In this document: piece after piece, positions 1 through 64,000 of the stretch
Layout of the letters: each line of letters opens with the position of its first letter
How positions within the stretch are numbered: position 1 is the first letter of the stretch
Assembly (NCBI GenBank): GCA_017854255.1
Contig: JAFMIA010000005.1
Location: 1 to 64,000 of the forward strand
Direction: 5' to 3'
DNA length: 64,000 nucleotides
Source: Pseudomonadales bacterium
Lineage (GTDB): Bacteria > Pseudomonadota > Gammaproteobacteria > Pseudomonadales > Azotimanducaceae
Translations under genes and position numbers: made by a program
The notes under the pieces: generated by a model
What the model was told of the DNA's origin: nothing
Database searches by the model: none
The model's input: the letters and a program-made list of their open reading frames with translations, nothing else

Positions 1-52
1 TAGGGTTAATGGTATCGATGGGATCCATCACGATCCCGATATGTCGGCTCAA
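1..52 (-). CDS. gshB: Glutathione synthetase, N-terminal fragment (runs off window)
   Basis: Only the first 17 codons are inside the window. They read MSRHIGIVMDPIDTINP, which matches the start of GshB (E. coli MIKLGIVMDPIANIN). The enzyme joins gamma-glutamylcysteine and glycine using ATP to make glutathione. The start is a TTG with a GGAGAG Shine-Dalgarno about 5 nt upstream, and an in-frame TGA lies five codons before it, so no earlier start is possible. It is the last visible gene of the minus-strand run metK–metF–rsmE–unknown–gshB; rsmE next to gshB is a common gammaproteobacterial arrangement. Identification rests on a short stretch but a very characteristic one. Confidence 0.8.
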   Translation of the reverse strand, partial: MSRHIGIVMDPIDTINP

Positions 53-149
53 GGGTCTCTCCGGTGATCAGGCTGGTGTAGTATAACTTGTTGTCGCGAC
101 TCGAAACATGAGCCCCGTTTTGGCCGACCTTACGGCCCGCAGATTCTGC

Positions 150-608
150 TTAATCGTTTGACAACCCAAGGCTGATTTCGCTCAAGCCAGAAATAGGGCC
201 CTTCTCGATGGTTTGTCCGGCCATAATGTCTAATGTGAAGTCCTCACTGTCGACTAAGGCCTTGGGCACGTGGGACAGGAGTATGTTTTTGACTTGATCG
301 GTATCGTTTGTCAGCGCAAAACGATTGGTCACGTGGGTAAAGCCATTGCGCTGATCGAAAATAGACACGGTGATCTTGTCAACGGCCAGCAGATCGCCGC
401 TGCGTTCGTACAGATTTTGCTTGGCCTTAAAGTCCGCTTCGTTAACCCAGAGGCACATGGTGAGTTCCGATACCTCAAAACTGTGTTTGCTTTGCATCAT
501 GAACTGCCAGAGTTTGAATAACTCAAACTCCACCAGTCGCGTTTGCGCCTGACCGCCCGCGCCGGTTAGCTTGCAGCGGATCAGTTTTTGATTTTCATGT
601 TGCGCCAT
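150..608 (-). CDS. Unrecognised 152-aa protein between rsmE and gshB
   Basis: I do not recognise this protein. It is a soluble-looking 152-residue chain with no signal peptide, membrane segment or obvious catalytic motif. It has two cysteines (residues 12 and 52), a hydrophobic/aromatic stretch around residues 27–40 (FELFKLWQFMM) and an acidic, polar C-terminal half. The start ATG has only a weak purine-rich site upstream. It lies about 100 bp before gshB and 160 bp after rsmE on the same strand, so it could be co-transcribed with them, but the spacing also allows its own promoter. Codon use looks like the neighbours. It is retained as a gene because it is long, ATG-started and fills the gap in the right orientation; the overlapping plus-strand frames are shorter. 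Confidence 0.6.
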   Translation of the reverse strand: MAQHENQKLIRCKLTGAGGQAQTRLVEFELFKLWQFMMQSKHSFEVSELTMCLWVNEADFKAKQNLYERSGDLLAVDKITVSIFDQRNGFTHVTNRFALTNDTDQVKNILLSHVPKALVDSEDFTLDIMAGQTIEKGPISGLSEISLGLSND

Positions 609-770
609 GACAGTAATCTCTGGGTGGTTATCGAAGTTTAAACCATGAATCCAGCAAGGTCATAATTTTGCTCAATCAGGCTCCGATCATTGGAAACCGG
701 GCCCTGAACCCTTTTGAGCCTAAGCTGAAAGCATTGCGCCGGTTTAAACCTTTAAGTCGGCCTTTTAACC

Positions 771-1517
771 TTATTGTTTTGTTTCGGAAAACTCGCCGAA
801 GCGGGTTTGTAGATGAGCCAGAAGTGCCGCGGGCGCCGTCTCGGCCCTTAAAATTCTGGCGCCCAACGTATAGGCGCGAAAACTGTTTGCCTCGGCCAAG
901 GTAACTTCTGCGTCACTAAAGCCGCCTTCTGGACCGATCGCGACGGCGATGCGTTTTGGTGTCGTCGCTGGGGGCGTCCTGGATTCTGGCGCGCCGAGAT
1001 GGGCTAGGAGCCGAAGGTCAAAATCGGCATTTTGGACCATTGAAACCGCCTCGGTGTAGCGGGTTAATGGCGCCAATTCCGGAAGCTGCGTCCGGCCACA
1101 TTGTTCGCTCGATTGCTCGATGACGGCTTGCCAAGCCTCCCAACGTCCTGCCAGTTGCACTCGTTTTTCGCTTAAGTGTTGGGTCTGGATGGGAATGATT
1201 TTACTCACGCCGAGCTCGGTTGCGCGCTGCAGGGCGTTGATCATCGCGTCGCGCTTCAGGATGCCCTGTAACAAACAGATGTGGAGCGGCGACTCGCGAT
1301 TGATCGGATCATAGGTGAGGGTCGTGATCTGTGTTGCTTGCTTGGTGATGGCCTGAACCTCAGCCCCATACTCGCCGCCCTGACCATTGAATAAGATCAC
1401 CGCGTCAGCCGCTTTGAGTCGCAGCACGTTCCGGAGGTGATGGTGCTTGCCGCCCTCAATTACGACGGTGGTGTTCGGCGCAAGATCGGCGTCAACATAG
1501 ATCCGAGGGGTATGCAT
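771..1517 (-). CDS. rsmE: 16S rRNA (uracil1498-N3)-methyltransferase RsmE
   Basis: A SPOUT-class methyltransferase that adds a methyl group from S-adenosylmethionine to N3 of U1498 in helix 44 of 16S rRNA. The 248-aa length is usual for the family. The N-terminal PUA-like RNA-binding part covers about residues 1–70, including HHLRNVLR near residue 27. The C-terminal trefoil-knot SAM site shows IGPEGGFS at 194–201 and LGARILRAETA at 218–228, both diagnostic. The ATG at 1517 is one base away from the metF stop codon, so the two are almost certainly translated from one mRNA. It sits downstream of metK, which makes its methyl donor. Confidence 0.95.
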   Translation of the reverse strand: MHTPRIYVDADLAPNTTVVIEGGKHHHLRNVLRLKAADAVILFNGQGGEYGAEVQAITKQATQITTLTYDPINRESPLHICLLQGILKRDAMINALQRATELGVSKIIPIQTQHLSEKRVQLAGRWEAWQAVIEQSSEQCGRTQLPELAPLTRYTEAVSMVQNADFDLRLLAHLGAPESRTPPATTPKRIAVAIGPEGGFSDAEVTLAEANSFRAYTLGARILRAETAPAALLAHLQTRFGEFSETKQ

Positions 1518-1518
1518 A

Positions 1519-2343
1519 TTAGAATCCTAGGTTGTCTAGAATCCTCGCACTGGGTTTTGATTGATTCAAGGTATAAAAATGCAGTGCCGGCGCGCCGCCT
1601 TGAATCAGTTGTTCACAGAGCCGGGTCACAACCTCGGCGCCGAAATCTTTGAGCGCGTCATCATCATCAAAGTCTTCTAACCGCTTGACGAGCCAGCGGG
1701 GTAGGTCTGCGCCGCAGATCTGCGAGAAGCGTTGCAGGCCCGTTAGATTGGTAATTGGCATAATCCCCGGCACAATCGGAATCCTAATCTGCGCTTTCGC
1801 GGATTCCTCGACAAACCGGAAGTAGGCGTCAGCGCTGTAAAAGTATTGGGTGATGGCGCCATTGGCGCCCGCATCCACTTTTTCTTTAAAAAAAGCGATT
1901 TCGGTCCTGACAGATTTGGATTCGGGGTGAATCTCAGGATACGCCGCCACTTCAATATGGAACCAGTCCCCCGTCGTCTCTCGAATAAATTTCACCAGTT
2001 CTGATGCATGAACAATCTTAGGGGTTCCGAGCCCTGATTGGCGATCGCCCCGCAGGGCGACGATGCGCCGGATACCCGCATCCTGATAGGCTTTGAGGAG
2101 TTCTCCAATGGTCTCTGAATTATCACCACCAAAAGACAAGTGGGGCGCAGCGGACGCACCATCTTGGCTCAAAGCAATGACCGTGTCCTTGGTGCCGTCT
2201 CGGGTCGAGCCACCCGCGCCATAGGTTACGCTGACGAACTCATGGTCAAAGCGCTTGAGTCGGTCATGGGCGCGTCGAAGGCCACTCGCGGCAGCCTCAG
2301 TTTTGGGCGCTGAAAATTCAAAGCTAATGGGTAGTGTGGTCAC
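1519..2343 (-). CDS. metF: Methylenetetrahydrofolate reductase
   Basis: A 274-aa FAD enzyme that reduces 5,10-methylene-THF to 5-methyl-THF, the methyl donor for methionine synthesis. The family start motif appears as ISFEFSAPKTEAA (usually SFEFFPPK), where the Glu is the catalytic acid. SVTYGAGGSTRDGT (about 38–51) and the IRRIVALRGD segment near residue 90–99 follow the TIM-barrel pattern of MetF. The start is GTG at 2343, only 8 bp after metK, and the Shine-Dalgarno (AGGTG) lies within the end of metK. Together with metK it forms a methyl-cycle unit: MetF supplies methyl groups and MetK activates the methionine produced. No ahcY gene, which some relatives keep here, is present. Confidence 0.94.
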   Translation of the reverse strand: MTTLPISFEFSAPKTEAAASGLRRAHDRLKRFDHEFVSVTYGAGGSTRDGTKDTVIALSQDGASAAPHLSFGGDNSETIGELLKAYQDAGIRRIVALRGDRQSGLGTPKIVHASELVKFIRETTGDWFHIEVAAYPEIHPESKSVRTEIAFFKEKVDAGANGAITQYFYSADAYFRFVEESAKAQIRIPIVPGIMPITNLTGLQRFSQICGADLPRWLVKRLEDFDDDDALKDFGAEVVTRLCEQLIQGGAPALHFYTLNQSKPSARILDNLGF

Positions 2344-2351
2344 GGCTTTGA

Positions 2352-3509
2352 CTACACCTCGCTGGCAAGGGCTTCAGCGCGATCGGTTCGCTCCCAAGTA
2401 AAGGAGTCTTCCGTTCGACCAAAATGACCATAACTGGCAGTCGGTAGGAAAATAGGCCGCTTGAGATCGAGCATTTCAATCAAACCCTTTGGACGCAAGT
2501 CAAAGTGCTTGCGGACCAGGGCCTCGATTTTTTCGTCAGAGAGTTTACCCGTGCCAAACGTATTGACACTGATCGAGGTGGGCTCTGCGACGCCGATAGC
2601 ATAAGAGACTTGGATTTCACAGCGATCGGCAATACCGGCTGCAACAAGGTTCTTCGCAACGTAACGGCCTGCATAGGCGGCGCTGCGATCAACTTTTGAC
2701 GGGTCCTTGCCTGAAAACGCGCCGCCGCCATGCCGAGCCATACCGCCATAAGTGTCAACAATGATTTTCCTGCCCGTGAGTCCGCAATCACCAACGGGGC
2801 CGCCGATGACGAAATTACCGGTGGGATTGATAAAATACTTCGTGTCTTTTGATAACCAGTTGGCGGGCAATACGGGCTTAATGATCTCTTCCATGACCGC
2901 TTCCTGAAGATCTTTCAAGCTGATATCGGGATCATGTTGGGTCGATAACACAACCGCCTCAATGCCTTGTGCGACGCCGTTTTGATCGTATCGAAAGGTC
3001 ACCTGACTCTTTGCATCGGGCCGCAAGAATTTGAGTTGCCCGCTTTTTCGTACTTCGGCTTGTTTTTTAACGAGCAAATGCGAGTAGGTGATTGGCGCCG
3101 GCATTAAAACATCTGTTTCATTACTGGCATAACCGAACATCAGACCCTGATCACCGGCACCTTGTTCATGGTCATCGAATTCATCAACGCCCATGGCGAT
3201 GTCGGGTGATTGCTTGCCGAGCGCATTGAGGACCGCACAAGATGCGCCATCAAAGCCAACATCCGAACTGTTGTAACCAATCTCTAAAATGACATTGCGG
3301 GTCACCTGCTCGTAATCAATTTCAGCGGTTGTTGTGATCTCGCCAGCGAGCACGACCATACCCGTTTTCACAAGGGTCTCGCAGGCAACCCGGGCGTTTG
3401 GGTCCTGGGCAAGCAGCGCGTCCAGGATCGCGTCCGAGATTTGATCGGACATTTTATCGGGGTGGCCCTCTGAGACCGATTCTGATGTAAAAACGCTGTT
3501 ATTCGCCAC
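2352..3509 (-). CDS. metK: S-adenosylmethionine synthetase
   Basis: Makes S-adenosylmethionine from methionine and ATP in the cytoplasm. The 385-aa length is normal (E. coli 384). Visible signatures are SEGHPDKM in the N-terminal domain, the methionine/ATP site [12 protein letters not shown], and the phosphate loop [16 protein letters not shown]. The start is GTG ([10 protein letters not shown]), with AGGGA about 5 nt upstream; an ATG slightly upstream is in another frame. It is the first gene of the minus-strand metK–metF–rsmE run and is divergent from tkt, with 220 bp between them. I looked in that gap for a SAM or SAH riboswitch and did not recognise one. Confidence 0.97.
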
Positions 3510-3729
3510 GGTGCATCCCTAGTCAAAAATTGAGGACGAAATAGTACCGCGCCTTACTGAGGTAAACCAGTTTTGGCCTTGAAAGTGAGTCAAGATCAAT
3601 CGGGCTAGATTTCATACAAAACGCTAATGCGTAGTGGTTAAAGCGGCGTCTGAGCCCGTTGCAACCACTAATAATTGCCCAATGACCCCCAGTGCGCGAC
3701 AATGGGTTTTTCCCTTAAAAAGGTTTGCC

Positions 3730-5739
3730 ATGAGCACATCAAGAGCGCGCGCTAATGCCATTCGAGCCCTAGCAATGGATGCGGTTCAAGCCGCAAAATC
3801 AGGTCATCCAGGCGCGCCCATGGGCATGGCGGACATGGCTGAAGTGCTTTGGGGACAATTCTTAAAGCATAACCCGGGCAATCCCAATTGGTGGAACAGA
3901 GACCGGTTTGTGCTCTCCAATGGCCACGGCTCTATGCTGATTTATAGCTTGCTGCACTTAACGGGCTATGACGTCAGTCTGGATGACTTAAAAGCCTTTC
4001 GTCAGCTTGGCTCTAAAACCCCAGGGCATCCTGAACTCGGTTATACGCCCGGCGTTGAGACCACCACCGGCCCGCTGGGGCAGGGACTGGCCAATGCGGT
4101 GGGGCTGGCGTTGGCGGAGAAATCGCTAGCGAGCACCTTTAATCAGGTGGGTGCGGATGGGCAAACTCTCGACATTATTGATCATCATACCTACGTCTTT
4201 GCGGGCGATGGTTGTTTGATGGAGGGGGTTTCTCATGAAGCCTGCTCGTTGGCTGGTACCCTTGGTCTGGGCAAGCTCATTTGTTTGTATGATGACAATG
4301 GCATCTCGATTGATGGTCCTGTTACCGGTTGGTTTACCGATGATACCGCTGCCCGATTTGAAGCCTATGGCTGGCAAGTGATGCGCGCGGTGGATGGTCA
4401 TGATGCGGACGCGGTGAGCCAAGCCCTTCGTGAGGCGAAAGCCAATCTGTCTCAGCCAACTTTGATCTGCTGTAAAACCACCATCGGGTTCGGCTCGCCC
4501 AATAAAGGCGGCACTGCGGGCAGTCATGGATCGCCCTTGGGTGATGATGAAATTGCGCTGACCCGAGCGGCACTGGATTGGTCCCACGCACCCTTCGTCA
4601 TTCCTGAGGCGCTGAAGAATGATTGGGATGCCCTTGAAAGCGGGGCAGCCGCAGAAGCCGGCTGGCAGCAGACCTTTGCAGCTTACACCGAAGCATTTCC
4701 CGAATTAGCGCAAGACTTAACGCGTCGGATGCAGGGCGAATTGCCCGCAATCTGGCCCGAGGCGATGGCAACCCTGCGGCGTGATGCCCAAGCGGCCGGC
4801 AAAGTACTGGCCAGCCGGCAAGCCTCCGGCGAAGTCATTGCTCAGCTTTCGGCGCTATTACCGGAACTCCTTGGCGGCTCTGCGGATTTATCCGGATCGA
4901 ACAATACCAACTGGCCTGCCGCCGCGCCCATCACGGCCGAAGACGCCAGTGGGAACTATGTTTACTATGGCGTGCGCGAATTTGGTATGACCGCGATCGC
5001 CAATGGCTTGGCCTTACATGGGGGCCTGATTCCGTTTACCGGAACCTTTTTGATGTTTATGGAATATGCCCGGAATGCGGTGCGGATGTCAGCCTTGATG
5101 GGGCTGCAGAATATCCACGTGTATACCCACGATAGTATTGGGCAAGGCGAAGACGGACCGACCCACCAGCCGGTCGAGCAGTTAACCAATTTGCGCACCA
5201 CACCCAACCTGCAAGTATGGCGACCTTGCGATACGGTCGAGACCGTGAGCGCCTGGCAAGCGGCGATTGAGCGCCGGGCAGGCCCAACGGCGCTCGTGTT
5301 CTCGAGACAAAATCTCGCGCACCAAGACCGGGATGCCGATCAGCTCAGCGCGATTGACCAAGGCGGGTATATTTTATTTGAACCAGCCTCGACGCCCGTC
5401 GCAATTCTGATTGCAACGGGTTCGGAAGTTGAAATCGCCCGTCAAGCCGCACTGACCTTAACCGCCGGTGGCCAGCCGACACGCTTGGTCTCGATGCCCT
5501 GCGCTGAAGTGTTTGCCGTCCAACCTGATCACTATCAGCAGCAGGTGCTACCAAAAGACCGCCGCGTTCGCGTGGCGGTTGAAGCAGGCCATGGTGACTA
5601 TTGGCGTAAGTGGGTGGGCCTAGACGGCGCGGTAGTGAGTTTAGATCGTTTTGGTGAGTCCGGCCCTGGGCCGGACGTGCTCGCCCATTTTGGCTTTAGC
5701 GCTGAGCATATTGTGGCGACGGTCAAGGAATTGCTCTGA
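3730..5739 (+). CDS. tkt: Transketolase
   Basis: A thiamine-diphosphate enzyme that moves two-carbon units between sugar phosphates in the pentose phosphate pathway. From the chosen start ([14 protein letters not shown]) it has 669 residues, close to E. coli TktA (663). The frame is open further upstream to 3634, but those 32 residues are unlike the family, so the ATG at 3730 is preferred. Motifs include [12 protein letters not shown], the ThDP/Mg binding region [13 protein letters not shown] and the PYR-domain stretch [13 protein letters not shown]. It is followed one base later by pgk and then fba on the same strand, a central-carbon operon like that of Pseudomonas but without an epd/gap gene between tkt and pgk. 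Confidence 0.97.
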
Positions 5740-5740
5740 G

Positions 5741-6946
5741 ATGCGCTTGCCGAGTCTTTCGGATTTTGAAATCACCGGGAAGCGGTTGCTCATCCGTCAG
5801 GATTTAAATGTGCCCATGAAGGATGGTCGGGTGACCAGCCAGGCTCGCATTCGCGCAGCCTTGCCAACCTTGCAGTATGCCTTGGCGCAAGGCGCGCAGG
5901 TGATTGTCATGTCGCATCTCGGTCGTCCGAAAGAAGGCGTTGCGTTAGCCGATCAGCCTGAGGTCAGTTTGGCGCCGGTGGCGCAGGTGCTCGAACAGCT
6001 TTTGGGTCAAGAGGTTGCGTTGGTGGACCAATATTTGGATGGGTTGCCCGCCACAAAAGCGAAAATCGTCTTGCTGGAAAATATCAGGATCAATGTTGGC
6101 GAAAAAGCCAATGATGCAGGCTTGTCGAGGCAATTGGGCGCGCTGTGCGATATTTTTGTAATGGACGCGTTTGGTACGGCGCATCGCGCCCAAGCTTCAA
6201 CAGCCGGGGTTGCCCAATATGCACCAGCGGTCTGTGTTGGGCCCTTGCTGGCCGCGGAGTTGTCGGCATTGTCCAAGGCGCTAGAGCAGCCAAAAGCACC
6301 GGTGGTGGCCATTGTTGGGGGTAGTAAAGTTTCAACCAAGCTAGAAGTGCTTGAGGCGCTGAGTCAAAAAGTCGACACCTTGATTGTTGGGGGTGGTATT
6401 GCCAATACCTTTATCGCGGCCGCAGGCTTTGACGTGGGGCGGTCTTTGCATGAGCCTGGTCTGATTGAGGCTGCCAAGCGCATCCGCACGCGGGTCCAGG
6501 TGCCCGAGGTCATTGATGTCGTCGTGAGCGATCAATTGCAGGCCGATGCGCGCGCCGTGGTGAAGCCGGTTGAGGCGGTTACTGATGCAGACATGATCTT
6601 GGATCTCGGGCCGCAGACCATGGCGGCCTTGCTGCCGATGATTCAGGGTGCTGCGACCATCATCTGGAATGGGCCATTGGGCGTTTTTGAGTTTGAGGCT
6701 TTTGCCGGGGGCACCCGCACGCTTACCGAGGCGATTGCGGCAAGTCCGGCGTTTTCACTGGCCGGTGGCGGCGATACTTTGGCCGCCATTGACGCCTTTG
6801 GGGCGGCTGATCAGATCAGTTATATTTCAACCGGGGGTGGCGCATTTCTTGAATTTGTTGAAGGTAAAACCCTGCCCGCCATCGCAGCGCTTGAGGCGAG
6901 GGTCGCACAGGACCAATTGGTCATCCATTCGTTAGAACAGGAGTAA
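5741..6946 (+). CDS. pgk: Phosphoglycerate kinase
   Basis: Interconverts 1,3-bisphosphoglycerate + ADP and 3-phosphoglycerate + ATP. The ATG at 5741 starts one base after the tkt stop (5739) and gives 401 residues, the usual bacterial size. The N-terminal substrate domain shows [13 protein letters not shown] and SHLGRP; the C-terminal nucleotide domain shows [20 protein letters not shown] and the terminal GGGDTLAAI, all family signatures. An in-frame extension reaches back to 5651 inside tkt but does not resemble Pgk. It is almost certainly translated from the tkt mRNA, and fba begins 4 bp downstream. Confidence 0.97.
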
Positions 6947-6950
6947 AGCA

Positions 6951-7988
6951 ATGGCTTTAGTGAGCATGCGGCAACTATTGGACCACGCAGCCGAGCATCA
7001 GTATGGCGTGCCGGCATTTAATGTGAATAACTTGGAACAGATCCGCGCCATTATGGAGAGCGCCGATGAAACCGATAGCCCAGTGATCGTGCAGGCCTCG
7101 GCGGGCGCGAGGAAGTACGCAGGCAGTAATTTTTTACGGCATTTAATTTTGGCCGCCATTGAAGAATTTCCACATATTCCTGTGGTGATGCACCAAGATC
7201 ATGGCGCCTCACCGGCGGCGTGCCAGCGCTCTATCCAACTGGGTTTTTCATCGGTCATGATGGATGGCTCGCTCTTGGAAGATCAAAAAACCCCGGCAAG
7301 CTATGAATACAACGTTTTGGTGACGCAACAGACCGTTGCGATGGCCCATGCTTGCGGCGTAACCGTTGAAGGCGAGCTCGGGTGCTTGGGTTCGCTTGAA
7401 ACGGGTGAGGCCGGAGAAGAAGATGGCGTGGGCGCCAGTGGCACCTTGTCGATGGCGCAAATGTTAACGGATCCAGATCAAGCCGCGGATTTTATTCAAC
7501 AAACTGATTGTGATGCGCTGGCGATTGCCATTGGCACGAGTCATGGCGCATATAAGTTTTCCCGACCCCCAACGGGCGATATTCTGGCGATCGAGCGGAT
7601 TAAAGCGATCCATCAAAAAATCCCGAACACGCACTTGGTGATGCATGGCTCATCCAGTGTGCCTCAGGCGTGGTTGAAGGTGATTAATGCTTTCGGCGGC
7701 GAGATCCCAGAAACCTATGGCGTGCCCGTCTCTGAGATTCAGGAAGGGATTCGACATGGCGTTCGTAAGATCAACATTGACACCGATCTAAGGCTTGCCT
7801 CAACCGGTGCGATCCGGCAATTTTTAGCAGAACATCCGGCCGAATTTGATCCCAGAAAATATTTAGCCGCATCGATGGTCGCGATGAAGGACATTGTCAA
7901 AGCCCGGTACGAGGACTTTGGCACGGCGGGCAATGCCTCTAAGATTAAGCCGATTTCGCTTGAAGCAATGGCTGGCCATTACGCTTGA
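6951..7988 (+). CDS. fba: Fructose-bisphosphate aldolase, class II
   Basis: A zinc-dependent aldolase that splits or forms fructose-1,6-bisphosphate (and, in some organisms, sedoheptulose-1,7-bisphosphate). The 345-aa sequence is of the Calvin-cycle type (CbbA/FbaA, as in Pseudomonas): [12 protein letters not shown] near the start, the metal/active-site segment [25 protein letters not shown], and HGSSSVPQ. It begins 4 bp after pgk with a GGAG site inside the end of pgk. The downstream gene rpiA converges on it with 41 bp between stop codons; no strong terminator hairpin was visible there. Confidence 0.96.
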
Positions 7989-8029
7989 TGCGGCCGCGGT
8001 TTGATGACGCGCTTGGAAAAGGGCCGATT

Positions 8030-8713
8030 TTAAGCGCTGCCGCGCCGCTTTTGGATACGCACCTCGCCGTCGACATCCATTAACAAAACATCGGCGCCTC
8101 GCCTCGCAAACAGACCATTGGTCACGACGCCGGCTATCTGATTAATTTGCGACTCCAAGTGAGCGGGGTCTGTGATGTTGAGATCGTGCACATCTAATAT
8201 TTCGTTGCCATTATCGGTCCGGGTGTTTTCTCGCAGCACGGGCGTGCCGCCCAGGCCGACCAACTTCCGCGCGACCAAGGACCGCGCCATCGGAATCACT
8301 TCGATGGGCAGAGGGAAGGCGCCGAGCTGCTCGACCCATTTGCTGCTGTCGGCAATGCACACAAATTGATCTGCTGCGCTGGCCACGATCTTCTCACGGG
8401 TGAGGGCCGCGCCACCGCCTTTGATCATGCTAAAGGCGGGATTGATTTCATCAGCGCCATCGACGTAGACCGCCAGCGATGACACCTCGTTGAGCTCAAC
8501 GACGCGAATACCGTGGGATTTCAATCGGTCAGCCGATGCAACCGAGCTTGCGACCGCCCCCGCAAACCGGTGCTGCACGCCAGCCAGGGCATCAATAAAA
8601 TGGTTCGCTGTGGAGCCGGTCCCAACGCCAATGTACGCATCAACCTGCAACCAGGGGTCAATGTAGTCGGCCGCTTTGATCCCAAGGAGACGTTTGATTT
8701 CATCTTGATTCAT
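8030..8713 (-). CDS. rpiA: Ribose-5-phosphate isomerase A
   Basis: Interconverts ribose-5-phosphate and ribulose-5-phosphate. From ATG 8713 ([18 protein letters not shown]) the protein has 227 residues, close to the usual 219. Signature segments are [15 protein letters not shown], the catalytic region [17 protein letters not shown] and the following ALTREKIVA. The frame stays open upstream to 8806 but the extra 31 residues are unlike the family. It faces fba, so tkt, fba and rpiA (three pentose-phosphate/glycolysis enzymes) lie together but on opposite strands. The ilvA gene that often sits next to rpiA in Pseudomonas is absent; def is upstream, 247 bp away. Confidence 0.95.
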
Positions 8714-8863
8714 GATTTGAGCCCCGGTCACGGTTTGTGATGGTTGAAGAGTACCTGATCTGCGCCAGGCCGAGGAAGCGTCTGCCGCTCGAATTGCGAT
8801 GACCACCTCCGTCTTTGAGGCGTAGGGGTCGCAGGGGTCGGCTGCCTGTCCAGCTCGCGGAAA

Positions 8864-8881
8864 GGTAAGCGTGTCCTTACC
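8864..8881 (-). terminator. Small hairpin in the def–rpiA gap
   Basis: GGTAAG and CTTACC form a perfect 6-bp stem around a 6-nt loop, about 80 bp past the def stop on the minus strand. A short pyrimidine run (TTTCC) follows in that orientation. It may be a weak terminator for def or an mRNA end-stabilising hairpin. The remainder of the 247-bp gap shows no convincing gene. Confidence 0.3.
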
Positions 8882-8960
8882 CCAATGTAGGTTGAGCCCG
8901 TTTTCTGAACGACGATCTTAATTGCAGGTCGCGCCGAGGCTCGTGACCATCGTAAAGGGT

Positions 8961-9503
8961 CTAATCCTCCGCGCTGAGGTGGAACTGCTCAAATTCTGCT
9001 TCAAACGACAGCAGGGCCGGATCGGCAATATGGTCGATATAGAGTTTCCCGATGAGATGATCGAACTCGTGTTGGACAACGGTTGCGGCAAAGCCATTAA
9101 AACAGCGTTGCTGGGCACAACCGTCGGCGTCCAAATAGTCAACCTGAATAGACTGGGGCCGATTGACGAACCCGCGTAAGCCCGGCACAGACAAGCATCC
9201 TTCCCAATAGCCTTTGGTTTCTGGGTTTAAAACGGTGACCCGGGGGTTAACAAAAACACTGAATTCAACGGCGCCCAAATCCCCATAGCGCGAAGGGCCC
9301 TCGTCGATTTCGATGATGGCGACCTGGACCATGTCATTGATTTGCGGCGCGGCTAAGCCGATGCCACCCGCATCGTGAAGGGTGTCACGCATATCTCGGA
9401 TCAAGTCGCGAAAGCGGGGCGTGTTGATATCCTTTTCAGGAAAGGGCGTAGCAGGCGTTCGTAGGCTTGGATGGCCCATGCGAATAATGGTTCTGATGGT
9501 CAT
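8961..9503 (-). CDS. def: Peptide deformylase
   Basis: Removes the formyl group from the N-terminal methionine of new proteins using a metal ion. All three deformylase motifs are present: GIGLAAPQ (47–54), EGCLSVPG (101–108, Cys103 a metal ligand) and HEFDH (145–149, two His ligands and the catalytic Glu). Length is 180 aa. It is not in the usual def–fmt operon; it lies after fau on the minus strand (24 bp gap). That suggests a second deformylase elsewhere in the genome, which cannot be checked here. The location beside fau (folate formyl metabolism) is thematically consistent but may be accidental. Confidence 0.92.
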   Translation of the reverse strand: MTIRTIIRMGHPSLRTPATPFPEKDINTPRFRDLIRDMRDTLHDAGGIGLAAPQINDMVQVAIIEIDEGPSRYGDLGAVEFSVFVNPRVTVLNPETKGYWEGCLSVPGLRGFVNRPQSIQVDYLDADGCAQQRCFNGFAATVVQHEFDHLIGKLYIDHIADPALLSFEAEFEQFHLSAED

Positions 9504-9527
9504 AGCAGCTCCAGCGCTTCGCGCGGT

Positions 9528-10109
9528 TTACTCGATTTTGATCTGAAAGATTTCTTCCGGTGTTAAAACATAGTCCAGCGGAATATCCCATGGGTTGGTG
9601 GGAAATGAGCACTGCTGAAACCCGTGGGCGAGTCCGATTAAGACTGGCCTTTTGGGCTCGGCCAAACAGTGCGCAAGGGTCCGATCATAGTAGCCGCCAC
9701 CCATACCCAATCGCGCGCCGGTTTCGTTAAAGCCGACCAAAGGCATAAAGAGCGCGTCATGTTGCAGCAAAGGGACCTCGCTGTCCGCGTCCTGGATGGG
9801 TTCTAGAATTTCGTAGCGATTAGGGTGAAAGCGGGTGGTTGGGCCGATGCGAGCAAACGTTAAGGATTGGTTCGAGATAATGGGCAATGTGCAGGTGAGC
9901 CCAAGAACCAGGGCTTCTTGCAGGATCGGCAAGCCGGACAACTCGCCGTCGTTTGGCCAGTAGGCGCCGAGGGTTCGAAGATTCAGATTCGCAATCAGGT
10001 GTTTTGCAGATTGTGCAACGGCCTCTGCCGCTCGTCGTTGTTCTGTTTGGGTGAGACCTCGGCGTTGACTGCGCAGGGCCTTTCTACTCGCTTGAACCAA
10101 AGCGTCCAA
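9528..10109 (-). CDS. fau: 5-formyltetrahydrofolate cyclo-ligase
   Basis: Converts 5-formyl-THF to 5,10-methenyl-THF with ATP, returning stored folate to the one-carbon pool. The 193-aa protein carries the family signature GMGGGYYDR at 135–143 and the ALFMPLVGFNETGARLG segment just before it. In many gammaproteobacteria this gene (ygfA/fau) lies downstream of zapA and the 6S RNA gene. That order is conserved here and supports both the gene call and the 6S RNA call. It may be expressed by read-through from the 6S promoter. Confidence 0.95.
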   Translation of the reverse strand: MDALVQASRKALRSQRRGLTQTEQRRAAEAVAQSAKHLIANLNLRTLGAYWPNDGELSGLPILQEALVLGLTCTLPIISNQSLTFARIGPTTRFHPNRYEILEPIQDADSEVPLLQHDALFMPLVGFNETGARLGMGGGYYDRTLAHCLAEPKRPVLIGLAHGFQQCSFPTNPWDIPLDYVLTPEEIFQIKIE

Positions 10110-10185
10110 TCTCCTTGTTGTTACAGCCGCACGAAGTATCTAAGGCTCGAAGGGTCGTGATAACCATGATTGTGCTCCAACGGAT

Positions 10186-10361
10186 GACGCCCCAAGTTGC
10201 CGCTGTCTGAAAGGCCCTTGAACCCTGCGGTTCAAGACGGTGGTCTCCAACGATCCGAAGGCTCCCCGCAAAACGGATATGCGCACAAGACTCGAAAAAA
10301 GACCCCCTAGCGGTCGCTTAAAGGGTCGAGGACATATCGACTGGCAAACAACCCAGGGCGC
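10186..10361 (-). ncRNA. ssrS: 6S RNA
   Basis: 6S RNA binds the sigma70 RNA polymerase holoenzyme and restrains transcription in stationary phase. Evidence is position and structure. It lies between zapA and fau, its standard place. It contains the diagnostic arm CTTGAACC…GGGTTCAAGG (as in E. coli 6S near its 3' end). The ends can pair: 5' CGCCC…GTTG…TTTGCC with 3' GGCAAC…GGGGCG. Length from the inferred start just after an extended -10 to the end of the closing stem is about 176 nt, the usual size. Exact ends are inferred. A 90-codon reading frame across this stretch is spurious. Confidence 0.88.
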
Positions 10362-10367
10362 GGCAGC

Positions 10368-10376
10368 AGTATAACA
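10368..10376 (-). promoter_or_regulatory. Extended -10 promoter of 6S RNA
   Basis: On the minus strand TGTTATACT forms an extended -10 element (TGn + TATACT). It is placed 6–7 nt before the inferred 5' end of 6S RNA. I see no good -35 hexamer at 16–18 nt, which fits reliance on the extended -10. Confidence 0.6.
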
Positions 10377-10397
10377 GTCTCGAGGTGAAAGGCGCGA

Positions 10398-10416
10398 CGG
10401 ATTGTGCGCCAATCCG
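10398..10416 (-). terminator. Hairpin directly after zapA
   Basis: CGGATTG and CAATCCG make a perfect 7-bp stem with a 5-nt loop starting 2 nt past the zapA stop codon. It is a candidate terminator or attenuator separating zapA mRNA from the 6S RNA promoter. It lacks a strong U-run, so termination could be partial or Rho-linked. Confidence 0.4.
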
Positions 10417-10418
10417 GG

Positions 10419-10739
10419 TTAGAGGCTGCTGGCCTTTAAAACTTCAATCAAGGCATCAACGCGCTGCTCGCTGTGTTTAAGCACTTCATGATTATCCGCA
10501 AGCGACAGCCGTGAGGTTTGATGCGCTCGGTCGACGGACAAAAAATCGTTCGTAATGTTCAATGCGGCCATGACGGCAAGACGGTCTAAGCCGAGCACGC
10601 TGCCGGACTTCTTAATCTCGCGCATCTTTTGATCCAGGTAGAAAGCCGAATCCCTGAGCGCTTGAACCTCATCGGCCGGGCAGCTGACCGGGTAGTCTTT
10701 ATCAAAAATAGAAACAGTAATGGTTTCAGACGTCGCCAT
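10419..10739 (-). CDS. zapA: Cell division protein ZapA
   Basis: A small cytoplasmic protein that bundles FtsZ filaments at the division ring. The 106-aa chain has the ZapA pattern: an N-terminal globular part (ETITVSIFDKDYPVSCPADE, the FKIxG-like strand region), the DRLAVMAALNITNDFL helix around 53–68, and a C-terminal coiled-coil helix. It is immediately preceded by a small coiled-coil gene (2 bp gap) and followed by 6S RNA and fau, the conserved order of this locus. No oddities were seen. Confidence 0.94.
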   Translation of the reverse strand: MATSETITVSIFDKDYPVSCPADEVQALRDSAFYLDQKMREIKKSGSVLGLDRLAVMAALNITNDFLSVDRAHQTSRLSLADNHEVLKHSEQRVDALIEVLKASSL

Positions 10740-10740
10740 C

Positions 10741-10938
10741 TTAGTCTTGCTCCAGAGATTTGAGTCGAAGAATCATGCCTTCAACTTTGCTTTTAACGGC
10801 TACATTGCGTTCAAGGAGCTGCGCGCGTTCCTGAGTGAGACGTTGATTGTCTGAACTGAGCTGTTGCTGCTTTAAAAGCAACGCCTCGCAGAGTTGGGTC
10901 AGTTCGTCGAGTTTGGTTTCCAGGTCAGTCGGGCTCAA
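10741..10938 (-). CDS. TIGR02449/ZapB-like coiled-coil protein
   Basis: A 65-residue, almost wholly helical protein (heptads through LETKLDELTQLCEALLLKQQQLSSDN…) of the small family found upstream of zapA in Pseudomonas-type genomes. A division-related role is inferred from that context. The open frame extends to an ATG at 11049, but I prefer the TTG at 10938. It has an excellent AAGGAG site 6 nt upstream, gives the family's usual length, and leaves the upstream segment (containing NHHRACFELTLVL, unlike coiled coil) outside the protein. Its stop lies 2 bp before the zapA start, so the two are coupled. Confidence 0.75.
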   Translation of the reverse strand: MSPTDLETKLDELTQLCEALLLKQQQLSSDNQRLTQERAQLLERNVAVKSKVEGMILRLKSLEQD

Positions 10939-11063
10939 GGTCGGCTCCTTAGCGAATCCGTTAATATATAGGTCTGCTAGGACCAAGGTCAATTCAAAGC
11001 AGGCTCTGTGATGGTTGTACCTCGCCTGGAACAGGACTTTCTCATACAATAGGGGCGCGTATA

Positions 11064-11612
11064 TTGGGACAACAATCGGTGACCGACTCTATTACAGACT
11101 TATTGAAAGCGGCAGGTAGTGATTGCGGGCCCGCAGAATTCCATGGCCAGATCGTCGCGCATGCCGCGCTGGCTGATAGGCGCCAAAAAAAGCTCCCGCA
11201 ACAGACCGTTGCAGACTGGCTTGCACTGACCACCGTCAGCGAAGATTTGATGCAGGTCACGGCTGAGCTGCATCAGGCGGCGGTTGAAAGTTTAGAAGAA
11301 TTTTCGGACTTTGATCTGACGCTCCTGTTGCCGGACGACGATGCCCCAATGGATGAGCGATTTTCGGAATTGACCTGCTGGTGTAGCGGTTTTTTACACG
11401 GGCTGGGATTGGCGCAACACGCCGAAGGCTTGTTGGCGCAGCCTGATATTCGAGAAATGCTCGAGGATCTTGCTGCCATCGCGCGTTCATTGGCCCCAGT
11501 CCCGGACTCGGAAGACAATGAAAGCGATTTTATGGAGATTCTTGAATACATTCGCGTGGTGGTTTTGACGATCGCAATCGACGCGGAACCCAGCCCAAGC
11601 AGGCCCGCTTAA
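11064..11612 (+). CDS. ygfB: YgfB/YecA family protein (UPF0149)
   Basis: A 182-aa acidic protein of the UPF0149 family. Visible family features are the opening helix with CGPAEFHGQIVAHA, the central FDLTLLLPDDDAPMDERFSELTCWCSGFLHGLG, and the late DFMEILEYIRVVVLTI. E. coli YgfB lies divergently beside zapA, exactly as here; in Pseudomonas YgfB is reported to influence regulators of cell-wall stress genes. The start is TTG at 11064 with AGGGG upstream. About 125 bp separates its start from that of the TIGR02449 gene on the other strand, so divergent promoters must lie between. pepP, the usual next gene, is absent here and a ubiH-family gene follows. Confidence 0.9.
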   Translation: MGQQSVTDSITDLLKAAGSDCGPAEFHGQIVAHAALADRRQKKLPQQTVADWLALTTVSEDLMQVTAELHQAAVESLEEFSDFDLTLLLPDDDAPMDERFSELTCWCSGFLHGLGLAQHAEGLLAQPDIREMLEDLAAIARSLAPVPDSEDNESDFMEILEYIRVVVLTIAIDAEPSPSRPA

Positions 11613-11656
11613 TGAAGCCGAGCGTATGAGTTTCCGAGTTTGTCAGGAGTCTGATC

Positions 11657-12835
11657 ATGGCGCGATATGATTTTGTCATTGCTGGCGCCGGCCTCGTTGG
11701 ACTCTCGGCGGCCCTGGCGTTAACGCGCCAAGGGTTAAAGGGTCTCATTTTTGATCATGGCTTAGCGCCGAGTGCCGCCAGTGGCGCAACCCAGGTCCTT
11801 GGGCTTGATCGATCCCCCAGGGTGAGCGCCATCAATCCCGCCTCGGTTAAATTCCTCACGCAATTGGGGGTCGCCCCGGCGTTTTTTGATCAAGCGGGTT
11901 GTTCTGTTTCGGGCATGACGGTTTGGGACGGTGATGGCAGCGGCGAACTGTCATTGCCGTCCGCGGGTTATATCATTGAAAATCATCGGTTGCTGAACGC
12001 ATTATTCAACGCGCTTGGCCAACCATCGATTGCCGAGGCGCTGACCCAACAGTTTGAAGTTGGCATTGTTGATCTTCAGCAGGATGACGAAACGGTGTCG
12101 ATCACGCTGACGACCGGCGAGACAATCCAAAGCGGGCTTTTAATTGGCGCGGACGGCAGTGCCTCGCGCACCCGAGACTTGCTGGGCATTCAAAGCGTTG
12201 CCTGGCGCTATGATCAAACGGCATTGGTGTGCGTTTCGGAAACGGCTTTGCCGCATCAAGGGATTGCGCGGCAAAGTTTTACGCCAGAGGGGCCATTGGC
12301 CTTTTTACCGTTACCGGAGCCGAATCATAGCGTGCTCGTTTGGTCGTCGACCCAGGCGCAAGCGCAGTTGCATTGCAGTGAAAAAGAATTTGCGGCAATG
12401 GCTTCAGTGCATAGTGCGCGCCCTTTAGGGCCCGTGACCGCGATCGGCGCGCGCGCCGTGTTTCCGCTTCAACAGCAGCACGCGATCCGCTATGCAAAAG
12501 GCCGGTCGGTCTTAGTGGGGGACGCCGCCCACAGCATTCATCCGTTGGCCGGGCAGGGATTAAATTTAGGATTTGCAGACGTCGTTAGCCTGTCACAAGC
12601 CATCGAGAACCTAAGGCTCGATCAAAGACAGTCATTGAGCGAGGCGCTGAGGCGCTATGAGGCGCAGCGTCGCCCTGTCAATTTAAGAATGACCGCCGCG
12701 ACGGATCTGCTCAAACGCGTGTTTGATCCCCCAAGTCCTTTATTGAGACTGGCGCGAAGCACGGGCATGCGATGGTTGCAGAACCAGACCCGCCTGAAAC
12801 AAGCGCTCAGCTTGGCGGCAGCAGGCCATCTGTAA
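11657..12835 (+). CDS. ubiH: UbiH/UbiF/VisC-family FAD-dependent ubiquinone hydroxylase
   Basis: A 392-aa aromatic-ring hydroxylase of ubiquinone biosynthesis. Residues 5–34 form the FAD Rossmann motif (GAGLVG at 10–15). LIGADGSASRTRDLL around 170 is the family DG motif, and VLVGDAAHSIHPLAGQGLNLGF near 288 is the GD FAD-ribityl motif, typical of UbiH and its paralogues. Context (downstream of ygfB) matches UbiH in E. coli (ygfB–pepP–ubiH–ubiI), hence the symbol, but pepP and ubiI are not here. Sequence alone cannot separate which ring position it hydroxylates. It starts with ATG after AGGAG and lies 100 bp before gcvT. Confidence 0.85.
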   Translation: MARYDFVIAGAGLVGLSAALALTRQGLKGLIFDHGLAPSAASGATQVLGLDRSPRVSAINPASVKFLTQLGVAPAFFDQAGCSVSGMTVWDGDGSGELSLPSAGYIIENHRLLNALFNALGQPSIAEALTQQFEVGIVDLQQDDETVSITLTTGETIQSGLLIGADGSASRTRDLLGIQSVAWRYDQTALVCVSETALPHQGIARQSFTPEGPLAFLPLPEPNHSVLVWSSTQAQAQLHCSEKEFAAMASVHSARPLGPVTAIGARAVFPLQQQHAIRYAKGRSVLVGDAAHSIHPLAGQGLNLGFADVVSLSQAIENLRLDQRQSLSEALRRYEAQRRPVNLRMTAATDLLKRVFDPPSPLLRLARSTGMRWLQNQTRLKQALSLAAAGHL

Positions 12836-12934
12836 TCCATGCCGACATGAAGAAAATTCCTAGTGAAGCTGATTTAGTTTCGGCGTGAGCGCGATCGAAA
12901 CTGGTTACAATAAAGTCTCTGCGAAGGACGGCTC

Positions 12935-14020
12935 ATGCTAAAGAAAACGTGTCTCAATTCATGCCACATTGATGCGGGCGGGAAAATGGTGGATTTTGGG
13001 GGTTGGGAAATGCCCATTCACTATGGCTCTCAGTTGGATGAGCATCAATGGGTCCGCGAGTCTGCAGGCATGTTTGATGTCTCCCACATGACGGTCATTG
13101 ATATTCTTGGCTCGGAGGCCAAGGCATTTCTTCGAAAATTATTGGCCAACGATGTTGATCGATTGAAGGCTTCGGGCCAGGCCCTGTATAGCGCCATGCT
13201 GAATCATGAGGGCGGGGTCTTGGATGATTTGATCGTCTATCGATTGAATGAAGGGTACCGCCTGGTTGTGAATTGCGCCACGCGCGAAAAAGATCTGGCC
13301 TGGATCAGGGCGTCTGCAGAAGCCTTTGAGGTGGTTGTCGTAACGCCCGCGCAGTTGTCGATTCTTGCCGTGCAAGGCCCGAAAGCGCTCAGCATCTTGC
13401 AGTCTGTCCTTGATCCAGCACAAGCGCGTTTGCTCAGCGAATTGGCCGTGTTCGAAAGTGGCTTCGCGGGCGATTGGTTTTTTGCCCGCACGGGGTATAC
13501 CGGCGAGCAGGGCGCCGAAATTATTCTACCCAACGCCGGCGCTGAAGCACTTTGGCAGGCTCTGTTAGCCGGCGGCGTTCACCCCATTGGCCTGGGTGCG
13601 CGGGACACCTTGCGGCTCGAAGCGGGCATGAACCTATATGGCAGCGATATGGATGAAGGGGTGTCCCCGCTTGCCTGTAACATGGCCTGGACGGTGGTTC
13701 ACAATGACCGTGGTTTCATTGGGGAAGGCGCTGTGCAAGCTGCGCGAGCCGCGCGCGTTCAGCCGCGTTTGATTGGGGTGATCTTAAAAGAGCGGGGCGT
13801 GCTCCGGGCGCATTACCCGGTTTATAGCGGGGCCGCATGTGTTGGGGAGCTGACCAGTGGGGCCTTCTCGCCGACCTTACAAGGCGGTATTGGATTTGCG
13901 CGAGTCAGCGCTGCCACCCAGCCGTTGTTTGTTGAAATTCGGGGAAAACGACTACCGTTAGAACCCGTCTCACTACCGTTCGTGCGGCACGGCAAGCCCG
14001 TTTACACAGTAATTTCGTAG
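12935..14020 (+). CDS. gcvT: Glycine cleavage system T protein (aminomethyltransferase)
   Basis: Transfers the one-carbon unit from aminomethyl-lipoyl-H protein to THF, giving 5,10-methylene-THF and ammonia. The 361-aa length is usual (E. coli 364). Family signatures are KMVDFGGWEMPIHYGSQ near the start, MFDVSHM, and LGARDTLRLEAGMNLYGSDM around 228–247 (the folate-binding region). It is first of gcvT–gcvH–gcvPA–gcvPB, all on the plus strand with short gaps. No glycine riboswitch was recognised in the 99-bp leader. Confidence 0.97.
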   Translation: MLKKTCLNSCHIDAGGKMVDFGGWEMPIHYGSQLDEHQWVRESAGMFDVSHMTVIDILGSEAKAFLRKLLANDVDRLKASGQALYSAMLNHEGGVLDDLIVYRLNEGYRLVVNCATREKDLAWIRASAEAFEVVVVTPAQLSILAVQGPKALSILQSVLDPAQARLLSELAVFESGFAGDWFFARTGYTGEQGAEIILPNAGAEALWQALLAGGVHPIGLGARDTLRLEAGMNLYGSDMDEGVSPLACNMAWTVVHNDRGFIGEGAVQAARAARVQPRLIGVILKERGVLRAHYPVYSGAACVGELTSGAFSPTLQGGIGFARVSAATQPLFVEIRGKRLPLEPVSLPFVRHGKPVYTVIS

Positions 14021-14046
14021 ATATCACACAATGAGGACCATGAAGC

Positions 14047-14442
14047 ATGGCTGAAACTCGAGACAATGTTCGTTATCTGCCCTCCCATGAGTGGGCGCGA
14101 TTAGAAACCGATGGCACCGTAACGGTTGGCATCAGCGATCACGCGCAGGACGCGCTGGGAGACGTCGTGTTTGTTGAATTACCGGAGGTAGGTCGAGCGG
14201 TTCAGGTGGGCGAAGAAGTGGCTGTCGTTGAGTCTGTCAAAGCGGCCTCTGATATTTACGCGCCGATTGCTGGCACCATTATTAGTAGTAACGAAGCACT
14301 CGATTCTGCGCCGGAAACGGTCAACGAGGCGCCCTTTGATGAAGGCTGGTTTTTCAGACTGCAGCCGACTGATGACAAGGCGTTGAATGAACTACTGACA
14401 CCGGAAGACTATCGGGCGCTCTGCGCGGCGGACGATCACTGA
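14047..14442 (+). CDS. gcvH: Glycine cleavage system H protein
   Basis: The lipoyl carrier that shuttles the aminomethyl group between P, T and L proteins. Length is 131 aa. The lipoylation site is Lys65 in [13 protein letters not shown], and the typical HEWARLE and [12 protein letters not shown] segments are present. It lies 26 bp after gcvT and 20 bp before gcvPA. The L protein (lipoamide dehydrogenase), shared with other complexes, is not in this window. Confidence 0.97.
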
Positions 14443-14462
14443 TCTTTTTGAGGAAATGCTAG

Positions 14463-15833
14463 ATGCCCTTTATTCCCCACACGGCATTAGACGAGCAGGA
14501 AATGTTAGGCGCCATCGGGGTGCCCAATATTGATGCGTTGTTTGATGAAATCCCACGAAACCTGCGCGCCGCAACCTTAAGCGAGGTGCCCGCGGGCATC
14601 TCCGAGATGGCGCTGCAGCGGTTGATGGACCAACGGGCACGACTCGATGAAGTTGATTTGAGCTTTTTAGGCGCAGGCGCCTACGAGCATCATATCCCGG
14701 CGGCAGTTTGGGACTTGGTGGGCCGCGGTGAATTTATGACAGCCTATACGCCGTATCAGGCGGAAGCCTCCCAAGGCACCTTGCAATTAATTTATGAATT
14801 TCAAACCATGATGACCCGGCTCACGGCAATGGATGTTGCCAATGCCTCGGTCTATGACGGCGCAACCGCCTTGGCGGAAGCCATGTTGATGGCGGTTCGA
14901 GCCAATAAATCCAATAAAAGTAATCGGATTGTGGTCGCGGGTAACCTTAACCCCAACTATCACGCGGTCTGCCATACGATTGTTAAAAATCAGGGTTTGA
15001 TCCTCGATGTGCTCGACCACGATCCCAGTACAGGCTGCCTACCTGGATCGGTCGAGGCGGCGCTGGACGGTGCGGCAGCGTTGGTCATCAGTTATCCGAA
15101 TTTTTTTGGTGGTCTCGATGATGTCGACTCTTTAACGGACCTGGCTGCCAGCGCCGGCGCGCTGGTGATTGGGGTCGTCAATCCAACGGCCATGGCGCTC
15201 ATTAAGCCGCCCGGTGAATGGGGCGCTCGGGGCGCCGACATTGCCGTTGGGGAGGGTCAACCCTTGGGTATACCGCTCGCGTCCGGCGGCCCGTATTTGG
15301 GCTTCATGTGTTGTCGACAGCAATTTGTGCGACAGATGCCGGGTCGGATTATTGGCCGAACGGTAGACCAAACGGGTCAGCCTGGCTATACCCTGACATT
15401 GCAAGCCCGGGAGCAGCATATCCGCCGAGGTAAAGCGACCTCTAACATCTGCACCAATCAAGGGTTGTTGGTGACTGCGGCGACGATTTATATGAGTTTG
15501 CTGGGCAATGAGGGCCTGCGTCAGGTGGCGCTAACCGCCCATGCAGGGATCAATGCGTTAACGGATTTAGCATGCCAAATTGACGGTGTCACGGCGCGCT
15601 TTAGCGGGCCTGTGTTTCATGAGCGGGTTCTGGCATTGCCAGTTGACGCCAGCCGGGTCGTTGAAAAGATGGCCGTTCGCGGGGTTCTGCCTGGCCTTGC
15701 GCTTGGAGATTGGGTAACCGGCATGGCCCATTGCCTTTTGGTGAATGTGACCGAAACGAAAACCGCGGCAGATATCGATCTGTTTGCGCGTTTATTGGCC
15801 GAGGTGATCGAGGAGGTCAAAGCAACATGTTGA
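14463..15833 (+). CDS. gcvPA: Glycine dehydrogenase (decarboxylating) subunit 1
   Basis: The N-terminal half of the P protein as a separate 456-aa chain. It forms an alpha2beta2 decarboxylase with GcvPB, releasing CO2 from glycine and passing the methylamine to Gcv[32 protein letters not shown] and [23 protein letters not shown] are typical of subunit 1. It lacks the PLP lysine, which is on subunit 2. The gene overlaps gcvPB by 7 nt (15827–15833), which should couple their translation in a fixed ratio. Many gammaproteobacteria instead have one fused gcvP gene of about 950 residues. Confidence 0.96.
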
Positions 15834-17290
15834 TTTACGAACACAGTCGGCCGGGCCGAATGGCCAGAGCCCAGTATGTTGCCGCCGAAGGGGTTTCATC
15901 CGAGCTGGCGAATGACCTAGGGGTCCACGCACGGTCGAGTACCCTCGGGCTGCCGGAGGTGTCTGAACTGGAAGTGGTCCGGCATTACACCAACCTGTCT
16001 TCCAAGAACTTTGCCATTGATAAACAGTTTTACCCGCTTGGGTCCTGCACGATGAAATACAATCCGCGGGGCGCCCATGCGGTCGCGAGTATTCCGGGGT
16101 TCCTCAAACGACATCCGCTGGCGCCACTCGCCAACAGCCAAGGGTATTTGTCGTGCGCTTATGAACTGCAAAACTACCTTAAAGATGTGACGGGCATGCA
16201 AGCGGTATCGCTCACCCCGATGGCGGGCGCCCAAGGCGAATTTGCTGGGGTTGCAATGATTCGCGCCTATCATCAAAAGCGCGGCGATCACGAGCGGGTT
16301 GAGATTCTGGTGCCAGAAGCCGCTCATGGCACAAACCCGGCAACCGCGGTCATGTGCGGTTTCGTAGTGCGAGAAATCCCGGTGACTAAAGAAGGGGATG
16401 TGGATCTTGAGGCGCTTAAAGCGGCCGTTGGTCCAAGAACGGCCGGGCTTATGATGACCAATCCGTCAACCTGTGGCGTCTTTGAGCGCCAGATCCAGGA
16501 AATTGCGGAGACCGTGCACGAGGCCGGTGGGCTTTTGTATTACGATGGCGCGAACTTGAATGCAATCTTGGGCAAAGTGCGACCTGGGGATATGGGATTC
16601 GATGTGTTGCACATGAATCTTCATAAAACGTTTGCCACGCCTCACGGTGGTGGCGGTCCTGGTTCGGGTCCGGTGGGTGTGGGGGCGCGGCTGGCACCGT
16701 TTTTACCAACGCCAACCGTTGGCATGGATGAAGATGGGACCTATCGCTGGTTGGATCATAAGGATATTCCTGACACGATCGGCCGATTATCGAGTTTTAT
16801 GGGCAATGCCGGTATCTTGCTGAGAGCCTATGCCTATGCTCGCTTGCTTGGCGCCGAGGGTATGAATCGGGTGGGGGAATACGCAACCCTCAATGCGAAT
16901 TATCTGGCGAAGTCTTTGGAGAAAGCGGGCTACACGCTGGCTTATCCTGCGCGCCGTGCAACCCATGAATTCATTGTCACCCTCGCAAGCGAAGCCAAGC
17001 ATCAACACGTCACGGCAATGGATTTTGCAAAACGCCTGCTGGACTATGGTTATCATGCCCCAACGACCTATTTTCCGTTATTGGTCCCCGAGTGTTTGTT
17101 GATTGAGCCGACAGAAACCGAATCAAAAGCGGAAATCGACGGTTTTGTCGCAGCGATGACTCAGATTCGTCAAGAAGCGATGACTGACCCGGCGCTGGTA
17201 ACGACGGCGCCGCATACTTTGCCCGTCACGCGCTTGGATGATGTTAAGGCCGCTCGGGATTTGGATTTGGCGTTTAAGGTTACCGCTTAG
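15827..17290 (+). CDS. gcvPB: Glycine dehydrogenase (decarboxylating) subunit 2
   Basis: The PLP-carrying half of the split P protein, 487 aa. The PLP lysine is Lys267 in [33 protein letters not shown] (70–81) and [11 protein letters not shown] are other signatures. The start ATG at 15827 overlaps the gcvPA stop and is preceded by GAGGAGGT. The open frame reaches back to 15710 inside gcvPA, but that extension is not family-like. Its stop codon overlaps the stop of the convergent HAD gene (shared TTAG at 17287–17290), so there is no room for an ordinary terminator. Confidence 0.96.
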
Positions 17291-17955
17291 ACGCCGATTG
17301 GGTCCCTCAGACTAATAATGGGCCAATCATGGGCCTCGGCGTGTGCTCGTAGCACGGGGTCCGGATCAACACAGACGGGGTGATCGACCTGTTGCAGTAG
17401 GGGCAGATCATTACGGCTGTCGGAATAAAAAGTGCTGCCTTGCAGGGTGAAGGGTTTATCTTCTAACCAAAGTGCCAGGCGGTCCACCTTACCCTGACCC
17501 AGGGTTGCAATGCCCGGCACTTGCCCGGTGTATTGCCCATTTTTGAATTCAGCAACGGGTGCGAGCAGGGTGTCGATGCCGAGTGCTGAGACGATGGGGC
17601 GCGTAATGAAATCAAGGGTTGCGGTAATCACCATCACAAAATCACCTTGCGCCTGATGCTGCGCGATTAATGCGCGGCCTTTTGGTAAAATGATCGGCTC
17701 AATGACCGTTGCCATAAACTCACTGTGCAGGATTTCTAAGGTTTGCCATGGAATACGCGCCAGTGGCGCGCAAGAAAATGCCAAGTAACTTGTGACATCA
17801 AGCTGACCCGCGCGATATTGCTGATAAAAACGATCATTTTCTGCTTTAAACTGCGCGCCATCGACCAAGGCCTTTGAAACGAGAAATTCGCCCCAAGCAT
17901 GATCACTGTCGCCGCTCAGCAGGGTTTCATCAAGGTCAAAAATAGCTAGGGGCAA
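17287..17955 (-). CDS. HAD-IB family phosphatase (SerB-like hydrolase)
   Basis: A 222-aa haloacid-dehalogenase-type hydrolase of subfamily IB. The nucleophile motif is [11 protein letters not shown] (Asp7/Asp9 from the chosen start), motif II is VITATLDF, and motif III/IV appears as [11 protein letters not shown]. The substrate is unknown; relatives include phosphoserine phosphatase-like and phosphatidylglycerophosphatase-like enzymes. The frame is open to 18012, but the TTG at 17955 has AGGAG 7 nt upstream and starts right at the first beta strand, so I prefer it. It is divergent from rppH; the order HAD | rppH–ptsP–lgt is also found in Pseudomonas. Confidence 0.85.
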
Positions 17956-18056
17956 AAGCGGTCTCCTCTCGATTGCAGGGGGGATCCATGGTATAGGTGG
18001 ATCAGGTGTCAAAATGACGGCTGATTAAAGTATAGGGTGTCCGGGAACAAATCAAT

Positions 18057-18566
18057 ATGATTGATGAACAGGGTTACCGTCCCAACGTGTGTATCGTCAT
18101 CGCGAATAGCGCGGGACAGGTTTTCTGGGGCAAGCGTCGCCAGCAATCGGCTTGGCAGTTCCCTCAGGGCGGTATTGAAGCGGGAGAATCGATCGAGGCC
18201 GCGTTATACCGAGAGCTTCAAGAAGAAACGGGTCTGGTTGCAGAACAGGTTCAGCTCATTGCCGTGACCAAGCCCTGGTACCGCTATCGGTTGCCGAAGC
18301 ACATGCTGAAAAATAATCAGTCGAACTATGTCGGACAAAAACAAAAGTACGGGCTACTTAAGATTTTGGATGACGCGCACCAGTTTGTGTTGGATCAGGA
18401 TCGACACCCAGAATTTGATGATTGGGCGTGGGTTCCTTATTGGTATCCCGTTGGCGCGGTTTGGGCGCCAAAGCAAGATGCCTATCGGCGGGCGTTAAAA
18501 GAACTCGCGCCTTTTCTAAAGCAATGCCTACCAGAGGTTAAAAATCGTGCTCGAAGCACTTCGTAG
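18057..18566 (+). CDS. rppH: RNA pyrophosphohydrolase
   Basis: A Nudix enzyme that removes pyrophosphate from the 5' end of mRNAs, exposing them to RNase E. The 169-aa chain starts with GYRPNVCIVIAN, typical of RppH, and carries a full Nudix box from Gly38 to Leu60 (GX5EX7REXXEEXG). Its 3' end overlaps the ptsP start by 20 nt, an order (rppH–ptsP) conserved across gammaproteobacteria. It starts with ATG; the leader between it and the divergent HAD gene is about 100 bp. Confidence 0.96.
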   Translation: MIDEQGYRPNVCIVIANSAGQVFWGKRRQQSAWQFPQGGIEAGESIEAALYRELQEETGLVAEQVQLIAVTKPWYRYRLPKHMLKNNQSNYVGQKQKYGLLKILDDAHQFVLDQDRHPEFDDWAWVPYWYPVGAVWAPKQDAYRRALKELAPFLKQCLPEVKNRARSTS

Positions 18567-20805
18567 AGTTGTTCAAGAGGTCAGCACGGCGCCGGATTTA
18601 ACAGCGGCGCTTGAGGTGACCGTTGATCGTGTGCGCAGCATTATGACAACCGAAGTCTGCAGCGTTTACTTGCTCGACGATAAGCAAAATCGCTACGTGT
18701 TTAGAGCAACCCGGGGCTTGAATCAGTCTGTTGTGGGCAAGGTCAGCCTGGGCATTGGCGAGGGTTTGGTGGGTTATGTGGCTGAACGGGCCGAGCCGCT
18801 TAACGTTGAGGCGGTGACGCAGCACCCCCGTAATCAATATATTGCCGAAATTGGTGAGGATGAATTTAATGCGTTTTTAGGCGTGCCAATTATCCATCAA
18901 GGACAAACGCTGGGCGTTTTGGTGGTTCAGCAGCGAGATAAGCGCCGCTTTGATGAGAGCGAAGAAGCCTTCTTAGTGACGCTTTCGGCGCAGTTAGCGG
19001 GTTTGATTGCGCATGCGAAAGTGACGGGGCTGCTGGCGGTGAGTCGCCGAAAATCATCGCGGACTTTTACCGGCGCGCCGGGCGCGCCGGGCGTCGCCCT
19101 CGGCGTTGCCATCGTGATTTATCCTTCGGTCGATCTGAGCCAAGTGCCTTACCGAAAAGTACGCAACGTCGCACGTGAAGTTGATCGATTTACGAAGGCG
19201 GTGGCAGAAACCCGGGCCGAAGTAGAAGGCATTGCTAAAAAAATGGCGAATGACCTTCGGGAAGATACCCTTGGATTGTTTGACGCGTACTTGATGATGT
19301 TGGATGAGGGCGCAATTCCAAAGGAAGTGGTTCAGGGCATTAAAAAGGGCCAGTGGGCTCAAGGCGCTTTAAAACAAACGATCGAGACCCATCTTGCTCG
19401 ATTTGATTTGATGGAAGATGCCTATTTGCGGGAGCGTTCCAACGATTTAAGAGAACTCGGCAACCGCATGCTCAGTCACCTCGAAAAGCGTAACCGGCGC
19501 CGGCTCCATTTCCCAAAGGACACGATTCTGGTCGGGGATGATCTGTCGTTATCCGATTTGGCTGCCGTGCCGAGGGAAAGACTCAAAGGGATTGTGTCCG
19601 GGCGCGGTTCCGTTAACTCGCATCTCGCGATTTTGGCCGAAGCCCTTGGGGTCCCGACCGTCATGGGTGTCCAAGACTTGCCAATGCCGCTGATTGATGG
19701 CGGGGATATTATTGTTGATGGCTTTCAAGGGGTGATCGTCACGGCCCCCACCAACACCCAGCGTCAGCAATACCGAAAACGTGCGGAGGAAGAAGCCGAA
19801 CTCACACGAGACTTGGAAGGTTTGGCCGCCGCGCCGTGCATCACGCCGGATGGGCATCGAACGCGACTTTGGGTCAACACCGGATTGTTTTCGGATGTCG
19901 CTCGGTCGTTGGAGCGAGGCGCGGAGGGCGTGGGCCTGTATCGCACCGAAATCCACTACATGATGAGCGAGGCTTTCCCAACCGAAGAAGAGCAGCGTCA
20001 AATCTATCGAGCGCATTTGTTAGCCTTCTCACCCAGACCGGTCACCATGAGAACCCTTGATATTGGCGGCGATAAGGCGCTGCCTTATTTTCCGATCCAA
20101 GAGGAGAACCCCTTTTTAGGATGGCGCGGTATTCGGGTGTCTCTGGATCACCCGGAAATTTTTATTGCTCAGATCCGCGCCATGATTCGCGCCAGTGAAG
20201 GCATTGATTGTTATCTTAGAATTATGTTGCCTATGGTGAGCAGCATTGCTGAAGTGGATATGGCTCGACAACTCATCGATCAGTGCGTTCGAGAAGTTGA
20301 AGAAGAGGGTGTTGTTTTCAGACGACCCGATATTGGGGTGATGATTGAGGTGCCGGCGGCCGTTTATCAAGCCGAAGCCTTGTTGAAGCGAGTGGATTTC
20401 CTGTCCGTTGGCAGCAACGATTTGGTTCAGTATATGTTGGCGGTTGACCGAAATAACGCTCAGGTGGCCGGGCTTTATCAAGAATTTCATCCGGCCGTTC
20501 TGAAGGCGCTGAAACAGGTTGCGGATGCCGCGATTAAGGCGGGGAAGGGCGTTGGTATTTGTGGCGAGATGGCCGGTAACCCCGGTGCTGCCTTGCTGCT
20601 CATGGCGATGGGGTATCAGGTGTTATCAATGAATTCGCCCAACCTTTTGCTGGTCAAGAAAGTGCTGACCAGCCTAACCTTAACAGCGGCCAAAGCTTTG
20701 CTGGATGAGGTGTTACAGCTTGAAACGGCTCAAGAGGTCAAGCGCCGGACGGATGAGACCTTGACTGAGGCAGGCCTCGGGCAATTAATTCGGGTTCGTC
20801 GCTAG
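18547..20805 (+). CDS. ptsP: Phosphoenolpyruvate–protein phosphotransferase PtsP (EI-Ntr)
   Basis: The first enzyme of the nitrogen-related PTS, passing phosphate from PEP to NPr and on to PtsN. The 752-aa protein has an N-terminal GAF domain (about 15–155), a PEP-utiliser swivelling domain with phospho-His at 359 (GSVNSHLAIL), and a C-terminal PEP-binding TIM barrel (TLDIGGDKALPYF, EVPAAVYQAEALL, SVGSNDLVQY, GICGEMAGNP). The GAF domain distinguishes it from the sugar EI (PtsI). The start is GTG at 18547, inside the end of rppH. Its stop overlaps the stop of the convergent NRDE gene (CTAG at 20802–20805). Confidence 0.96.
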   Translation: MLEALRRVVQEVSTAPDLTAALEVTVDRVRSIMTTEVCSVYLLDDKQNRYVFRATRGLNQSVVGKVSLGIGEGLVGYVAERAEPLNVEAVTQHPRNQYIAEIGEDEFNAFLGVPIIHQGQTLGVLVVQQRDKRRFDESEEAFLVTLSAQLAGLIAHAKVTGLLAVSRRKSSRTFTGAPGAPGVALGVAIVIYPSVDLSQVPYRKVRNVAREVDRFTKAVAETRAEVEGIAKKMANDLREDTLGLFDAYLMMLDEGAIPKEVVQGIKKGQWAQGALKQTIETHLARFDLMEDAYLRERSNDLRELGNRMLSHLEKRNRRRLHFPKDTILVGDDLSLSDLAAVPRERLKGIVSGRGSVNSHLAILAEALGVPTVMGVQDLPMPLIDGGDIIVDGFQGVIVTAPTNTQRQQYRKRAEEEAELTRDLEGLAAAPCITPDGHRTRLWVNTGLFSDVARSLERGAEGVGLYRTEIHYMMSEAFPTEEEQRQIYRAHLLAFSPRPVTMRTLDIGGDKALPYFPIQEENPFLGWRGIRVSLDHPEIFIAQIRAMIRASEGIDCYLRIMLPMVSSIAEVDMARQLIDQCVREVEEEGVVFRRPDIGVMIEVPAAVYQAEALLKRVDFLSVGSNDLVQYMLAVDRNNAQVAGLYQEFHPAVLKALKQVADAAIKAGKGVGICGEMAGNPGAALLLMAMGYQVLSMNSPNLLLVKKVLTSLTLTAAKALLDEVLQLETAQEVKRRTDETLTEAGLGQLIRVRR

Positions 20806-21524
20806 GGTCGCGCGCGATAACTGAAATTGGCTTGATCGCCTGCGCCGCCGCCGGCATGGAAGCCTTGTTCAGTGAAACGAACCTCCCCGGAGTGCTCAAC
20901 GATTAAGGCCGACGAGACGCAAGTGCCGTAATCGGCAGATGCAATAAAGCTGTTCGAGAAGGGGCGCGCATCACCGGTGTCGCGTAAAATTTCAAGTAGG
21001 GCATCGATTTCGAGGTCTGGCCCAGCTAAGGTCGACTCGAGTCGATCCTGACCTTCGGTTACTTTTGGCCAGTCGCAGTTTAAGCGTTGATTGGATAACC
21101 CGTAGATCCCGGGCGCCAAAGGTTGCAGTGTGTCGCTTAAATTGTTGCCATAAAATAACCCGGTGTCATCCATCAATAATAAATTAAACCCACGATAGTC
21201 TTCCCGATAGGGACCCACCTCTTGGTAAAAGACCTCAGCGGACTGCTGGCCACATAAAAACCGTTGGGCTAAATCGCCTCGGCTTCGGGTTTTATCCTCA
21301 TCGCTTGGGGTTCGCCGGTAATTGGTGACCGCGGCAAAACGACCTTTTTCATCCACACCCAACCAGGTGCCACCGGCTTCCAAGTCGCGACCTGCTAAAA
21401 GGTTTGGGGCGTCCGACCAGAATGTGGCAGAAGCCGAGGGTCTGCCGTAGAATTCATCCCGATTGGCAGCCACCACGAGGCGATGGTGTTCATTGTGTTG
21501 GTAGGCCAATAAGATGAGGCACAT
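20802..21524 (-). CDS. NRDE/TANGO2-family protein
   Basis: A 240-aa protein of the NRDE (T10/TANGO2) family. It opens with MCLILLAYQ, where Cys2 could be an N-terminal nucleophile after Met removal, followed by the name-giving ANRDEFYGRP and LAGRDLEAGGTWLGV. The biochemical role in bacteria is uncertain; the eukaryotic relative TANGO2 is linked to heme handling and Golgi organisation. The frame is open to 21647, but the ATG at 21524 puts the conserved MCLI at the start. It is divergent from lgt (63 bp between starts) and converges with ptsP with shared stop bases. Confidence 0.88.
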   Translation of the reverse strand: MCLILLAYQHNEHHRLVVAANRDEFYGRPSASATFWSDAPNLLAGRDLEAGGTWLGVDEKGRFAAVTNYRRTPSDEDKTRSRGDLAQRFLCGQQSAEVFYQEVGPYREDYRGFNLLLMDDTGLFYGNNLSDTLQPLAPGIYGLSNQRLNCDWPKVTEGQDRLESTLAGPDLEIDALLEILRDTGDARPFSNSFIASADYGTCVSSALIVEHSGEVRFTEQGFHAGGGAGDQANFSYRARP

Positions 21525-21587
21525 ATCGCGGGCAATCCAAAAGCGCGGTGAAGGCAACATATTAGCAGAAGGCACCGAGGGCCAGCC

Positions 21588-22424
21588 ATGTTCAACTATC
21601 CTATTATTGATCCGGTGGCCATTTCCCTTGGGCCACTCAATATTCACTGGTATGCCATCTCCTACCTTTTAGGCTTCTTTATATGCTGGCGCATTATGTT
21701 GAGTATGAGCCCGATGCAAAGGCAGCCTTGGACACGAGATGCGCTCTGGGATTTGATTTCCTATGGGGTCTTTGGTGTGATTTTGGGCGGGCGAATGGGT
21801 TACGTGCTGTTTTACGGCTTTGATCAATTTCTAAACGACCCCTTGTCGCTACTTCGGATCTGGCAGGGCGGCATGTCGTTTCATGGCGGTCTCTTGGGCG
21901 TCATTGCAGCGCTTGCGTTGTATGCTCGGCGCCATGGCCGGAGGTTTTTAGAGGTTACTGATTTTGTGGCCCCGGGTGCCCCGCTCGCCTTAGGGCTCGG
22001 TCGAATCGGTAACTTTATCAATGCAGAGTTACCGGGTCGCATAACGGATGTCCCTTGGGCTTTGATTTACCCAGGGGATGTGGTCGGCCGACACCCGTCG
22101 AGTCTCTATCAGATGTGCCTTGAAGGGCCCGTGTTGTTTGGGTTGGTGTATCTTATCGCGCGTCAGGGGCGAGGCCTTGGGTTTAACTCTGGCGCTTTCT
22201 TGGTGCTGTACGCGGCCTTTCGGTTTACCACAGAGTTTTTTAGAGCGCCCGATCCGCATATGGGGTTTGTCGCCTTGGGCTGGATGACCCAGGGCCAAGC
22301 GCTCTGCGTGCCTATGATAATATTGGGGTTGTATTTAATGCTTCGTGCTCAATCTCAAGTAAATGCCGATGCGGGCGCCATTGCCGCCGTTCAAAAGCGC
22401 AGCCGAAAAAGGAAAACCAAATGA
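21588..22424 (+). CDS. lgt: Prolipoprotein diacylglyceryl transferase
   Basis: An inner-membrane enzyme that transfers diacylglycerol from phosphatidylglycerol to the lipobox cysteine of prolipoproteins. The 278-aa chain has about seven hydrophobic segments and the signature GLGRIGNFINAELPGR around 139–154, with SFHGGLLGV (about 98) and the final RFTTEFFRAPD region also conserved. It would act on the fasciclin lipoprotein encoded at 30–32 kb. The last codons overlap the fabV start (ATGA at 22421–22424). In Pseudomonas and E. coli lgt is usually followed by thyA; here fabV takes that place. Confidence 0.96.
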   Translation: MFNYPIIDPVAISLGPLNIHWYAISYLLGFFICWRIMLSMSPMQRQPWTRDALWDLISYGVFGVILGGRMGYVLFYGFDQFLNDPLSLLRIWQGGMSFHGGLLGVIAALALYARRHGRRFLEVTDFVAPGAPLALGLGRIGNFINAELPGRITDVPWALIYPGDVVGRHPSSLYQMCLEGPVLFGLVYLIARQGRGLGFNSGAFLVLYAAFRFTTEFFRAPDPHMGFVALGWMTQGQALCVPMIILGLYLMLRAQSQVNADAGAIAAVQKRSRKRKTK

Positions 22425-23611
22425 TTATCGCGCCGAAAATTAAAGGATTTTTATGCACGACGGCCCATCCTGCGGGTTGCGTGGCCGACGTTATGGGTCA
22501 AATTGATCAGATTAAAAACGGCGGATCGATTCCGAATGTCCCAAAACGGGTGCTAGTGATTGGTGCCTCCGGCGGATACGGCTTGGCAACCCGCATCACC
22601 AGTGCATTCGGGGGGGGTGCCGAAACGATCGGCGTCTTCTTTGAGCGCCCAGCCTTAAAAGGGCGAACGGCCTCGCCCGGATGGTACAAGTCAGCGGCCT
22701 TTACTGACGCGGCTGAGGCGGCCGGTCTTTACGCCAAAAACTTCAACGGGGACGCCTTTTCTCAGACCATGAAAGATGCGGTGATCGACACAATCAAAGC
22801 CGATTGGGGGCAAGTTGATATGGTGGTGTACTCACTCGCCGCGCCTGCGAGAACCTTAGCATCGGGCGAGACGGTTCGCAGCGTGCTTAAACCGATTGGT
22901 GAGTCCTTTAGTGGCGCGACCATTGATTTTAATTCTCGCGAGTTACGACGGGTTGCACTTGAGCCGGCCGATGAGACTGAGATTGCGGCAACGGTTAAAG
23001 TGATGGGTGGTGAAGACTGGGAAGACTGGATCGGGCAGTTAAAAGATCAAGGGTGTTTAGCGCAAGGCTGCTTAACCACGAACTACACCTACTTAGGCAG
23101 CGAGGTTACGTTCCCAATTTACTATCACGGCACGATTGGACGCGCTAAAGAAGACTTGGATCGGGCGTCGCAGGCGCTTTCATCGGCCCTGACGGAGGTC
23201 AATGGCCACGCGAGGGTCATTGTGATGAAGGGCTTACTGACCCAAGCCGCATCCGCAATTCCTGGGATGAGCGTTTACTTGTCTTTGTTATTTAAAGCGA
23301 TGAAAGCAGCCGGCACCCACGAGGGCTGTTTAGAGCAGGTCGATCGATTGTTCAGAACTCAGCTCTTCAGTTCGGCGCAAAGACTGGACGAGGCGGGTCG
23401 CATACGGATGGATGACTGGGAGTTAAAGCCGGAGATCCAAGCTTACGTCCAATCACATTGGGGGCAGGTGACCCAAGATAACCTCGATGAGTTGACTGAT
23501 TTTGAGGGGTATCGGGCGGCATTTTTGAATTTGCACGGTTTCGATTTCGAAGGTGTCGATTACACCCTCGAGCAGGAACCGGATGTTCCGATGGCCGTCC
23601 AAGACTTCTAA
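22421..23611 (+). CDS. fabV: Enoyl-ACP/enoyl-CoA reductase FabV
   Basis: An NADH-dependent trans-2-enoyl reductase that finishes each fatty-acid elongation cycle, and can also be called trans-2-enoyl-CoA reductase. The 396-aa protein matches FabV, not the short FabI: the nucleotide motif is VLVIGASGGYGLATRI (44–59), and the FabV-type active site is Tyr234 and Lys243 in a Tyr-X8-Lys arrangement. FabV enzymes are known to be much less sensitive to triclosan than FabI. The gene is translationally coupled to lgt by a 4-nt overlap, linking fatty-acid synthesis and lipoprotein lipidation. Whether a fabI also exists cannot be seen here. Confidence 0.95.
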   Translation: MIIAPKIKGFLCTTAHPAGCVADVMGQIDQIKNGGSIPNVPKRVLVIGASGGYGLATRITSAFGGGAETIGVFFERPALKGRTASPGWYKSAAFTDAAEAAGLYAKNFNGDAFSQTMKDAVIDTIKADWGQVDMVVYSLAAPARTLASGETVRSVLKPIGESFSGATIDFNSRELRRVALEPADETEIAATVKVMGGEDWEDWIGQLKDQGCLAQGCLTTNYTYLGSEVTFPIYYHGTIGRAKEDLDRASQALSSALTEVNGHARVIVMKGLLTQAASAIPGMSVYLSLLFKAMKAAGTHEGCLEQVDRLFRTQLFSSAQRLDEAGRIRMDDWELKPEIQAYVQSHWGQVTQDNLDELTDFEGYRAAFLNLHGFDFEGVDYTLEQEPDVPMAVQDF

Positions 23612-23696
23612 TACTGACGTGAGTTTGTGTTAAAACGCGCAGACCCTACAGCATTGTCCCGTAGGCCGGGCGCTGGATTCTGAGACAATCTGGCGC

Positions 23697-24869
23697 ATGC
23701 TGGCTTTTCACTTCGATAATCAGATCGCACGCCTTCGACAGTTTGCCTTTAGCCTAACGGCTTTGATCGTTTGGTTGGCAAATGATTTCACAGCGATGGG
23801 TCTATGCTGGGCTGCCGCCTTGGCGAGCTACCCGATTGGATTGCACTGGGCCATACGCCGAATCAGGGTCATAGCGGGTCATCCTGATCGCGCTTTCGTG
23901 CTCGATACCGCTATGATTTTTCTGGTGCTTGCAACGCACCCCTTGGGTCTGCTGAGCCAGGTAGCCTTGATTGGCGGCATGGCTTTTGTCGCACGGTTAT
24001 GCCTTTTGACATCGTCACAGTCCTATCAAGTGATTCGACTCATCCTGATTGTGGCTTTTGCGTTGTGTGGCGCGTCGGTTATTGAGGGTTTAAAGCACAT
24101 TGGCCTGCAGGAGAGCCTGGGCTTGGGGTTATTGCTCGGACTGTGTTTTTTTTCAGCGCGGACAGTTGGTTTGGTGAGCTCGGAACGCGCCCGATTGTTT
24201 AAAGCGGCGAAGCAAGCGCATCAGCAAACCACCCAGCAATTAACGCGGGTGAAGCCGTATTTGTCGAAACCGTTGTTGGCGTCGGCGTTGCAAACAAAAG
24301 CCCCGCGGCGACTACCCCTTATTATTTTTTTTGCGGATCTTCATGATTCAACCGGTGCGGCAGAGCAGCTTGCCGAGCAAGCGTTCACGGATTTTCTCAA
24401 CGACTATCTGACGCGAATGGGTCAATTGGTCTTGCGGTTTAATGGCACCCTCGATAAATACACGGGTGATGGCTTGATGGTCGTGTTTGGCCTAGAGGAG
24501 CCCGCGAGCCAGCAAGCGTTGGCTCGGCAATGTGCGCTGATGGCGCTCGCGATGCGGCGCGCGTTCCAGGGGCTTCAGGCAGATTATTTAGCGCAAAACC
24601 AGCCCTTTAAACCGGGTCAGAGAATGGGCATCCATGCTGGCGTTTGTCTTGCTGGCAGTGTCGGGCCTGCCGAGCAACTCAACTTTACGGTCCTTGGACG
24701 TGCGGTGCACGTCGCGGCACGTCTGGAGCAGCATGCTGGGCTCGATGAAATTTTAGTCTCGAAAGAGTTTGCGCAACTCCTTGGTGCTGAATTTGTCCTG
24801 GCAGCCCGGCCGCCGGCCGACATCTCTGGTTTGAGGCGCCCTTTGAATCATTGCGCGCTACTCGATTAA
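23697..24869 (+). CDS. Membrane-bound class III adenylate/guanylate cyclase
   Basis: A 390-aa protein with several N-terminal membrane segments (about residues 15–155) and a class III cyclase domain (about 205–375). Metal-binding Asp214 (FADLHD) and Asp258 (DKYTGDG) are 44 residues apart, as in active cyclases. Lys254 and Thr331 fill the purine-specifying positions and suggest ATP as substrate. The transition-state Arg is kept (Arg342, VAARLE), but the partner Asn is replaced by His338 (AVHVAARLE instead of TVNLAARLE). The product is probably cyclic AMP if it is active. It is a single gene after fabV (85 bp gap) with its own likely promoter, and no cyclic-nucleotide receptor is adjacent. Confidence 0.85.
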   Translation: MLAFHFDNQIARLRQFAFSLTALIVWLANDFTAMGLCWAAALASYPIGLHWAIRRIRVIAGHPDRAFVLDTAMIFLVLATHPLGLLSQVALIGGMAFVARLCLLTSSQSYQVIRLILIVAFALCGASVIEGLKHIGLQESLGLGLLLGLCFFSARTVGLVSSERARLFKAAKQAHQQTTQQLTRVKPYLSKPLLASALQTKAPRRLPLIIFFADLHDSTGAAEQLAEQAFTDFLNDYLTRMGQLVLRFNGTLDKYTGDGLMVVFGLEEPASQQALARQCALMALAMRRAFQGLQADYLAQNQPFKPGQRMGIHAGVCLAGSVGPAEQLNFTVLGRAVHVAARLEQHAGLDEILVSKEFAQLLGAEFVLAARPPADISGLRRPLNHCALLD

Positions 24870-24891
24870 CCCTTTTGTACTCAAGACTCGG

Positions 24892-24897
24892 TATAAT
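24892..24897 (+). promoter_or_regulatory. Consensus -10 (TATAAT) upstream of hemE
   Basis: A perfect TATAAT lies 23 bp before the hemE ATG and just past the stop of the cyclase gene. No convincing -35 hexamer is seen at 16–18 bp; TTGTAC is present but only 11 bp away. hemE therefore probably has its own start of transcription here. Confidence 0.5.
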
Positions 24898-24920
24898 CAC
24901 AATTTTTGTGGAACGGGCTT

Positions 24921-25967
24921 ATGAACGACGCGCTGTTAAATTCTGCTTTTTTGAGGGCTTGTCGTGGTGAGGCCACCGACTACACACCGATTTGGCTAAA
25001 CCGCCAGGCCGGACGTTATATGCCTGAGTATCATCAAGTAAAAGGCAATACGCCGAGTTTGGATTTTTTTAAAACCCCTCATTTGGCCGCCCAGGTCACC
25101 TGTGATGCGCAGCGGATTCTGGGCGTTGATGCCGCAATTTTATTTGCAGACCTGCTCCCGATCTTAGAGCCTATGGGGCTAGAACTGGATTACTTGCCAG
25201 GCTTTGGGCCAAAGATTGCCAACCCGATTCGCAGCAATGCCGATATTGATGCGGTTCGGCTCACCCCGAGCCGGGAATCGATGCCGTATATTCGTGAAGC
25301 CATTGGCCTGATTCGTGCGGAGTTACCGCAGAATATTCCTTTAATTGGATTTGGCGGCGCACCGTTTACGCTCGCGTCCTACGCAATCGAGGGCCAGGGC
25401 TCGAAAAATTATGTTCATGTAAAACAGCTGATGTATGGCGACTCGGTTGCCTGGCACGTGCTGATGGAAAAGATTACGGATGCGGCGATCGATTATCTCA
25501 ATGAACAGATCGATGCTGGCGTTCAGGCTGTGCAGATTTTCGACAGCTGGGTGGGCGCATTGGGGCCCAGTGAATTTGAGCGATTTGTTCAACCGCATAG
25601 TCAACGATTGTTTGATGGCATTAGTGGTCAAGTGCCGGTCATCCATTTTGGCACCGGCAATCCAGCCTTGTCGGGCGCGATGGCGCGCAGTGGCGGCGAC
25701 GTCTTAGCGCTGGATTGGCGAAGCGACTTAATGGCAACGTGGGATGAAACTGGGGTTACCGCCGTGCAAGGTAATTTGGACCCGATTGTTCTATGCGCAA
25801 CCCAAGCGGCAGTTGTCGCCGAAGCCGATCGATTGCTGACAACGGTTGGCCCACGACCCGGCCATATCTTTAATTTAGGTCATGGCATTATTCCTGAGAC
25901 GCCGGTTGATCATGTCAAGGCGCTGGTGGATTTCGTGCATGAGCGATCGGCCGTCCTGCGGCAGTGA
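24921..25967 (+). CDS. hemE: Uroporphyrinogen decarboxylase
   Basis: Removes four acetate carboxyls from uroporphyrinogen III to give coproporphyrinogen III in heme synthesis. The 348-aa protein has the N-terminal signature PIWLNRQAGRYMPEY, the Asp-containing AILFADLLPI, and GFGGAPFTLASYAIEG, all typical. ATG 24921 is chosen over an in-frame GTG 15 bp upstream because MNDALLNSAFLRAC fits the family start. The convergent gene argA ends 12 bp downstream, leaving little space for a terminator. Confidence 0.97.
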   Translation: MNDALLNSAFLRACRGEATDYTPIWLNRQAGRYMPEYHQVKGNTPSLDFFKTPHLAAQVTCDAQRILGVDAAILFADLLPILEPMGLELDYLPGFGPKIANPIRSNADIDAVRLTPSRESMPYIREAIGLIRAELPQNIPLIGFGGAPFTLASYAIEGQGSKNYVHVKQLMYGDSVAWHVLMEKITDAAIDYLNEQIDAGVQAVQIFDSWVGALGPSEFERFVQPHSQRLFDGISGQVPVIHFGTGNPALSGAMARSGGDVLALDWRSDLMATWDETGVTAVQGNLDPIVLCATQAAVVAEADRLLTTVGPRPGHIFNLGHGIIPETPVDHVKALVDFVHERSAVLRQ

Positions 25968-25979
25968 AACCCGCTCAAA

Positions 25980-27251
25980 TTATGAAACGGTTCTGAAAAA
26001 CACTTTGGCGTTTCTTTGCCAGTTATAAAGGGCTTGCTTGTCCTCAGGCAATTCTGTGACGGATGTCGCTTCAAAGCCGCGCTCTTTAAACCAATGAGCC
26101 GTTTGGGTGGTTAAAACAAAAACCCGATCGATGCCTTGCGCTTTAGCGGACGCAATGAGCGCCTTAAGCAACCGGTCGCCGTGGTCTAAATCTCGGTGCA
26201 GGGGATCGGTTGCAAGACAGGCAATCTCGGCGCCCTCATGAAATGGGTACAGGGCGCCGCAACCAATGATCAGGCCCTCCTGAACGATCACCCAAAACCG
26301 GTTTAACTCTGATTCGATCAATTCCCGTGAGCGTTTAACCAATGCGCCGGTCGCTTCGAGCGGTTCGATGAGGGCCAGAATGCCGTGGATATCGATTAAT
26401 TGCGCGGGTCGAAGTTGCGCCGAAGGCGTTTGAACAATTTGGGTGCCGCAGCCTTCCCGGGTGAACAATTCTTCCAATAAGGCGCCGTCATGTTCAGGAT
26501 GAATGAGATGGCATTTTGCGGAGGTTGCGCTTACGACCTTTTGGGCGGTTGTTAACACATTGATCAAGCTGGGCCACTGGGCTGGGTCCAGCGCAGCACA
26601 GGTTAGCTCACTGATGGCCTGCCCCGCATCATCGATTAGGCGATCCTGATCGATAAAATAAATCAGTTTGTCCGCCTGCAACGCGGTTGCGATCTCGCCG
26701 GCAAGAACCGTTGGGTCCAAGCCAAAGGTTTCGCCAGAGAGCGAATAACCCAAAGGCGGGACGATTACCAAGGCCTGCTGATCCAGGCTCTTTGCCATCT
26801 CAAGGTGGTTCACGCGACGAACAATGCCGTCGTGTTCTTGATCGACGCCGTTGAGAATGCCAAGCGGTTGCGCTTTGATAAAATTGCCAGAGACCGCAAC
26901 GAGATCTGAAGATTGGCTAACCGCATTGGGCAAGCCTGCTGAGAGCTGCGCCAGTAGGCGCTGGGTTGTGCCCCCGGTTTGTTCGAGGTAAGTCTCAAGA
27001 TTGCGGGCGGTAATAACAGGATGACCTGTTTCAGAATCGGTCTTAACTTGGAGCGCCCCGGCGTTTGCGTGCACTACCACCAAGCGAACCCCAAGGGCAT
27101 GCAATAACGTTAAATCTCTCGCAATGCTGACAAAAGCGCTCGGCCTGAGTGCGTCTTGATCCAAACTGACCACAAAGGTTTTATTGCGGTGGGCATAGAT
27201 ATAAGGTGAAGCGGTTCTAAACCATCGGATGGGATCTTGTTCGACGCTCAT
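25980..27251 (-). CDS. argA: Amino-acid N-acetyltransferase (N-acetylglutamate synthase)
   Basis: First step of arginine synthesis: acetyl-CoA + glutamate to N-acetylglutamate. The 423-aa protein is the classical bifunctional-looking ArgA. An N-terminal amino-acid-kinase-like domain (about 20–280) serves for arginine feedback, and a C-terminal GNAT acetyltransferase domain (about 285–423) carries LATDPLHRDLDHGDRLLKALI. The start at 27251 (MSVEQDPIRWFRTASPYI) aligns with the family; the frame is open upstream but unrelated. It is transcribed away from the GspE-type gene, with a good -10 at 27286–27291. Confidence 0.94.
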   Translation of the reverse strand: MSVEQDPIRWFRTASPYIYAHRNKTFVVSLDQDALRPSAFVSIARDLTLLHALGVRLVVVHANAGALQVKTDSETGHPVITARNLETYLEQTGGTTQRLLAQLSAGLPNAVSQSSDLVAVSGNFIKAQPLGILNGVDQEHDGIVRRVNHLEMAKSLDQQALVIVPPLGYSLSGETFGLDPTVLAGEIATALQADKLIYFIDQDRLIDDAGQAISELTCAALDPAQWPSLINVLTTAQKVVSATSAKCHLIHPEHDGALLEELFTREGCGTQIVQTPSAQLRPAQLIDIHGILALIEPLEATGALVKRSRELIESELNRFWVIVQEGLIIGCGALYPFHEGAEIACLATDPLHRDLDHGDRLLKALIASAKAQGIDRVFVLTTQTAHWFKERGFEATSVTELPEDKQALYNWQRNAKVFFRTVS

Positions 27252-27285
27252 ACTGGACCTAGTTGAAAAAAGCTTGCGAGGTTTG

Positions 27286-27291
27286 ATTATA
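27286..27291 (-). promoter_or_regulatory. -10 element (TATAAT) upstream of argA
   Basis: On the minus strand a perfect TATAAT lies 34 bp before the argA ATG in the argA–gspE divergent region. No clear -35 was found. No convincing ArgR box was recognised nearby, although arginine repression would be expected. Confidence 0.45.
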
Positions 27292-27445
27292 CTCGCCATC
27301 ACGTGTTTTCGCTTAGTGGCCGTTGGGCTAAAGGCGTTGGGGGTTTGCCCAGCAACCGATACCAATACCGCTGTAGTTCAAGGCGCTGCTAATATTGCTA
27401 GCCTGTCTCAATGGCAATGAGCATCAGCTAGAGGATTGTGAATCT

Positions 27446-29209
27446 ATGCAACAAGAGAAATTAACGGTCGCGGGATTGGTTCAAGACCTCGTTTCGGATC
27501 AACGACTGTCCGCCGCCGATGCAAAGCTGTTTGCCGCCGGGGTACGGCAAAGCCGAACCAAAATGAATCATCCCATTGAGTTAATCGATGCGGCAGGCCT
27601 GACGGATATGGCCAACCCGGCGCAAACCCTGACGGCGGAAACCTTGATGCTCTGGCTCAGCAAAAGATCGGACCTGTCTTACTATCGCGTTGATCCGCTT
27701 AAAATCGACACCCCTTCAGTCACCCGTGTCATGTCCAGCGAGTTTGCCCGGCGGCATCAGATCTTGGCGGTTGAAGTTAATGCCAGAGAAATTCTGATTA
27801 TTTGTAGCGAGCCCTATGTGACCAGCTGGGTCAGTATGATTGAGCAATCTCAGATCGGAAAAACGATTGTGCGGGCGCTCGCCAGTCCGGCTGATATCCG
27901 GCGTTATATTGACGAATTTTACGCGATGGCGAACTCCGTCAAAAAGGCATCGGCCCAAGGGTTGGCGGCGAGTGCGCTGGGTAACTTGGAGCAAATGGTC
28001 GAGCTCGGTCAATTGGATTCGATGGAGGCCAATGACACGCATATTGTGAATATCGTTGACTGGCTGTTGCAGTATGCCTTTACCCAACGCGCGAGTGATA
28101 TTCATATTGAACCCCGCCGTGAAAAGGGCGCAACCCGGTTCAGAATCGACGGCATTCTGCATACTGTTTACGAATTACCCATGCCGGTTGTGAGTGCCGT
28201 GATCAGTCGGATTAAGACGTTAGGGCGCATGAATGTTGCTGAAAAGCGCAGGCCCCAAGATGGGCGATTGAAAACGAGAACGCCTAACGGTCAGGAAATA
28301 GAGCTTCGGCTCTCAACCTTACCCACAGCCTTTGGCGAAAAGTTGGTCATGCGGATCTTTGATCCGGCTATTCTCCTGAAATCGTTTTCAGAATTGGGTT
28401 TAGAGGCGCAAGAGCAAGTTGTCTGGTCGCAAATGGTTGGCCAGCCGAATGGCATTGTTTTGGTAACGGGCCCTACAGGCTCTGGAAAGACCACCACGCT
28501 TTATACCAGCTTAAAGCAGTTGGCCACCGAAATGGTCAATGTGTGCACTATCGAAGATCCCATTGAGATGGTGGAAGACGCGTTCAATCAAATGCAAGTT
28601 CAGGCAAATATTGACCTATCTTTTGCCGAAGGCGTGCGGGCGCTGCTTCGACAGGACCCGGATATCATTATGGTGGGAGAAATCCGAGATCTCGAGACGG
28701 CCGAAATGGCGATTCAAGCCGCATTGACCGGACATCTGGTGATTTCGACGTTGCATACGAATGACGCGCCCGCCGCCATTACCCGGATGCTTGAATTGGG
28801 GGTCGCACCGTATTTAATTAAGGCGACCCTGTTGGGGGTTATGGCGCAACGACTGGTGCGAACGTTTTGTCCACATTGTCGCTATGACATTGAGCCGGAC
28901 CTCGATGGCTGGGCAGAACTGGTTCACCCCTGGGGGGTTGAGCCGCCGGTAAAAATGGCAGCAGCGGCGGGTTGTCAGGAATGTCGAGAAACCGGTTTTA
29001 AGGGCCGGGCCGGTCTTTATGAGCTTTTGACCATGAATGATCCGGTGAAGCAGCTGGTGGTTGGTCAGGCAGATGCCGGTCAGATCCGAAAAGCTGGGAT
29101 GCAAGCGGGGATGCGCACTTTGCGATTGAGCGGTGCCGAAAAAGTTGCAAAGGGTGAAACCAGCATTGCGGAAGTGCTGCGGGTAGCGCCCGTTTCAAGT
29201 TATGAGTAA
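27446..29209 (+). CDS. GspE/PilB-family secretion-type ATPase, stand-alone
   Basis: A 587-aa hexameric-type ATPase of the GspE/PulE/PilB group, which powers assembly of type II secretion pseudopili or type IV pili. An N-terminal GspE/MshE-like domain (about 1–160) precedes the ATPase core: Walker A GPTGSGKT at 342–349, Asp box IEDPIEM, Walker B DIIMVGEIRD near 406–415, His box STLHTNDA. A zinc-type four-Cys insertion is complete (Cys475, 478, 510, 513). The start at 27446 is preceded by GAGG. No pilin, secretin, prepilin peptidase or PilC-like gene lies nearby, so its partner machine is encoded elsewhere or it acts separately. Neighbours are argA (divergent) and an LpxL-type gene (convergent). 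Confidence 0.88.
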   Translation: MQQEKLTVAGLVQDLVSDQRLSAADAKLFAAGVRQSRTKMNHPIELIDAAGLTDMANPAQTLTAETLMLWLSKRSDLSYYRVDPLKIDTPSVTRVMSSEFARRHQILAVEVNAREILIICSEPYVTSWVSMIEQSQIGKTIVRALASPADIRRYIDEFYAMANSVKKASAQGLAASALGNLEQMVELGQLDSMEANDTHIVNIVDWLLQYAFTQRASDIHIEPRREKGATRFRIDGILHTVYELPMPVVSAVISRIKTLGRMNVAEKRRPQDGRLKTRTPNGQEIELRLSTLPTAFGEKLVMRIFDPAILLKSFSELGLEAQEQVVWSQMVGQPNGIVLVTGPTGSGKTTTLYTSLKQLATEMVNVCTIEDPIEMVEDAFNQMQVQANIDLSFAEGVRALLRQDPDIIMVGEIRDLETAEMAIQAALTGHLVISTLHTNDAPAAITRMLELGVAPYLIKATLLGVMAQRLVRTFCPHCRYDIEPDLDGWAELVHPWGVEPPVKMAAAAGCQECRETGFKGRAGLYELLTMNDPVKQLVVGQADAGQIRKAGMQAGMRTLRLSGAEKVAKGETSIAEVLRVAPVSSYE

Positions 29210-29231
29210 TGGTCGCTGGTTTTGTCTCGCC

Positions 29232-30149
29232 TCAGGCGTCGTACAAGGTTGAGCGACCCTGCTCGGTTGTTTTGAACCGGCGGTGGACCCACCAATATTG
29301 CTCTGGCGCGTCAGCAATGGCGCGCTCGATATGGCGGTTGATGAGGCTTGTATCCTCTAGATCGGACTGGGTTGGAAAAGGGGCCTCCGGCGTTTTGATC
29401 ACCACCGAATAACTGCCGTCAACGTGGCGGTAGTGACTCATGAAGACCACCTTGGCGCCGGTTAAGCGAGCAATGCGGTTCGCGGCTGTTGTGGTCGCGG
29501 CTGGCAGACTAAAAAACGGTGCAAAGACCGCATTCTGGCGCCCGTAATCTTGGTCGGGGGCGTACCAGAGCCGATTGCCTGCTTTAAGGTTTCGAATAAC
29601 GCCGCGAATATTGTGTTGATCCAGGGCCTGCTTGAAATGATGACCCCGGCCGCGTTGCATCAGCCATTCAAGCACCGGATTTTTATTGGTTTTATACATG
29701 ACGTTAAAGGGTCTTTGGCGGCTGAGTAAGGCGCCGGCTAAATCAAGGGTGGCAAAGTGCATACCGATGATCAGAATTCCCGGATCGGTTTCAGACCGAT
29801 CCAGGTGCTCAAGGCCGATGAAGCGCACGGTTAAATCCGTGATTTTTTGAGGGTGTAACCAAGTCGTTCCGGTTTCAATCAAACCCTTGGCAGTTGAGCG
29901 AAGATTGGCCTGCAGTAACTGCGCGCGCGCCTCGGGTGTCCAATCTGGAAAACACAGGGCAAGATTGACCCGGGCGATGCGGACACGTCGGGGCGCAAGG
30001 TACTTTGCGCTGCGACCCAGCAGCCCTGCAAGTCGTTGGCGCATAGGTTGAGGTAATCCAGTTAAAACGAAAGCGAGCGCAATCCCGGTCCAAGTCAGCC
30101 AGTAGCGCGGATGAAAGAGTTTAGGCGGTCGTTGATAACGCGTTTGCAC
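29232..30149 (-). CDS. lpxL: Lipid A biosynthesis acyltransferase (LpxL/HtrB family)
   Basis: An inner-membrane acyltransferase that adds a secondary acyl chain to the Kdo2-lipid A precursor. The 305-aa chain has one N-terminal membrane segment (about 15–32), the catalytic HX4D motif His131–Asp136 (GMHFATLDLAG), WYAPDQDYG and the C-terminal WWVHRRFKT. LpxL, LpxM and LpxP relatives cannot be separated by eye; LpxL is the best guess. The start is GTG at 30149; its GGAG site lies within a near-perfect hairpin (30153–30175), so translation might be controlled. It converges with the GspE-type gene with 22 bp between stops. Confidence 0.85.
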   Translation of the reverse strand: MQTRYQRPPKLFHPRYWLTWTGIALAFVLTGLPQPMRQRLAGLLGRSAKYLAPRRVRIARVNLALCFPDWTPEARAQLLQANLRSTAKGLIETGTTWLHPQKITDLTVRFIGLEHLDRSETDPGILIIGMHFATLDLAGALLSRQRPFNVMYKTNKNPVLEWLMQRGRGHHFKQALDQHNIRGVIRNLKAGNRLWYAPDQDYGRQNAVFAPFFSLPAATTTAANRIARLTGAKVVFMSHYRHVDGSYSVVIKTPEAPFPTQSDLEDTSLINRHIERAIADAPEQYWWVHRRFKTTEQGRSTLYDA

Positions 30150-30152
30150 GGT

Positions 30153-30175
30153 AATGGCTCCATCGATGGGCCATT
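30153..30175 (-). promoter_or_regulatory. Hairpin overlapping the lpxL ribosome-binding site
   Basis: In the mRNA sense, AAUGGC-CCA, loop UCGA, UGG-A-GCCAUU forms a 9-bp stem with one bulged A, ending 3 nt before the GTG start. The presumed Shine-Dalgarno GGAG is inside the stem. At the DNA level it is also a near-palindrome around CCATCGATGG, so an operator is an alternative reading. Confidence 0.45.
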
Positions 30176-30354
30176 GTAAGGTGAAAATCGGTCTTTATAG
30201 AAATCGGGCGGGCAGTGCTAGGGTCTTTTCTCTATCGTAAATTGTCAGACAGTTGATCAGGCTGCGCCCTCGAGGCGGAAGACGGTGGATCTGGGAATAG
30301 ACCACGCGCGCATCAGGACAAAATCAAACCAGGTGTTTAGAAAAGCTTAAGGGT

Positions 30355-30383
30355 GATTGAGGATGCACCGGGCATCCTCAATC
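30355..30383 (-). terminator. Strong 12-bp hairpin downstream of the fasciclin gene
   Basis: GATTGAGGATGC and GCATCCTCAATC form a perfect 12-bp stem with a 5-nt loop, about 50 bp past the stop of the fasciclin gene. It lacks a clean U-run in either direction, so it is a candidate Rho-assisted terminator or 3'-end stabiliser. The rest of 30176–30435 shows no gene. Confidence 0.55.
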
Positions 30384-30435
30384 CATAGGTTAGGCAGGGG
30401 CTCATCGACAAGCCGCCTGCGCGCATGGGCTAAAC

Positions 30436-32304
30436 CTACTCGCTCGCAGGGTCTGTAATAACGCGATCAATGACATGAATAATGCCGTTGGTCGTGTAGA
30501 TGTCGCTGGAGATTACCTTGGCGCCTTGAATGCGTAAGCTGCCATCTTCAATAGCGATCCCGACTGCTTTTCCAGAAAGGGTTTCAACCATAGTGCCATT
30601 CAATGAGTAGGCAGTCACAGCGTCAACTGCTGAGCCCGCGATAACGTGGGTTGTCAGCAGTGTTGTTAAGGCTTCGGTATCTGCCAACAGGGCGGACAGC
30701 GCATCGGCGTCAATGAGGTCGAAGGCGGCGTCGGTCGGCGCGAACACGGTGAGTTTGCTATCCGGATCGCTCAGGGCATCAACGAGGCCGGCAGTTTCAA
30801 GGGCTGTCACCAAAGTCGTAAAGGTTCCTGCAGCGACGGCTGTGTCAACAATATTCGTTGTGACATCGCCTTTCGAGGGCGGTGGCAGCATGACGTTATC
30901 GATAACATGAATGACGCCATTTGACGCCATAACGTTGGCGCTCGTGACGGACGCCAAGTTTACAGTAAGACCAGTATCGCTTAGGGAAAGGGCCGTTCGG
31001 CCACCCGATTTTTCGGCGGTTGCATTGGCCATTTCGAGAATAGACTGATCGGAGGCTGCCACCGAGATTGCCCCATCCGCAAGTACGACTGCATCAGCGT
31101 AGACGTGGTAGAGCAGGATATCTGCGAGTGTTGCAGGATCCGCCAGCAGGCCGTTGATGGCGTCTGTACCCAATTTTGCGAAGGCTGCGTCGGTGGGCGC
31201 AAATACGGTGTAGCTTTTATCGGCGTCGGTTAACGCCCCAACCAGGTCCGCGGCGGAAAGGGCGGCGAGCAGCGTCTCGAAGCTACCCGCAGCGGTTGCG
31301 ACTTCAGCAATATTAAGGGTCGGTGTGGGCAGCCCGGCTGCCCCAACAATGACCGTATCAATGACGTGGATCACGCCATTGGATGCGTGTATGTCAGCGA
31401 TGATGACTTTCGCGCCGCCAACGCGTAGTTCGCGCTTACTAGAAATTGAAATCGGCACTTCAGCGCCGCCAACGGTGGTCGCAGCGTTGCCACTGAGCGA
31501 GTAGGCTGTTACGGCATCGACAGCCGCGTCTGTGATGACGTGCTGCTGGAGAATTTCGGTTAAATTGTCGAGATCAGCCAGAAGCGCCGTCACGTTTGCC
31601 GAGCCCATCGCGTCGAAAGCAGCGTCGGTCGGCGCGAATACCGTAAAGGTGTCGGTCTCGCTGGCGAGGACGGTATCAAGACCGGTGGCACCGAGCGCGG
31701 CGACCAGCGTTGTGAAGCGCTCGTCGGCTGCAGCAATATTGACGATGGTGCTTTCGCTGGGCGTTGCATCCGCCGGCGGCATCAGAACGGCGTCGATCAC
31801 ATGGATCACGCCATTGTCGGCTTGAATGTCAGTTGCGGTGACTTTGGAAAGGTTCAGAAATAGGGCGTCGTTCTTGGCTGATACGCCAACCCGATCACCA
31901 TTTGCCATTTCAACGGTCGTTCCCACAGCGTCAGTGGCGGCGGTGGAATCGAGCGCGGTACCACTAACGACGTGATAAAGCAGGATGTCGGACAAGGTAT
32001 CCGGATCAGCTAAAAGATCATTGATTGCCGTCTCACCCAGTAGCGCAAAGGCTGCATCGGTCGGCGCGAAAACGGTGAGCGTTGCGGATGCGTCGTCGAT
32101 CGTGCTCGTCAGACCTGCTGCATCGATCGCGGCTATGAGCGTCGTGAAGTTACCGGCCTCGATTGCAACGTCGAGTATGGTCGGCGTTGGCGCTGGCAAA
32201 TCTGCTAGTGGAACCGGCTCTGGTGTTTTCGTATCAATGCCGTCGCAAGCGGTCAGGGCCAAGCAGGCTAAAACGAGGCCGGCAAATTTATTGAGTAAAC
32301 GCAT
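30436..32304 (-). CDS. Lipoprotein with four fasciclin (FAS1) domains
   Basis: A 622-aa exported lipoprotein. Residues 1–20 are a signal peptide ending in lipobox LTAC, so Cys20 would be lipidated by Lgt. Asp21 follows the Cys, and in E. coli an Asp there favours the inner membrane, so the final location is uncertain. Four FAS1 domains follow at about 42–175, 187–320, 329–473 and 483–617, each with the TVFAPTDAAF motif and an ending like NGVIHVID. Domains 1 and 3 resemble each other (DILLYHV), as do 2 and 4 (HVI…AVDAVTAYSL), so the gene looks like a duplicated two-domain unit. FAS1 domains usually act in adhesion or cell-surface interactions; the ligand is unknown. It is a single-gene unit with hairpin downstream and an ECF-like promoter upstream. 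Confidence 0.93.
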   Translation of the reverse strand: MRLLNKFAGLVLACLALTACDGIDTKTPEPVPLADLPAPTPTILDVAIEAGNFTTLIAAIDAAGLTSTIDDASATLTVFAPTDAAFALLGETAINDLLADPDTLSDILLYHVVSGTALDSTAATDAVGTTVEMANGDRVGVSAKNDALFLNLSKVTATDIQADNGVIHVIDAVLMPPADATPSESTIVNIAAADERFTTLVAALGATGLDTVLASETDTFTVFAPTDAAFDAMGSANVTALLADLDNLTEILQQHVITDAAVDAVTAYSLSGNAATTVGGAEVPISISSKRELRVGGAKVIIADIHASNGVIHVIDTVIVGAAGLPTPTLNIAEVATAAGSFETLLAALSAADLVGALTDADKSYTVFAPTDAAFAKLGTDAINGLLADPATLADILLYHVYADAVVLADGAISVAASDQSILEMANATAEKSGGRTALSLSDTGLTVNLASVTSANVMASNGVIHVIDNVMLPPPSKGDVTTNIVDTAVAAGTFTTLVTALETAGLVDALSDPDSKLTVFAPTDAAFDLIDADALSALLADTEALTTLLTTHVIAGSAVDAVTAYSLNGTMVETLSGKAVGIAIEDGSLRIQGAKVISSDIYTTNGIIHVIDRVITDPASE

Positions 32305-32340
32305 GATTGTTATCCTTAGTTATGAGCGTTAATCGGAAGT

Positions 32341-32366
32341 TACGTCGAGCCGGTTAGAACAGATCA
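32341..32366 (-). promoter_or_regulatory. Possible ECF-sigma promoter of the fasciclin gene
   Basis: On the minus strand TGATC and CGTA are separated by 17 nt, with CGTA 36 nt before the ATG. This resembles promoters read by RpoE–ChrR-type (ECF11) sigma factors that answer singlet oxygen; I recall a fasciclin gene in that regulon in Rhodobacter sphaeroides. AAGGAT 8 nt before the ATG would be the ribosome-binding site. The elements are short, so chance occurrence is possible. Confidence 0.35.
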
Positions 32367-32798
32367 CACTGCTCTTGAGGTCAGTAAGAACCGAATTTTT
32401 TTATCAGACTAAAAATCCTTGTTATCCTCGGGCGCGTCGCCAGTTCCCTGGCCAGTCGCGTCAGCTGTGATTAGCGCGATCAGAAGATGGGTCAGTCAGC
32501 CTTTTGATTGCAGGAACCAGCCGATCGAAAACCCGACTGATGTGTCGTCGAGGCGCTGGCATTCAAAAAAGCGTCGGTTGTTGATCGTTTAGGTCTGTTG
32601 GCGGTGAGCGGTTTTTTGGATCATTATCCTGAACTAACCCTAGGCCTGTCAGGATCGTCTGAAGAACATCTGGATCGTTAAAAGAGGCGCGAGTGTAAGG
32701 CAAGAATCCGTCTTTACAGAATTCCGGCTATGGTAAACTTCTGCTGGCATCTAGTTTTGCGGCGCCATTCAAGGCCCTAATCATACAGCGACGTTTCG
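32367..32798. other. Long intergenic stretch without a recognised gene
   Basis: About 430 bp between the fasciclin promoter region and waaA. I found no plausible coding frame, tRNA, repeat or clear hairpin terminator. It has scattered GATC-rich segments and a T/A-rich patch near 32396–32420. The waaA promoter is the only element I can suggest in it. A small RNA cannot be excluded. Confidence 0.5.
32713..32739 (+). promoter_or_regulatory. Candidate waaA promoter
   Basis: TTTACA and TAAACT are 15 bp apart, and TGG directly before TAAACT makes an extended -10. The start of transcription would be about 50 bp before the waaA ATG. Spacing is short for a standard sigma70 promoter, so confidence is limited. 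Confidence 0.35.
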
Positions 32799-34076
32799 AT
32801 GGTTCGATTTCTTTACAATATTTTGATCCCGCTACTGATTCCGGGGGCCCTGATTCGGCTTTGGTTCCGGGGTCGCGCTGAGCCTGCTTATCGACATCAC
32901 TTGGCAGAGCGCTTTGGTCATCTGCCATCGAATTTGGGGGCCGGCGCGGATATTTGGTTGCATGCGGTTTCGGCCGGTGAAAGCATTGCAGCGGCGCCCT
33001 TGATTGAGGCCTTGTTAGCCCGAGGCCATACGCTGGTTTTGTCAACGACCACGCCGACGGGGCGAGCCCAATTGATGCGCCAGTTTTCTGGCCGCGCCGT
33101 GATTTGCTACGGCCCCTTTGATGTGCCGCGCTGTATTAAGCGCTTTTTAAACCAAGTCAGACCAAAGCTCGCATTAATGATTGAAACTGAAATTTGGCCT
33201 AACTGGACGACCGCCTGCGCGTCGCGAGGGATTCCAGTTGCGTTGCTCAATGGCCGGCTCTCTGAGCGATCGTTTAGTGGGTATCAAAAGCTCGGTTCGA
33301 TGATGCGGGCTACCCTGCGTCAGTTCAGCTGGATTGCAGTGCAATCGACTGCCCATGCGAACCGGTTCACCGCCCTCGGTGCCACAGCGGATCAATTGTC
33401 GGTTACGGGGTCGATCAAGGCAGATCAAACGCTCCCGGCAGATTTTATCGAACAAGTCGCGATGATTCAGGCAAAGTGTGCCCATCGTCCGCTGTTGCTC
33501 GCAGCCAGCACCCATCCTGGAGAAGAAGAGATCCTGTTAGCGTCCTTTAAGGCGTTAAAAGTTGCGCATCCTGACCTGCTGATGGTGTTGGTTCCGCGCC
33601 ATGTGCAACGGGCAATTGCCTTGCAAACGCTGTCCGCTGAGCTGGGATTAGTGTCTTGCCGAGCAACCCTCGACCGGGTTGCCGAGGATACGGATGTGAT
33701 CATCGTTGATGTTATGGGTCAGCTCTTATATTGGTATGGTGCGAGCTCGGTTGCCTTTGTGGGCGGCAGTCTGGTGCCTCATGGCGGGCACAATTTTTTA
33801 GAGGCGGCGCTGTGTGGTTGCGCCATTGTGACCGGGCCTTGGGTCTTTAACTTTGAAGCCCAGGCCGAACAGTTTCAGCGCGCCGAGGCACTAACGCTCG
33901 TTGCGGATGAACACGCGCTGAGTGCCGCATTCGAGACGCTGTTGGTGGATCCTGTGATCAGGCAGCAGCAGATTGAACGCGCGCAACAATTGGTTGATGA
34001 GAGTCGCGGCGCGCTGGATCAATTATTGACGGGGCTCTCGCCTTGGCTGCCCGATCGAGCGGGCGTGCCAAGATGA
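32799..34076 (+). CDS. waaA: 3-deoxy-D-manno-octulosonic acid (Kdo) transferase
   Basis: Attaches Kdo residues from CMP-Kdo to lipid IVA at the inner face of the inner membrane. The 425-aa GT-B glycosyltransferase has an N-terminal hydrophobic anchor (about 1–22), WLHAVSAGES with the catalytic Glu61, ETEIWPN, and VGGSLVPHGGHNFLEAA around 319–335, all characteristic. It starts with ATG 32799. Its stop overlaps the arsC start (ATGA at 34073–34076). With lpxL at 29–30 kb it shows that the organism makes lipid A with a Kdo inner core. Confidence 0.96.
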   Translation: MVRFLYNILIPLLIPGALIRLWFRGRAEPAYRHHLAERFGHLPSNLGAGADIWLHAVSAGESIAAAPLIEALLARGHTLVLSTTTPTGRAQLMRQFSGRAVICYGPFDVPRCIKRFLNQVRPKLALMIETEIWPNWTTACASRGIPVALLNGRLSERSFSGYQKLGSMMRATLRQFSWIAVQSTAHANRFTALGATADQLSVTGSIKADQTLPADFIEQVAMIQAKCAHRPLLLAASTHPGEEEILLASFKALKVAHPDLLMVLVPRHVQRAIALQTLSAELGLVSCRATLDRVAEDTDVIIVDVMGQLLYWYGASSVAFVGGSLVPHGGHNFLEAALCGCAIVTGPWVFNFEAQAEQFQRAEALTLVADEHALSAAFETLLVDPVIRQQQIERAQQLVDESRGALDQLLTGLSPWLPDRAGVPR

Positions 34077-34525
34077 AAATGCTGTTTTTATGCACTGGGA
34101 ATGCTTGCCGGTCACAAATGGCGGAAGGTTGGGCACGGGCCTTGGCAAACCCCTCGGCAGTGATTCAATCAGCTGGAATCAAGGCCCATGGTTTAAATCC
34201 TCGAGCGGTTCAAGTGATGTTGGAAGCCGGGGTTGATATCAGTGCTCAGACCTCAAAGGTGATCAGTACGCGCGACTTTGACGGACTCGATCTGGTTGTA
34301 ACGGTTTGTGGGCATGCTGATGAGCATTGCCCTGTCGTGCCGGCAAGGGTTGCAAGAATCCATTGGCCGCTCCCAGACCCGGCCGGCGCTGAAGGTTTGG
34401 TGGCCGATATCGAGACCGTTTTTAGAGCCTCTCGCGATGATATTCGGGATCGCGTGCAGGCGCTTTTGATCGAGTATGATTGTTTAAAGGCGGCTTCGGA
34501 CGAACGCTTGGCCCCGAAAAGGTGA
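34073..34525 (+). CDS. arsC: Thioredoxin-type arsenate reductase (LMW-PTP fold)
   Basis: A 150-aa protein with a low-molecular-weight phosphatase fold. The P-loop CX5R is Cys7–Arg13 (CTGNACRS), with a second Cys at 12. The redox pair of the Staphylococcus-type arsenate reductase is present as Cys79 and Cys86 (VCGHADEHCPVVP), followed by a conserved DPAG. These features indicate arsenate reduction with electrons from thioredoxin, not simple phosphatase activity. It overlaps waaA by ATGA and is therefore translationally coupled to it. No arsR, arsB or acr3 gene is adjacent, which is unusual for an arsenic gene. Confidence 0.87.
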   Translation: MKMLFLCTGNACRSQMAEGWARALANPSAVIQSAGIKAHGLNPRAVQVMLEAGVDISAQTSKVISTRDFDGLDLVVTVCGHADEHCPVVPARVARIHWPLPDPAGAEGLVADIETVFRASRDDIRDRVQALLIEYDCLKAASDERLAPKR

Positions 34526-34553
34526 TAGGCTTGATTCCGAGACAAGGGCTGTG

Positions 34554-35027
34554 ATGAACGTTAAAGAGACTCGGAAAAATCGTCGTTATGTACCAAATCT
34601 GAGTGCTGATTTGGAAAGCTGTGATGCCAATTACATTCGGTTTTTGCAGCTGTTCCCAAATCATCACACCCTTGATGCCTTGGTGTTTGCAGTATCGCTT
34701 GGCGAGCGTGAGGTCGATGTAGACATTAAGGTGACCGAGCGGTGCCCCTACACGACCTTCGTTACGATTTCGGTCACGGGCGGCTTGGACCAACTGTCTT
34801 GGTTGGTTTGGCCGCGATTATCGATTTGTTTGTACCATGATCTTTCAACGGCCGAAGTGCTTGGGATTGGCGATCATCAAAAGTTGCGACAGCGCTACGA
34901 AATGCCGAATCAAGCGCTCCATCATCCAGATGAAAAATCACAGGTTAATCGTGCCCTTGGGGAGTTGCTCGCGGTTTGTATTGAGCACGGTCGAACCCAA
35001 GACACGGTAATGATGGTCGATGATTGA
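34554..35027 (+). CDS. DUF1249 family protein (YqiB-like)
   Basis: A 157-aa protein of the DUF1249 family (E. coli YqiB), function unknown. Family features visible are the opening NRRYVPNLSADLESCDANYIRFLQLFP, CPYTTFVTI near the middle, and RLSICLYHDLSTAEVL. In E. coli yqiB lies upstream of cpdA and parE; here the cpdA gene is missing and parE follows after about 150 bp. The first possible codon is a GTG at 34551; I take the ATG right after it, which has AAGGGC about 6 nt upstream. Confidence 0.85.
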   Translation: MNVKETRKNRRYVPNLSADLESCDANYIRFLQLFPNHHTLDALVFAVSLGEREVDVDIKVTERCPYTTFVTISVTGGLDQLSWLVWPRLSICLYHDLSTAEVLGIGDHQKLRQRYEMPNQALHHPDEKSQVNRALGELLAVCIEHGRTQDTVMMVDD

Positions 35028-35049
35028 TACGGCTGGGATTCTTTCCCGT

Positions 35050-35055
35050 TATAAT
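35050..35055 (+). promoter_or_regulatory. -10 element (TATAAT) upstream of parE
   Basis: A perfect TATAAT sits 20 bp after the DUF1249 stop and 124 bp before the parE ATG. TTGATA is present upstream but 20 bp away, too far for a normal -35. It suggests that parE–parC has its own promoter. Confidence 0.4.
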
Positions 35056-35178
35056 CTCGCGAGCGCTCGGGTCCGCTGAGATCTGGACTGAGTTCCTACC
35101 GAAACAAAGTTGAAATCCGGCCTGTGGCATGCACATGGGCTGCCTGAAGAAGTCATTAAGCGTTGGAATTTAAAATTT

Positions 35179-37080
35179 ATGGCCAGTAATTATCAGTCGG
35201 ATTCGATCGAAGTCTTAGAGGGTCTAGATCCCGTTAGAAAACGGCCTGGTATGTATACCGAAACGACGCGTCCCAACCACTTGGCCCAAGAAGTGATCGA
35301 TAATTGCGTCGATGAAGCGCTGGAAGGCCACGCCAACGAAATTGTGGTCATTCTGCAAAAAGACGATGCCATGGTGATCAGTGACAATGGTCGCGGGATG
35401 CCCGTTGATTTGCATCAAAAGGAAAAAGTATCCGGCGTTGAGTTAATTCTGACGCGGCTGCATTCTGGCGCAAAGTTCAACAGCGATCAGTATCGTTTCT
35501 CAGGCGGGCTGCATGGTGTTGGCGTGTCGGTGGTTAATGCACTGTCCGAGCGCTTTGAGGTGTTTGTGAAGCGCGAAGGCAACCTGCACCACATGGGGTT
35601 TAAAGATGGCGTTAAGGTCTCGCCCTTAACGGTCCTTGAACCGGTCAGTAAGCGGAATACGGGTACCACGATCGAATTCAAACCCAATCCGCAATATTTT
35701 GACAGTCCGAAGTTTTCGGTTTCAAGGCTCAAGCACCTGCTGCGCGCTAAAGCGGTGCTGTGCCCTGGGCTCAGAGTCATTTTTAAAAATGAGCATGAAA
35801 CAAATGTTGAGGATCAAACAACAGAATGGCTGTACGCGGAAGGCTTAGAAGATTACCTGTCGATGGAGCTTGCCGGTTTTGAGGTTTTGCCCAGTGAGCC
35901 CTTTACCGGTGCGCAGTCGGGTCCGAACGAAGCAGTTGATTGGGCCGTGCAATGGCTGCCAGAGGGTGGCCAGCCCCTGACTGAAAGTTACGTCAACCTC
36001 ATTCCGACGGGCATGGGCGGGACCCACGTCAATGGGTTTAGAACCGGCTTGCTAGAAGCTTTGCGTGAGTTTTGCGAATTTAGGAACCTATTGCCCAGGG
36101 GACTGAAAATTTCCGGCGAAGATATTTGGGAGCGGTGCGCGTATGTTTTGTCCGCGAAAATGCTGGATCCCCAGTTTGCGGGTCAAACCAAAGATCGATT
36201 AAATTCTCGAGATATCGCCGGCTACATTTCCTCTGCTGTTAAAGACAGTTTTAGTCTTTGGTTGAATCAGCATACCGAAGAAGGTCAAAAGCTGGCCGAA
36301 ATGGCCATTAATAATGCGCAAGCGCGATTGCGTGCGGGCAAGAAGATCGCGCGAAAGAAGGTCACAACCGGCCCGGCGTTGCCCGGCAAACTGACCGATT
36401 GCTCGTGTCAGGATGCGATGATGGGCGAATTGTTCCTGGTTGAGGGGGATTCCGCCGGCGGTTCTGCAAAGCAAGCGCGCGATCGAGAGACCCAAGCCAT
36501 CATGCCGCTCAAAGGTAAAATCCTCAATACGTGGGAAGTGGATTCAGCGGATATTCTTGCCTCCCAAGAGGTCCATGATATTTCCGTAGCGCTTGGGATG
36601 GATCCGGGCTCCGATGATTTGTCCGGATTACGCTATGGCAAAATTTGTATATTGGCCGATGCCGATTCCGACGGTTTGCATATTTGTAGCCTGCTGATTG
36701 CGTTGTTCGTGCGCCATTTCCCAGCTTTGGTCCGAGAAGGCCACGTCTTTGTCGCAATGCCGCCCTTGTATCGGGTCGATGTTGGGAAAGAGGTTTTTTA
36801 TGCGCTGGATGAGTCCGAGCGGGCTGCCATTTTGAATCGGATTGAAAGTCAAAAGATCAAGGGCAAGGTCTCGGTGCAACGCTTCAAAGGCCTGGGTGAG
36901 ATGAATGCGCTCCAGCTTAGAGAGACCGCGATGTCAGCTGATACCCGGCGATTGGTGCGCTTGACCGTCGAGGACACGCAGGCAGTGGATAACCTATTGG
37001 ATATGCTGCTCGCTAAAAAACGGGCGGGCGATCGTAAAATTTGGCTGGAACGCAAAGGCGACCTCGCCGAACTGAACTAG
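35179..37080 (+). CDS. parE: DNA topoisomerase IV subunit B
   Basis: The ATPase subunit of topoisomerase IV, which separates linked daughter chromosomes. The 633-aa protein (E. coli 630) has the GHKL ATPase (EVIDNCVDEALEGHA, DNGRGMPVD, GGLHGVGVSVVNALS), the transducer domain with QRFKGLGEMN, and the TOPRIM domain EGDSAGGSAKQARDRETQA with DADSDG. That it is ParE and not GyrB follows from its length, the parE-typical RPGMYTETTRPNHLAQEV, and the next gene parC. Start ATG 35179 (MASNYQSDSIEVLEGLDP) matches E. coli ParE; the frame extends upstream to 35110 without similarity. Confidence 0.96.
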   Translation: MASNYQSDSIEVLEGLDPVRKRPGMYTETTRPNHLAQEVIDNCVDEALEGHANEIVVILQKDDAMVISDNGRGMPVDLHQKEKVSGVELILTRLHSGAKFNSDQYRFSGGLHGVGVSVVNALSERFEVFVKREGNLHHMGFKDGVKVSPLTVLEPVSKRNTGTTIEFKPNPQYFDSPKFSVSRLKHLLRAKAVLCPGLRVIFKNEHETNVEDQTTEWLYAEGLEDYLSMELAGFEVLPSEPFTGAQSGPNEAVDWAVQWLPEGGQPLTESYVNLIPTGMGGTHVNGFRTGLLEALREFCEFRNLLPRGLKISGEDIWERCAYVLSAKMLDPQFAGQTKDRLNSRDIAGYISSAVKDSFSLWLNQHTEEGQKLAEMAINNAQARLRAGKKIARKKVTTGPALPGKLTDCSCQDAMMGELFLVEGDSAGGSAKQARDRETQAIMPLKGKILNTWEVDSADILASQEVHDISVALGMDPGSDDLSGLRYGKICILADADSDGLHICSLLIALFVRHFPALVREGHVFVAMPPLYRVDVGKEVFYALDESERAAILNRIESQKIKGKVSVQRFKGLGEMNALQLRETAMSADTRRLVRLTVEDTQAVDNLLDMLLAKKRAGDRKIWLERKGDLAELN

Positions 37081-37095
37081 ATTCAAGGAAAAACC

Positions 37096-39342
37096 ATGAC
37101 ACTCGAGCAAGATGTCAGCAACATCGAAACCCAATCGCTGGCTGAATTTACTGAAAGTGCCTACTTAAACTACGCAATGTATGTGATCAATGATCGGGCC
37201 TTGCCGCATATTGGTGATGGCTTGAAGCCCGTTCAGCGTCGGATAACCTACGCAATGAGTGAGCTGCGGTTAACGGCTGATGCCAAATATATGAAGTCTG
37301 CGCGCACCATTGGTGATGTGATCGGCAAATACCATCCCCATGGCGACTCTGCGAGTTATGAAGCGATGGTCCTAATGGCTCAGAGCTTTACGTATCGGTA
37401 CCCGTTGGTCGATGGCCAGGGCAACTGGGGTTCGCCCGATGACCCGAAATCCTATGCGGCCATGCGCTACACCGAGTCGAAACTCACCCAGTATTCCAAA
37501 GTGTTATTGTCGGAGCTCGGTCAGGGTACGGTTGATTGGATTCCAAACTTTGATGGCACGATGGATGAGCCGGTTGTGTTGCCGGCGCGTCTGCCCAACT
37601 TGTTGCTCAATGGCGGCACCGGCATCGCCGTCGGTATGGCAACCGACATTTTGCCGCACAACTTAAACGAAATTGTCAGTGCCTGCATTCATCTGCTGGA
37701 TTCGCCGAAAGCGACGGTTGCGGACCTGATGACCCACGTCCGGGGTCCAGATTTCCCAACCGGGGCAGAAATTATCTCGAGCCCTGAAGAGATTCAGCAA
37801 ACCTATGAAACCGGTCGCGGCTCGGTTCGGGCTCGAGCGGTTTATAGCGTCGAGGCCGGTGAGATCGTCATTGAAGCCCTGCCCTACCAGGTGTCAGGCA
37901 CCAAAATCCTTGAGCAAATTGCAGGCCAGATGCAGGCCAAAAAACTGCCCATGGTGGTCGATTTGCGCGATGAGTCCGATCATGAAAATCCAACGCGAAT
38001 CGTGATTGTGCCCAAGAGTAACCGGGTCGATCTGGATACGTTGATGGGCCACCTTTTTGCCAGCACGGATTTAGAGCGGACCTATCGGGTTAATCAAAAT
38101 GTGATCCAACTCAGCGGTCGGCCGGGCGTGTGCTCGCTCAAAGAAATCCTAAGCCAGTGGCTAGAGTATCGACAAACCACCGTTCTAAGGCGTTTGCAGT
38201 ATAGGCTCGAGAAGATTTTGGATCGCCTGCATCTCCTTGAAGGCTTGATGATCGCGTTCTTGAACATTGATGAAGTGATTCACATTATTCGAACTGAAGA
38301 TAAACCGAAACAGGTTTTGATTGATCGCTTCGCGCTAAGTGACCGTCAAGCCGAGGCGATCCTCGATTTGAGGCTGCGGCAGCTTGCGAAGCTCGAAGAA
38401 GTCAAGATTCGGGGCGAGCAAGACGAGCTTGCCGTTGAGCGTCAGTCCTTGGAGCAGATTATTGGCTCTAAAGCACGGCTCCGGACGCTCATTAAAAAAG
38501 AGTTGCTGCAAGATGCCGAAACCTATGGCGATGCTCGGCGATCGAAAATTGTTGTGCGCCAAGAGGCGCAGGCCTTTTCTGAACGAGACCTGATGTCGAA
38601 CGACCCGATCACGGTGGTCTTGTCAGAAAACGGTTGGGTTCGCGCGGCGAAGGGCCATGAGGTAAAAGTCGAGGAACTGAGCTATCGATCGGGGGATCAG
38701 TTCCAAGTTGCGGCCCTGGGTAAATCAAATCAAACCGCGGTGTTTATCGACAGTTCGGGCCGCAGTTACGCGCTGGCCGCACACACCTTGCCGTCGGCTC
38801 GGGGTCAAGGCGAGCCGCTAACGGGTAAGCTCAATCCCCCGGCCGGGAGCCGCTTTACCGGTTTAATTTTAGATGAACCGGACCAAAAGTATCTCATTGT
38901 TAGCGATGCGGGCTACGGGTTTATCGGCCGAGTCGAGGATATGATCAGTAAAAATAAGGCGGGGAAATCTTATCTCAGCGTGCCGAATGGGGCGCAAGCA
39001 ATGTCGCCTTGTCGGGTCGAGTCGTCAGAGGATCAGTTGATTGCGGCCTTTACTACCGAAGGACGGTTGTTGATATTTGAAGCGAAAGAGTTGCCAGAAC
39101 TAGGGCGAGGCAAAGGCAATAAATTGATTAACATACCCAGCGCAGCCTTAAAAAGTAGAACTGAATTCCTCGGGCATGTCGTGATTTTTTCGGAAAACGA
39201 CGCACTGACGGTTTATTCGGGTAAACGGCACATCACGCTAACGCTCAAAGAGTTGACCCATTATCGAGGTGAGCGTGCCCGTCGCGGCTTAAAATTGCCG
39301 CGAGGATTTCAAAAAGTCGATCGTGTGGAATTGAAGCGCTGA
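37096..39342 (+). CDS. parC: DNA topoisomerase IV subunit A
   Basis: The DNA-cutting subunit of topoisomerase IV, 748 aa. The catalytic tyrosine is Tyr125 (AAMRYTES). The quinolone-resistance positions keep the sensitive-type residues: Ser85 and Glu89 ([12 protein letters not shown]), equivalent to E. coli Ser80 and Glu84. The C-terminal beta-pinwheel follows from about residue 490. It is 15 bp after parE with AAGGA before the ATG, so the two subunits are co-expressed. The stop directly abuts the stop of the convergent ahpA gene (39342/39343). Confidence 0.96.
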
Positions 39343-40362
39343 TTAAACACTTTGGCCAGCAGCGTTCATTGTGAGGGTGTGCAGGACGAGGTCTGAGGCA
39401 AATGACGACGACAATGGCGCGGTTTCAAAAGCGGGATGACTGATGTGCGCGAGCTGAGTCTTGGTTTGCTCATCTAAAACGAGCATGCCCCGACTCAACG
39501 AGGCCAGATATTTAACGCGTTTTCCAAGGCCTTCCGAGGCCTCAGCTTGGTCAATGCCATAGGCCATGCGAATGTTAAGACCGGGCACGGCCGCCAGTTG
39601 AGTATGCATCGCCTCAAAGAATTCGAGGCCTTTTTGGGCCGGGTCAGCTTGCTGGAAGTGGACTTCATAATCCCCGGGTTGAAGCTCGGTCAATTTTCCG
39701 AAACACTGGCCGGCAGTTGCCTTGAGCGCCGCTAAAGGCACAAGTCTTGCCGGGTCGAGCTTGATGCAAAATATCGCCACCACGGCACTGTTTGAAGGCG
39801 TTGGGGTATGCTCGACAACTGGGTTGGGTGCGGTTGCTTTTTGGCCGAACTTCAAACTGAGCCAAATCAAAATGAAGTCGCCGAACTTCCACGCGGTGAA
39901 GCCCATGACAGCGGTCATGGCGGAAATCATACAGAGGGTCTGAATCAGGAGGGCCCGCATCAAAGCGGCGCTTGGCGCTCGATTCACGATCAGTGACAGC
40001 TGCCCGATGATTAAACCTTCATACTCTAAGGCCGCCGTGTACTCGGCGCGCGCTGCCGGGGCCTGGCCGCTGGCGAGCACTAAACGGTTATCAGGGCTTA
40101 CGACTTCGGCGCGACCCATGCCAGTCGCTTGCGCCAATTGATCCAGAATCACGGCGAGCGCGACCCAATCCTTTGTGGCCAAATACAGGGCGGCGTCGGG
40201 TGTTTTATGCGTCAGTAAGGTTTCAGCCAATTGCCGTTCAGCTTGGTCTGTTTGAGATTGAAGACTGATGACAGCGGTCAGGAGTACAAGGCCACTGCCA
40301 ATTAGAAAAGGCACGATACACAGCGTTAATATGCGAAAGCGCAAATCTTGCATGACAAACAT
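39343..40362 (-). CDS. AhpA/YtjB-family membrane protein (SMP_2)
   Basis: A 339-aa inner-membrane protein with one N-terminal membrane segment (about 10–31), a periplasmic domain of about 95 residues, a second membrane segment (about 133–165) and a C-terminal cytoplasmic domain. This layout and its position divergent from serB match YtjB/Smp (AhpA) of E. coli, which also stands head-to-head with serB. The molecular function is not established. The start could be the first Met or Met4 (MQDLRFRIL, at 40353). About 100 bp separate it from serB. Assignment leans on context more than on motifs. Confidence 0.65.
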   Translation of the reverse strand: MFVMQDLRFRILTLCIVPFLIGSGLVLLTAVISLQSQTDQAERQLAETLLTHKTPDAALYLATKDWVALAVILDQLAQATGMGRAEVVSPDNRLVLASGQAPAARAEYTAALEYEGLIIGQLSLIVNRAPSAALMRALLIQTLCMISAMTAVMGFTAWKFGDFILIWLSLKFGQKATAPNPVVEHTPTPSNSAVVAIFCIKLDPARLVPLAALKATAGQCFGKLTELQPGDYEVHFQQADPAQKGLEFFEAMHTQLAAVPGLNIRMAYGIDQAEASEGLGKRVKYLASLSRGMLVLDEQTKTQLAHISHPAFETAPLSSSFASDLVLHTLTMNAAGQSV

Positions 40363-40459
40363 CGAAGGATTCGTGGCGCGCAGTATATCGTACTAACTTG
40401 TCGGCTGTCGCCGATGCGTCAATTGTTGGATAATGCGCGCTCGTCGAGGAATTAAAACG

Positions 40460-41668
40460 ATGCAGAACGTCTTTCTTATCAATGTCACGGGTCAAGACCG
40501 TCGTGGGTTAACGGCAAAATTGACGAATATTCTCGCCCAGGCCGGAATGGAAGTTCTGGATATGGGGCAGTCGGTTATTCATGACTATTTAACGCTGGGC
40601 ATTTTGGTGCGTTCAGGACTTGAGCAAAATAGCGCGATCGATCAACTAAAAACGATGTGTGTGGCAGAGGGGTTGTCGGTTGAAGCGGCAGTTGTGACAG
40701 ATCTTGAGTATTCTGACTGGGTCAGGCGGCAGGGCCAGACGCGTAGCATCTTGACCATTCTGGGTCGAAAAATAACGGCAGCACAATTGTCCCGGTTAGC
40801 GCGCATTGTGACCGATGAAGGCTTGAATATTGATCATATTAATCGGCTCTCTGGGCGCGTCCCGCTTGAGCCGTCCGAAAAGCCCACGCGGGCGTGTCTT
40901 GAATGGTCACTTCGGGGTACCCCGAGCCCGTTATTCAGGAAAAAACTGATGGCGCTGGCGACGGAACTGACGCTGGATCTTGCCGTGCAGGAAGACGGCA
41001 TCTATCGTCGGCATCGACGACTCATTGCTTTTGATATGGACTCTACGCTGATTGAAACCGAAGTCATTGACGAGTTGGCAAAACACAAGGGTGTTGGGGC
41101 TGAGGTTGCCAAAATTACCCACCAAGCGATGTCTGGAGAACTTGATTTCCGGGAAAGTTTGATCCGGCGTGTGGCGCTGCTTGAGGGCTTACCCGAGACA
41201 ATCCTCAGTACGGTTGCCGCCCAATTGCCACTGACCGAAGGGGTCGCGTCGTTGTTCAAAACCCTCAAGTTATTGGGCTACAAGACGGCGATTTTGTCTG
41301 GTGGCTTTGATTATTTTGGTCATGCCCTACAGGCCCAATTGGGTGTTGATCATGTCTTTGCGAATCGGTTGGAAATTGTTGACGGTTTCCTAACCGGACG
41401 CGTTTTGGCCCCTGTCGTGGATGCCGAAGCGAAAGCACGAATCCTCAGAGCGCTGGCGGAGAAAGAAGGCATCTCGATGGCGCAAACCATTGCCGTGGGC
41501 GATGGCGCAAACGATTTAGAAATGCTGGGCGCAGCCGGGCTGGGCATTGCGTATCACGCGAAGGACTTGGTGCGAGAGCGGTCTCGGCACGCAATTTCTA
41601 CCCTGGGACTGGATAGTATTCTTTATTTGTTGGGAATCAGCGATCGAGACCAGCTTGGCGCCTCCTAG
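40460..41668 (+). CDS. serB: Phosphoserine phosphatase with N-terminal ACT domains
   Basis: Last step of serine synthesis, phosphoserine to serine. The 402-aa protein is longer than E. coli SerB. Two ACT-like regulatory regions lie in residues 1–175 (VTGQDRRGLTAKLTNILAQAG; SILTILGRKITAAQLSRLARIV), and the HAD catalytic domain follows. The nucleophile is Asp192 with Asp194 (FDMDSTLIETEVIDELA), then SGGFDYF and GDGANDLEML. This is the form seen in Pseudomonas and mycobacterial SerB2, where serine feedback through ACT domains is plausible. ATG 40460 is chosen (MQNVFLINVTGQD); the frame extends nine codons upstream. Confidence 0.95.
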   Translation: MQNVFLINVTGQDRRGLTAKLTNILAQAGMEVLDMGQSVIHDYLTLGILVRSGLEQNSAIDQLKTMCVAEGLSVEAAVVTDLEYSDWVRRQGQTRSILTILGRKITAAQLSRLARIVTDEGLNIDHINRLSGRVPLEPSEKPTRACLEWSLRGTPSPLFRKKLMALATELTLDLAVQEDGIYRRHRRLIAFDMDSTLIETEVIDELAKHKGVGAEVAKITHQAMSGELDFRESLIRRVALLEGLPETILSTVAAQLPLTEGVASLFKTLKLLGYKTAILSGGFDYFGHALQAQLGVDHVFANRLEIVDGFLTGRVLAPVVDAEAKARILRALAEKEGISMAQTIAVGDGANDLEMLGAAGLGIAYHAKDLVRERSRHAISTLGLDSILYLLGISDRDQLGAS

Positions 41669-41750
41669 TCCAACGGCCTCGCCATCGACTGTACAATCTC
41701 GGTAAGATAGCGTCTTGATAGATTAAGCACATTGCAGGTAGAGGGTAGTT

Positions 41751-42326
41751 ATGGCCAATTATTCCACGAACGAATTTAAATCTGGCTTGAAGGTTTTGCT
41801 TGAGGGGGATCCCTGCAGCATTGTGGAAAATGAGTTTGTGAAGCCGGGTAAGGGGCAAGCGTTCAATCGCGTTCGACTGAAGAACTTGAAAACAGGTCGG
41901 GTTTGGGAGAGAACCTTCAAGTCGGGGGAGAGCCTTGAAGGCGCTGACGTCATGGAATACGAGATGGAATATATGTATTCAGACGGCGAGTATTGGCATT
42001 TCATGAAAACCGATGACAGTTTTGAGCAAATTGCAGCGGATAAAAATGCGGTCAGCGAAGGGATACAGTGGTTGAAGGAAAATAGCCGGTGTACGGTGAC
42101 CTTGTGGAATGATGTGCCGATTCTCGTCGTCGCACCGAATTTTGTTGATTTGGACATCGTTGAAACGGATCCCGGGCTCAAGGGCGATACGGCAACGGGC
42201 GGCTCAAAGCCGGCAACCTTGTCGACGGGCGCGATGGTGAAAGTCCCACTATTTATTAATATTGGTGAATCCATTCGTGTTGATACCCGGACGGGTGAAT
42301 ACCAGGGGCGTAGTAAGAGCGCGTGA
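41751..42326 (+). CDS. efp: Elongation factor P
   Basis: Relieves ribosome stalling at proline runs. The 191-aa protein has the three OB-type domains of EF-P. The modification site is Lys34 in VKPGKGQAF, the place where E. coli EF-P receives beta-lysine. The next gene, epmA, encodes the enzyme that performs that step and starts inside the efp stop codon (GTGA at 42323–42326), so factor and modifier are translated together. The lysine 2,3-aminomutase epmB needed to make beta-lysine is not in the window. Confidence 0.97.
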
Positions 42327-43300
42327 GCCAGGCTGGCCAATCGATGCCGACATGGCCTGTATTGAAGGCGCGCGGCAAGATGCTCGCCGCCATTCGGCAG
42401 TTCTTCGAGGCAAGATCTGTGACGGAGGTTTCAACGCCGTCCCTGAGCCGATCGGGTACGTTTGATGCGCAGTTGGCGAGCTTTGAAGTTTCGGACAAAG
42501 CGGGCAAATTATTCCTTCAAACCTCCCCAGAATATGCGCTAAAACGGGCCTTAGCCTTCTATGGTGAGGCCATCTTCGAGATTACCCCAGCGTTTCGGCG
42601 CGGAGATCATGGGCGCCAGCATAATCCAGAATTCACCATGCTCGAATGGTATCGTCCCGGCCTTGGCTTAACGGGTCTGATGTCCGAAGTCGTTGACCTG
42701 TTAAATACCTTGCCCGAACCCCCCGAGATTTGGCGTACGCGTCGGGCCGACTTGCCGGTTTATTCGTTCCGGTCGGTGTTTGAGGCGCGCTTTGGTGTTA
42801 ATCCAAATGAGGCCGACTTGTCGAGCCTTTGGGAGTGGGTGCAAGAAACGGGTGCGCAGGTTACCCACTTAGAGCCATACGACGATGATCAGTTCCGGTC
42901 AGATTGTTTAGACTTTTTGTTTTTGGAGGTTCTTCAACCCAGTCTCGGGGACATTTTTTTTCTGACCGAGTTTCCACAATGTCAGGCAGCGCTCGCGGAA
43001 ATTGATCCTGGCACCGGTGCTGCTCAGCGATTCGAGTTGTATTGGCAGGGTACTGAGTTAGCCAATGGTTATCTTGAGCTTCGGGATCCGGCGGCTATTT
43101 TGAGCCGGCATACCTTGATGGCAGCTGCTCGAGTCAATCGCGGCCTGCCGAGCATTGCTTTTGATAGCGCGTTCGCCGAAGCGAGTGCCTTGATGCCGCC
43201 CTGTAGCGGCGTTGCACTCGGAATTGATCGATTGGTGATGGTTTGGCTAGAGGCTAAAGCCTTATCCGAGGTTCAACTATTTCCCTGGCCGAATCATTAG
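42323..43300 (+). CDS. epmA: EF-P lysine ligase EpmA (GenX/PoxA)
   Basis: A truncated lysyl-tRNA-synthetase-like enzyme that attaches (R)-beta-lysine to Lys34 of EF-P. The 325-aa chain has class II synthetase motif 2 ([28 protein letters not shown], about 84–111) and motif 3 ([16 protein letters not shown] near 292–308) but no anticodon-binding domain, the hallmark of EpmA. The start is GTG at 42323, overlapping efp by 4 nt. The direct fusion of efp and epmA into one coupled unit is tidier than in E. coli, where the genes are apart. Its stop shares bases with that of the convergent psd gene (TTAG at 43297–43300). Confidence 0.95.
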
Positions 43301-44103
43301 TTAACGAGGGTTTGACCCATCTTAATGGTGGCGCCTGGTGTGACGCACCAGTTTTGGTTCGCCTGTGTAATTAAGATCGCGGTCGAGCCCAATAAAAATC
43401 GACCCGCCTCTTGGCCTTGATCAACGGCCAGCGCCTGCATTGGTTGATCGATCGGTCGTTGCGCTTTGAAGGGTTCAGGCTGCCAAAACGGTTGAATGCC
43501 GGCAACAATCATTGCGCCGATCAGAACCAGATAATAATCCCCCTCGTTTGAGGTAAGACGCAGTACCAAGCGCTCGTTTCGAGTGAATAGCCCCGGGACG
43601 TGGGCGGCGGTTTTCTGGTTAACGGAAAAAAGGGCGCCCGGAATATATCGAGCATTCTGTAGTGCCCCTTGTTGCGGGAAATGCACTCGGTGATAGTCAC
43701 TCGGCGCCAAGTAAACGGTGAGAAAACTGCCATTATTAAACGACTCTGGTAAGGCCTCACCCAGCAATTGAGGGATTGAATAATCGTGGCCTTTGGCTTG
43801 AATTGCGCGTTGGTGTTTGATGTCCCCTGTAACTGAAACCAGACCGTCGGCAGGCGATACCAGTCTGCCAGTGAGCGGACGAGCATCATCGGTTAACGCC
43901 CGAGTAAAAAAATCATTAAACGAAACATATTGTTCGGGTTCTTTGCGTACGGCCACGGACCAGTCAATGTTATAAATGCCGTCGAATTGTTTAATGACAA
44001 AATTCTTAAACCAAGGGATCTCAGATCGAGCGACATAGCCAATGCAGCGGGACAAGACGTGCTGAGGAATCAGATACTGAAACAGAATAAAGAGTCGGGT
44101 CAT
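43297..44103 (-). CDS. psd: Phosphatidylserine decarboxylase proenzyme
   Basis: Makes phosphatidylethanolamine from phosphatidylserine at the inner membrane. The 268-aa proenzyme cleaves itself at the LGST motif (Gly239–Ser240), leaving a pyruvoyl group on Ser240. The catalytic Asp86 (SPADG) and His138/His141 (DYHRVHFP) are present, so the Asp-His-Ser self-cleavage triad is complete. ATG 44103 is preferred over the upstream open frame to 44202, because MTRLFILFQYLIPQHVLSR fits the family start. In E. coli psd neighbours rsgA and orn; here rsgA is absent and psd and orn are divergent. Confidence 0.95.
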   Translation of the reverse strand: MTRLFILFQYLIPQHVLSRCIGYVARSEIPWFKNFVIKQFDGIYNIDWSVAVRKEPEQYVSFNDFFTRALTDDARPLTGRLVSPADGLVSVTGDIKHQRAIQAKGHDYSIPQLLGEALPESFNNGSFLTVYLAPSDYHRVHFPQQGALQNARYIPGALFSVNQKTAAHVPGLFTRNERLVLRLTSNEGDYYLVLIGAMIVAGIQPFWQPEPFKAQRPIDQPMQALAVDQGQEAGRFLLGSTAILITQANQNWCVTPGATIKMGQTLVN

Positions 44104-44379
44104 AAATTGGCCAATTGCAAATAAGTCGATTGCCGAATGCCGCTCACAGTTTGCGATGAGGCATTGCACTCGGTGCAGTCTAACGCAATCTATGGGTCTC
44201 ATGGATCCTTGGCGTTTGGTTTGCTCAGGCTCAGGCGCTGAAACGGTTGGTGCCTGGTTGTGATGGGTAATCGATCAGCGCCGGTGGGTTTGTCCCGCAG
44301 TCTCGTATTTTACGGTTGACTCGGGTTAAATAGGAATCATGAGTCGCAGCTCGTCGCTTGGTTCAAAGAGGAGATTCTT

Positions 44380-44925
44380 ATGACGGTAGATTCGAACAAC
44401 TTGGTATGGATCGATATGGAAATGACTGGTTTGGATCCAGACACAGATCTGGTCTTGGAAATGGCAACCATCATTACCGATTCCCAGCTCAATATTGTGG
44501 CCGAGGGCCCTTGTTTAACGATTCATCAAACCGAAGCCCGGATGAATATGATGGATGAGTGGAATACTGAGCATCACGGTGCATCCGGGTTGACCGCAAG
44601 GGTGATTGCGTCGTCCGTGACCGAGGCCGAGGCGGAAGCTGAAACGCTTGCGTTCTTACAGGATTATGTCGGCCCGCGAGATTCGCCCCTGTGCGGGAAT
44701 AGTATTGGTCAAGATCGGCGGTTTATTGATCGTCACATGCCTGAGCTCGGGCGGTTTTTTCACTATCGAAACCTGGATGTCAGTGCGATTAAGGTGCTGG
44801 TGATGCGCTGGAAGCCGGAAGTTATGGATTTAGTCATCAAGCAAGGCAAGCACCGTGCTTTGGATGACATTCGCGAATCCATTGATGAGCTGAAGGTCTA
44901 TCGAGAGCACGTATTCAAGATGTAG
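44380..44925 (+). CDS. orn: Oligoribonuclease
   Basis: A DEDDh 3'-5' exonuclease that finishes RNA decay by degrading dinucleotides; it also clears pGpG from cyclic-di-GMP turnover. The 181-aa protein begins [11 protein letters not shown] with metal-binding Asp12 and Glu14; later acidic and His residues of the DEDDh set occur in [17 protein letters not shown] and [11 protein letters not shown]. The ATG is preceded by GAGGAG. The gene overlaps the convergent queG by 11 nt at the 3' ends. Between psd and orn lie 276 bp holding no recognised gene, only a small TGCAC/GTGCA hairpin at 44165–44177. Confidence 0.97.
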
Positions 44926-46015
44926 ACCGCGGGCCGCCTGCGTCACGCTTTAAAACTTGTTGCTGAATGGCCCAATCAATGTGCTCTTGCACCATGAGGT
45001 TGGTCGACGGGCGTTTAGCCTGAAGGCTTGCCAGAATTTCTGGATCATAGTCTGCATTGCCGAGCGCCACGCTGATATTTCGCAACCAGCCGGAGTAACC
45101 TGTTCTCCGGATCGCGGAGCCTTGGGTTTTTTCTAAAAAGGTGGCTTCGCTCCAGGCGAAGAGGGTTGTTAATGCTGCCTGCTCAAAGTCTGGTCTTGGT
45201 TCGAAAACAGGATCCACTGACGCCGCCGCAAACTTGTTCCAAGGACAGACCATCTGGCAGTCGTCACAGCCAAAGATCCGATTGCCCATCGCGACTCTGA
45301 GCGGTTCTGGGATCGCCGCTTTGGATTCAATCGTTAAATAAGAAATACACCGCTTGGCATCTAACTCAAAGGGCCCAACAAACGCCTTGGTTGGACAGAC
45401 ATCCAAGCATCGAGTGCAGCTGCCGCAATGGTTGGCTGAGGTCTCGCTTGGGGCGCTAAAAGGTAGGTTGGTGAGCAGTTCGCCAATAAAAAACCAGGAT
45501 CCGCGTTTTTGGTTGAGCAGCAGGGTATTTTTTCCGATCCAACCTAAGCCAGATTGCTCAGCAAAGCGTTTTTCAAGAATAGGCGCCGAATCCGTGCAGG
45601 CCCGGGTCACACAATCGGTTATACCCAGGGCCAGTGCTGCGTCATTGATTTGGGTTGCAAGCTGGGTCAGGCGACGGCGAATGACTTTATGGTAATCCCG
45701 GCCGAGGGCATAGCGGGCAACGTAGGCTTGGCTCGGTGCGGCGAGGGTGCTTTCAATTTTTGCCATCTCTGAGACCGGCAAATAGTCCATTCGGACGGTA
45801 ATTGCGCTGAGAGACCCGGGTAATAACCCAGCGGGGTCGACCCGCAGATCGACATTGCGCGCCATGTAATCCATGCTGCCGTGGTGATCGCGGCGCAGCC
45901 ATCTTAATAGGTGCGCCTCATGATCACTGCGGTCGAGCTTGACAAACCCGGTAGCTGAAAAGCCTAGCGCCTCGGCCCATTGGGGAATCTGATTTTTAAG
46001 GTCTTGCAACGACAT
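44915..46015 (-). CDS. queG: Epoxyqueuosine reductase
   Basis: Last step of queuosine synthesis, reducing epoxyqueuosine in tRNA with a cobalamin cofactor and two [4Fe-4S] clusters. The 366-aa protein shows the cluster motifs [16 protein letters not shown] and [13 protein letters not shown], and the N-terminal B12-binding domain. ATG 46015 is taken; a TTG one codon earlier is also possible. It is divergent from nnrD (66 bp between starts), as in the E. coli yjeS–yjeF arrangement, and converges on orn with an 11-nt overlap. Confidence 0.95.
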
Positions 46016-46081
46016 CAATATTTTCCCAGTGGTGCCCGTAGGTTTGGCTATAATAATGCGCTTCAGGGCACGAGGGTCATT

Positions 46082-47545
46082 ATGACAGCGTCAAAGCTTT
46101 ACCCGGCCTCGGTCATTAAAGAAATTGATCGGCAATACTCGCAGGATTATGACATATCCAGTTTTCAGTTGATGAAATTGGCCGCGCGGCGCGTTGTCGA
46201 GGTGATCTTAACCCGCTATGGCGATACCAAAAGGGCGCAGGTGTTTTGTGGGTCGGGAAATAATGCAGGCGACGGCTTTTTGGTCGCAGCGGGGTTGGCA
46301 GATCGGGGCTGGTTGGTTCAAGTTGCGCTTGTCGGTGACCCGGAAAAGTTAACCGAAGCCTCGCGCGACGCGCTGGCAGTTTGTCAAAACAGCCAAGCAA
46401 TCGTTGAGGCGTTTGAGGGGGCTGTTCTGGACCGGGCCATATTGGTTGACGCTCTATTAGGGCTTGGCGTTCACGGCCAGATTCGGTCAGCGTATCGCTC
46501 GGCCATCACCGCAATCAATGCGAGCAGCAGCGCTGTCGTCGCAGTTGATCTGCCGTCTGGTTTACAGCCCGACTCAGGTGAGGTGGGGGCGGTCTGCGTT
46601 CGGGCCGCGATCACGGTGACCTTCCTCGCACTGAAAATAGGGTTGTTCAGTCAGGATGGTCCAGATTATGCCGGCGAGATCATCTTGGCTGATCTAGGCC
46701 TGCCAGACATCTTGCTGGCCAAGCACGCTGACAAGGGGTTGCGGATTCTGGAGGCGCCAAGGTTACCGGCGCGTCAAAACAAAGCACATAAGGGCCATTT
46801 TGGACATCTGCTGGTGGTGGGTGGCAACACCGGCTTCGGGGGCGCGGGCCTTCTAGCCAGCGAGGCGGCTCTGCGTAGTGGCGCGGGCCTGGTGTCCGTT
46901 GTGAGCCGCGAGGGGCATCGATCTGGGTTTTTAGCGCGATGTCCTGAGGTGATGTTTCGGGGCGTTAATGAAACCGATGACATAACGGACCTATTGGGTC
47001 GCGTCCAGGCCGTGGTGCTGGGGCCTGGTTTAGGCCAAGACGCGTGGGCTCAGAACCTGTTTCGACAAGTCATTGCCGCTGGTAAACCCCTTGTCCTTGA
47101 TGCCGACGGCCTAAACCTGCTGGCTCAGGCGCCCGCCGCCTTAGTGGATTGCATCATTACGCCACATCCCTTGGAGGCCGCAAGGTTACTCCGTCGTGAT
47201 CAGGTTGACCCGGACCGATTGACCGTCGTGTGTCAACTGCAGTCTGAGTACGGCGCCGTGGTGGTGCTCAAAGGGGCTGCAACGCTTGTCGCATCGGATA
47301 CGGGTATCGCGATTAATGTATTGGGCGGGCCGGCAATGGCAACGGCTGGGATGGGCGATGTGCTATCAGGGCTTTTGGGGGCTTTGCTTGCTCAGGGGCA
47401 ACCGCTGAGTCGCGCCGCTGAATTGGGGGTTGCGCATCATGGCCGAGCCGCCCAGATGGCGACCGCTCAACAGGGCGAAGTGGGGTTGCTCGCGCGAGAT
47501 GTGGTGCGGCACGTGGGTCGCTCGCTTTCGGGAATGACGTTATGA
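46082..47545 (+). CDS. nnrD: Bifunctional NAD(P)H-hydrate epimerase/dehydratase
   Basis: Repairs damaged NADH and NADPH hydrates. The 487-aa protein fuses an N-terminal epimerase domain (about 1–215, with GSGNNAGDGF and VDALLGLGVHG) to a C-terminal ADP-dependent dehydratase domain (about 225–487, with VLGPGLGQD, LDADGLNLLA, TPHPLEAARLL and AGMGDVLSGLLG). Start ATG 46082 is chosen from the family start and an ACGAGGG-type site upstream. It is first of the coupled run nnrD–tsaE–amiC–mutL, with 4-nt overlaps at each of the three following junctions. Confidence 0.96.
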   Translation: MTASKLYPASVIKEIDRQYSQDYDISSFQLMKLAARRVVEVILTRYGDTKRAQVFCGSGNNAGDGFLVAAGLADRGWLVQVALVGDPEKLTEASRDALAVCQNSQAIVEAFEGAVLDRAILVDALLGLGVHGQIRSAYRSAITAINASSSAVVAVDLPSGLQPDSGEVGAVCVRAAITVTFLALKIGLFSQDGPDYAGEIILADLGLPDILLAKHADKGLRILEAPRLPARQNKAHKGHFGHLLVVGGNTGFGGAGLLASEAALRSGAGLVSVVSREGHRSGFLARCPEVMFRGVNETDDITDLLGRVQAVVLGPGLGQDAWAQNLFRQVIAAGKPLVLDADGLNLLAQAPAALVDCIITPHPLEAARLLRRDQVDPDRLTVVCQLQSEYGAVVVLKGAATLVASDTGIAINVLGGPAMATAGMGDVLSGLLGALLAQGQPLSRAAELGVAHHGRAAQMATAQQGEVGLLARDVVRHVGRSLSGMTL

Positions 47546-47997
47546 GCTGGCTGCTCAACTCAGACAAGGCGACCGAGCAATTCGGCGGGCGCTTGGTCGA
47601 CGTGCTCGAAGGATCCGGAATTGTTTTTCTAAAGGGTGATCTGGGCGCGGGAAAGACCACGCTCTGCCGAGGTGTGTTGCGGGCTCTGGGTTATAGCGGG
47701 GCGGTGAAAAGCCCGACCTTTACGCTGGTCGAGCCTTACGAGTTGCCAGTGCACCTGGTCTATCACTTCGACCTTTACAGACTCAGTGATCCAGACGAGT
47801 TAAACTATCTGGGCGTTGATGAGTATTTTACAAGCCAAGCGCTGTGTTTAATTGAATGGCCAGAGAAAGGACTCGGGCTATTACCTAAGCCGGATCTGGA
47901 GATTGAAATGCGGGTCGTTGGAGATACCAGCCGCCGCTTGTTTGTGCAGTCAGGCACAGACAAAGGAGGGCGTGCGCTCACAAGGTTGCCGGCATGA
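47542..47997 (+). CDS. tsaE: tRNA threonylcarbamoyladenosine biosynthesis ATPase TsaE
   Basis: The P-loop partner of TsaB/TsaD in making t6A at position 37 of ANN-reading tRNAs. The 151-aa protein has Walker A GDLGAGKTT at 32–40, SPTFTLVEPYE, and HFDLYRLSDPDEL, all typical. The ATG overlaps the nnrD stop (ATGA), and its own stop overlaps the amiC start. With miaA and queG nearby, three tRNA anticodon-loop modification genes lie in one neighbourhood, as in E. coli. Confidence 0.96.
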   Translation: MSWLLNSDKATEQFGGRLVDVLEGSGIVFLKGDLGAGKTTLCRGVLRALGYSGAVKSPTFTLVEPYELPVHLVYHFDLYRLSDPDELNYLGVDEYFTSQALCLIEWPEKGLGLLPKPDLEIEMRVVGDTSRRLFVQSGTDKGGRALTRLPA

Positions 47998-49370
47998 CCG
48001 TAAAGTTACGCCTGAGCGCTTTTGGGTCCTGGGGCCTTCAAAGATGCTGCGGCTTAATGGTGTCGTGCTTCTTGGCTTCTGCTGCATTGGCGAGCCCAAC
48101 CGTTAACAGCATCAGACTCCATGCCTCACCAGAAAAGACTCGATTGGTGTTCGATGTTAGCGAACCCTTAGACCACACGCTGTTTGTCCTCGAAAACCCG
48201 CTGCGCTTAGTGATTGATCTGCCAGAGACGACTTTAGCCAAACCAGCGCGCCGGCAACCGCTTGGATCAAAGGACTTCAAAGGCACGGCGGTCACGGACA
48301 TCCGGTTTTCATCGGACAAGCAAGCGGATTTACGAGTTGTTTTAGATCTATCTGAGTCGGTTAAACCGAGAAGCTTTTTACTCAAACCCATCGCCCAATA
48401 TGATGATCGGTTGGTGATCGATTTGTTTCCAACGCTTAGCGACCAATCGATCCCCGCGACCGAACCAAAAATTGAGCAACCACTGAGAGATATTATTGTT
48501 GCGATTGATCCGGGTCACGGCGGTGATGACCCGGGCGCCATTGGACCCGGTAACACGTATGAAAAAACGGTGGTTTTGGCAATCGCGAAACGGCTCGCTG
48601 ATCGGTTCAATGCGGAACCGGGTTTCAAAGCGGTTTTAACCCGCGGCGGCGACTACTATGTTGCGCATCGAGCTCGAACTCAGCTGGCGCGAGACAATCA
48701 AGCCGATGTCTTCATCTCGATCCATGCGGATGCCTGGAAAACGGCATCCGCCAGCGGGGCATCCGTCTTTGCGATTTCTCAGCGGGGCGCGACCAGTGAA
48801 ACTGCCCGCTGGATTGCCGAGAAGGAAAACCGAGCGGATTTAATTGGCGGCGTGGGCAGCGTGAGTCTGGACGATAAGGATGATGTTCTGGCAGGCGTGC
48901 TGCTGGATCTGTCGATGACGGCGAGTTTGAGTGCGAGTTTAGAAATGGGTGCAGAGGTCGTCAAATCGATCGCGCCGATTAACAAGTTGCACAAAGCGAA
49001 CGTTGAGCAAGCGTCCTTCATCGTTCTGAAGTCACCTGACATCCCGTCTATCTTGGTTGAAACTGGGTTTATCTCAAACCCAGGCGAGGCTAAAAAATTA
49101 CGGACCGTGGCCCATCAGAAGAGAATGGCTGGTGCAATATTCAAGGGTGTTTCGACCTATTTTTATAAAACTCCGCCGGAGGGCACGCTGTTGGCCCAGA
49201 AGGTCTCGCAAGCAAAGCGGGTGGTTGCCTATAAAATAAAATCCGGCGATACCTTGTCTGAGATTGCGCAGCGATATCGTGTGTCTCAAGGCGCTTTGAA
49301 GTCTTTGAATGCTCTAAAATCCGACCGTCTTAGGGTTGGCCAGGTTTTAAAAATTCCGGAGCGCTCGTGA
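47994..49370 (+). CDS. amiC: N-acetylmuramoyl-L-alanine amidase (AmiB/AmiC type) with LysM
   Basis: A periplasmic zinc amidase that splits septal peptidoglycan during cell separation. The 458-aa protein has a signal peptide (cleavage likely after ALA, residue 33), an AMIN domain (about 38–150) that targets the septum, an Amidase_3 catalytic domain (about 168–390, with IDPGHGGDDPGAIG, SIHAD and ILVETGFISNP), and a C-terminal LysM domain (about 413–457). The LysM points to the AmiB/AmiC-like form of Pseudomonas. The gene overlaps tsaE (ATGA) and mutL (GTGA). The exact symbol (amiB or amiC) cannot be settled by sequence alone. Confidence 0.94.
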   Translation: MTVKLRLSAFGSWGLQRCCGLMVSCFLASAALASPTVNSIRLHASPEKTRLVFDVSEPLDHTLFVLENPLRLVIDLPETTLAKPARRQPLGSKDFKGTAVTDIRFSSDKQADLRVVLDLSESVKPRSFLLKPIAQYDDRLVIDLFPTLSDQSIPATEPKIEQPLRDIIVAIDPGHGGDDPGAIGPGNTYEKTVVLAIAKRLADRFNAEPGFKAVLTRGGDYYVAHRARTQLARDNQADVFISIHADAWKTASASGASVFAISQRGATSETARWIAEKENRADLIGGVGSVSLDDKDDVLAGVLLDLSMTASLSASLEMGAEVVKSIAPINKLHKANVEQASFIVLKSPDIPSILVETGFISNPGEAKKLRTVAHQKRMAGAIFKGVSTYFYKTPPEGTLLAQKVSQAKRVVAYKIKSGDTLSEIAQRYRVSQGALKSLNALKSDRLRVGQVLKIPERS

Positions 49371-51181
49371 ATCGAATCCAACTATTATCCAGTCGATTAG
49401 CCAATCAGATTGCCGCCGGGGAAGTGGTAGAGCGGCCAGCATCGGTCGTCAAAGAGCTCGTTGAAAATGCGATTGATGCCGGCGCCTCAAGAATCGATTT
49501 AGTGCTTGAAGCCGGTGGCAGCCAGCTCATTCGGGTTCGGGATAATGGTCGCGGCATTCCGCGGGACGATTTGGCGCTTGCCCTGTCGCGCCATGCAACC
49601 TCCAAGATTTTTACAGAGTCGGATTTAGAGGGGATTCGCTCGCTGGGTTTCCGGGGGGAGGCATTGGCCTCAATCGCCTCGGTGTCTAAGTTGGTGATGA
49701 CCTCGAATGCAACCGCTGAAAAGTCAGGGTATTCAGTGCAAGTTCACGGCGAAGATATGACCTCTGAGGTCATCCCCGCGCCGCATCCTCAAGGGACGAC
49801 CGTTGAAGTTAGGGATTTATTTTTCAACACGCCTGCCCGGAGAAAGTTTCTGAGAGCGGAAAAAACCGAACTCGGTCGAATTGACGATGTGATTCGAAAA
49901 ATGACGTTAAGTCATCCGGCAGTCGCGATCATGGTGACGCATAATGGAAAGGTTTATCGTCAATTTCAGGCGGCAAGCGCCATCGAGGATCAACACCATC
50001 GTATTAAAGCGGTTTTTGGCCAGAGTTTTTTAGATCAAGCGCTGTATTTTGAAGAGCAGATTGGGTCGATGCAGCTAAAGGGCTGGATTTCGCTCCCTAC
50101 GTATTCCCGAAGCCAAGCCGACCAGCAGTATTTTTTTGTGAATGATCGCTGCATTCGTGACAAGGTTTGCAGTCACGCGGTGCGGCAGGGTTATAAGGAC
50201 GTGCTCTTTCATGGCAGGCATCCAGTGTATGCCATATTTTTGAATCTGGATCCGAATTTGGTCGATGTGAATGTCCACCCAACCAAGCATGAAGTTCGCT
50301 TTCGCGAGAGCCGTGGCGTTCACGATTTGATTTATCGGACGATTCACCAGGTCTTGGCCTCCGTGCGGCCAGAAGGCCAGAGCGGACCCAATCAAGTGCT
50401 GGAGGCCGGCTTTGACGGCGAGCAACCACCGCTCGGATCGTTTGATCCCAGTTATGTGCAGCGCAATATGGCCTTCACCAATCGCCAGAATCAGTCCACG
50501 GGATTCTTTGGCTTGTCCCAGTCGCCCAGTCAGATGCCGAGCAACTGGACCGGATCAACCGTTGGGTTGGATGCGGGTCAAGACGATGGCGCGTTGATTC
50601 CGCCTTTGGGCTATGCCCTCGGCCAATTACACGGGGTGTATATCCTCGCTCAAAATGTGAATGGCTTGGTTGCAGTTGACATGCATGCGGCTCATGAACG
50701 GATTACCTATGAGCGGTTAAAGCGGGCGATGGATGCAGATGGCCTTAAAACCCAGCCCCTACTCGTCCCGGTTAGCCTCGCACTGAGTGCCCGCGAAGTG
50801 GCATTGATCACGGATCGTTCTCATGAACTGACTGAAATTGGGCTCCAGCTTGAGGTTGTCTCTGAGGAGAGCGTGATCATTCGTGGGGTTCCGTCCATGC
50901 TGAGCCGAGACAATCCAGAGCAGTTGGTGCGCGATGTGTTATCGGATTTCCTTGAATTTGGTTCCAGCAATCGAATCAATGATGGCCGGGACGAAATATT
51001 GTCGACGATGGCTTGTCATGGCTCGGTGCGCGCCAATCGGAAACTGTCGATCCCAGAGATGAATGCGTTGTTGCGGGATATGGAAGAGACCGAGCGTAGT
51101 GGGCAGTGCAATCATGGCCGCCCAACTTGGTTTCAGCTGACCCTTTCTGAGCTCGACAGTCTATTTATGAGAGGGCAATAA
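49367..51181 (+). CDS. mutL: DNA mismatch repair protein MutL (endonuclease-type)
   Basis: The mismatch-repair mediator between MutS and strand cleavage. The 604-aa protein has the N-terminal GHKL ATPase (LVENAIDAGA, DNGRGIPRD, GFRGEALAS) and a C-terminal dimerisation domain. At 438–449 lies DMHAAHERITYE, a form of the MutL endonuclease motif DQHA(X)2E(X)4E, which E. coli MutL lacks. That suggests this MutL nicks DNA itself and the organism probably has no MutH, as in Pseudomonas. The start is GTG at 49367, overlapping the amiC stop. The linker region (about 340–415) is variable, as usual. Confidence 0.95.
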   Translation: MNRIQLLSSRLANQIAAGEVVERPASVVKELVENAIDAGASRIDLVLEAGGSQLIRVRDNGRGIPRDDLALALSRHATSKIFTESDLEGIRSLGFRGEALASIASVSKLVMTSNATAEKSGYSVQVHGEDMTSEVIPAPHPQGTTVEVRDLFFNTPARRKFLRAEKTELGRIDDVIRKMTLSHPAVAIMVTHNGKVYRQFQAASAIEDQHHRIKAVFGQSFLDQALYFEEQIGSMQLKGWISLPTYSRSQADQQYFFVNDRCIRDKVCSHAVRQGYKDVLFHGRHPVYAIFLNLDPNLVDVNVHPTKHEVRFRESRGVHDLIYRTIHQVLASVRPEGQSGPNQVLEAGFDGEQPPLGSFDPSYVQRNMAFTNRQNQSTGFFGLSQSPSQMPSNWTGSTVGLDAGQDDGALIPPLGYALGQLHGVYILAQNVNGLVAVDMHAAHERITYERLKRAMDADGLKTQPLLVPVSLALSAREVALITDRSHELTEIGLQLEVVSEESVIIRGVPSMLSRDNPEQLVRDVLSDFLEFGSSNRINDGRDEILSTMACHGSVRANRKLSIPEMNALLRDMEETERSGQCNHGRPTWFQLTLSELDSLFMRGQ

Positions 51182-51183
51182 GC

Positions 51184-52110
51184 TTGACCCAAGCCCTAGT
51201 GATCACTGGGCCGACTGCCTCGGGTAAGTCAGCGCTTGCTTATGCATTGGCCGATCGATTCAATCTTGAAGTCATTACCGTCGATTCGGCTCAGGTCTAT
51301 ACCGATATGGATATTGGTACGGCAAAGCCCGATGCCGCGCAGCAGGCCTTGGTGCCACATCATTTGCTGGATATTCGTGCGCCTACCGAGCCCTATACGA
51401 CCTTTGATTTTTGTCAGGATGCGCGGCGCGCAATTGCCGACGTCCGGGCCAGGGGTCGTTTGCCCGTTCTGGTGGGTGGCACTATGTTGTATTTGAAAGC
51501 CCTCCGTGATGGGATCGCAAATTTACCGCAGGCTAACCCTGCGGTCCGCCTTGAGATCCTTCAGGCGGCCGAAGCCAATGGTTGGCCCTGGCTGCATGAT
51601 GAGTTGAAGCGGATCGACCCGGAGGCGGCATTGAGAATCAAGCCGACTGATCGTCAGAGGCTCCAACGGGCGCTCGAGGTTGAGCGTCTGACCGGTCGAA
51701 CCTTGACCGCGCTGCAGGCGCAAGGTCAGGTTGGGCTCGGCGCGAGCCTCACTGAAGTGGCCATCATGCCCGAGTCTCGAGCGCAACTTCACCGTCAAAT
51801 CGAGACGCGTTTTGATGAAATGCTGAATCAAGGATTGGTCGCAGAGGTTGAGCATCTGCGCGAGAAGTTTGCTTTGCATGAGGCGCTGCCTGCCATGAAG
51901 GCGGTCGGCTATCGTCAGGTCTGGCAATACTTAGAAGGTGATCTTGGTTTTGATGAAATGCGGCAAAAAGGCATTATCGCGACCCGGCAGCTCTCCAAAC
52001 GCCAGTTCACGTGGCTGCGTTCGTTTGAGACGGTCAAAAAAATATCGACGCCATCGCTCGATGCGCTCTTGAAAATCGATGCAGTCGCCAACATATTGAT
52101 CAAAGCATAG
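51184..52110 (+). CDS. miaA: tRNA dimethylallyltransferase
   Basis: Adds a dimethylallyl group to A37 of tRNAs reading UNN codons. The 308-aa protein has the P-loop GPTASGKS (9–16), DSAQVYTDMDIGTAKP and LVGGTMLYLKAL, all diagnostic. The start is TTG at 51184, 2 bp after the mutL stop, with AGAGGG in the end of mutL as ribosome-binding site. hfq follows after 168 bp of non-coding sequence, where an hfq promoter is expected but none was clear. Confidence 0.96.
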   Translation: MTQALVITGPTASGKSALAYALADRFNLEVITVDSAQVYTDMDIGTAKPDAAQQALVPHHLLDIRAPTEPYTTFDFCQDARRAIADVRARGRLPVLVGGTMLYLKALRDGIANLPQANPAVRLEILQAAEANGWPWLHDELKRIDPEAALRIKPTDRQRLQRALEVERLTGRTLTALQAQGQVGLGASLTEVAIMPESRAQLHRQIETRFDEMLNQGLVAEVEHLREKFALHEALPAMKAVGYRQVWQYLEGDLGFDEMRQKGIIATRQLSKRQFTWLRSFETVKKISTPSLDALLKIDAVANILIKA

Positions 52111-52278
52111 TAAGGAAGCAGTGCGCCGACGCCGTCGGTATATTGGAATTTTCCGAGCAAAGCGGTAGGTAGTTTGAGCTCGAGCAAGCGCGATTGGCGC
52201 CCATCAAGCCTTGGGACCCTATTGTTAACACGATGAGGGCGTTGGATTTCCAGCGTTGGCAAGGAATTAGGAGCCATT

Positions 52279-52521
52279 ATGTCAAAAGGTCAGTCTCTAC
52301 AAGACCCATTTTTAAACGCGCTGAGGAAGGAGCGAATCCCGGTTTCGATCTTCTTAGTCAGTGGGATTAAACTTCAGGGGCAAATTGAGTCTTTTGATCA
52401 ATTTGTAATTTTGTTGCGAAACACGGTGAATCAAATGATTTATAAGTCAGCGATTTCAACGGTTGTGCCCTCGCGAGCGGTTAACCTTGATTATGATGAT
52501 CCGATGGAGACGCTCGATTAA
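52279..52521 (+). CDS. hfq: RNA chaperone Hfq
   Basis: A hexameric Sm-like protein that helps small RNAs pair with mRNAs. The 80-aa chain carries Sm1 ([26 protein letters not shown]) and Sm2 ([16 protein letters not shown]), including the KHAIST-like KSAIST. Its C-terminal tail is short and acidic ([10 protein letters not shown]), as in Pseudomonas and unlike the long tail of E. coli Hfq. In Sm2 a Ser replaces the usual His of YKHAIS, which is notable because that His lies in the uridine-binding proximal pore. A strong AGGAG precedes the ATG; hflX begins 17 bp downstream. Confidence 0.96.
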
Positions 52522-52538
52522 AGACCCAGGCTGCTGTT

Positions 52539-53819
52539 ATGTTTTTTGATCGGCCAGCGCCCGGCTCAAAGGCGATGCTCGTCTTCATTCGGAATAAAAC
52601 CTCTGATCTTGCGACGCACGAAGAGGTTGAAGAGCTGGCACGGTCGGCTGGCATGGCGGTCGTTGGATTGATTGAAAGCGCGCGCCGGGATCCGCATCCA
52701 AAAACGATGGTGGGGTCGGGCAAGGTCGACGAAATAAAAGTGGCGGCGGAAGCGGCGGGTGCCAACTTGGTCTTGTTCAGCGAAGACCTGTCATCGACTC
52801 AGGAACGTAACCTGGAAGGCGCTTTAGACCTGCGAGTGCTGGGTCGAACGGGACTCATCTTAGAGATTTTTGCGCAGCGAGCTCGAACCCATGAGGGTAA
52901 ACTTCAGGTTGAATTAGCTCAGTTGGAGCACAGCGCGTCCCGTTTAGTGCGAGGCTGGACCCACCTTGACCGTCAACGGGGCGGCGCGGGCGCGGGGCTT
53001 GGGGGTGCTGGCGAAACGCAATTAGAAGCGGATCAACGGCTGCTGGCAGCGCGTAATAAAAAAATTAAAGAACGATTAGAGCGCGTTCAGCGCCAAAGGC
53101 ACCAAAGCCGGCGCGCGCGAGCACGATCGGAAACCGCAACCGTTGCCCTTGCGGGCTACACCAATGCAGGCAAATCAACGCTGTTTAATCGGTTAACCCA
53201 GTCGGCAGTGCATGCCGCAGATCAGTTGTTTGCGACGCTGGATCCAACCCTTCGCCAAATTAGCCTGCCGCTCACCGGGAAAGCCGTTATCTCCGACACA
53301 GTGGGTTTTATTCGGGCGCTTCCCCATGGTTTGGTTGAGTCCTTTAAGGCAACGCTTGAAGAGGTCACCGAGGCCACCTTGATCCTGCATGTGGTGGATG
53401 CGTCAGCAGGCGAAAAACAAGAACGCATGGATGCCGTGAATGGGGTCCTAAGTGAAATTGGCGCAAGAGAAGTGCCCCAACTCTTAGTCTTAAATAAATC
53501 TGATATACAAGGGGTGACAGGGCCCTTGGTGCGCCGAGATGCCGCAGGAAAGCCTTATTCCGTTCAAGTCTCTTCCCTGACCGGGGTTGGATTGCCTGAG
53601 CTTTTATCCTGTATCGATGAGTTAATTTCAGACGATGTGGTGACAACGGTCCTCACGCTCAAGCCGGAGCAAGGGATGATTCGCGCGAAATGCTTTGAGC
53701 TCGCCTCGGTCATTGAAGAGGTCATGGATGAAAATGGCACGATCGCGATGCACCTTCGTATAGAAAAGAAGAATTTGGCCAGACTGAATGCGGCGTTAAC
53801 TGCGATGAAAGCAGGTTAA
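52539..53819 (+). CDS. hflX: Ribosome-associated GTPase HflX
   Basis: A GTPase that binds and splits stalled ribosomes, especially under heat stress. The 426-aa protein has the N-terminal HflX domain (about 14–180) with GSGKVDEI at 59–66 and the Gly-rich linker GGAGAGLGGAGETQLE, then the G domain: G1 GYTNAGKST (206–214), G3 DTVGF and G4 NKSD. It is the usual neighbour of hfq and hflK. The ATG at 52539 is used; there is an ATG at codon 13 as an alternative. Confidence 0.96.
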   Translation: MFFDRPAPGSKAMLVFIRNKTSDLATHEEVEELARSAGMAVVGLIESARRDPHPKTMVGSGKVDEIKVAAEAAGANLVLFSEDLSSTQERNLEGALDLRVLGRTGLILEIFAQRARTHEGKLQVELAQLEHSASRLVRGWTHLDRQRGGAGAGLGGAGETQLEADQRLLAARNKKIKERLERVQRQRHQSRRARARSETATVALAGYTNAGKSTLFNRLTQSAVHAADQLFATLDPTLRQISLPLTGKAVISDTVGFIRALPHGLVESFKATLEEVTEATLILHVVDASAGEKQERMDAVNGVLSEIGAREVPQLLVLNKSDIQGVTGPLVRRDAAGKPYSVQVSSLTGVGLPELLSCIDELISDDVVTTVLTLKPEQGMIRAKCFELASVIEEVMDENGTIAMHLRIEKKNLARLNAALTAMKAG

Positions 53820-53880
53820 GCAATGCAACTTGATGCAATAAGTGGGAAGATAAACGAAATCTCAGGATTTGGAGAAGACT

Positions 53881-55017
53881 ATGGCGTGGAATGAACCCGG
53901 AAATAATGGTGAGAAAGACCCTTGGGGCAGTCGCCAAGACCAGGGGCCGCCCGATTTAGATGAGGCGTTTAAGAAACTTAAAGAGAATTTAGGTGGTATG
54001 TTCGGCGGCGGGAGCGGCGCTGGCGGGGCTTCTGCCGGCGGGGGTGGATTGAAATCGTCCCTGGTTGCCATCGTGCTAGGGGTGCTTGTCATTGGTTATG
54101 GCTTTATGGGCATCTATACATTGGACGAACAAGAACGCGGCGTTGTCCTTCGATTTGGTAAGGTTCAGGAAGCGGTTGTCATGCCGGGTCTGAGTTGGTA
54201 CCCACCGATTGTAGACCAAGTGATCATCCACAATACCTCAAGAGTTCGCTCGCATCCGCACGACTCGGAAATGCTGACCGAAGACGAAAACATTGTGAAG
54301 GTTAAGCTCACGGTGCAGTACGTGATCGACAACGTGAAAGACTACGCATTGCAGGTCAGAGAGCCAGAAAAAAGTCTGCATCAGTCCACCGAAAGTGCCG
54401 TTCGGCATGTGGTTGGCAGCACCGAAATGGATGAGGTGCTAACCGAAGGCCGGGCCGTGATGGGGGATGAAATCAAAATCCGAATTCAGGACTATATGAA
54501 CACCTATGGCACAGGGATCTTTGTGACACAGGTTAACGTTGATGAGACTGCGCCACCGGACGCGGTCCGGGAAGCTTTTGATGAAGTGATTCGAGCGCGA
54601 GAAGACGAAGTTCGGGTTCGTAACGAAGCAGATGCCTATGCTAACCAAGTAATACCGGAGGCGCGAGGTGAGGCGCAACGTTATCTGGAGGAGTCTGAAG
54701 GTTATCGGCAGCGCGTTGTTGCGCAGGCAAACGGTGAAGCCCAGCGGTTTAGCAAGCTCTACGTCGAATACAAAGCCGCGCCAGAAGTGACGCGCGAGCG
54801 AATGTATCTCGACACGATGGAAGCCGTTATGTCGAATGCGTCGAAGGTCATGATCGATGTTGAAGGCGGTAATAACATGATGTACCTGCCACTTGATCGG
54901 ATGATGCAACAAGCCGGCGCGGTGTCAAGACTCAATGGCGGTATGGCCGGATCGGACTCGATCTCCCAGCGTCCGCAAGATAACACCTCCGTCCGAACCC
55001 GTCGGGATCGACAGTAA
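53881..55017 (+). CDS. hflK: FtsH protease regulator HflK
   Basis: A membrane-anchored SPFH/band-7 protein that forms a large cage with HflC around the FtsH protease. The 378-aa protein has a Gly-rich cytoplasmic N-terminus (MFGGGSGAGG near 40), one membrane segment (about 60–80) and the SPFH domain in the periplasm, with ERGVVLRFGKV at its start, then a long helical region. ATG 53881 (MAWNEPGNNG) has GGAG 6 nt upstream; an in-frame TTG four codons earlier is less likely. hflC follows after 18 bp. Confidence 0.96.
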   Translation: MAWNEPGNNGEKDPWGSRQDQGPPDLDEAFKKLKENLGGMFGGGSGAGGASAGGGGLKSSLVAIVLGVLVIGYGFMGIYTLDEQERGVVLRFGKVQEAVVMPGLSWYPPIVDQVIIHNTSRVRSHPHDSEMLTEDENIVKVKLTVQYVIDNVKDYALQVREPEKSLHQSTESAVRHVVGSTEMDEVLTEGRAVMGDEIKIRIQDYMNTYGTGIFVTQVNVDETAPPDAVREAFDEVIRAREDEVRVRNEADAYANQVIPEARGEAQRYLEESEGYRQRVVAQANGEAQRFSKLYVEYKAAPEVTRERMYLDTMEAVMSNASKVMIDVEGGNNMMYLPLDRMMQQAGAVSRLNGGMAGSDSISQRPQDNTSVRTRRDRQ

Positions 55018-55035
55018 AACCTTAGGAGAGACACC

Positions 55036-55911
55036 ATGTCGAATCGTTTAGCAGTCATTATCGTTTTCGTGGCCGGCCTATTGTTTGTCGGCTCCAATTC
55101 TATTTATATCCTCAATGAGATGGAGCGCGGGGTATTATTGCGGGTGGGTGCTGTTGTGAATGCCGATATCCCAACGGGCATCCACTTGAAACTGCCGTTT
55201 ATCGAGGAAGTAAGAGCCTTTGATGGTCGGGTCCTCACGGTGGATGCGCCAGCCGAGCGGTTTTTAACCTTGGAAAAAAAGGCGTTGATTGTTGATTCTT
55301 TTGCCAAGTTCAGAATCAAGAAAGTTGAGAAATACTATACCGCAACCTCCGGTGATCAGCGTCGGGCAGAAGAACTGTTGAAGCAACGAATTAATAATGG
55401 TCTGCGAAACGAGATCAGTAAGCGCACCTTACATGAAGTTGTGTCTGGACAGCGCGATGAGTTAATGATCGATCTGGTTGCCAGCCTGAATGAGGTGGCG
55501 GACCAAGAGCTCGGGGTAGAAGTCGTTGATGTTCGAGTCAAACGCATTGATTTGCCCCAAGAGGTGAGTCAGTCGGTTTACAATCGAATGAATACTGAGC
55601 GTGATATCGAAGCCAAAGAGCATCGTGCGAAAGGCCAGGAACTCGCGGTGGGTATTCGAGCGGATGCGGACCGGCAGCGGGAAGTCATTTTAGCTCAGGC
55701 CTATGGTCAAGCTGAGATCGTTCGGGGTGAGGGCGATGCAGAGGCGGCTGGAACCTATGCCAAGGCATTTAATGAAGACAAAGAGTTCTACAAGTTTTAT
55801 CGCAGCATGGCGGCATATAAACGCACCTTTGCGCAAAAGAGCGATATGCTTATTTTGGATCCCAACAGCGACTTCTTTAAATATTTGAACAACAGTACCC
55901 TAGAAAAATGA
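55036..55911 (+). CDS. hflC: FtsH protease regulator HflC
   Basis: The partner of HflK in the SPFH complex around FtsH. The 291-aa protein has one N-terminal membrane segment (about 4–26), then the band-7 domain (MERGVLLRVG, FRIKKVEKYYTA, RINNGLRNEISKRTLHEVVSGQRDELM) and a helical C-terminus with the conserved EFYKFYRSMAAYKRTF. ATG 55036 follows TTAGGAG. It is part of hfq–hflX–hflK–hflC, the order seen in most gammaproteobacteria. Confidence 0.96.
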   Translation: MSNRLAVIIVFVAGLLFVGSNSIYILNEMERGVLLRVGAVVNADIPTGIHLKLPFIEEVRAFDGRVLTVDAPAERFLTLEKKALIVDSFAKFRIKKVEKYYTATSGDQRRAEELLKQRINNGLRNEISKRTLHEVVSGQRDELMIDLVASLNEVADQELGVEVVDVRVKRIDLPQEVSQSVYNRMNTERDIEAKEHRAKGQELAVGIRADADRQREVILAQAYGQAEIVRGEGDAEAAGTYAKAFNEDKEFYKFYRSMAAYKRTFAQKSDMLILDPNSDFFKYLNNSTLEK

Positions 55912-55952
55912 TCATAGCCCTCGGCTTGTAGGCAGGTAAGGCTTGTCAGCAG

Positions 55953-56144
55953 ATGACGCTGGATCATCTTTGGATCGCGCTTTGTCTGGTGCTGGTTATT
56001 GAGGGCCTGTTGCCGTTTGCGTCACCTAAGGCTTGGAAGGCAATGGTGATGCAGGCTCAGGGACTCGATGAACGATCGCTTAGAATAGTCGGTCTGGTAT
56101 TGATGGTGCTCGGCACCTTGATGCTGTACTGGTTGAACGGTTAG
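55953..56144 (+). CDS. yjeT: DUF2065 family small membrane protein (YjeT)
   Basis: A 63-residue inner-membrane protein with two predicted membrane helices (about 5–22 and 43–61) joined by a short loop containing FASPKAWKAMV. This is the DUF2065 pattern of E. coli YjeT, which lies in the same place between hflC and purA. The function is unknown. It is preceded by a 41-bp gap, followed 14 bp later by hisZ, and likely read from the same mRNA. Confidence 0.88.
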   Translation: MTLDHLWIALCLVLVIEGLLPFASPKAWKAMVMQAQGLDERSLRIVGLVLMVLGTLMLYWLNG

Positions 56145-56158
56145 GAAGTAAGGGCGTT

Positions 56159-57331
56159 ATGACCATAGAGCACTGGCTCCTCCCAGATGGTGTCGAAGAC
56201 ATCTTGCCTGAGACCGCGAGCAAGATAGAGCAAGGTCGCAGGATTCTGTTGGACCTCTTTCGAAGCTGGGGATATGAGTACATCATTCCACCAAAGCTTG
56301 AGTATCTGGAATCGCTGCTAACCGGCACCGGGCGAGATCTCGATCTAAAAACCTTTAAAGTGATTGATCAGCTGTCAGGCCGGATGATGGGGCTGCCGGC
56401 AGACTTGACCCCTCAAGCGGCACGGATCGATGCACACAGCTTGGGTCAGGATGCGGTGACCCGACTATGCTATGCGGATTTTGTTTTGCAAAGTCGCCCG
56501 GCGCACATGCTGGCATCGCGTAGTCCTCTGAAAGTGGGTGCCGAGCTCTTCGGTGAACCAAGCCTTGCAGGGGACGTCGAGATCATCAGTTTGATGATTG
56601 AAGCGCTTAATCAATTGGGCATGCAATCGGTTCAGCTTGAACTGGGCGACGTGCGATTTTTTAGGGCGCTGATGGCCGAGACAGCATTGCCGGAACCGGT
56701 TCAGACGCAATTCTTTGATTTGGTTCAAAAAAAAGCGCACGACGAATTAGCAGAGATGACCCAGAGGCACGCATTGCCCGACGCGCTCGCTGAATTGATC
56801 TGTGAGCTCCCGATGATGGCTGGTGACAACCGAATTCTTGATCAAGTCAAAGATAAATTCAAAGATTGGCCGGGCCTCGTTGCTGCAATCGATGACTTGG
56901 CTTATCTCAGCGAACTGATCAGTGCCCGAAATCAAAATGTACAAGTGAGCTTTGATTTATCGGAATTGCGCGGGCTGCATTATCACACGGGCATGGTCTT
57001 TTCGGTGTTCCTCCGAGAGTCGGGTCAGAGCGTGGCTCGGGGCGGCCGCTACGATAATATTGGCGCTGTGTTCGGCCGGGCGCGTCCTGCCACCGGATTT
57101 GATATCGAACTGCTGATGATCAGCGAAACCATTCCAACCGTGCCAGACGCCAGGCGTGTTCATGTGGTTGCCCATGCCGATGGTAATCTGCAAGAACAGT
57201 GGCGAATGATTGAACAGCTGCGAGCCTCGGGAGATATTGTGCTTGAAGGCGAAGCGATTAAATCTCCTGGCGATTGGGACCTGGTTTGGCTGACAGACGA
57301 GTGGCAACTTAGAGAGATTACGAGTGAATGA
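56159..57331 (+). CDS. hisZ: ATP phosphoribosyltransferase regulatory subunit HisZ
   Basis: A class II histidyl-tRNA-synthetase-like protein without aminoacylation function. It pairs with short-form HisG to catalyse and regulate the first step of histidine synthesis. The 390-aa chain starts WLLPDGVEDILPETASKIE and has the synthetase-like motif 2 region (DLTPQAARID) and a C-terminal GGRYDNIGAVFGRARPATGFDIELL. There is no anticodon-binding domain. Its place between hflC/yjeT and purA is also seen in Pseudomonas. The presence of HisZ implies that the genome encodes the short HisG. Confidence 0.94.
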   Translation: MTIEHWLLPDGVEDILPETASKIEQGRRILLDLFRSWGYEYIIPPKLEYLESLLTGTGRDLDLKTFKVIDQLSGRMMGLPADLTPQAARIDAHSLGQDAVTRLCYADFVLQSRPAHMLASRSPLKVGAELFGEPSLAGDVEIISLMIEALNQLGMQSVQLELGDVRFFRALMAETALPEPVQTQFFDLVQKKAHDELAEMTQRHALPDALAELICELPMMAGDNRILDQVKDKFKDWPGLVAAIDDLAYLSELISARNQNVQVSFDLSELRGLHYHTGMVFSVFLRESGQSVARGGRYDNIGAVFGRARPATGFDIELLMISETIPTVPDARRVHVVAHADGNLQEQWRMIEQLRASGDIVLEGEAIKSPGDWDLVWLTDEWQLREITSE

Positions 57332-58621
<1,290 letters not shown>

Positions 58622-58649
58622 GCCGCACAATCAGGGCGGGGCCTTCCGT

Positions 58650-58679
58650 TTGCGCGGTCTTATCGGGTCGACTCATAAT
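58650..58679 (+). promoter_or_regulatory. Candidate promoter of the aldo-keto reductase gene
   Basis: TTGCGC and CATAAT are 18 bp apart, with the -10 about 38 bp before the ATG at 58718. It is a fair sigma70-type match in the 96-bp gap after purA. Confidence 0.35.
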
Positions 58680-58717
58680 GTGCTCGTTCGATCAAGACTT
58701 CATCAAAAGGGAGTGGG

Positions 58718-59683
58718 ATGTTTAGCACGATAAAGGATATGCCTGGAATTGGGTTTGGGTTGTGGAAAATACCCCAGGCGGGATGCGCAGAGGTTGTGTT
58801 TGAAGCGGTAAAAGCCGGTTATCGTCATTTTGATTCTGCTGCGGATTATGGCAACGAGGCGCAGGTGGGCGAAGGCCTGGCCCGGGCACTGGCTGCTGGG
58901 TTGTGCGCGCGCTCTGATCTTTGGATTACCTCTAAACTTTGGAACACCTACCATCATCCAGACCACGTTCCCATGGCGCTTGATCGGACGCTGCGCGATT
59001 TACAGCTGGATTATTTGGATTTGTACCTGGTTCATTTCCCAATTGCATTGGCGTTTGTGCCCTTCGAGACGCGCTACCCGCCTGAATGGATCGAGGACCC
59101 TGACGCAGTTGAACCCGTAATGCGCCTCGCGAAAGTGCCTTTGCAGGATACTTGGGCGGCGATGTCGCAGCTCAAGGCTTCTGGCCGGGTCGGCCATATT
59201 GGTGTCTGCAACTATAATGCGGGGTTGCTTCAAGACCTGATGAACTATGCGGCGACGGCCCCAGAAGTGTTGCAGCTAGAAGCCCATCCTTATTTAACCC
59301 AAGAACGGATGATTCGATTTGCCCAACAAAAGGGCTTGGCGGTTTCGGCCTTTTCACCGCTTGGTGCGACCTCGTATTTAGAATTGGATATGGCTGATGC
59401 ACAAGAGTTGGTGCTGGATCATCCAACCATTCGCGAGATAGCGGGCGAGGCCTCGAAAACACCGGCCCAAATCGTGCTGCGGTGGGGCGTTCAAAGACAA
59501 ACATCGGTCATTGTTAAAAGCGTTCAGGGGCATCGAATGCGTGAAAATCTTGCGATCACAGATTTCGTGTTATCAAAAGAACAGATGGATCGGATTAGTC
59601 GGCTGAATCAAAACCGTCGGTTTAATGATCCAGGCGCTTTCTGTGAGGCCGCGTTTAACACCTTTCATCCGATCTATGATTGA
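58718..59683 (+). CDS. Aldo-keto reductase, xylose-reductase-like (AKR2-type)
   Basis: A 321-aa NAD(P)H-dependent carbonyl reductase. The full catalytic tetrad is present at typical spacing: Asp39, Tyr44 (FDSAADYGNE), Lys73 (TSKLWNTYHH), His106 (YLVHFPIA). The region LVHFPIA…FVPFETRYPPEW, the late VLRWGVQRQTSVIVKS and the near-terminal NRRFNDPGAF closely follow yeast D-xylose reductases (AKR2B), rather than the common bacterial AKRs. Likely substrates are aldose sugars or other aldehydes, giving alditols; the real one is unknown. It is a single gene after purA with its own candidate promoter, and the neighbour downstream is another oxidoreductase. Confidence 0.88.
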   Translation: MFSTIKDMPGIGFGLWKIPQAGCAEVVFEAVKAGYRHFDSAADYGNEAQVGEGLARALAAGLCARSDLWITSKLWNTYHHPDHVPMALDRTLRDLQLDYLDLYLVHFPIALAFVPFETRYPPEWIEDPDAVEPVMRLAKVPLQDTWAAMSQLKASGRVGHIGVCNYNAGLLQDLMNYAATAPEVLQLEAHPYLTQERMIRFAQQKGLAVSAFSPLGATSYLELDMADAQELVLDHPTIREIAGEASKTPAQIVLRWGVQRQTSVIVKSVQGHRMRENLAITDFVLSKEQMDRISRLNQNRRFNDPGAFCEAAFNTFHPIYD

Positions 59684-59909
59684 TCACCTCGTTTGGCAAT
59701 GCGTCACCTAAAAAGCGTGCGCTGTTGCCCCAGATATCGGCTGGATCCTGCGCGCAGGCCTCGTGTAATCTAATTTCAGAATGCTGCGCCAAGTTTTATT
59801 GGGTCTGCAAGACAGCATCACCAAGGTGTCTTTTGGCGTGTCCGCTCATTAGAGCAGTCAAGGCGATACGACAAAACGGGTACAACCTATCCTTACAAGG
59901 AGCAGATCG

Positions 59910-60965
59910 ATGTTAATAAACCATGAAAAACTGAAAGGGTTTGCGCAGGCTGTTTTTGAGCGCCTAGGCGCGCAAGCGGACAAAGCCTTCGAAACCGCCG
60001 ATCACTTGGTTGAGGCAAACTTAAAGGGTCACGACTCTCACGGTGTTGGCATGATTCCAAACTACGTGGGCAGTGCGCTGCGGGGCGGTCTACAGGTGAA
60101 TGCCGACGCAAGAGTTGTGAAAGATCAAGGCGCTGTCTTATTGGTTGATGGCGGCTTTGGCTTTGGTCAGGTGGTGGGTCGTCAGGCGACTGATTTAGGG
60201 ATCGAGAAAGCCAAAGCGATGGGCATAGCTTGCATTGGTTCTCGAAACAACCATCATTTAGGCCGGATCGGGTCTTATGCAGAGCAGTGCGTGGCCGCAG
60301 GCATGGTTTCAATTCACTTTGTCAACGTGGTGGGGCATCCACCCTTTGTTTCAATGTGGGGTGGGCGCGATAAACGCCTTCAAACCAACCCGTTTTGCTG
60401 TGGTGTGCCGACTGAGTCCGAGCCATTGATTCTGGACATGGCGACGAGCGCCATCGCTTTGGGCAAGGTTCGCGTGGCGGATATGAAAAATGAACTGGTG
60501 CCTGAAAATGCCTTGTTCGATGCGGCAGGCAGACCAACGCGAGACCCGGCAGTTATTGCCGAAGGTGGATCACTCGGGCCTTTTGGGCAGCACAAGGGTT
60601 CTGGTCTTGCCCTCATGTGCGAGTTGCTGGGCGGCGCCTTAGCGGGCGAATGGACGATGCAGGATATTGATCAGCAGAAAGAGATCACGGTCAATCATAT
60701 GTTAATGCTGATTCTTGACCCCAACGTGTTTGGTGGCGTGCAAGGGTTTCGTCGTGAAGTCGCGGGCATGCAAGCCTATGCTCGCAGCGCAGCCCCAGCT
60801 GAAGGGTTTGATGAGGTGCGCTTGCCCGGTGATCCCGAGCGGGCATCCCGGCGTGAAAGGCTTTCCTCGGGGATCCCGATTGACCCGCAATCTTGGGGTG
60901 CGATTTGCGAGGCTGCCGAAAATTCGGGGCTAACAAGCTCCGAAATTGCTGGTTTGGTCGACTAG
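59910..60965 (+). CDS. Malate/L-lactate dehydrogenase family protein (Ldh_2/YlbC type)
   Basis: A 351-aa NAD(P)H-dependent 2-hydroxyacid/2-ketoacid oxidoreductase of the Ldh_2 fold, unrelated to classical LDH. Typical segments are HDSHGVGMIPNYV near residue 46 with the catalytic His, VRNNHHLG-like SRNNHHLGRIGSYA near 110, and LDMATSAIALGKVRVA. The C-terminal half carries GPFGQHKGSGLALMCELLGGAL. Members act on malate, lactate, ureidoglycolate, 2,3-diketogulonate or delta-pyrroline-2-carboxylate, so the substrate is open. The ATG follows AAGGAG. A 226-bp gap with no recognised gene separates it from the aldo-keto reductase. Confidence 0.85.
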   Translation: MLINHEKLKGFAQAVFERLGAQADKAFETADHLVEANLKGHDSHGVGMIPNYVGSALRGGLQVNADARVVKDQGAVLLVDGGFGFGQVVGRQATDLGIEKAKAMGIACIGSRNNHHLGRIGSYAEQCVAAGMVSIHFVNVVGHPPFVSMWGGRDKRLQTNPFCCGVPTESEPLILDMATSAIALGKVRVADMKNELVPENALFDAAGRPTRDPAVIAEGGSLGPFGQHKGSGLALMCELLGGALAGEWTMQDIDQQKEITVNHMLMLILDPNVFGGVQGFRREVAGMQAYARSAAPAEGFDEVRLPGDPERASRRERLSSGIPIDPQSWGAICEAAENSGLTSSEIAGLVD

Positions 60966-61097
60966 GGCCCGTAGGGTCCTTGGCGTTGATTAACCGTTGG
61001 TGAGAAAATCTAGGGGTCATTGCCAGCATTGCGTTACAATGGCGCGCAAGATGCTGGGTGTGAAGCTCAGTAGAGGACAGATCAGCGGCTTTTCAAT

Positions 61098-61184
61098 TGG
61101 TGCCGAGGAGAGGACTTGAACCTCCACGGGGTTTCCCCCACTAGCACCTGAAGCTAGCGTGTCTACCAATTCCACCACCTCGGC
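61098..61184 (-). tRNA. tRNA-Leu(CAG)
   Basis: An 87-nt class II tRNA on the minus strand. The acceptor stem is GCCGAGG/CCTCGGC with an encoded ACCA end. The anticodon stem CTAGC/GCTAG encloses the loop TTCAGGT, giving anticodon CAG, which reads CUG. The long variable arm (GGGGG-AAA-CCCC type) and T-loop GGTTCAAGTCC fit tRNA-Leu. It stands alone, divergent from rnr. The promoter is a near-consensus element at 61198–61226. No other tRNA was found in the window. Confidence 0.97.
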
Positions 61185-61197
61185 AACGAGGAGCCGC

Positions 61198-61226
61198 AGA
61201 TTACTAGGCGCTAGTGAATCTGTCAA
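61198..61226 (-). promoter_or_regulatory. sigma70 promoter of tRNA-Leu with GC-rich discriminator
   Basis: TTGACA and TAATCT are separated by exactly 17 bp. Between the -10 and the tRNA lies a GC-rich discriminator (GCGGCTCCTC), the usual sign of stringent control by ppGpp. Transcription should begin about 7 nt before the mature 5' end at 61184. Confidence 0.85.
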
Positions 61227-61263
61227 CGCACGCACCCGGCCTGGGTCGTGTCAGGAGTCATAT

Positions 61264-63564
61264 TTGAATCAAAAAGATCCCCATTCATCGCGAGAAGCTG
61301 AGCGCTATGCGAATCCGATCGCCAGTCGAGAATTTATTCTGTCGATGATCACTGAGGCCGACCAGGCGCTCACAGCGCGCCAAATCGCGGGCCGGCTATC
61401 GCTCACCTCACCCGAGGACAAAAAAGCGCTCAAATCAAGGCTGGGTGCGATGCTTCGAAGTGGCCAGCTTGCCATGAATCAACGCTCAGGCTACCGCCTG
61501 CCCAATCCAGATGATATGCCAGAAGATGCCGTTGAAGGGGTGATCTCTGCGCACCCGGATGGGTTTGGGTTTTTGATGGTGCCCGGTGAGGCGCCGGATA
61601 TTTATCTCAACCACCAGGTCATGCGGCGCGTAATGCATGGCGACAAAGTATTGGCGCGCATTAGCGCTGGTTTGGGGGGTAGACGGCCAGAAGCCGAGAT
61701 TGAACGGGTTCTGACCCGCGCTTTTACCAGTATAGCTGGCCGAATCAGGTTGAAGCGCAAACAGATCGTATTAGAGCCCCTGTCCCGGAAAGTACACCAA
61801 TCCATTCTGCTTGAAAAAGATCCTGCAGTACCGCTCAAAAATGGCCAAATTGCGGTGGCAATCATTACCGATTACGGCGATCGCGGCGGTGGTTTAAAAG
61901 GTCGGGTGGAACGAGTGATTGCAGACGACTTAACCCCGGAAATAGAAATTGAGGTGGTGTTAAAAAACCACGATCTGCCCAGGGTGTTTCCCGAGGACGT
62001 CGTTGCAGAGGCTGACGCCATAAAAATGCGCCTCGCGCCAGCAGACCTAAAGCATCGTGACGATTTGCGGCATCTACCCTTTGTGACCATCGATGGCTCG
62101 GATGCGCGGGATTTCGACGATGCGGTACTGGCTAAAGTCAGCCCAGAGGGCTTTACGTTGTGGGTCGCGATTGCCGATGTCGCGCACTACGTTCGCCCGG
62201 GTCGTCCGCTTTATGATGAAGCTGTGAACCGGGGCACCAGTGTTTACTTTCCGCAGATGGTGATACCGATGTTGCCTGAAAAACTCAGTAATGGGTTGTG
62301 TTCTCTAAGGCCGAATGAAGATCGCTTGGTGCTGGTGTGCGAGATGTCCTTCGATACATTGGGCCGCAGGCTTGGCTATCGCTTTAGTGAAGCTGTGATC
62401 GAATCGAAAGCGCGGTTGATTTACGAGGACGTTGCCCATTGGCTTGATCATAAGGCCGCGCCCTCAGAGCTTGCGCCGCCTGTTCTTGAGTCGCTCGAGG
62501 CACTGCATCAGGTTTACCAAGTGTTGCTGCAGCGCCGAGCCGAGCGGGGTGCGCTGGAAATTGAAACGCCTGAACTTCGGGTGCAGTGGGATGATGCGGG
62601 CAAGCTGTCCAGCATGGGCCAGGCATCACGGACCGAGGCGCACAAGCTGATCGAAGAATGCATGTTGGCGGCGAATGTCGCGATGGCCGATTTTATTCAA
62701 GCCACCAAAGGCGCTGGGTTATATCGGGTCCATGACGAGCCTGATCCCGAAAGCGTGACGCGTTTAGCGGGCACTTTGGCACAGTTTGGGCTTGCGCTGG
62801 ACGCCGATTTAGGCCGGGTCACGACTCAGGACTTTCAGCGGATTTTAGATGCCAGTCGCGGCCAGCCGGCGGCTGCGGCGCTGCAGATGCTGGTTCTACG
62901 GTCGATGAACCAAGCCATTTACACCCCAGAGCATCGGCCACACTTCGGTTTGAATTATCCAGGATATGCGCATTTTACGTCGCCGATTCGGCGGCTTGCG
63001 GATCTTGTGAATCATCAGTTGGTGAAATCTCAGCTTCGCAAGAAGGCAAAGCACGCGCCAAGTGAATTAAAACCGGAGGCACAAGCCTTGCTGACCGAGC
63101 TAGGCGAACGGGCCAGTATGACTGAGCGGCGTGCGGATGCAGCAGTCTATGAGGTTTTAGAGTGGTTGAAGTGCGAGTACTTAAAGCAGTTTCTCGGCGA
63201 TACCTTTGAGGGTGTGATTACAACGGCGGTTAAATTTGGTTTGTTTGTCACCCTTGAGCCGATAATGGCTGAGGGCTTGATCCATATCGGCAATCTGAAA
63301 CAGGATCATTTTAAGTTTGATGCAGAGCTCGGCGCCTTGGTGGGGACTCGCAGCCACCAAATCTTGCGAATGGGCGATCGGGTGGTGGTGCAGCTCGAGT
63401 CGGTCGACAGCAGCTTGGGGCAGGTCAGTCTTGCACTGAGCGAACATGTGCCGCTGGCTCGCAAAGGCCAGTCAGCTGGGCGTCGAACGTCAGCTACAAA
63501 GGTTAAAAAAGCAAAGCAAGCTGGGGAAAAGAAACCAAAAAAACGGGGCAAACGTGAGCGATAA
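61264..63564 (+). CDS. rnr: Ribonuclease R
   Basis: A 3'-5' exoribonuclease that degrades structured RNA and takes part in cold response and rRNA quality control. From TTG 61264 the protein has 766 aa. Visible are the N-terminal winged-helix domain (about 20–75), cold-shock domains, the RNB catalytic domain with DGSDARDFDDAV, an S1 domain (about 645–730: LGDTFEGVITTAVKFGLFVTLE) and a very basic tail (KKAKQAGEKKPKKRGKRER). AGGAG lies 8 nt before the TTG. The open frame runs back through the tRNA gene to 61159, but that part cannot be coding. It overlaps rlmB by 11 nt. Confidence 0.95.
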   Translation: MNQKDPHSSREAERYANPIASREFILSMITEADQALTARQIAGRLSLTSPEDKKALKSRLGAMLRSGQLAMNQRSGYRLPNPDDMPEDAVEGVISAHPDGFGFLMVPGEAPDIYLNHQVMRRVMHGDKVLARISAGLGGRRPEAEIERVLTRAFTSIAGRIRLKRKQIVLEPLSRKVHQSILLEKDPAVPLKNGQIAVAIITDYGDRGGGLKGRVERVIADDLTPEIEIEVVLKNHDLPRVFPEDVVAEADAIKMRLAPADLKHRDDLRHLPFVTIDGSDARDFDDAVLAKVSPEGFTLWVAIADVAHYVRPGRPLYDEAVNRGTSVYFPQMVIPMLPEKLSNGLCSLRPNEDRLVLVCEMSFDTLGRRLGYRFSEAVIESKARLIYEDVAHWLDHKAAPSELAPPVLESLEALHQVYQVLLQRRAERGALEIETPELRVQWDDAGKLSSMGQASRTEAHKLIEECMLAANVAMADFIQATKGAGLYRVHDEPDPESVTRLAGTLAQFGLALDADLGRVTTQDFQRILDASRGQPAAAALQMLVLRSMNQAIYTPEHRPHFGLNYPGYAHFTSPIRRLADLVNHQLVKSQLRKKAKHAPSELKPEAQALLTELGERASMTERRADAAVYEVLEWLKCEYLKQFLGDTFEGVITTAVKFGLFVTLEPIMAEGLIHIGNLKQDHFKFDAELGALVGTRSHQILRMGDRVVVQLESVDSSLGQVSLALSEHVPLARKGQSAGRRTSATKVKKAKQAGEKKPKKRGKRER

Positions 63565-64000
63565 ATGGATTTATGGGTTTCATTCCGTTGAGCAGCAGCT
63601 GCTCAAAAGGGCGGTCGGAAAGGTTTATTTGCGTGATGGGCGCGGGGGTAAACGCACAGAGTCTTTGGTGACGCTGGCGGAGTCCATGTCGGTTGAGATT
63701 GAGTATGTCGCCGACCTAGACGCGCTTTTGGGTGTTGGGGTACAGCATCAAGGCATTGCCTTTTTAGGCTTTGATGCGCCGCCGGAGCCGAGTCGGTCCC
63801 TAGAAACCTTCTTGCAGCCCAAGGCGTCGCCCCGGACGCTTTTGGTATTAGATGGTGTGACGGATCCGGGTAATCTGGGCGCTTGTTTGCGCAGTGCGAT
63901 GACCTTTGGGGTTGATGCGGTGGTGGTGCCGAAACACGGCTCGGCACCGATGAATGCGATTGTGATGAAACGTTCGGCTGGCGCGGCAGGGTTGGTCCCG
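63554..64000 (+). CDS. rlmB: 23S rRNA (guanosine2251-2'-O)-methyltransferase, N-terminal part
   Basis: The first 149 residues of a TrmH/SpoU-type methyltransferase; the gene runs off the window. It starts with GTG at 63554 inside the end of rnr (11-nt overlap). The N-terminus WIYGFHSVEQQLLK matches RlmB (E. coli MIYGIHAVQALLE), residues up to about 75 form the L30e-like RNA-binding domain, and LLVLDGVTDPGNLGACLRSA is the SPOUT motif 1. The rnr–rlmB pair is conserved throughout gammaproteobacteria. It would methylate G2251 in the peptidyl-transferase P loop of 23S rRNA. Confidence 0.93.
   Translation, partial: MSDKWIYGFHSVEQQLLKRAVGKVYLRDGRGGKRTESLVTLAESMSVEIEYVADLDALLGVGVQHQGIAFLGFDAPPEPSRSLETFLQPKASPRTLLVLDGVTDPGNLGACLRSAMTFGVDAVVVPKHGSAPMNAIVMKRSAGAAGLVP

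Follow-up and report, generated by a model that had tools for sequence, protein, structure and literature searches.

A putative RpoE–ChrR (ECF11) promoter precedes a four-domain fasciclin gene in a member of the Azotimanducaceae and recurs before fasciclin genes of other Gammaproteobacteria

A close known counterpart of the locus reported here is the RpoE–ChrR system of Rhodobacter sphaeroides, in which RpoE is held by ChrR until singlet oxygen leads to the loss of ChrR (PMC6852236, in the relevant passages). The R. sphaeroides RpoE regulon, as tabulated in PMC7074977, includes the gene of a FAS1 protein, RSP_1409 (‘Beta-Ig-H3/fasciclin’; raised under photooxidative stress by log2 values of 2.8 and 4.5), as we propose for the gammaproteobacterium studied here, and this entry bears out the original prediction, which had placed a fasciclin gene among the targets of RpoE in Rhodobacter. 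The same table lists the GTP cyclohydrolase gene folE2; in the present genome a folE gene belongs to the rpoE–chrR operon. The R. sphaeroides fasciclin protein Fdp, which we assume to be the product of RSP_1409, is described in the pertinent section of PMC10147662 as single-domain, whereas the protein encoded here has four FAS1 domains. In another alphaproteobacterium, Azospirillum brasilense Sp7, fasciclin-mediated flocculation is placed under the control of RpoE–ChrR (Dubey et al. 2021, as cited in the relevant passage of PMC10949492). A further parallel is AstaP of green algae, a FAS1 carotenoprotein inducible by photooxidative stress, with which our protein shares the FAS1 fold and, as proposed here, induction by light stress (PMC7477208 and PMC10147662, in excerpt); the carotenoid binding of AstaP is presented as an algal neofunctionalisation, a cyanobacterial homologue having bound no carotenoids (PMC10147662).

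ECF11 promoters have been described in Pseudomonas syringae, whose consensus TGATCC-N16-CGTA has a spacing identical to that of our fasciclin site and in which a T at position 6 also occurs (PMC5507510, in the sections on these sites), and in Shewanella oneidensis, whose RpoE2 sites likewise resemble the fasciclin site (corresponding section of PMC4336711). The word ‘fasciclin’ is absent from the main text of both the P. syringae and the Shewanella paper.

The window analysed here, the whole stretch of 64,000 nt from a Pseudomonadales genome (contig JAFMIA010000005.1, positions 1 to 64,000), contains a minus-strand fasciclin gene (30436–32304) for a protein of 622 aa with a signal peptide bearing a lipobox (LTAC, identified by eye) and four FAS1 domains. 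A Pfam search matched PF02469 to four stretches of this protein (E 2.3e-121), a search of the window's own genome gave four FAS1 domain matches in it, and its sequence also matched the AstaP structure PDB 8c18 (E 4.3e-11). Upstream of the gene, the minus strand at 32366–32341 reads TGATCTGTTCTAACCGGCTCGACGTA, i.e. TGATC-N17-CGTA (equivalently TGATCT-N16-CGTA), and then AC. The putative −35 element TGATCT (32361–32366) is followed after 16 nt by the putative −10 element CGTA (32341–32344), and a further 36 nt (32305–32340), in which an AAGGA ribosome-binding site precedes the start, separate CGTA from the ATG at 32304; transcription would begin in the first bases of this interval. Direct reading of the strand thus confirmed the arrangement from which the prediction set out, and the site has the form TGATC(C/T)-N16-CGTA expected of an ECF11 promoter from the P. 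syringae consensus.

The prediction also depended on an ECF11 sigma factor being encoded in the genome, and a search for rpoE–chrR recovered the pair. Sigma-70 region 2 was matched by six genes genome-wide, among which an ECF sigma gene on contig C15 (34826–35035) is directly followed by chrR, the two ORFs overlapping in the order rpoE–chrR. The sigma factor matched PF04542 and PF08281/PF04545 without the region 3 model, and among solved structures R. sphaeroides RpoE is the closest to it (2q1z, E 7.1e-36). Its partner scored 174 bits against TIGR02451 (anti_sig_ChrR; cut-off 124.5), and its HxxxCxxC (HLQFCDQC) and cupin HxHxxxE (HDHKGTE) motifs align with those of R. sphaeroides ChrR (2z2s). 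By these matches the C15 pair is assigned as an RpoE–ChrR (ECF11) sigma/anti-sigma system.

The pair belongs to an operon transcribed from one strand in the order folE–lipocalin–rpoE–chrR, which contains three of the 20 exact genome copies of TGATC-N17-CGTA (C15:36545, 35783 and 35179). The folE site has its CGTA 33 nt before an in-frame ATG, the lipocalin-associated exact site lies close to where the lipocalin ORF begins, and the rpoE site has its CGTA 32 nt before an in-frame ATG, the longest rpoE frame opening earlier. The sigma factor's own operon carries the same motif as the fasciclin gene, as would be expected of an ECF11 promoter. FolE and the FolE2 of R. sphaeroides belong to different enzyme families. 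On the opposite strand, some 1.5 kb away from where folE starts, is a photolyase gene. At locus L163 (8209–9571), folE, which encodes GTP cyclohydrolase I, and a lipocalin gene were noted as part of the rpoE–chrR gene run, where both have their own ECF11-type sites.

Within the window the string by itself is not significant, because 18 of 100 shuffles reach the two matches that the N16–18 pattern returns there (0.82 expected). The other exact copy (21826–21801) is antisense inside another long ORF, and it was set aside as a promoter site on this account. Across the genome (3.36 Mb) the N17 pattern has 20 exact copies, which mostly lie within ORFs or antisense to them, and shows no excess over other spacers, for which 582 matches over 25 spacers correspond to about 23 per spacer (an approximate figure, as the variable-gap scan gives one match where several share an end). 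A reversed-pattern control appeared more favourable (4 versus 20 exact copies); we set it aside as flattering and place more trust in the spacer control, because the reversed half-site contains CTAG, a sequence that is scarce in many bacteria. The stricter form TGATCY-N16-CGTAW occurs at six sites in the genome, three in the folE–lipocalin–rpoE–chrR operon, one before the fasciclin gene and two that lie within long ORFs or run antisense to them. The incomplete, 2.2-Mb genome of the closest relative (G100, locus L054) has only two such sites, one upstream of rpoE and the other upstream of fasciclin. The number of stricter matches fails to separate nine ChrR-bearing genomes (2–12) from four ChrR-lacking ones (4, 7, 6 and 16). 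Motif count alone was therefore rejected as evidence, the N17 form being unenriched genome-wide and the stricter form equally common without ChrR, and the case for a promoter rests on position and conservation.

A scan of public genomes returned 79 loci with relatives of the fasciclin gene, 34 of them gammaproteobacterial and 45 from other groups, as classed by the titles of their records; three of the latter (L092, L111 and L127) were dropped for short upstream sequence, leaving 42, among which L132 is the single alphaproteobacterium. In the 200 nt that precede the start, exact TGATC-N17-CGTA was present in 16/34 gammaproteobacterial loci versus 0/42 others. When spacers of 10–24 were compared in the gammaproteobacterial loci, N16 and N18 gave one match each and no spacer other than these and N17 gave any, and 1000 permuted motif pairs yielded 0/34 in 981 trials and 1/34 in 19. 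The two closest relatives (L054 and L055) retain TGATCT and CGTA without change, although L055 departs from the window at seven of the 16 spacer positions.

We then set 29 ChrR-bearing gammaproteobacterial loci against four ChrR-lacking ones (L074, L086, L089 and L091, where lacking denotes no match or a match to the cupin part only), with L077 outside the comparison. The exact site occurs within 150 nt before the start in 16/29 ChrR-bearing loci versus 0/4, all 16 exact-site loci being in ChrR-bearing genomes, and in 1.2 % of 165-nt stretches drawn at random from these loci; the frequency among ChrR-bearing relatives relative to random stretches places the site above chance. Under a looser criterion (a single mismatch tolerated, or a spacer longer or shorter by 1 nt, again within 150 nt) the counts are 22/29 and 0/4, with 2.8 % of random stretches of these loci qualifying. 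In L064 and L067 the use of an upstream GTG as the start hides one-mismatch sites, and the count was left at 22/29; the ChrR-bearing loci L076, L087 and L100 have no site.

A second set was drawn from the window's own GTDB family, in which 16 of 100 genomes gave a fasciclin match. With a reach of 250 nt upstream of the ORF, exact N16 and N18 forms counted as well (L038) and L048 and L053 dropped as having no upstream sequence, a site was present in 4/6 loci with full-length ChrR (two exact sites, one with a mismatch and one with a spacer of 18) versus 0/9 without; L040 and L051 have full-length ChrR in the genome and no site. The p-values of these comparisons (0.10 for the exact site, Fisher 0.008 for the looser criterion and 0.011 for the second set) are optimistic, because related species share ancestry and are not independent samples. 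The pattern in both sets is that of a site conserved with ChrR and absent without it, as would be expected of an ECF11 promoter. Together with the presence of rpoE–chrR in the genome, the conservation before many gammaproteobacterial fasciclin genes lends support to the likeness to sites of the singlet-oxygen sigma factor that had first been suggested. One member of the family (G052, locus L052) has a second fasciclin-like gene whose upstream region contains an exact ECF11-type site, at 6 or 69 nt depending on which possible start is taken.

In 9/34 gammaproteobacterial loci, rpoE–chrR is located within 3 kb of the fasciclin gene. Eight linked loci (Thalassotalea, Colwellia, Thalassomonas and Litorilituus) show the one-strand order fasciclin, LON domain, rpoE, chrR, with DUF3833 upstream in seven of the eight, and in L075 the fasciclin gene is followed by DUF2878, DUF3833 and LON genes as far as the locus extends. 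A Lon-domain gene of Shewanella is listed as RpoE2-dependent by motif (PMC4336711, in the part concerned). In Gilvimarinus (L058), rpoE–chrR and fasciclin are divergent, and the region that separates them has three exact sites, of which two are oriented towards rpoE and one towards fasciclin.

The fasciclin gene of the window is contained in an apparently accessory segment (30204–32696), whose flanks (28001–30203 and 32697–34152) are collinear with a genome of the same genus (G071) at ~88 % identity. The corresponding slot in G071 holds ~1.3 kb of other sequence with a 264-residue ORF and no fasciclin gene; this 1.3 kb lacks an exact site and has one match with a single mismatch, at a spacer of 16. 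G071 is one of four other genomes sampled from the genus, all of which encode full-length ChrR and gave no fasciclin match. In the G071 comparison, the fasciclin gene and its putative promoter appear to have been gained or lost together. We conclude that fasciclin is a predicted accessory ECF11 target common to many marine Gammaproteobacteria.

With a probability that we put at roughly 0.92, the site is a promoter read by ECF11 RpoE, such that RpoE, held by ChrR and freed by singlet oxygen or organic peroxides, would drive expression of the four-domain FAS1 lipoprotein. The pairing of promoter and fasciclin gene is itself very probably real, because the switch and the gene occur together in many marine relatives. 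The scatter of exact copies over the genome, mostly in or antisense to ORFs, and the many copies in ChrR-lacking genomes would also suit a chance match, with fasciclin transcribed from another, sigma-70-type promoter further upstream; the 494-nt gap between the fasciclin gene and its divergent neighbour leaves room for one, and a sigma-70-like site is present at 32652–32623 on the minus strand (mean 0.5 in shuffles). A coincidence of this kind is, however, hard to reconcile with the recurrence of the element at the same place and exact spacing in 16 of the 34 gammaproteobacterial loci, every one of them ChrR-bearing, and with a spacer that diverges between close relatives, and we judge it very improbable.

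We consider it less probable still that the site is used by the envelope-stress sigma-E in place of the ECF11 factor. The genome does have a second ECF-type sigma gene, on contig C51, which is followed by a gene that looks RseA-like by eye; however, the published Shewanella sigma-E motif, GAACTT..TCTACA (motif section of PMC4336711), is unlike the fasciclin site, and among the gammaproteobacterial genomes compared, those that lack full-length ChrR have no such site before fasciclin.

If the site is read by ECF11 RpoE, the zinc-binding anti-sigma factor ChrR would normally keep RpoE inactive until ChrR is itself inactivated by singlet oxygen or organic peroxides. The released RpoE would then recognise the TGATCT and CGTA elements and initiate transcription ~30 nt ahead of the fasciclin ATG, and the product would be a four-domain FAS1 lipoprotein placed on the cell envelope under photooxidative stress. 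The signal and the release of RpoE by ChrR we infer from Rhodobacter, and a role of the fasciclin protein in flocculation and photooxidative tolerance would follow by analogy with Azospirillum; the likely outcome here is that photooxidative stress leads the cell to produce a FAS1 lipoprotein at its surface. It is doubtful that multi-domain FAS1 lipoproteins serve marine Gammaproteobacteria in general as photooxidative-stress effectors, acquired together with their ECF11 promoter as one unit and protecting by cell clumping or by an envelope-held lipid or carotenoid quencher, in parallel to algal AstaP.

Fasciclin under RpoE–ChrR is a pattern already known in other bacteria, and the sequence comparisons suggest that the ECF11–fasciclin link reaches wider in Gammaproteobacteria than the cited papers describe. 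Among the literature matches listed, none linked fasciclin with the ChrR anti-sigma factor in Gammaproteobacteria; the matches for fasciclin and chrR concerned alphaproteobacteria, cited work on them or used chrR for chromate reductase. Such a gammaproteobacterial link would most probably be listed in comparative studies such as that of Dufour et al. 2008. The association would connect a family of bacterial surface proteins about which little is understood with a defined light-stress circuit of marine Gammaproteobacteria. The isolates Gilvimarinus gilvus, Pseudoalteromonas luteoviolacea and Litorilituus lipolyticus, which have an exact site, offer a means of asking what fasciclin does under singlet oxygen.

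The suggestion that similar sites would be found before photolyase, cfa-like and rpoH genes did not hold in this genome. Scans upstream of the photolyase genes (C15), the cfa operon (C109) and both rpoH-like genes gave only matches with at least two mismatches, and the one-mismatch matches in these regions are inside genes. Judged by close matches, the regulon therefore looks small, and the photolyase, cfa and rpoH genes of the ECF11 core regulon are not preceded by such a site here. The two sigma-32-type factors (L008 and L011; C52 and C132), RpoH-like by eye, recall RpoHI and RpoHII of Rhodobacter, and the RpoH-like gene on C52 has CGTAA with a poor −35 just upstream. Finally, an exact TGATCT-N16-CGTA was detected on C64 (19976–20001; L164:2477–2502, minus strand) 29 nt upstream of the start codon (ATG) of an ORF of 59 residues, which is possibly a small-protein member of the same regulon.
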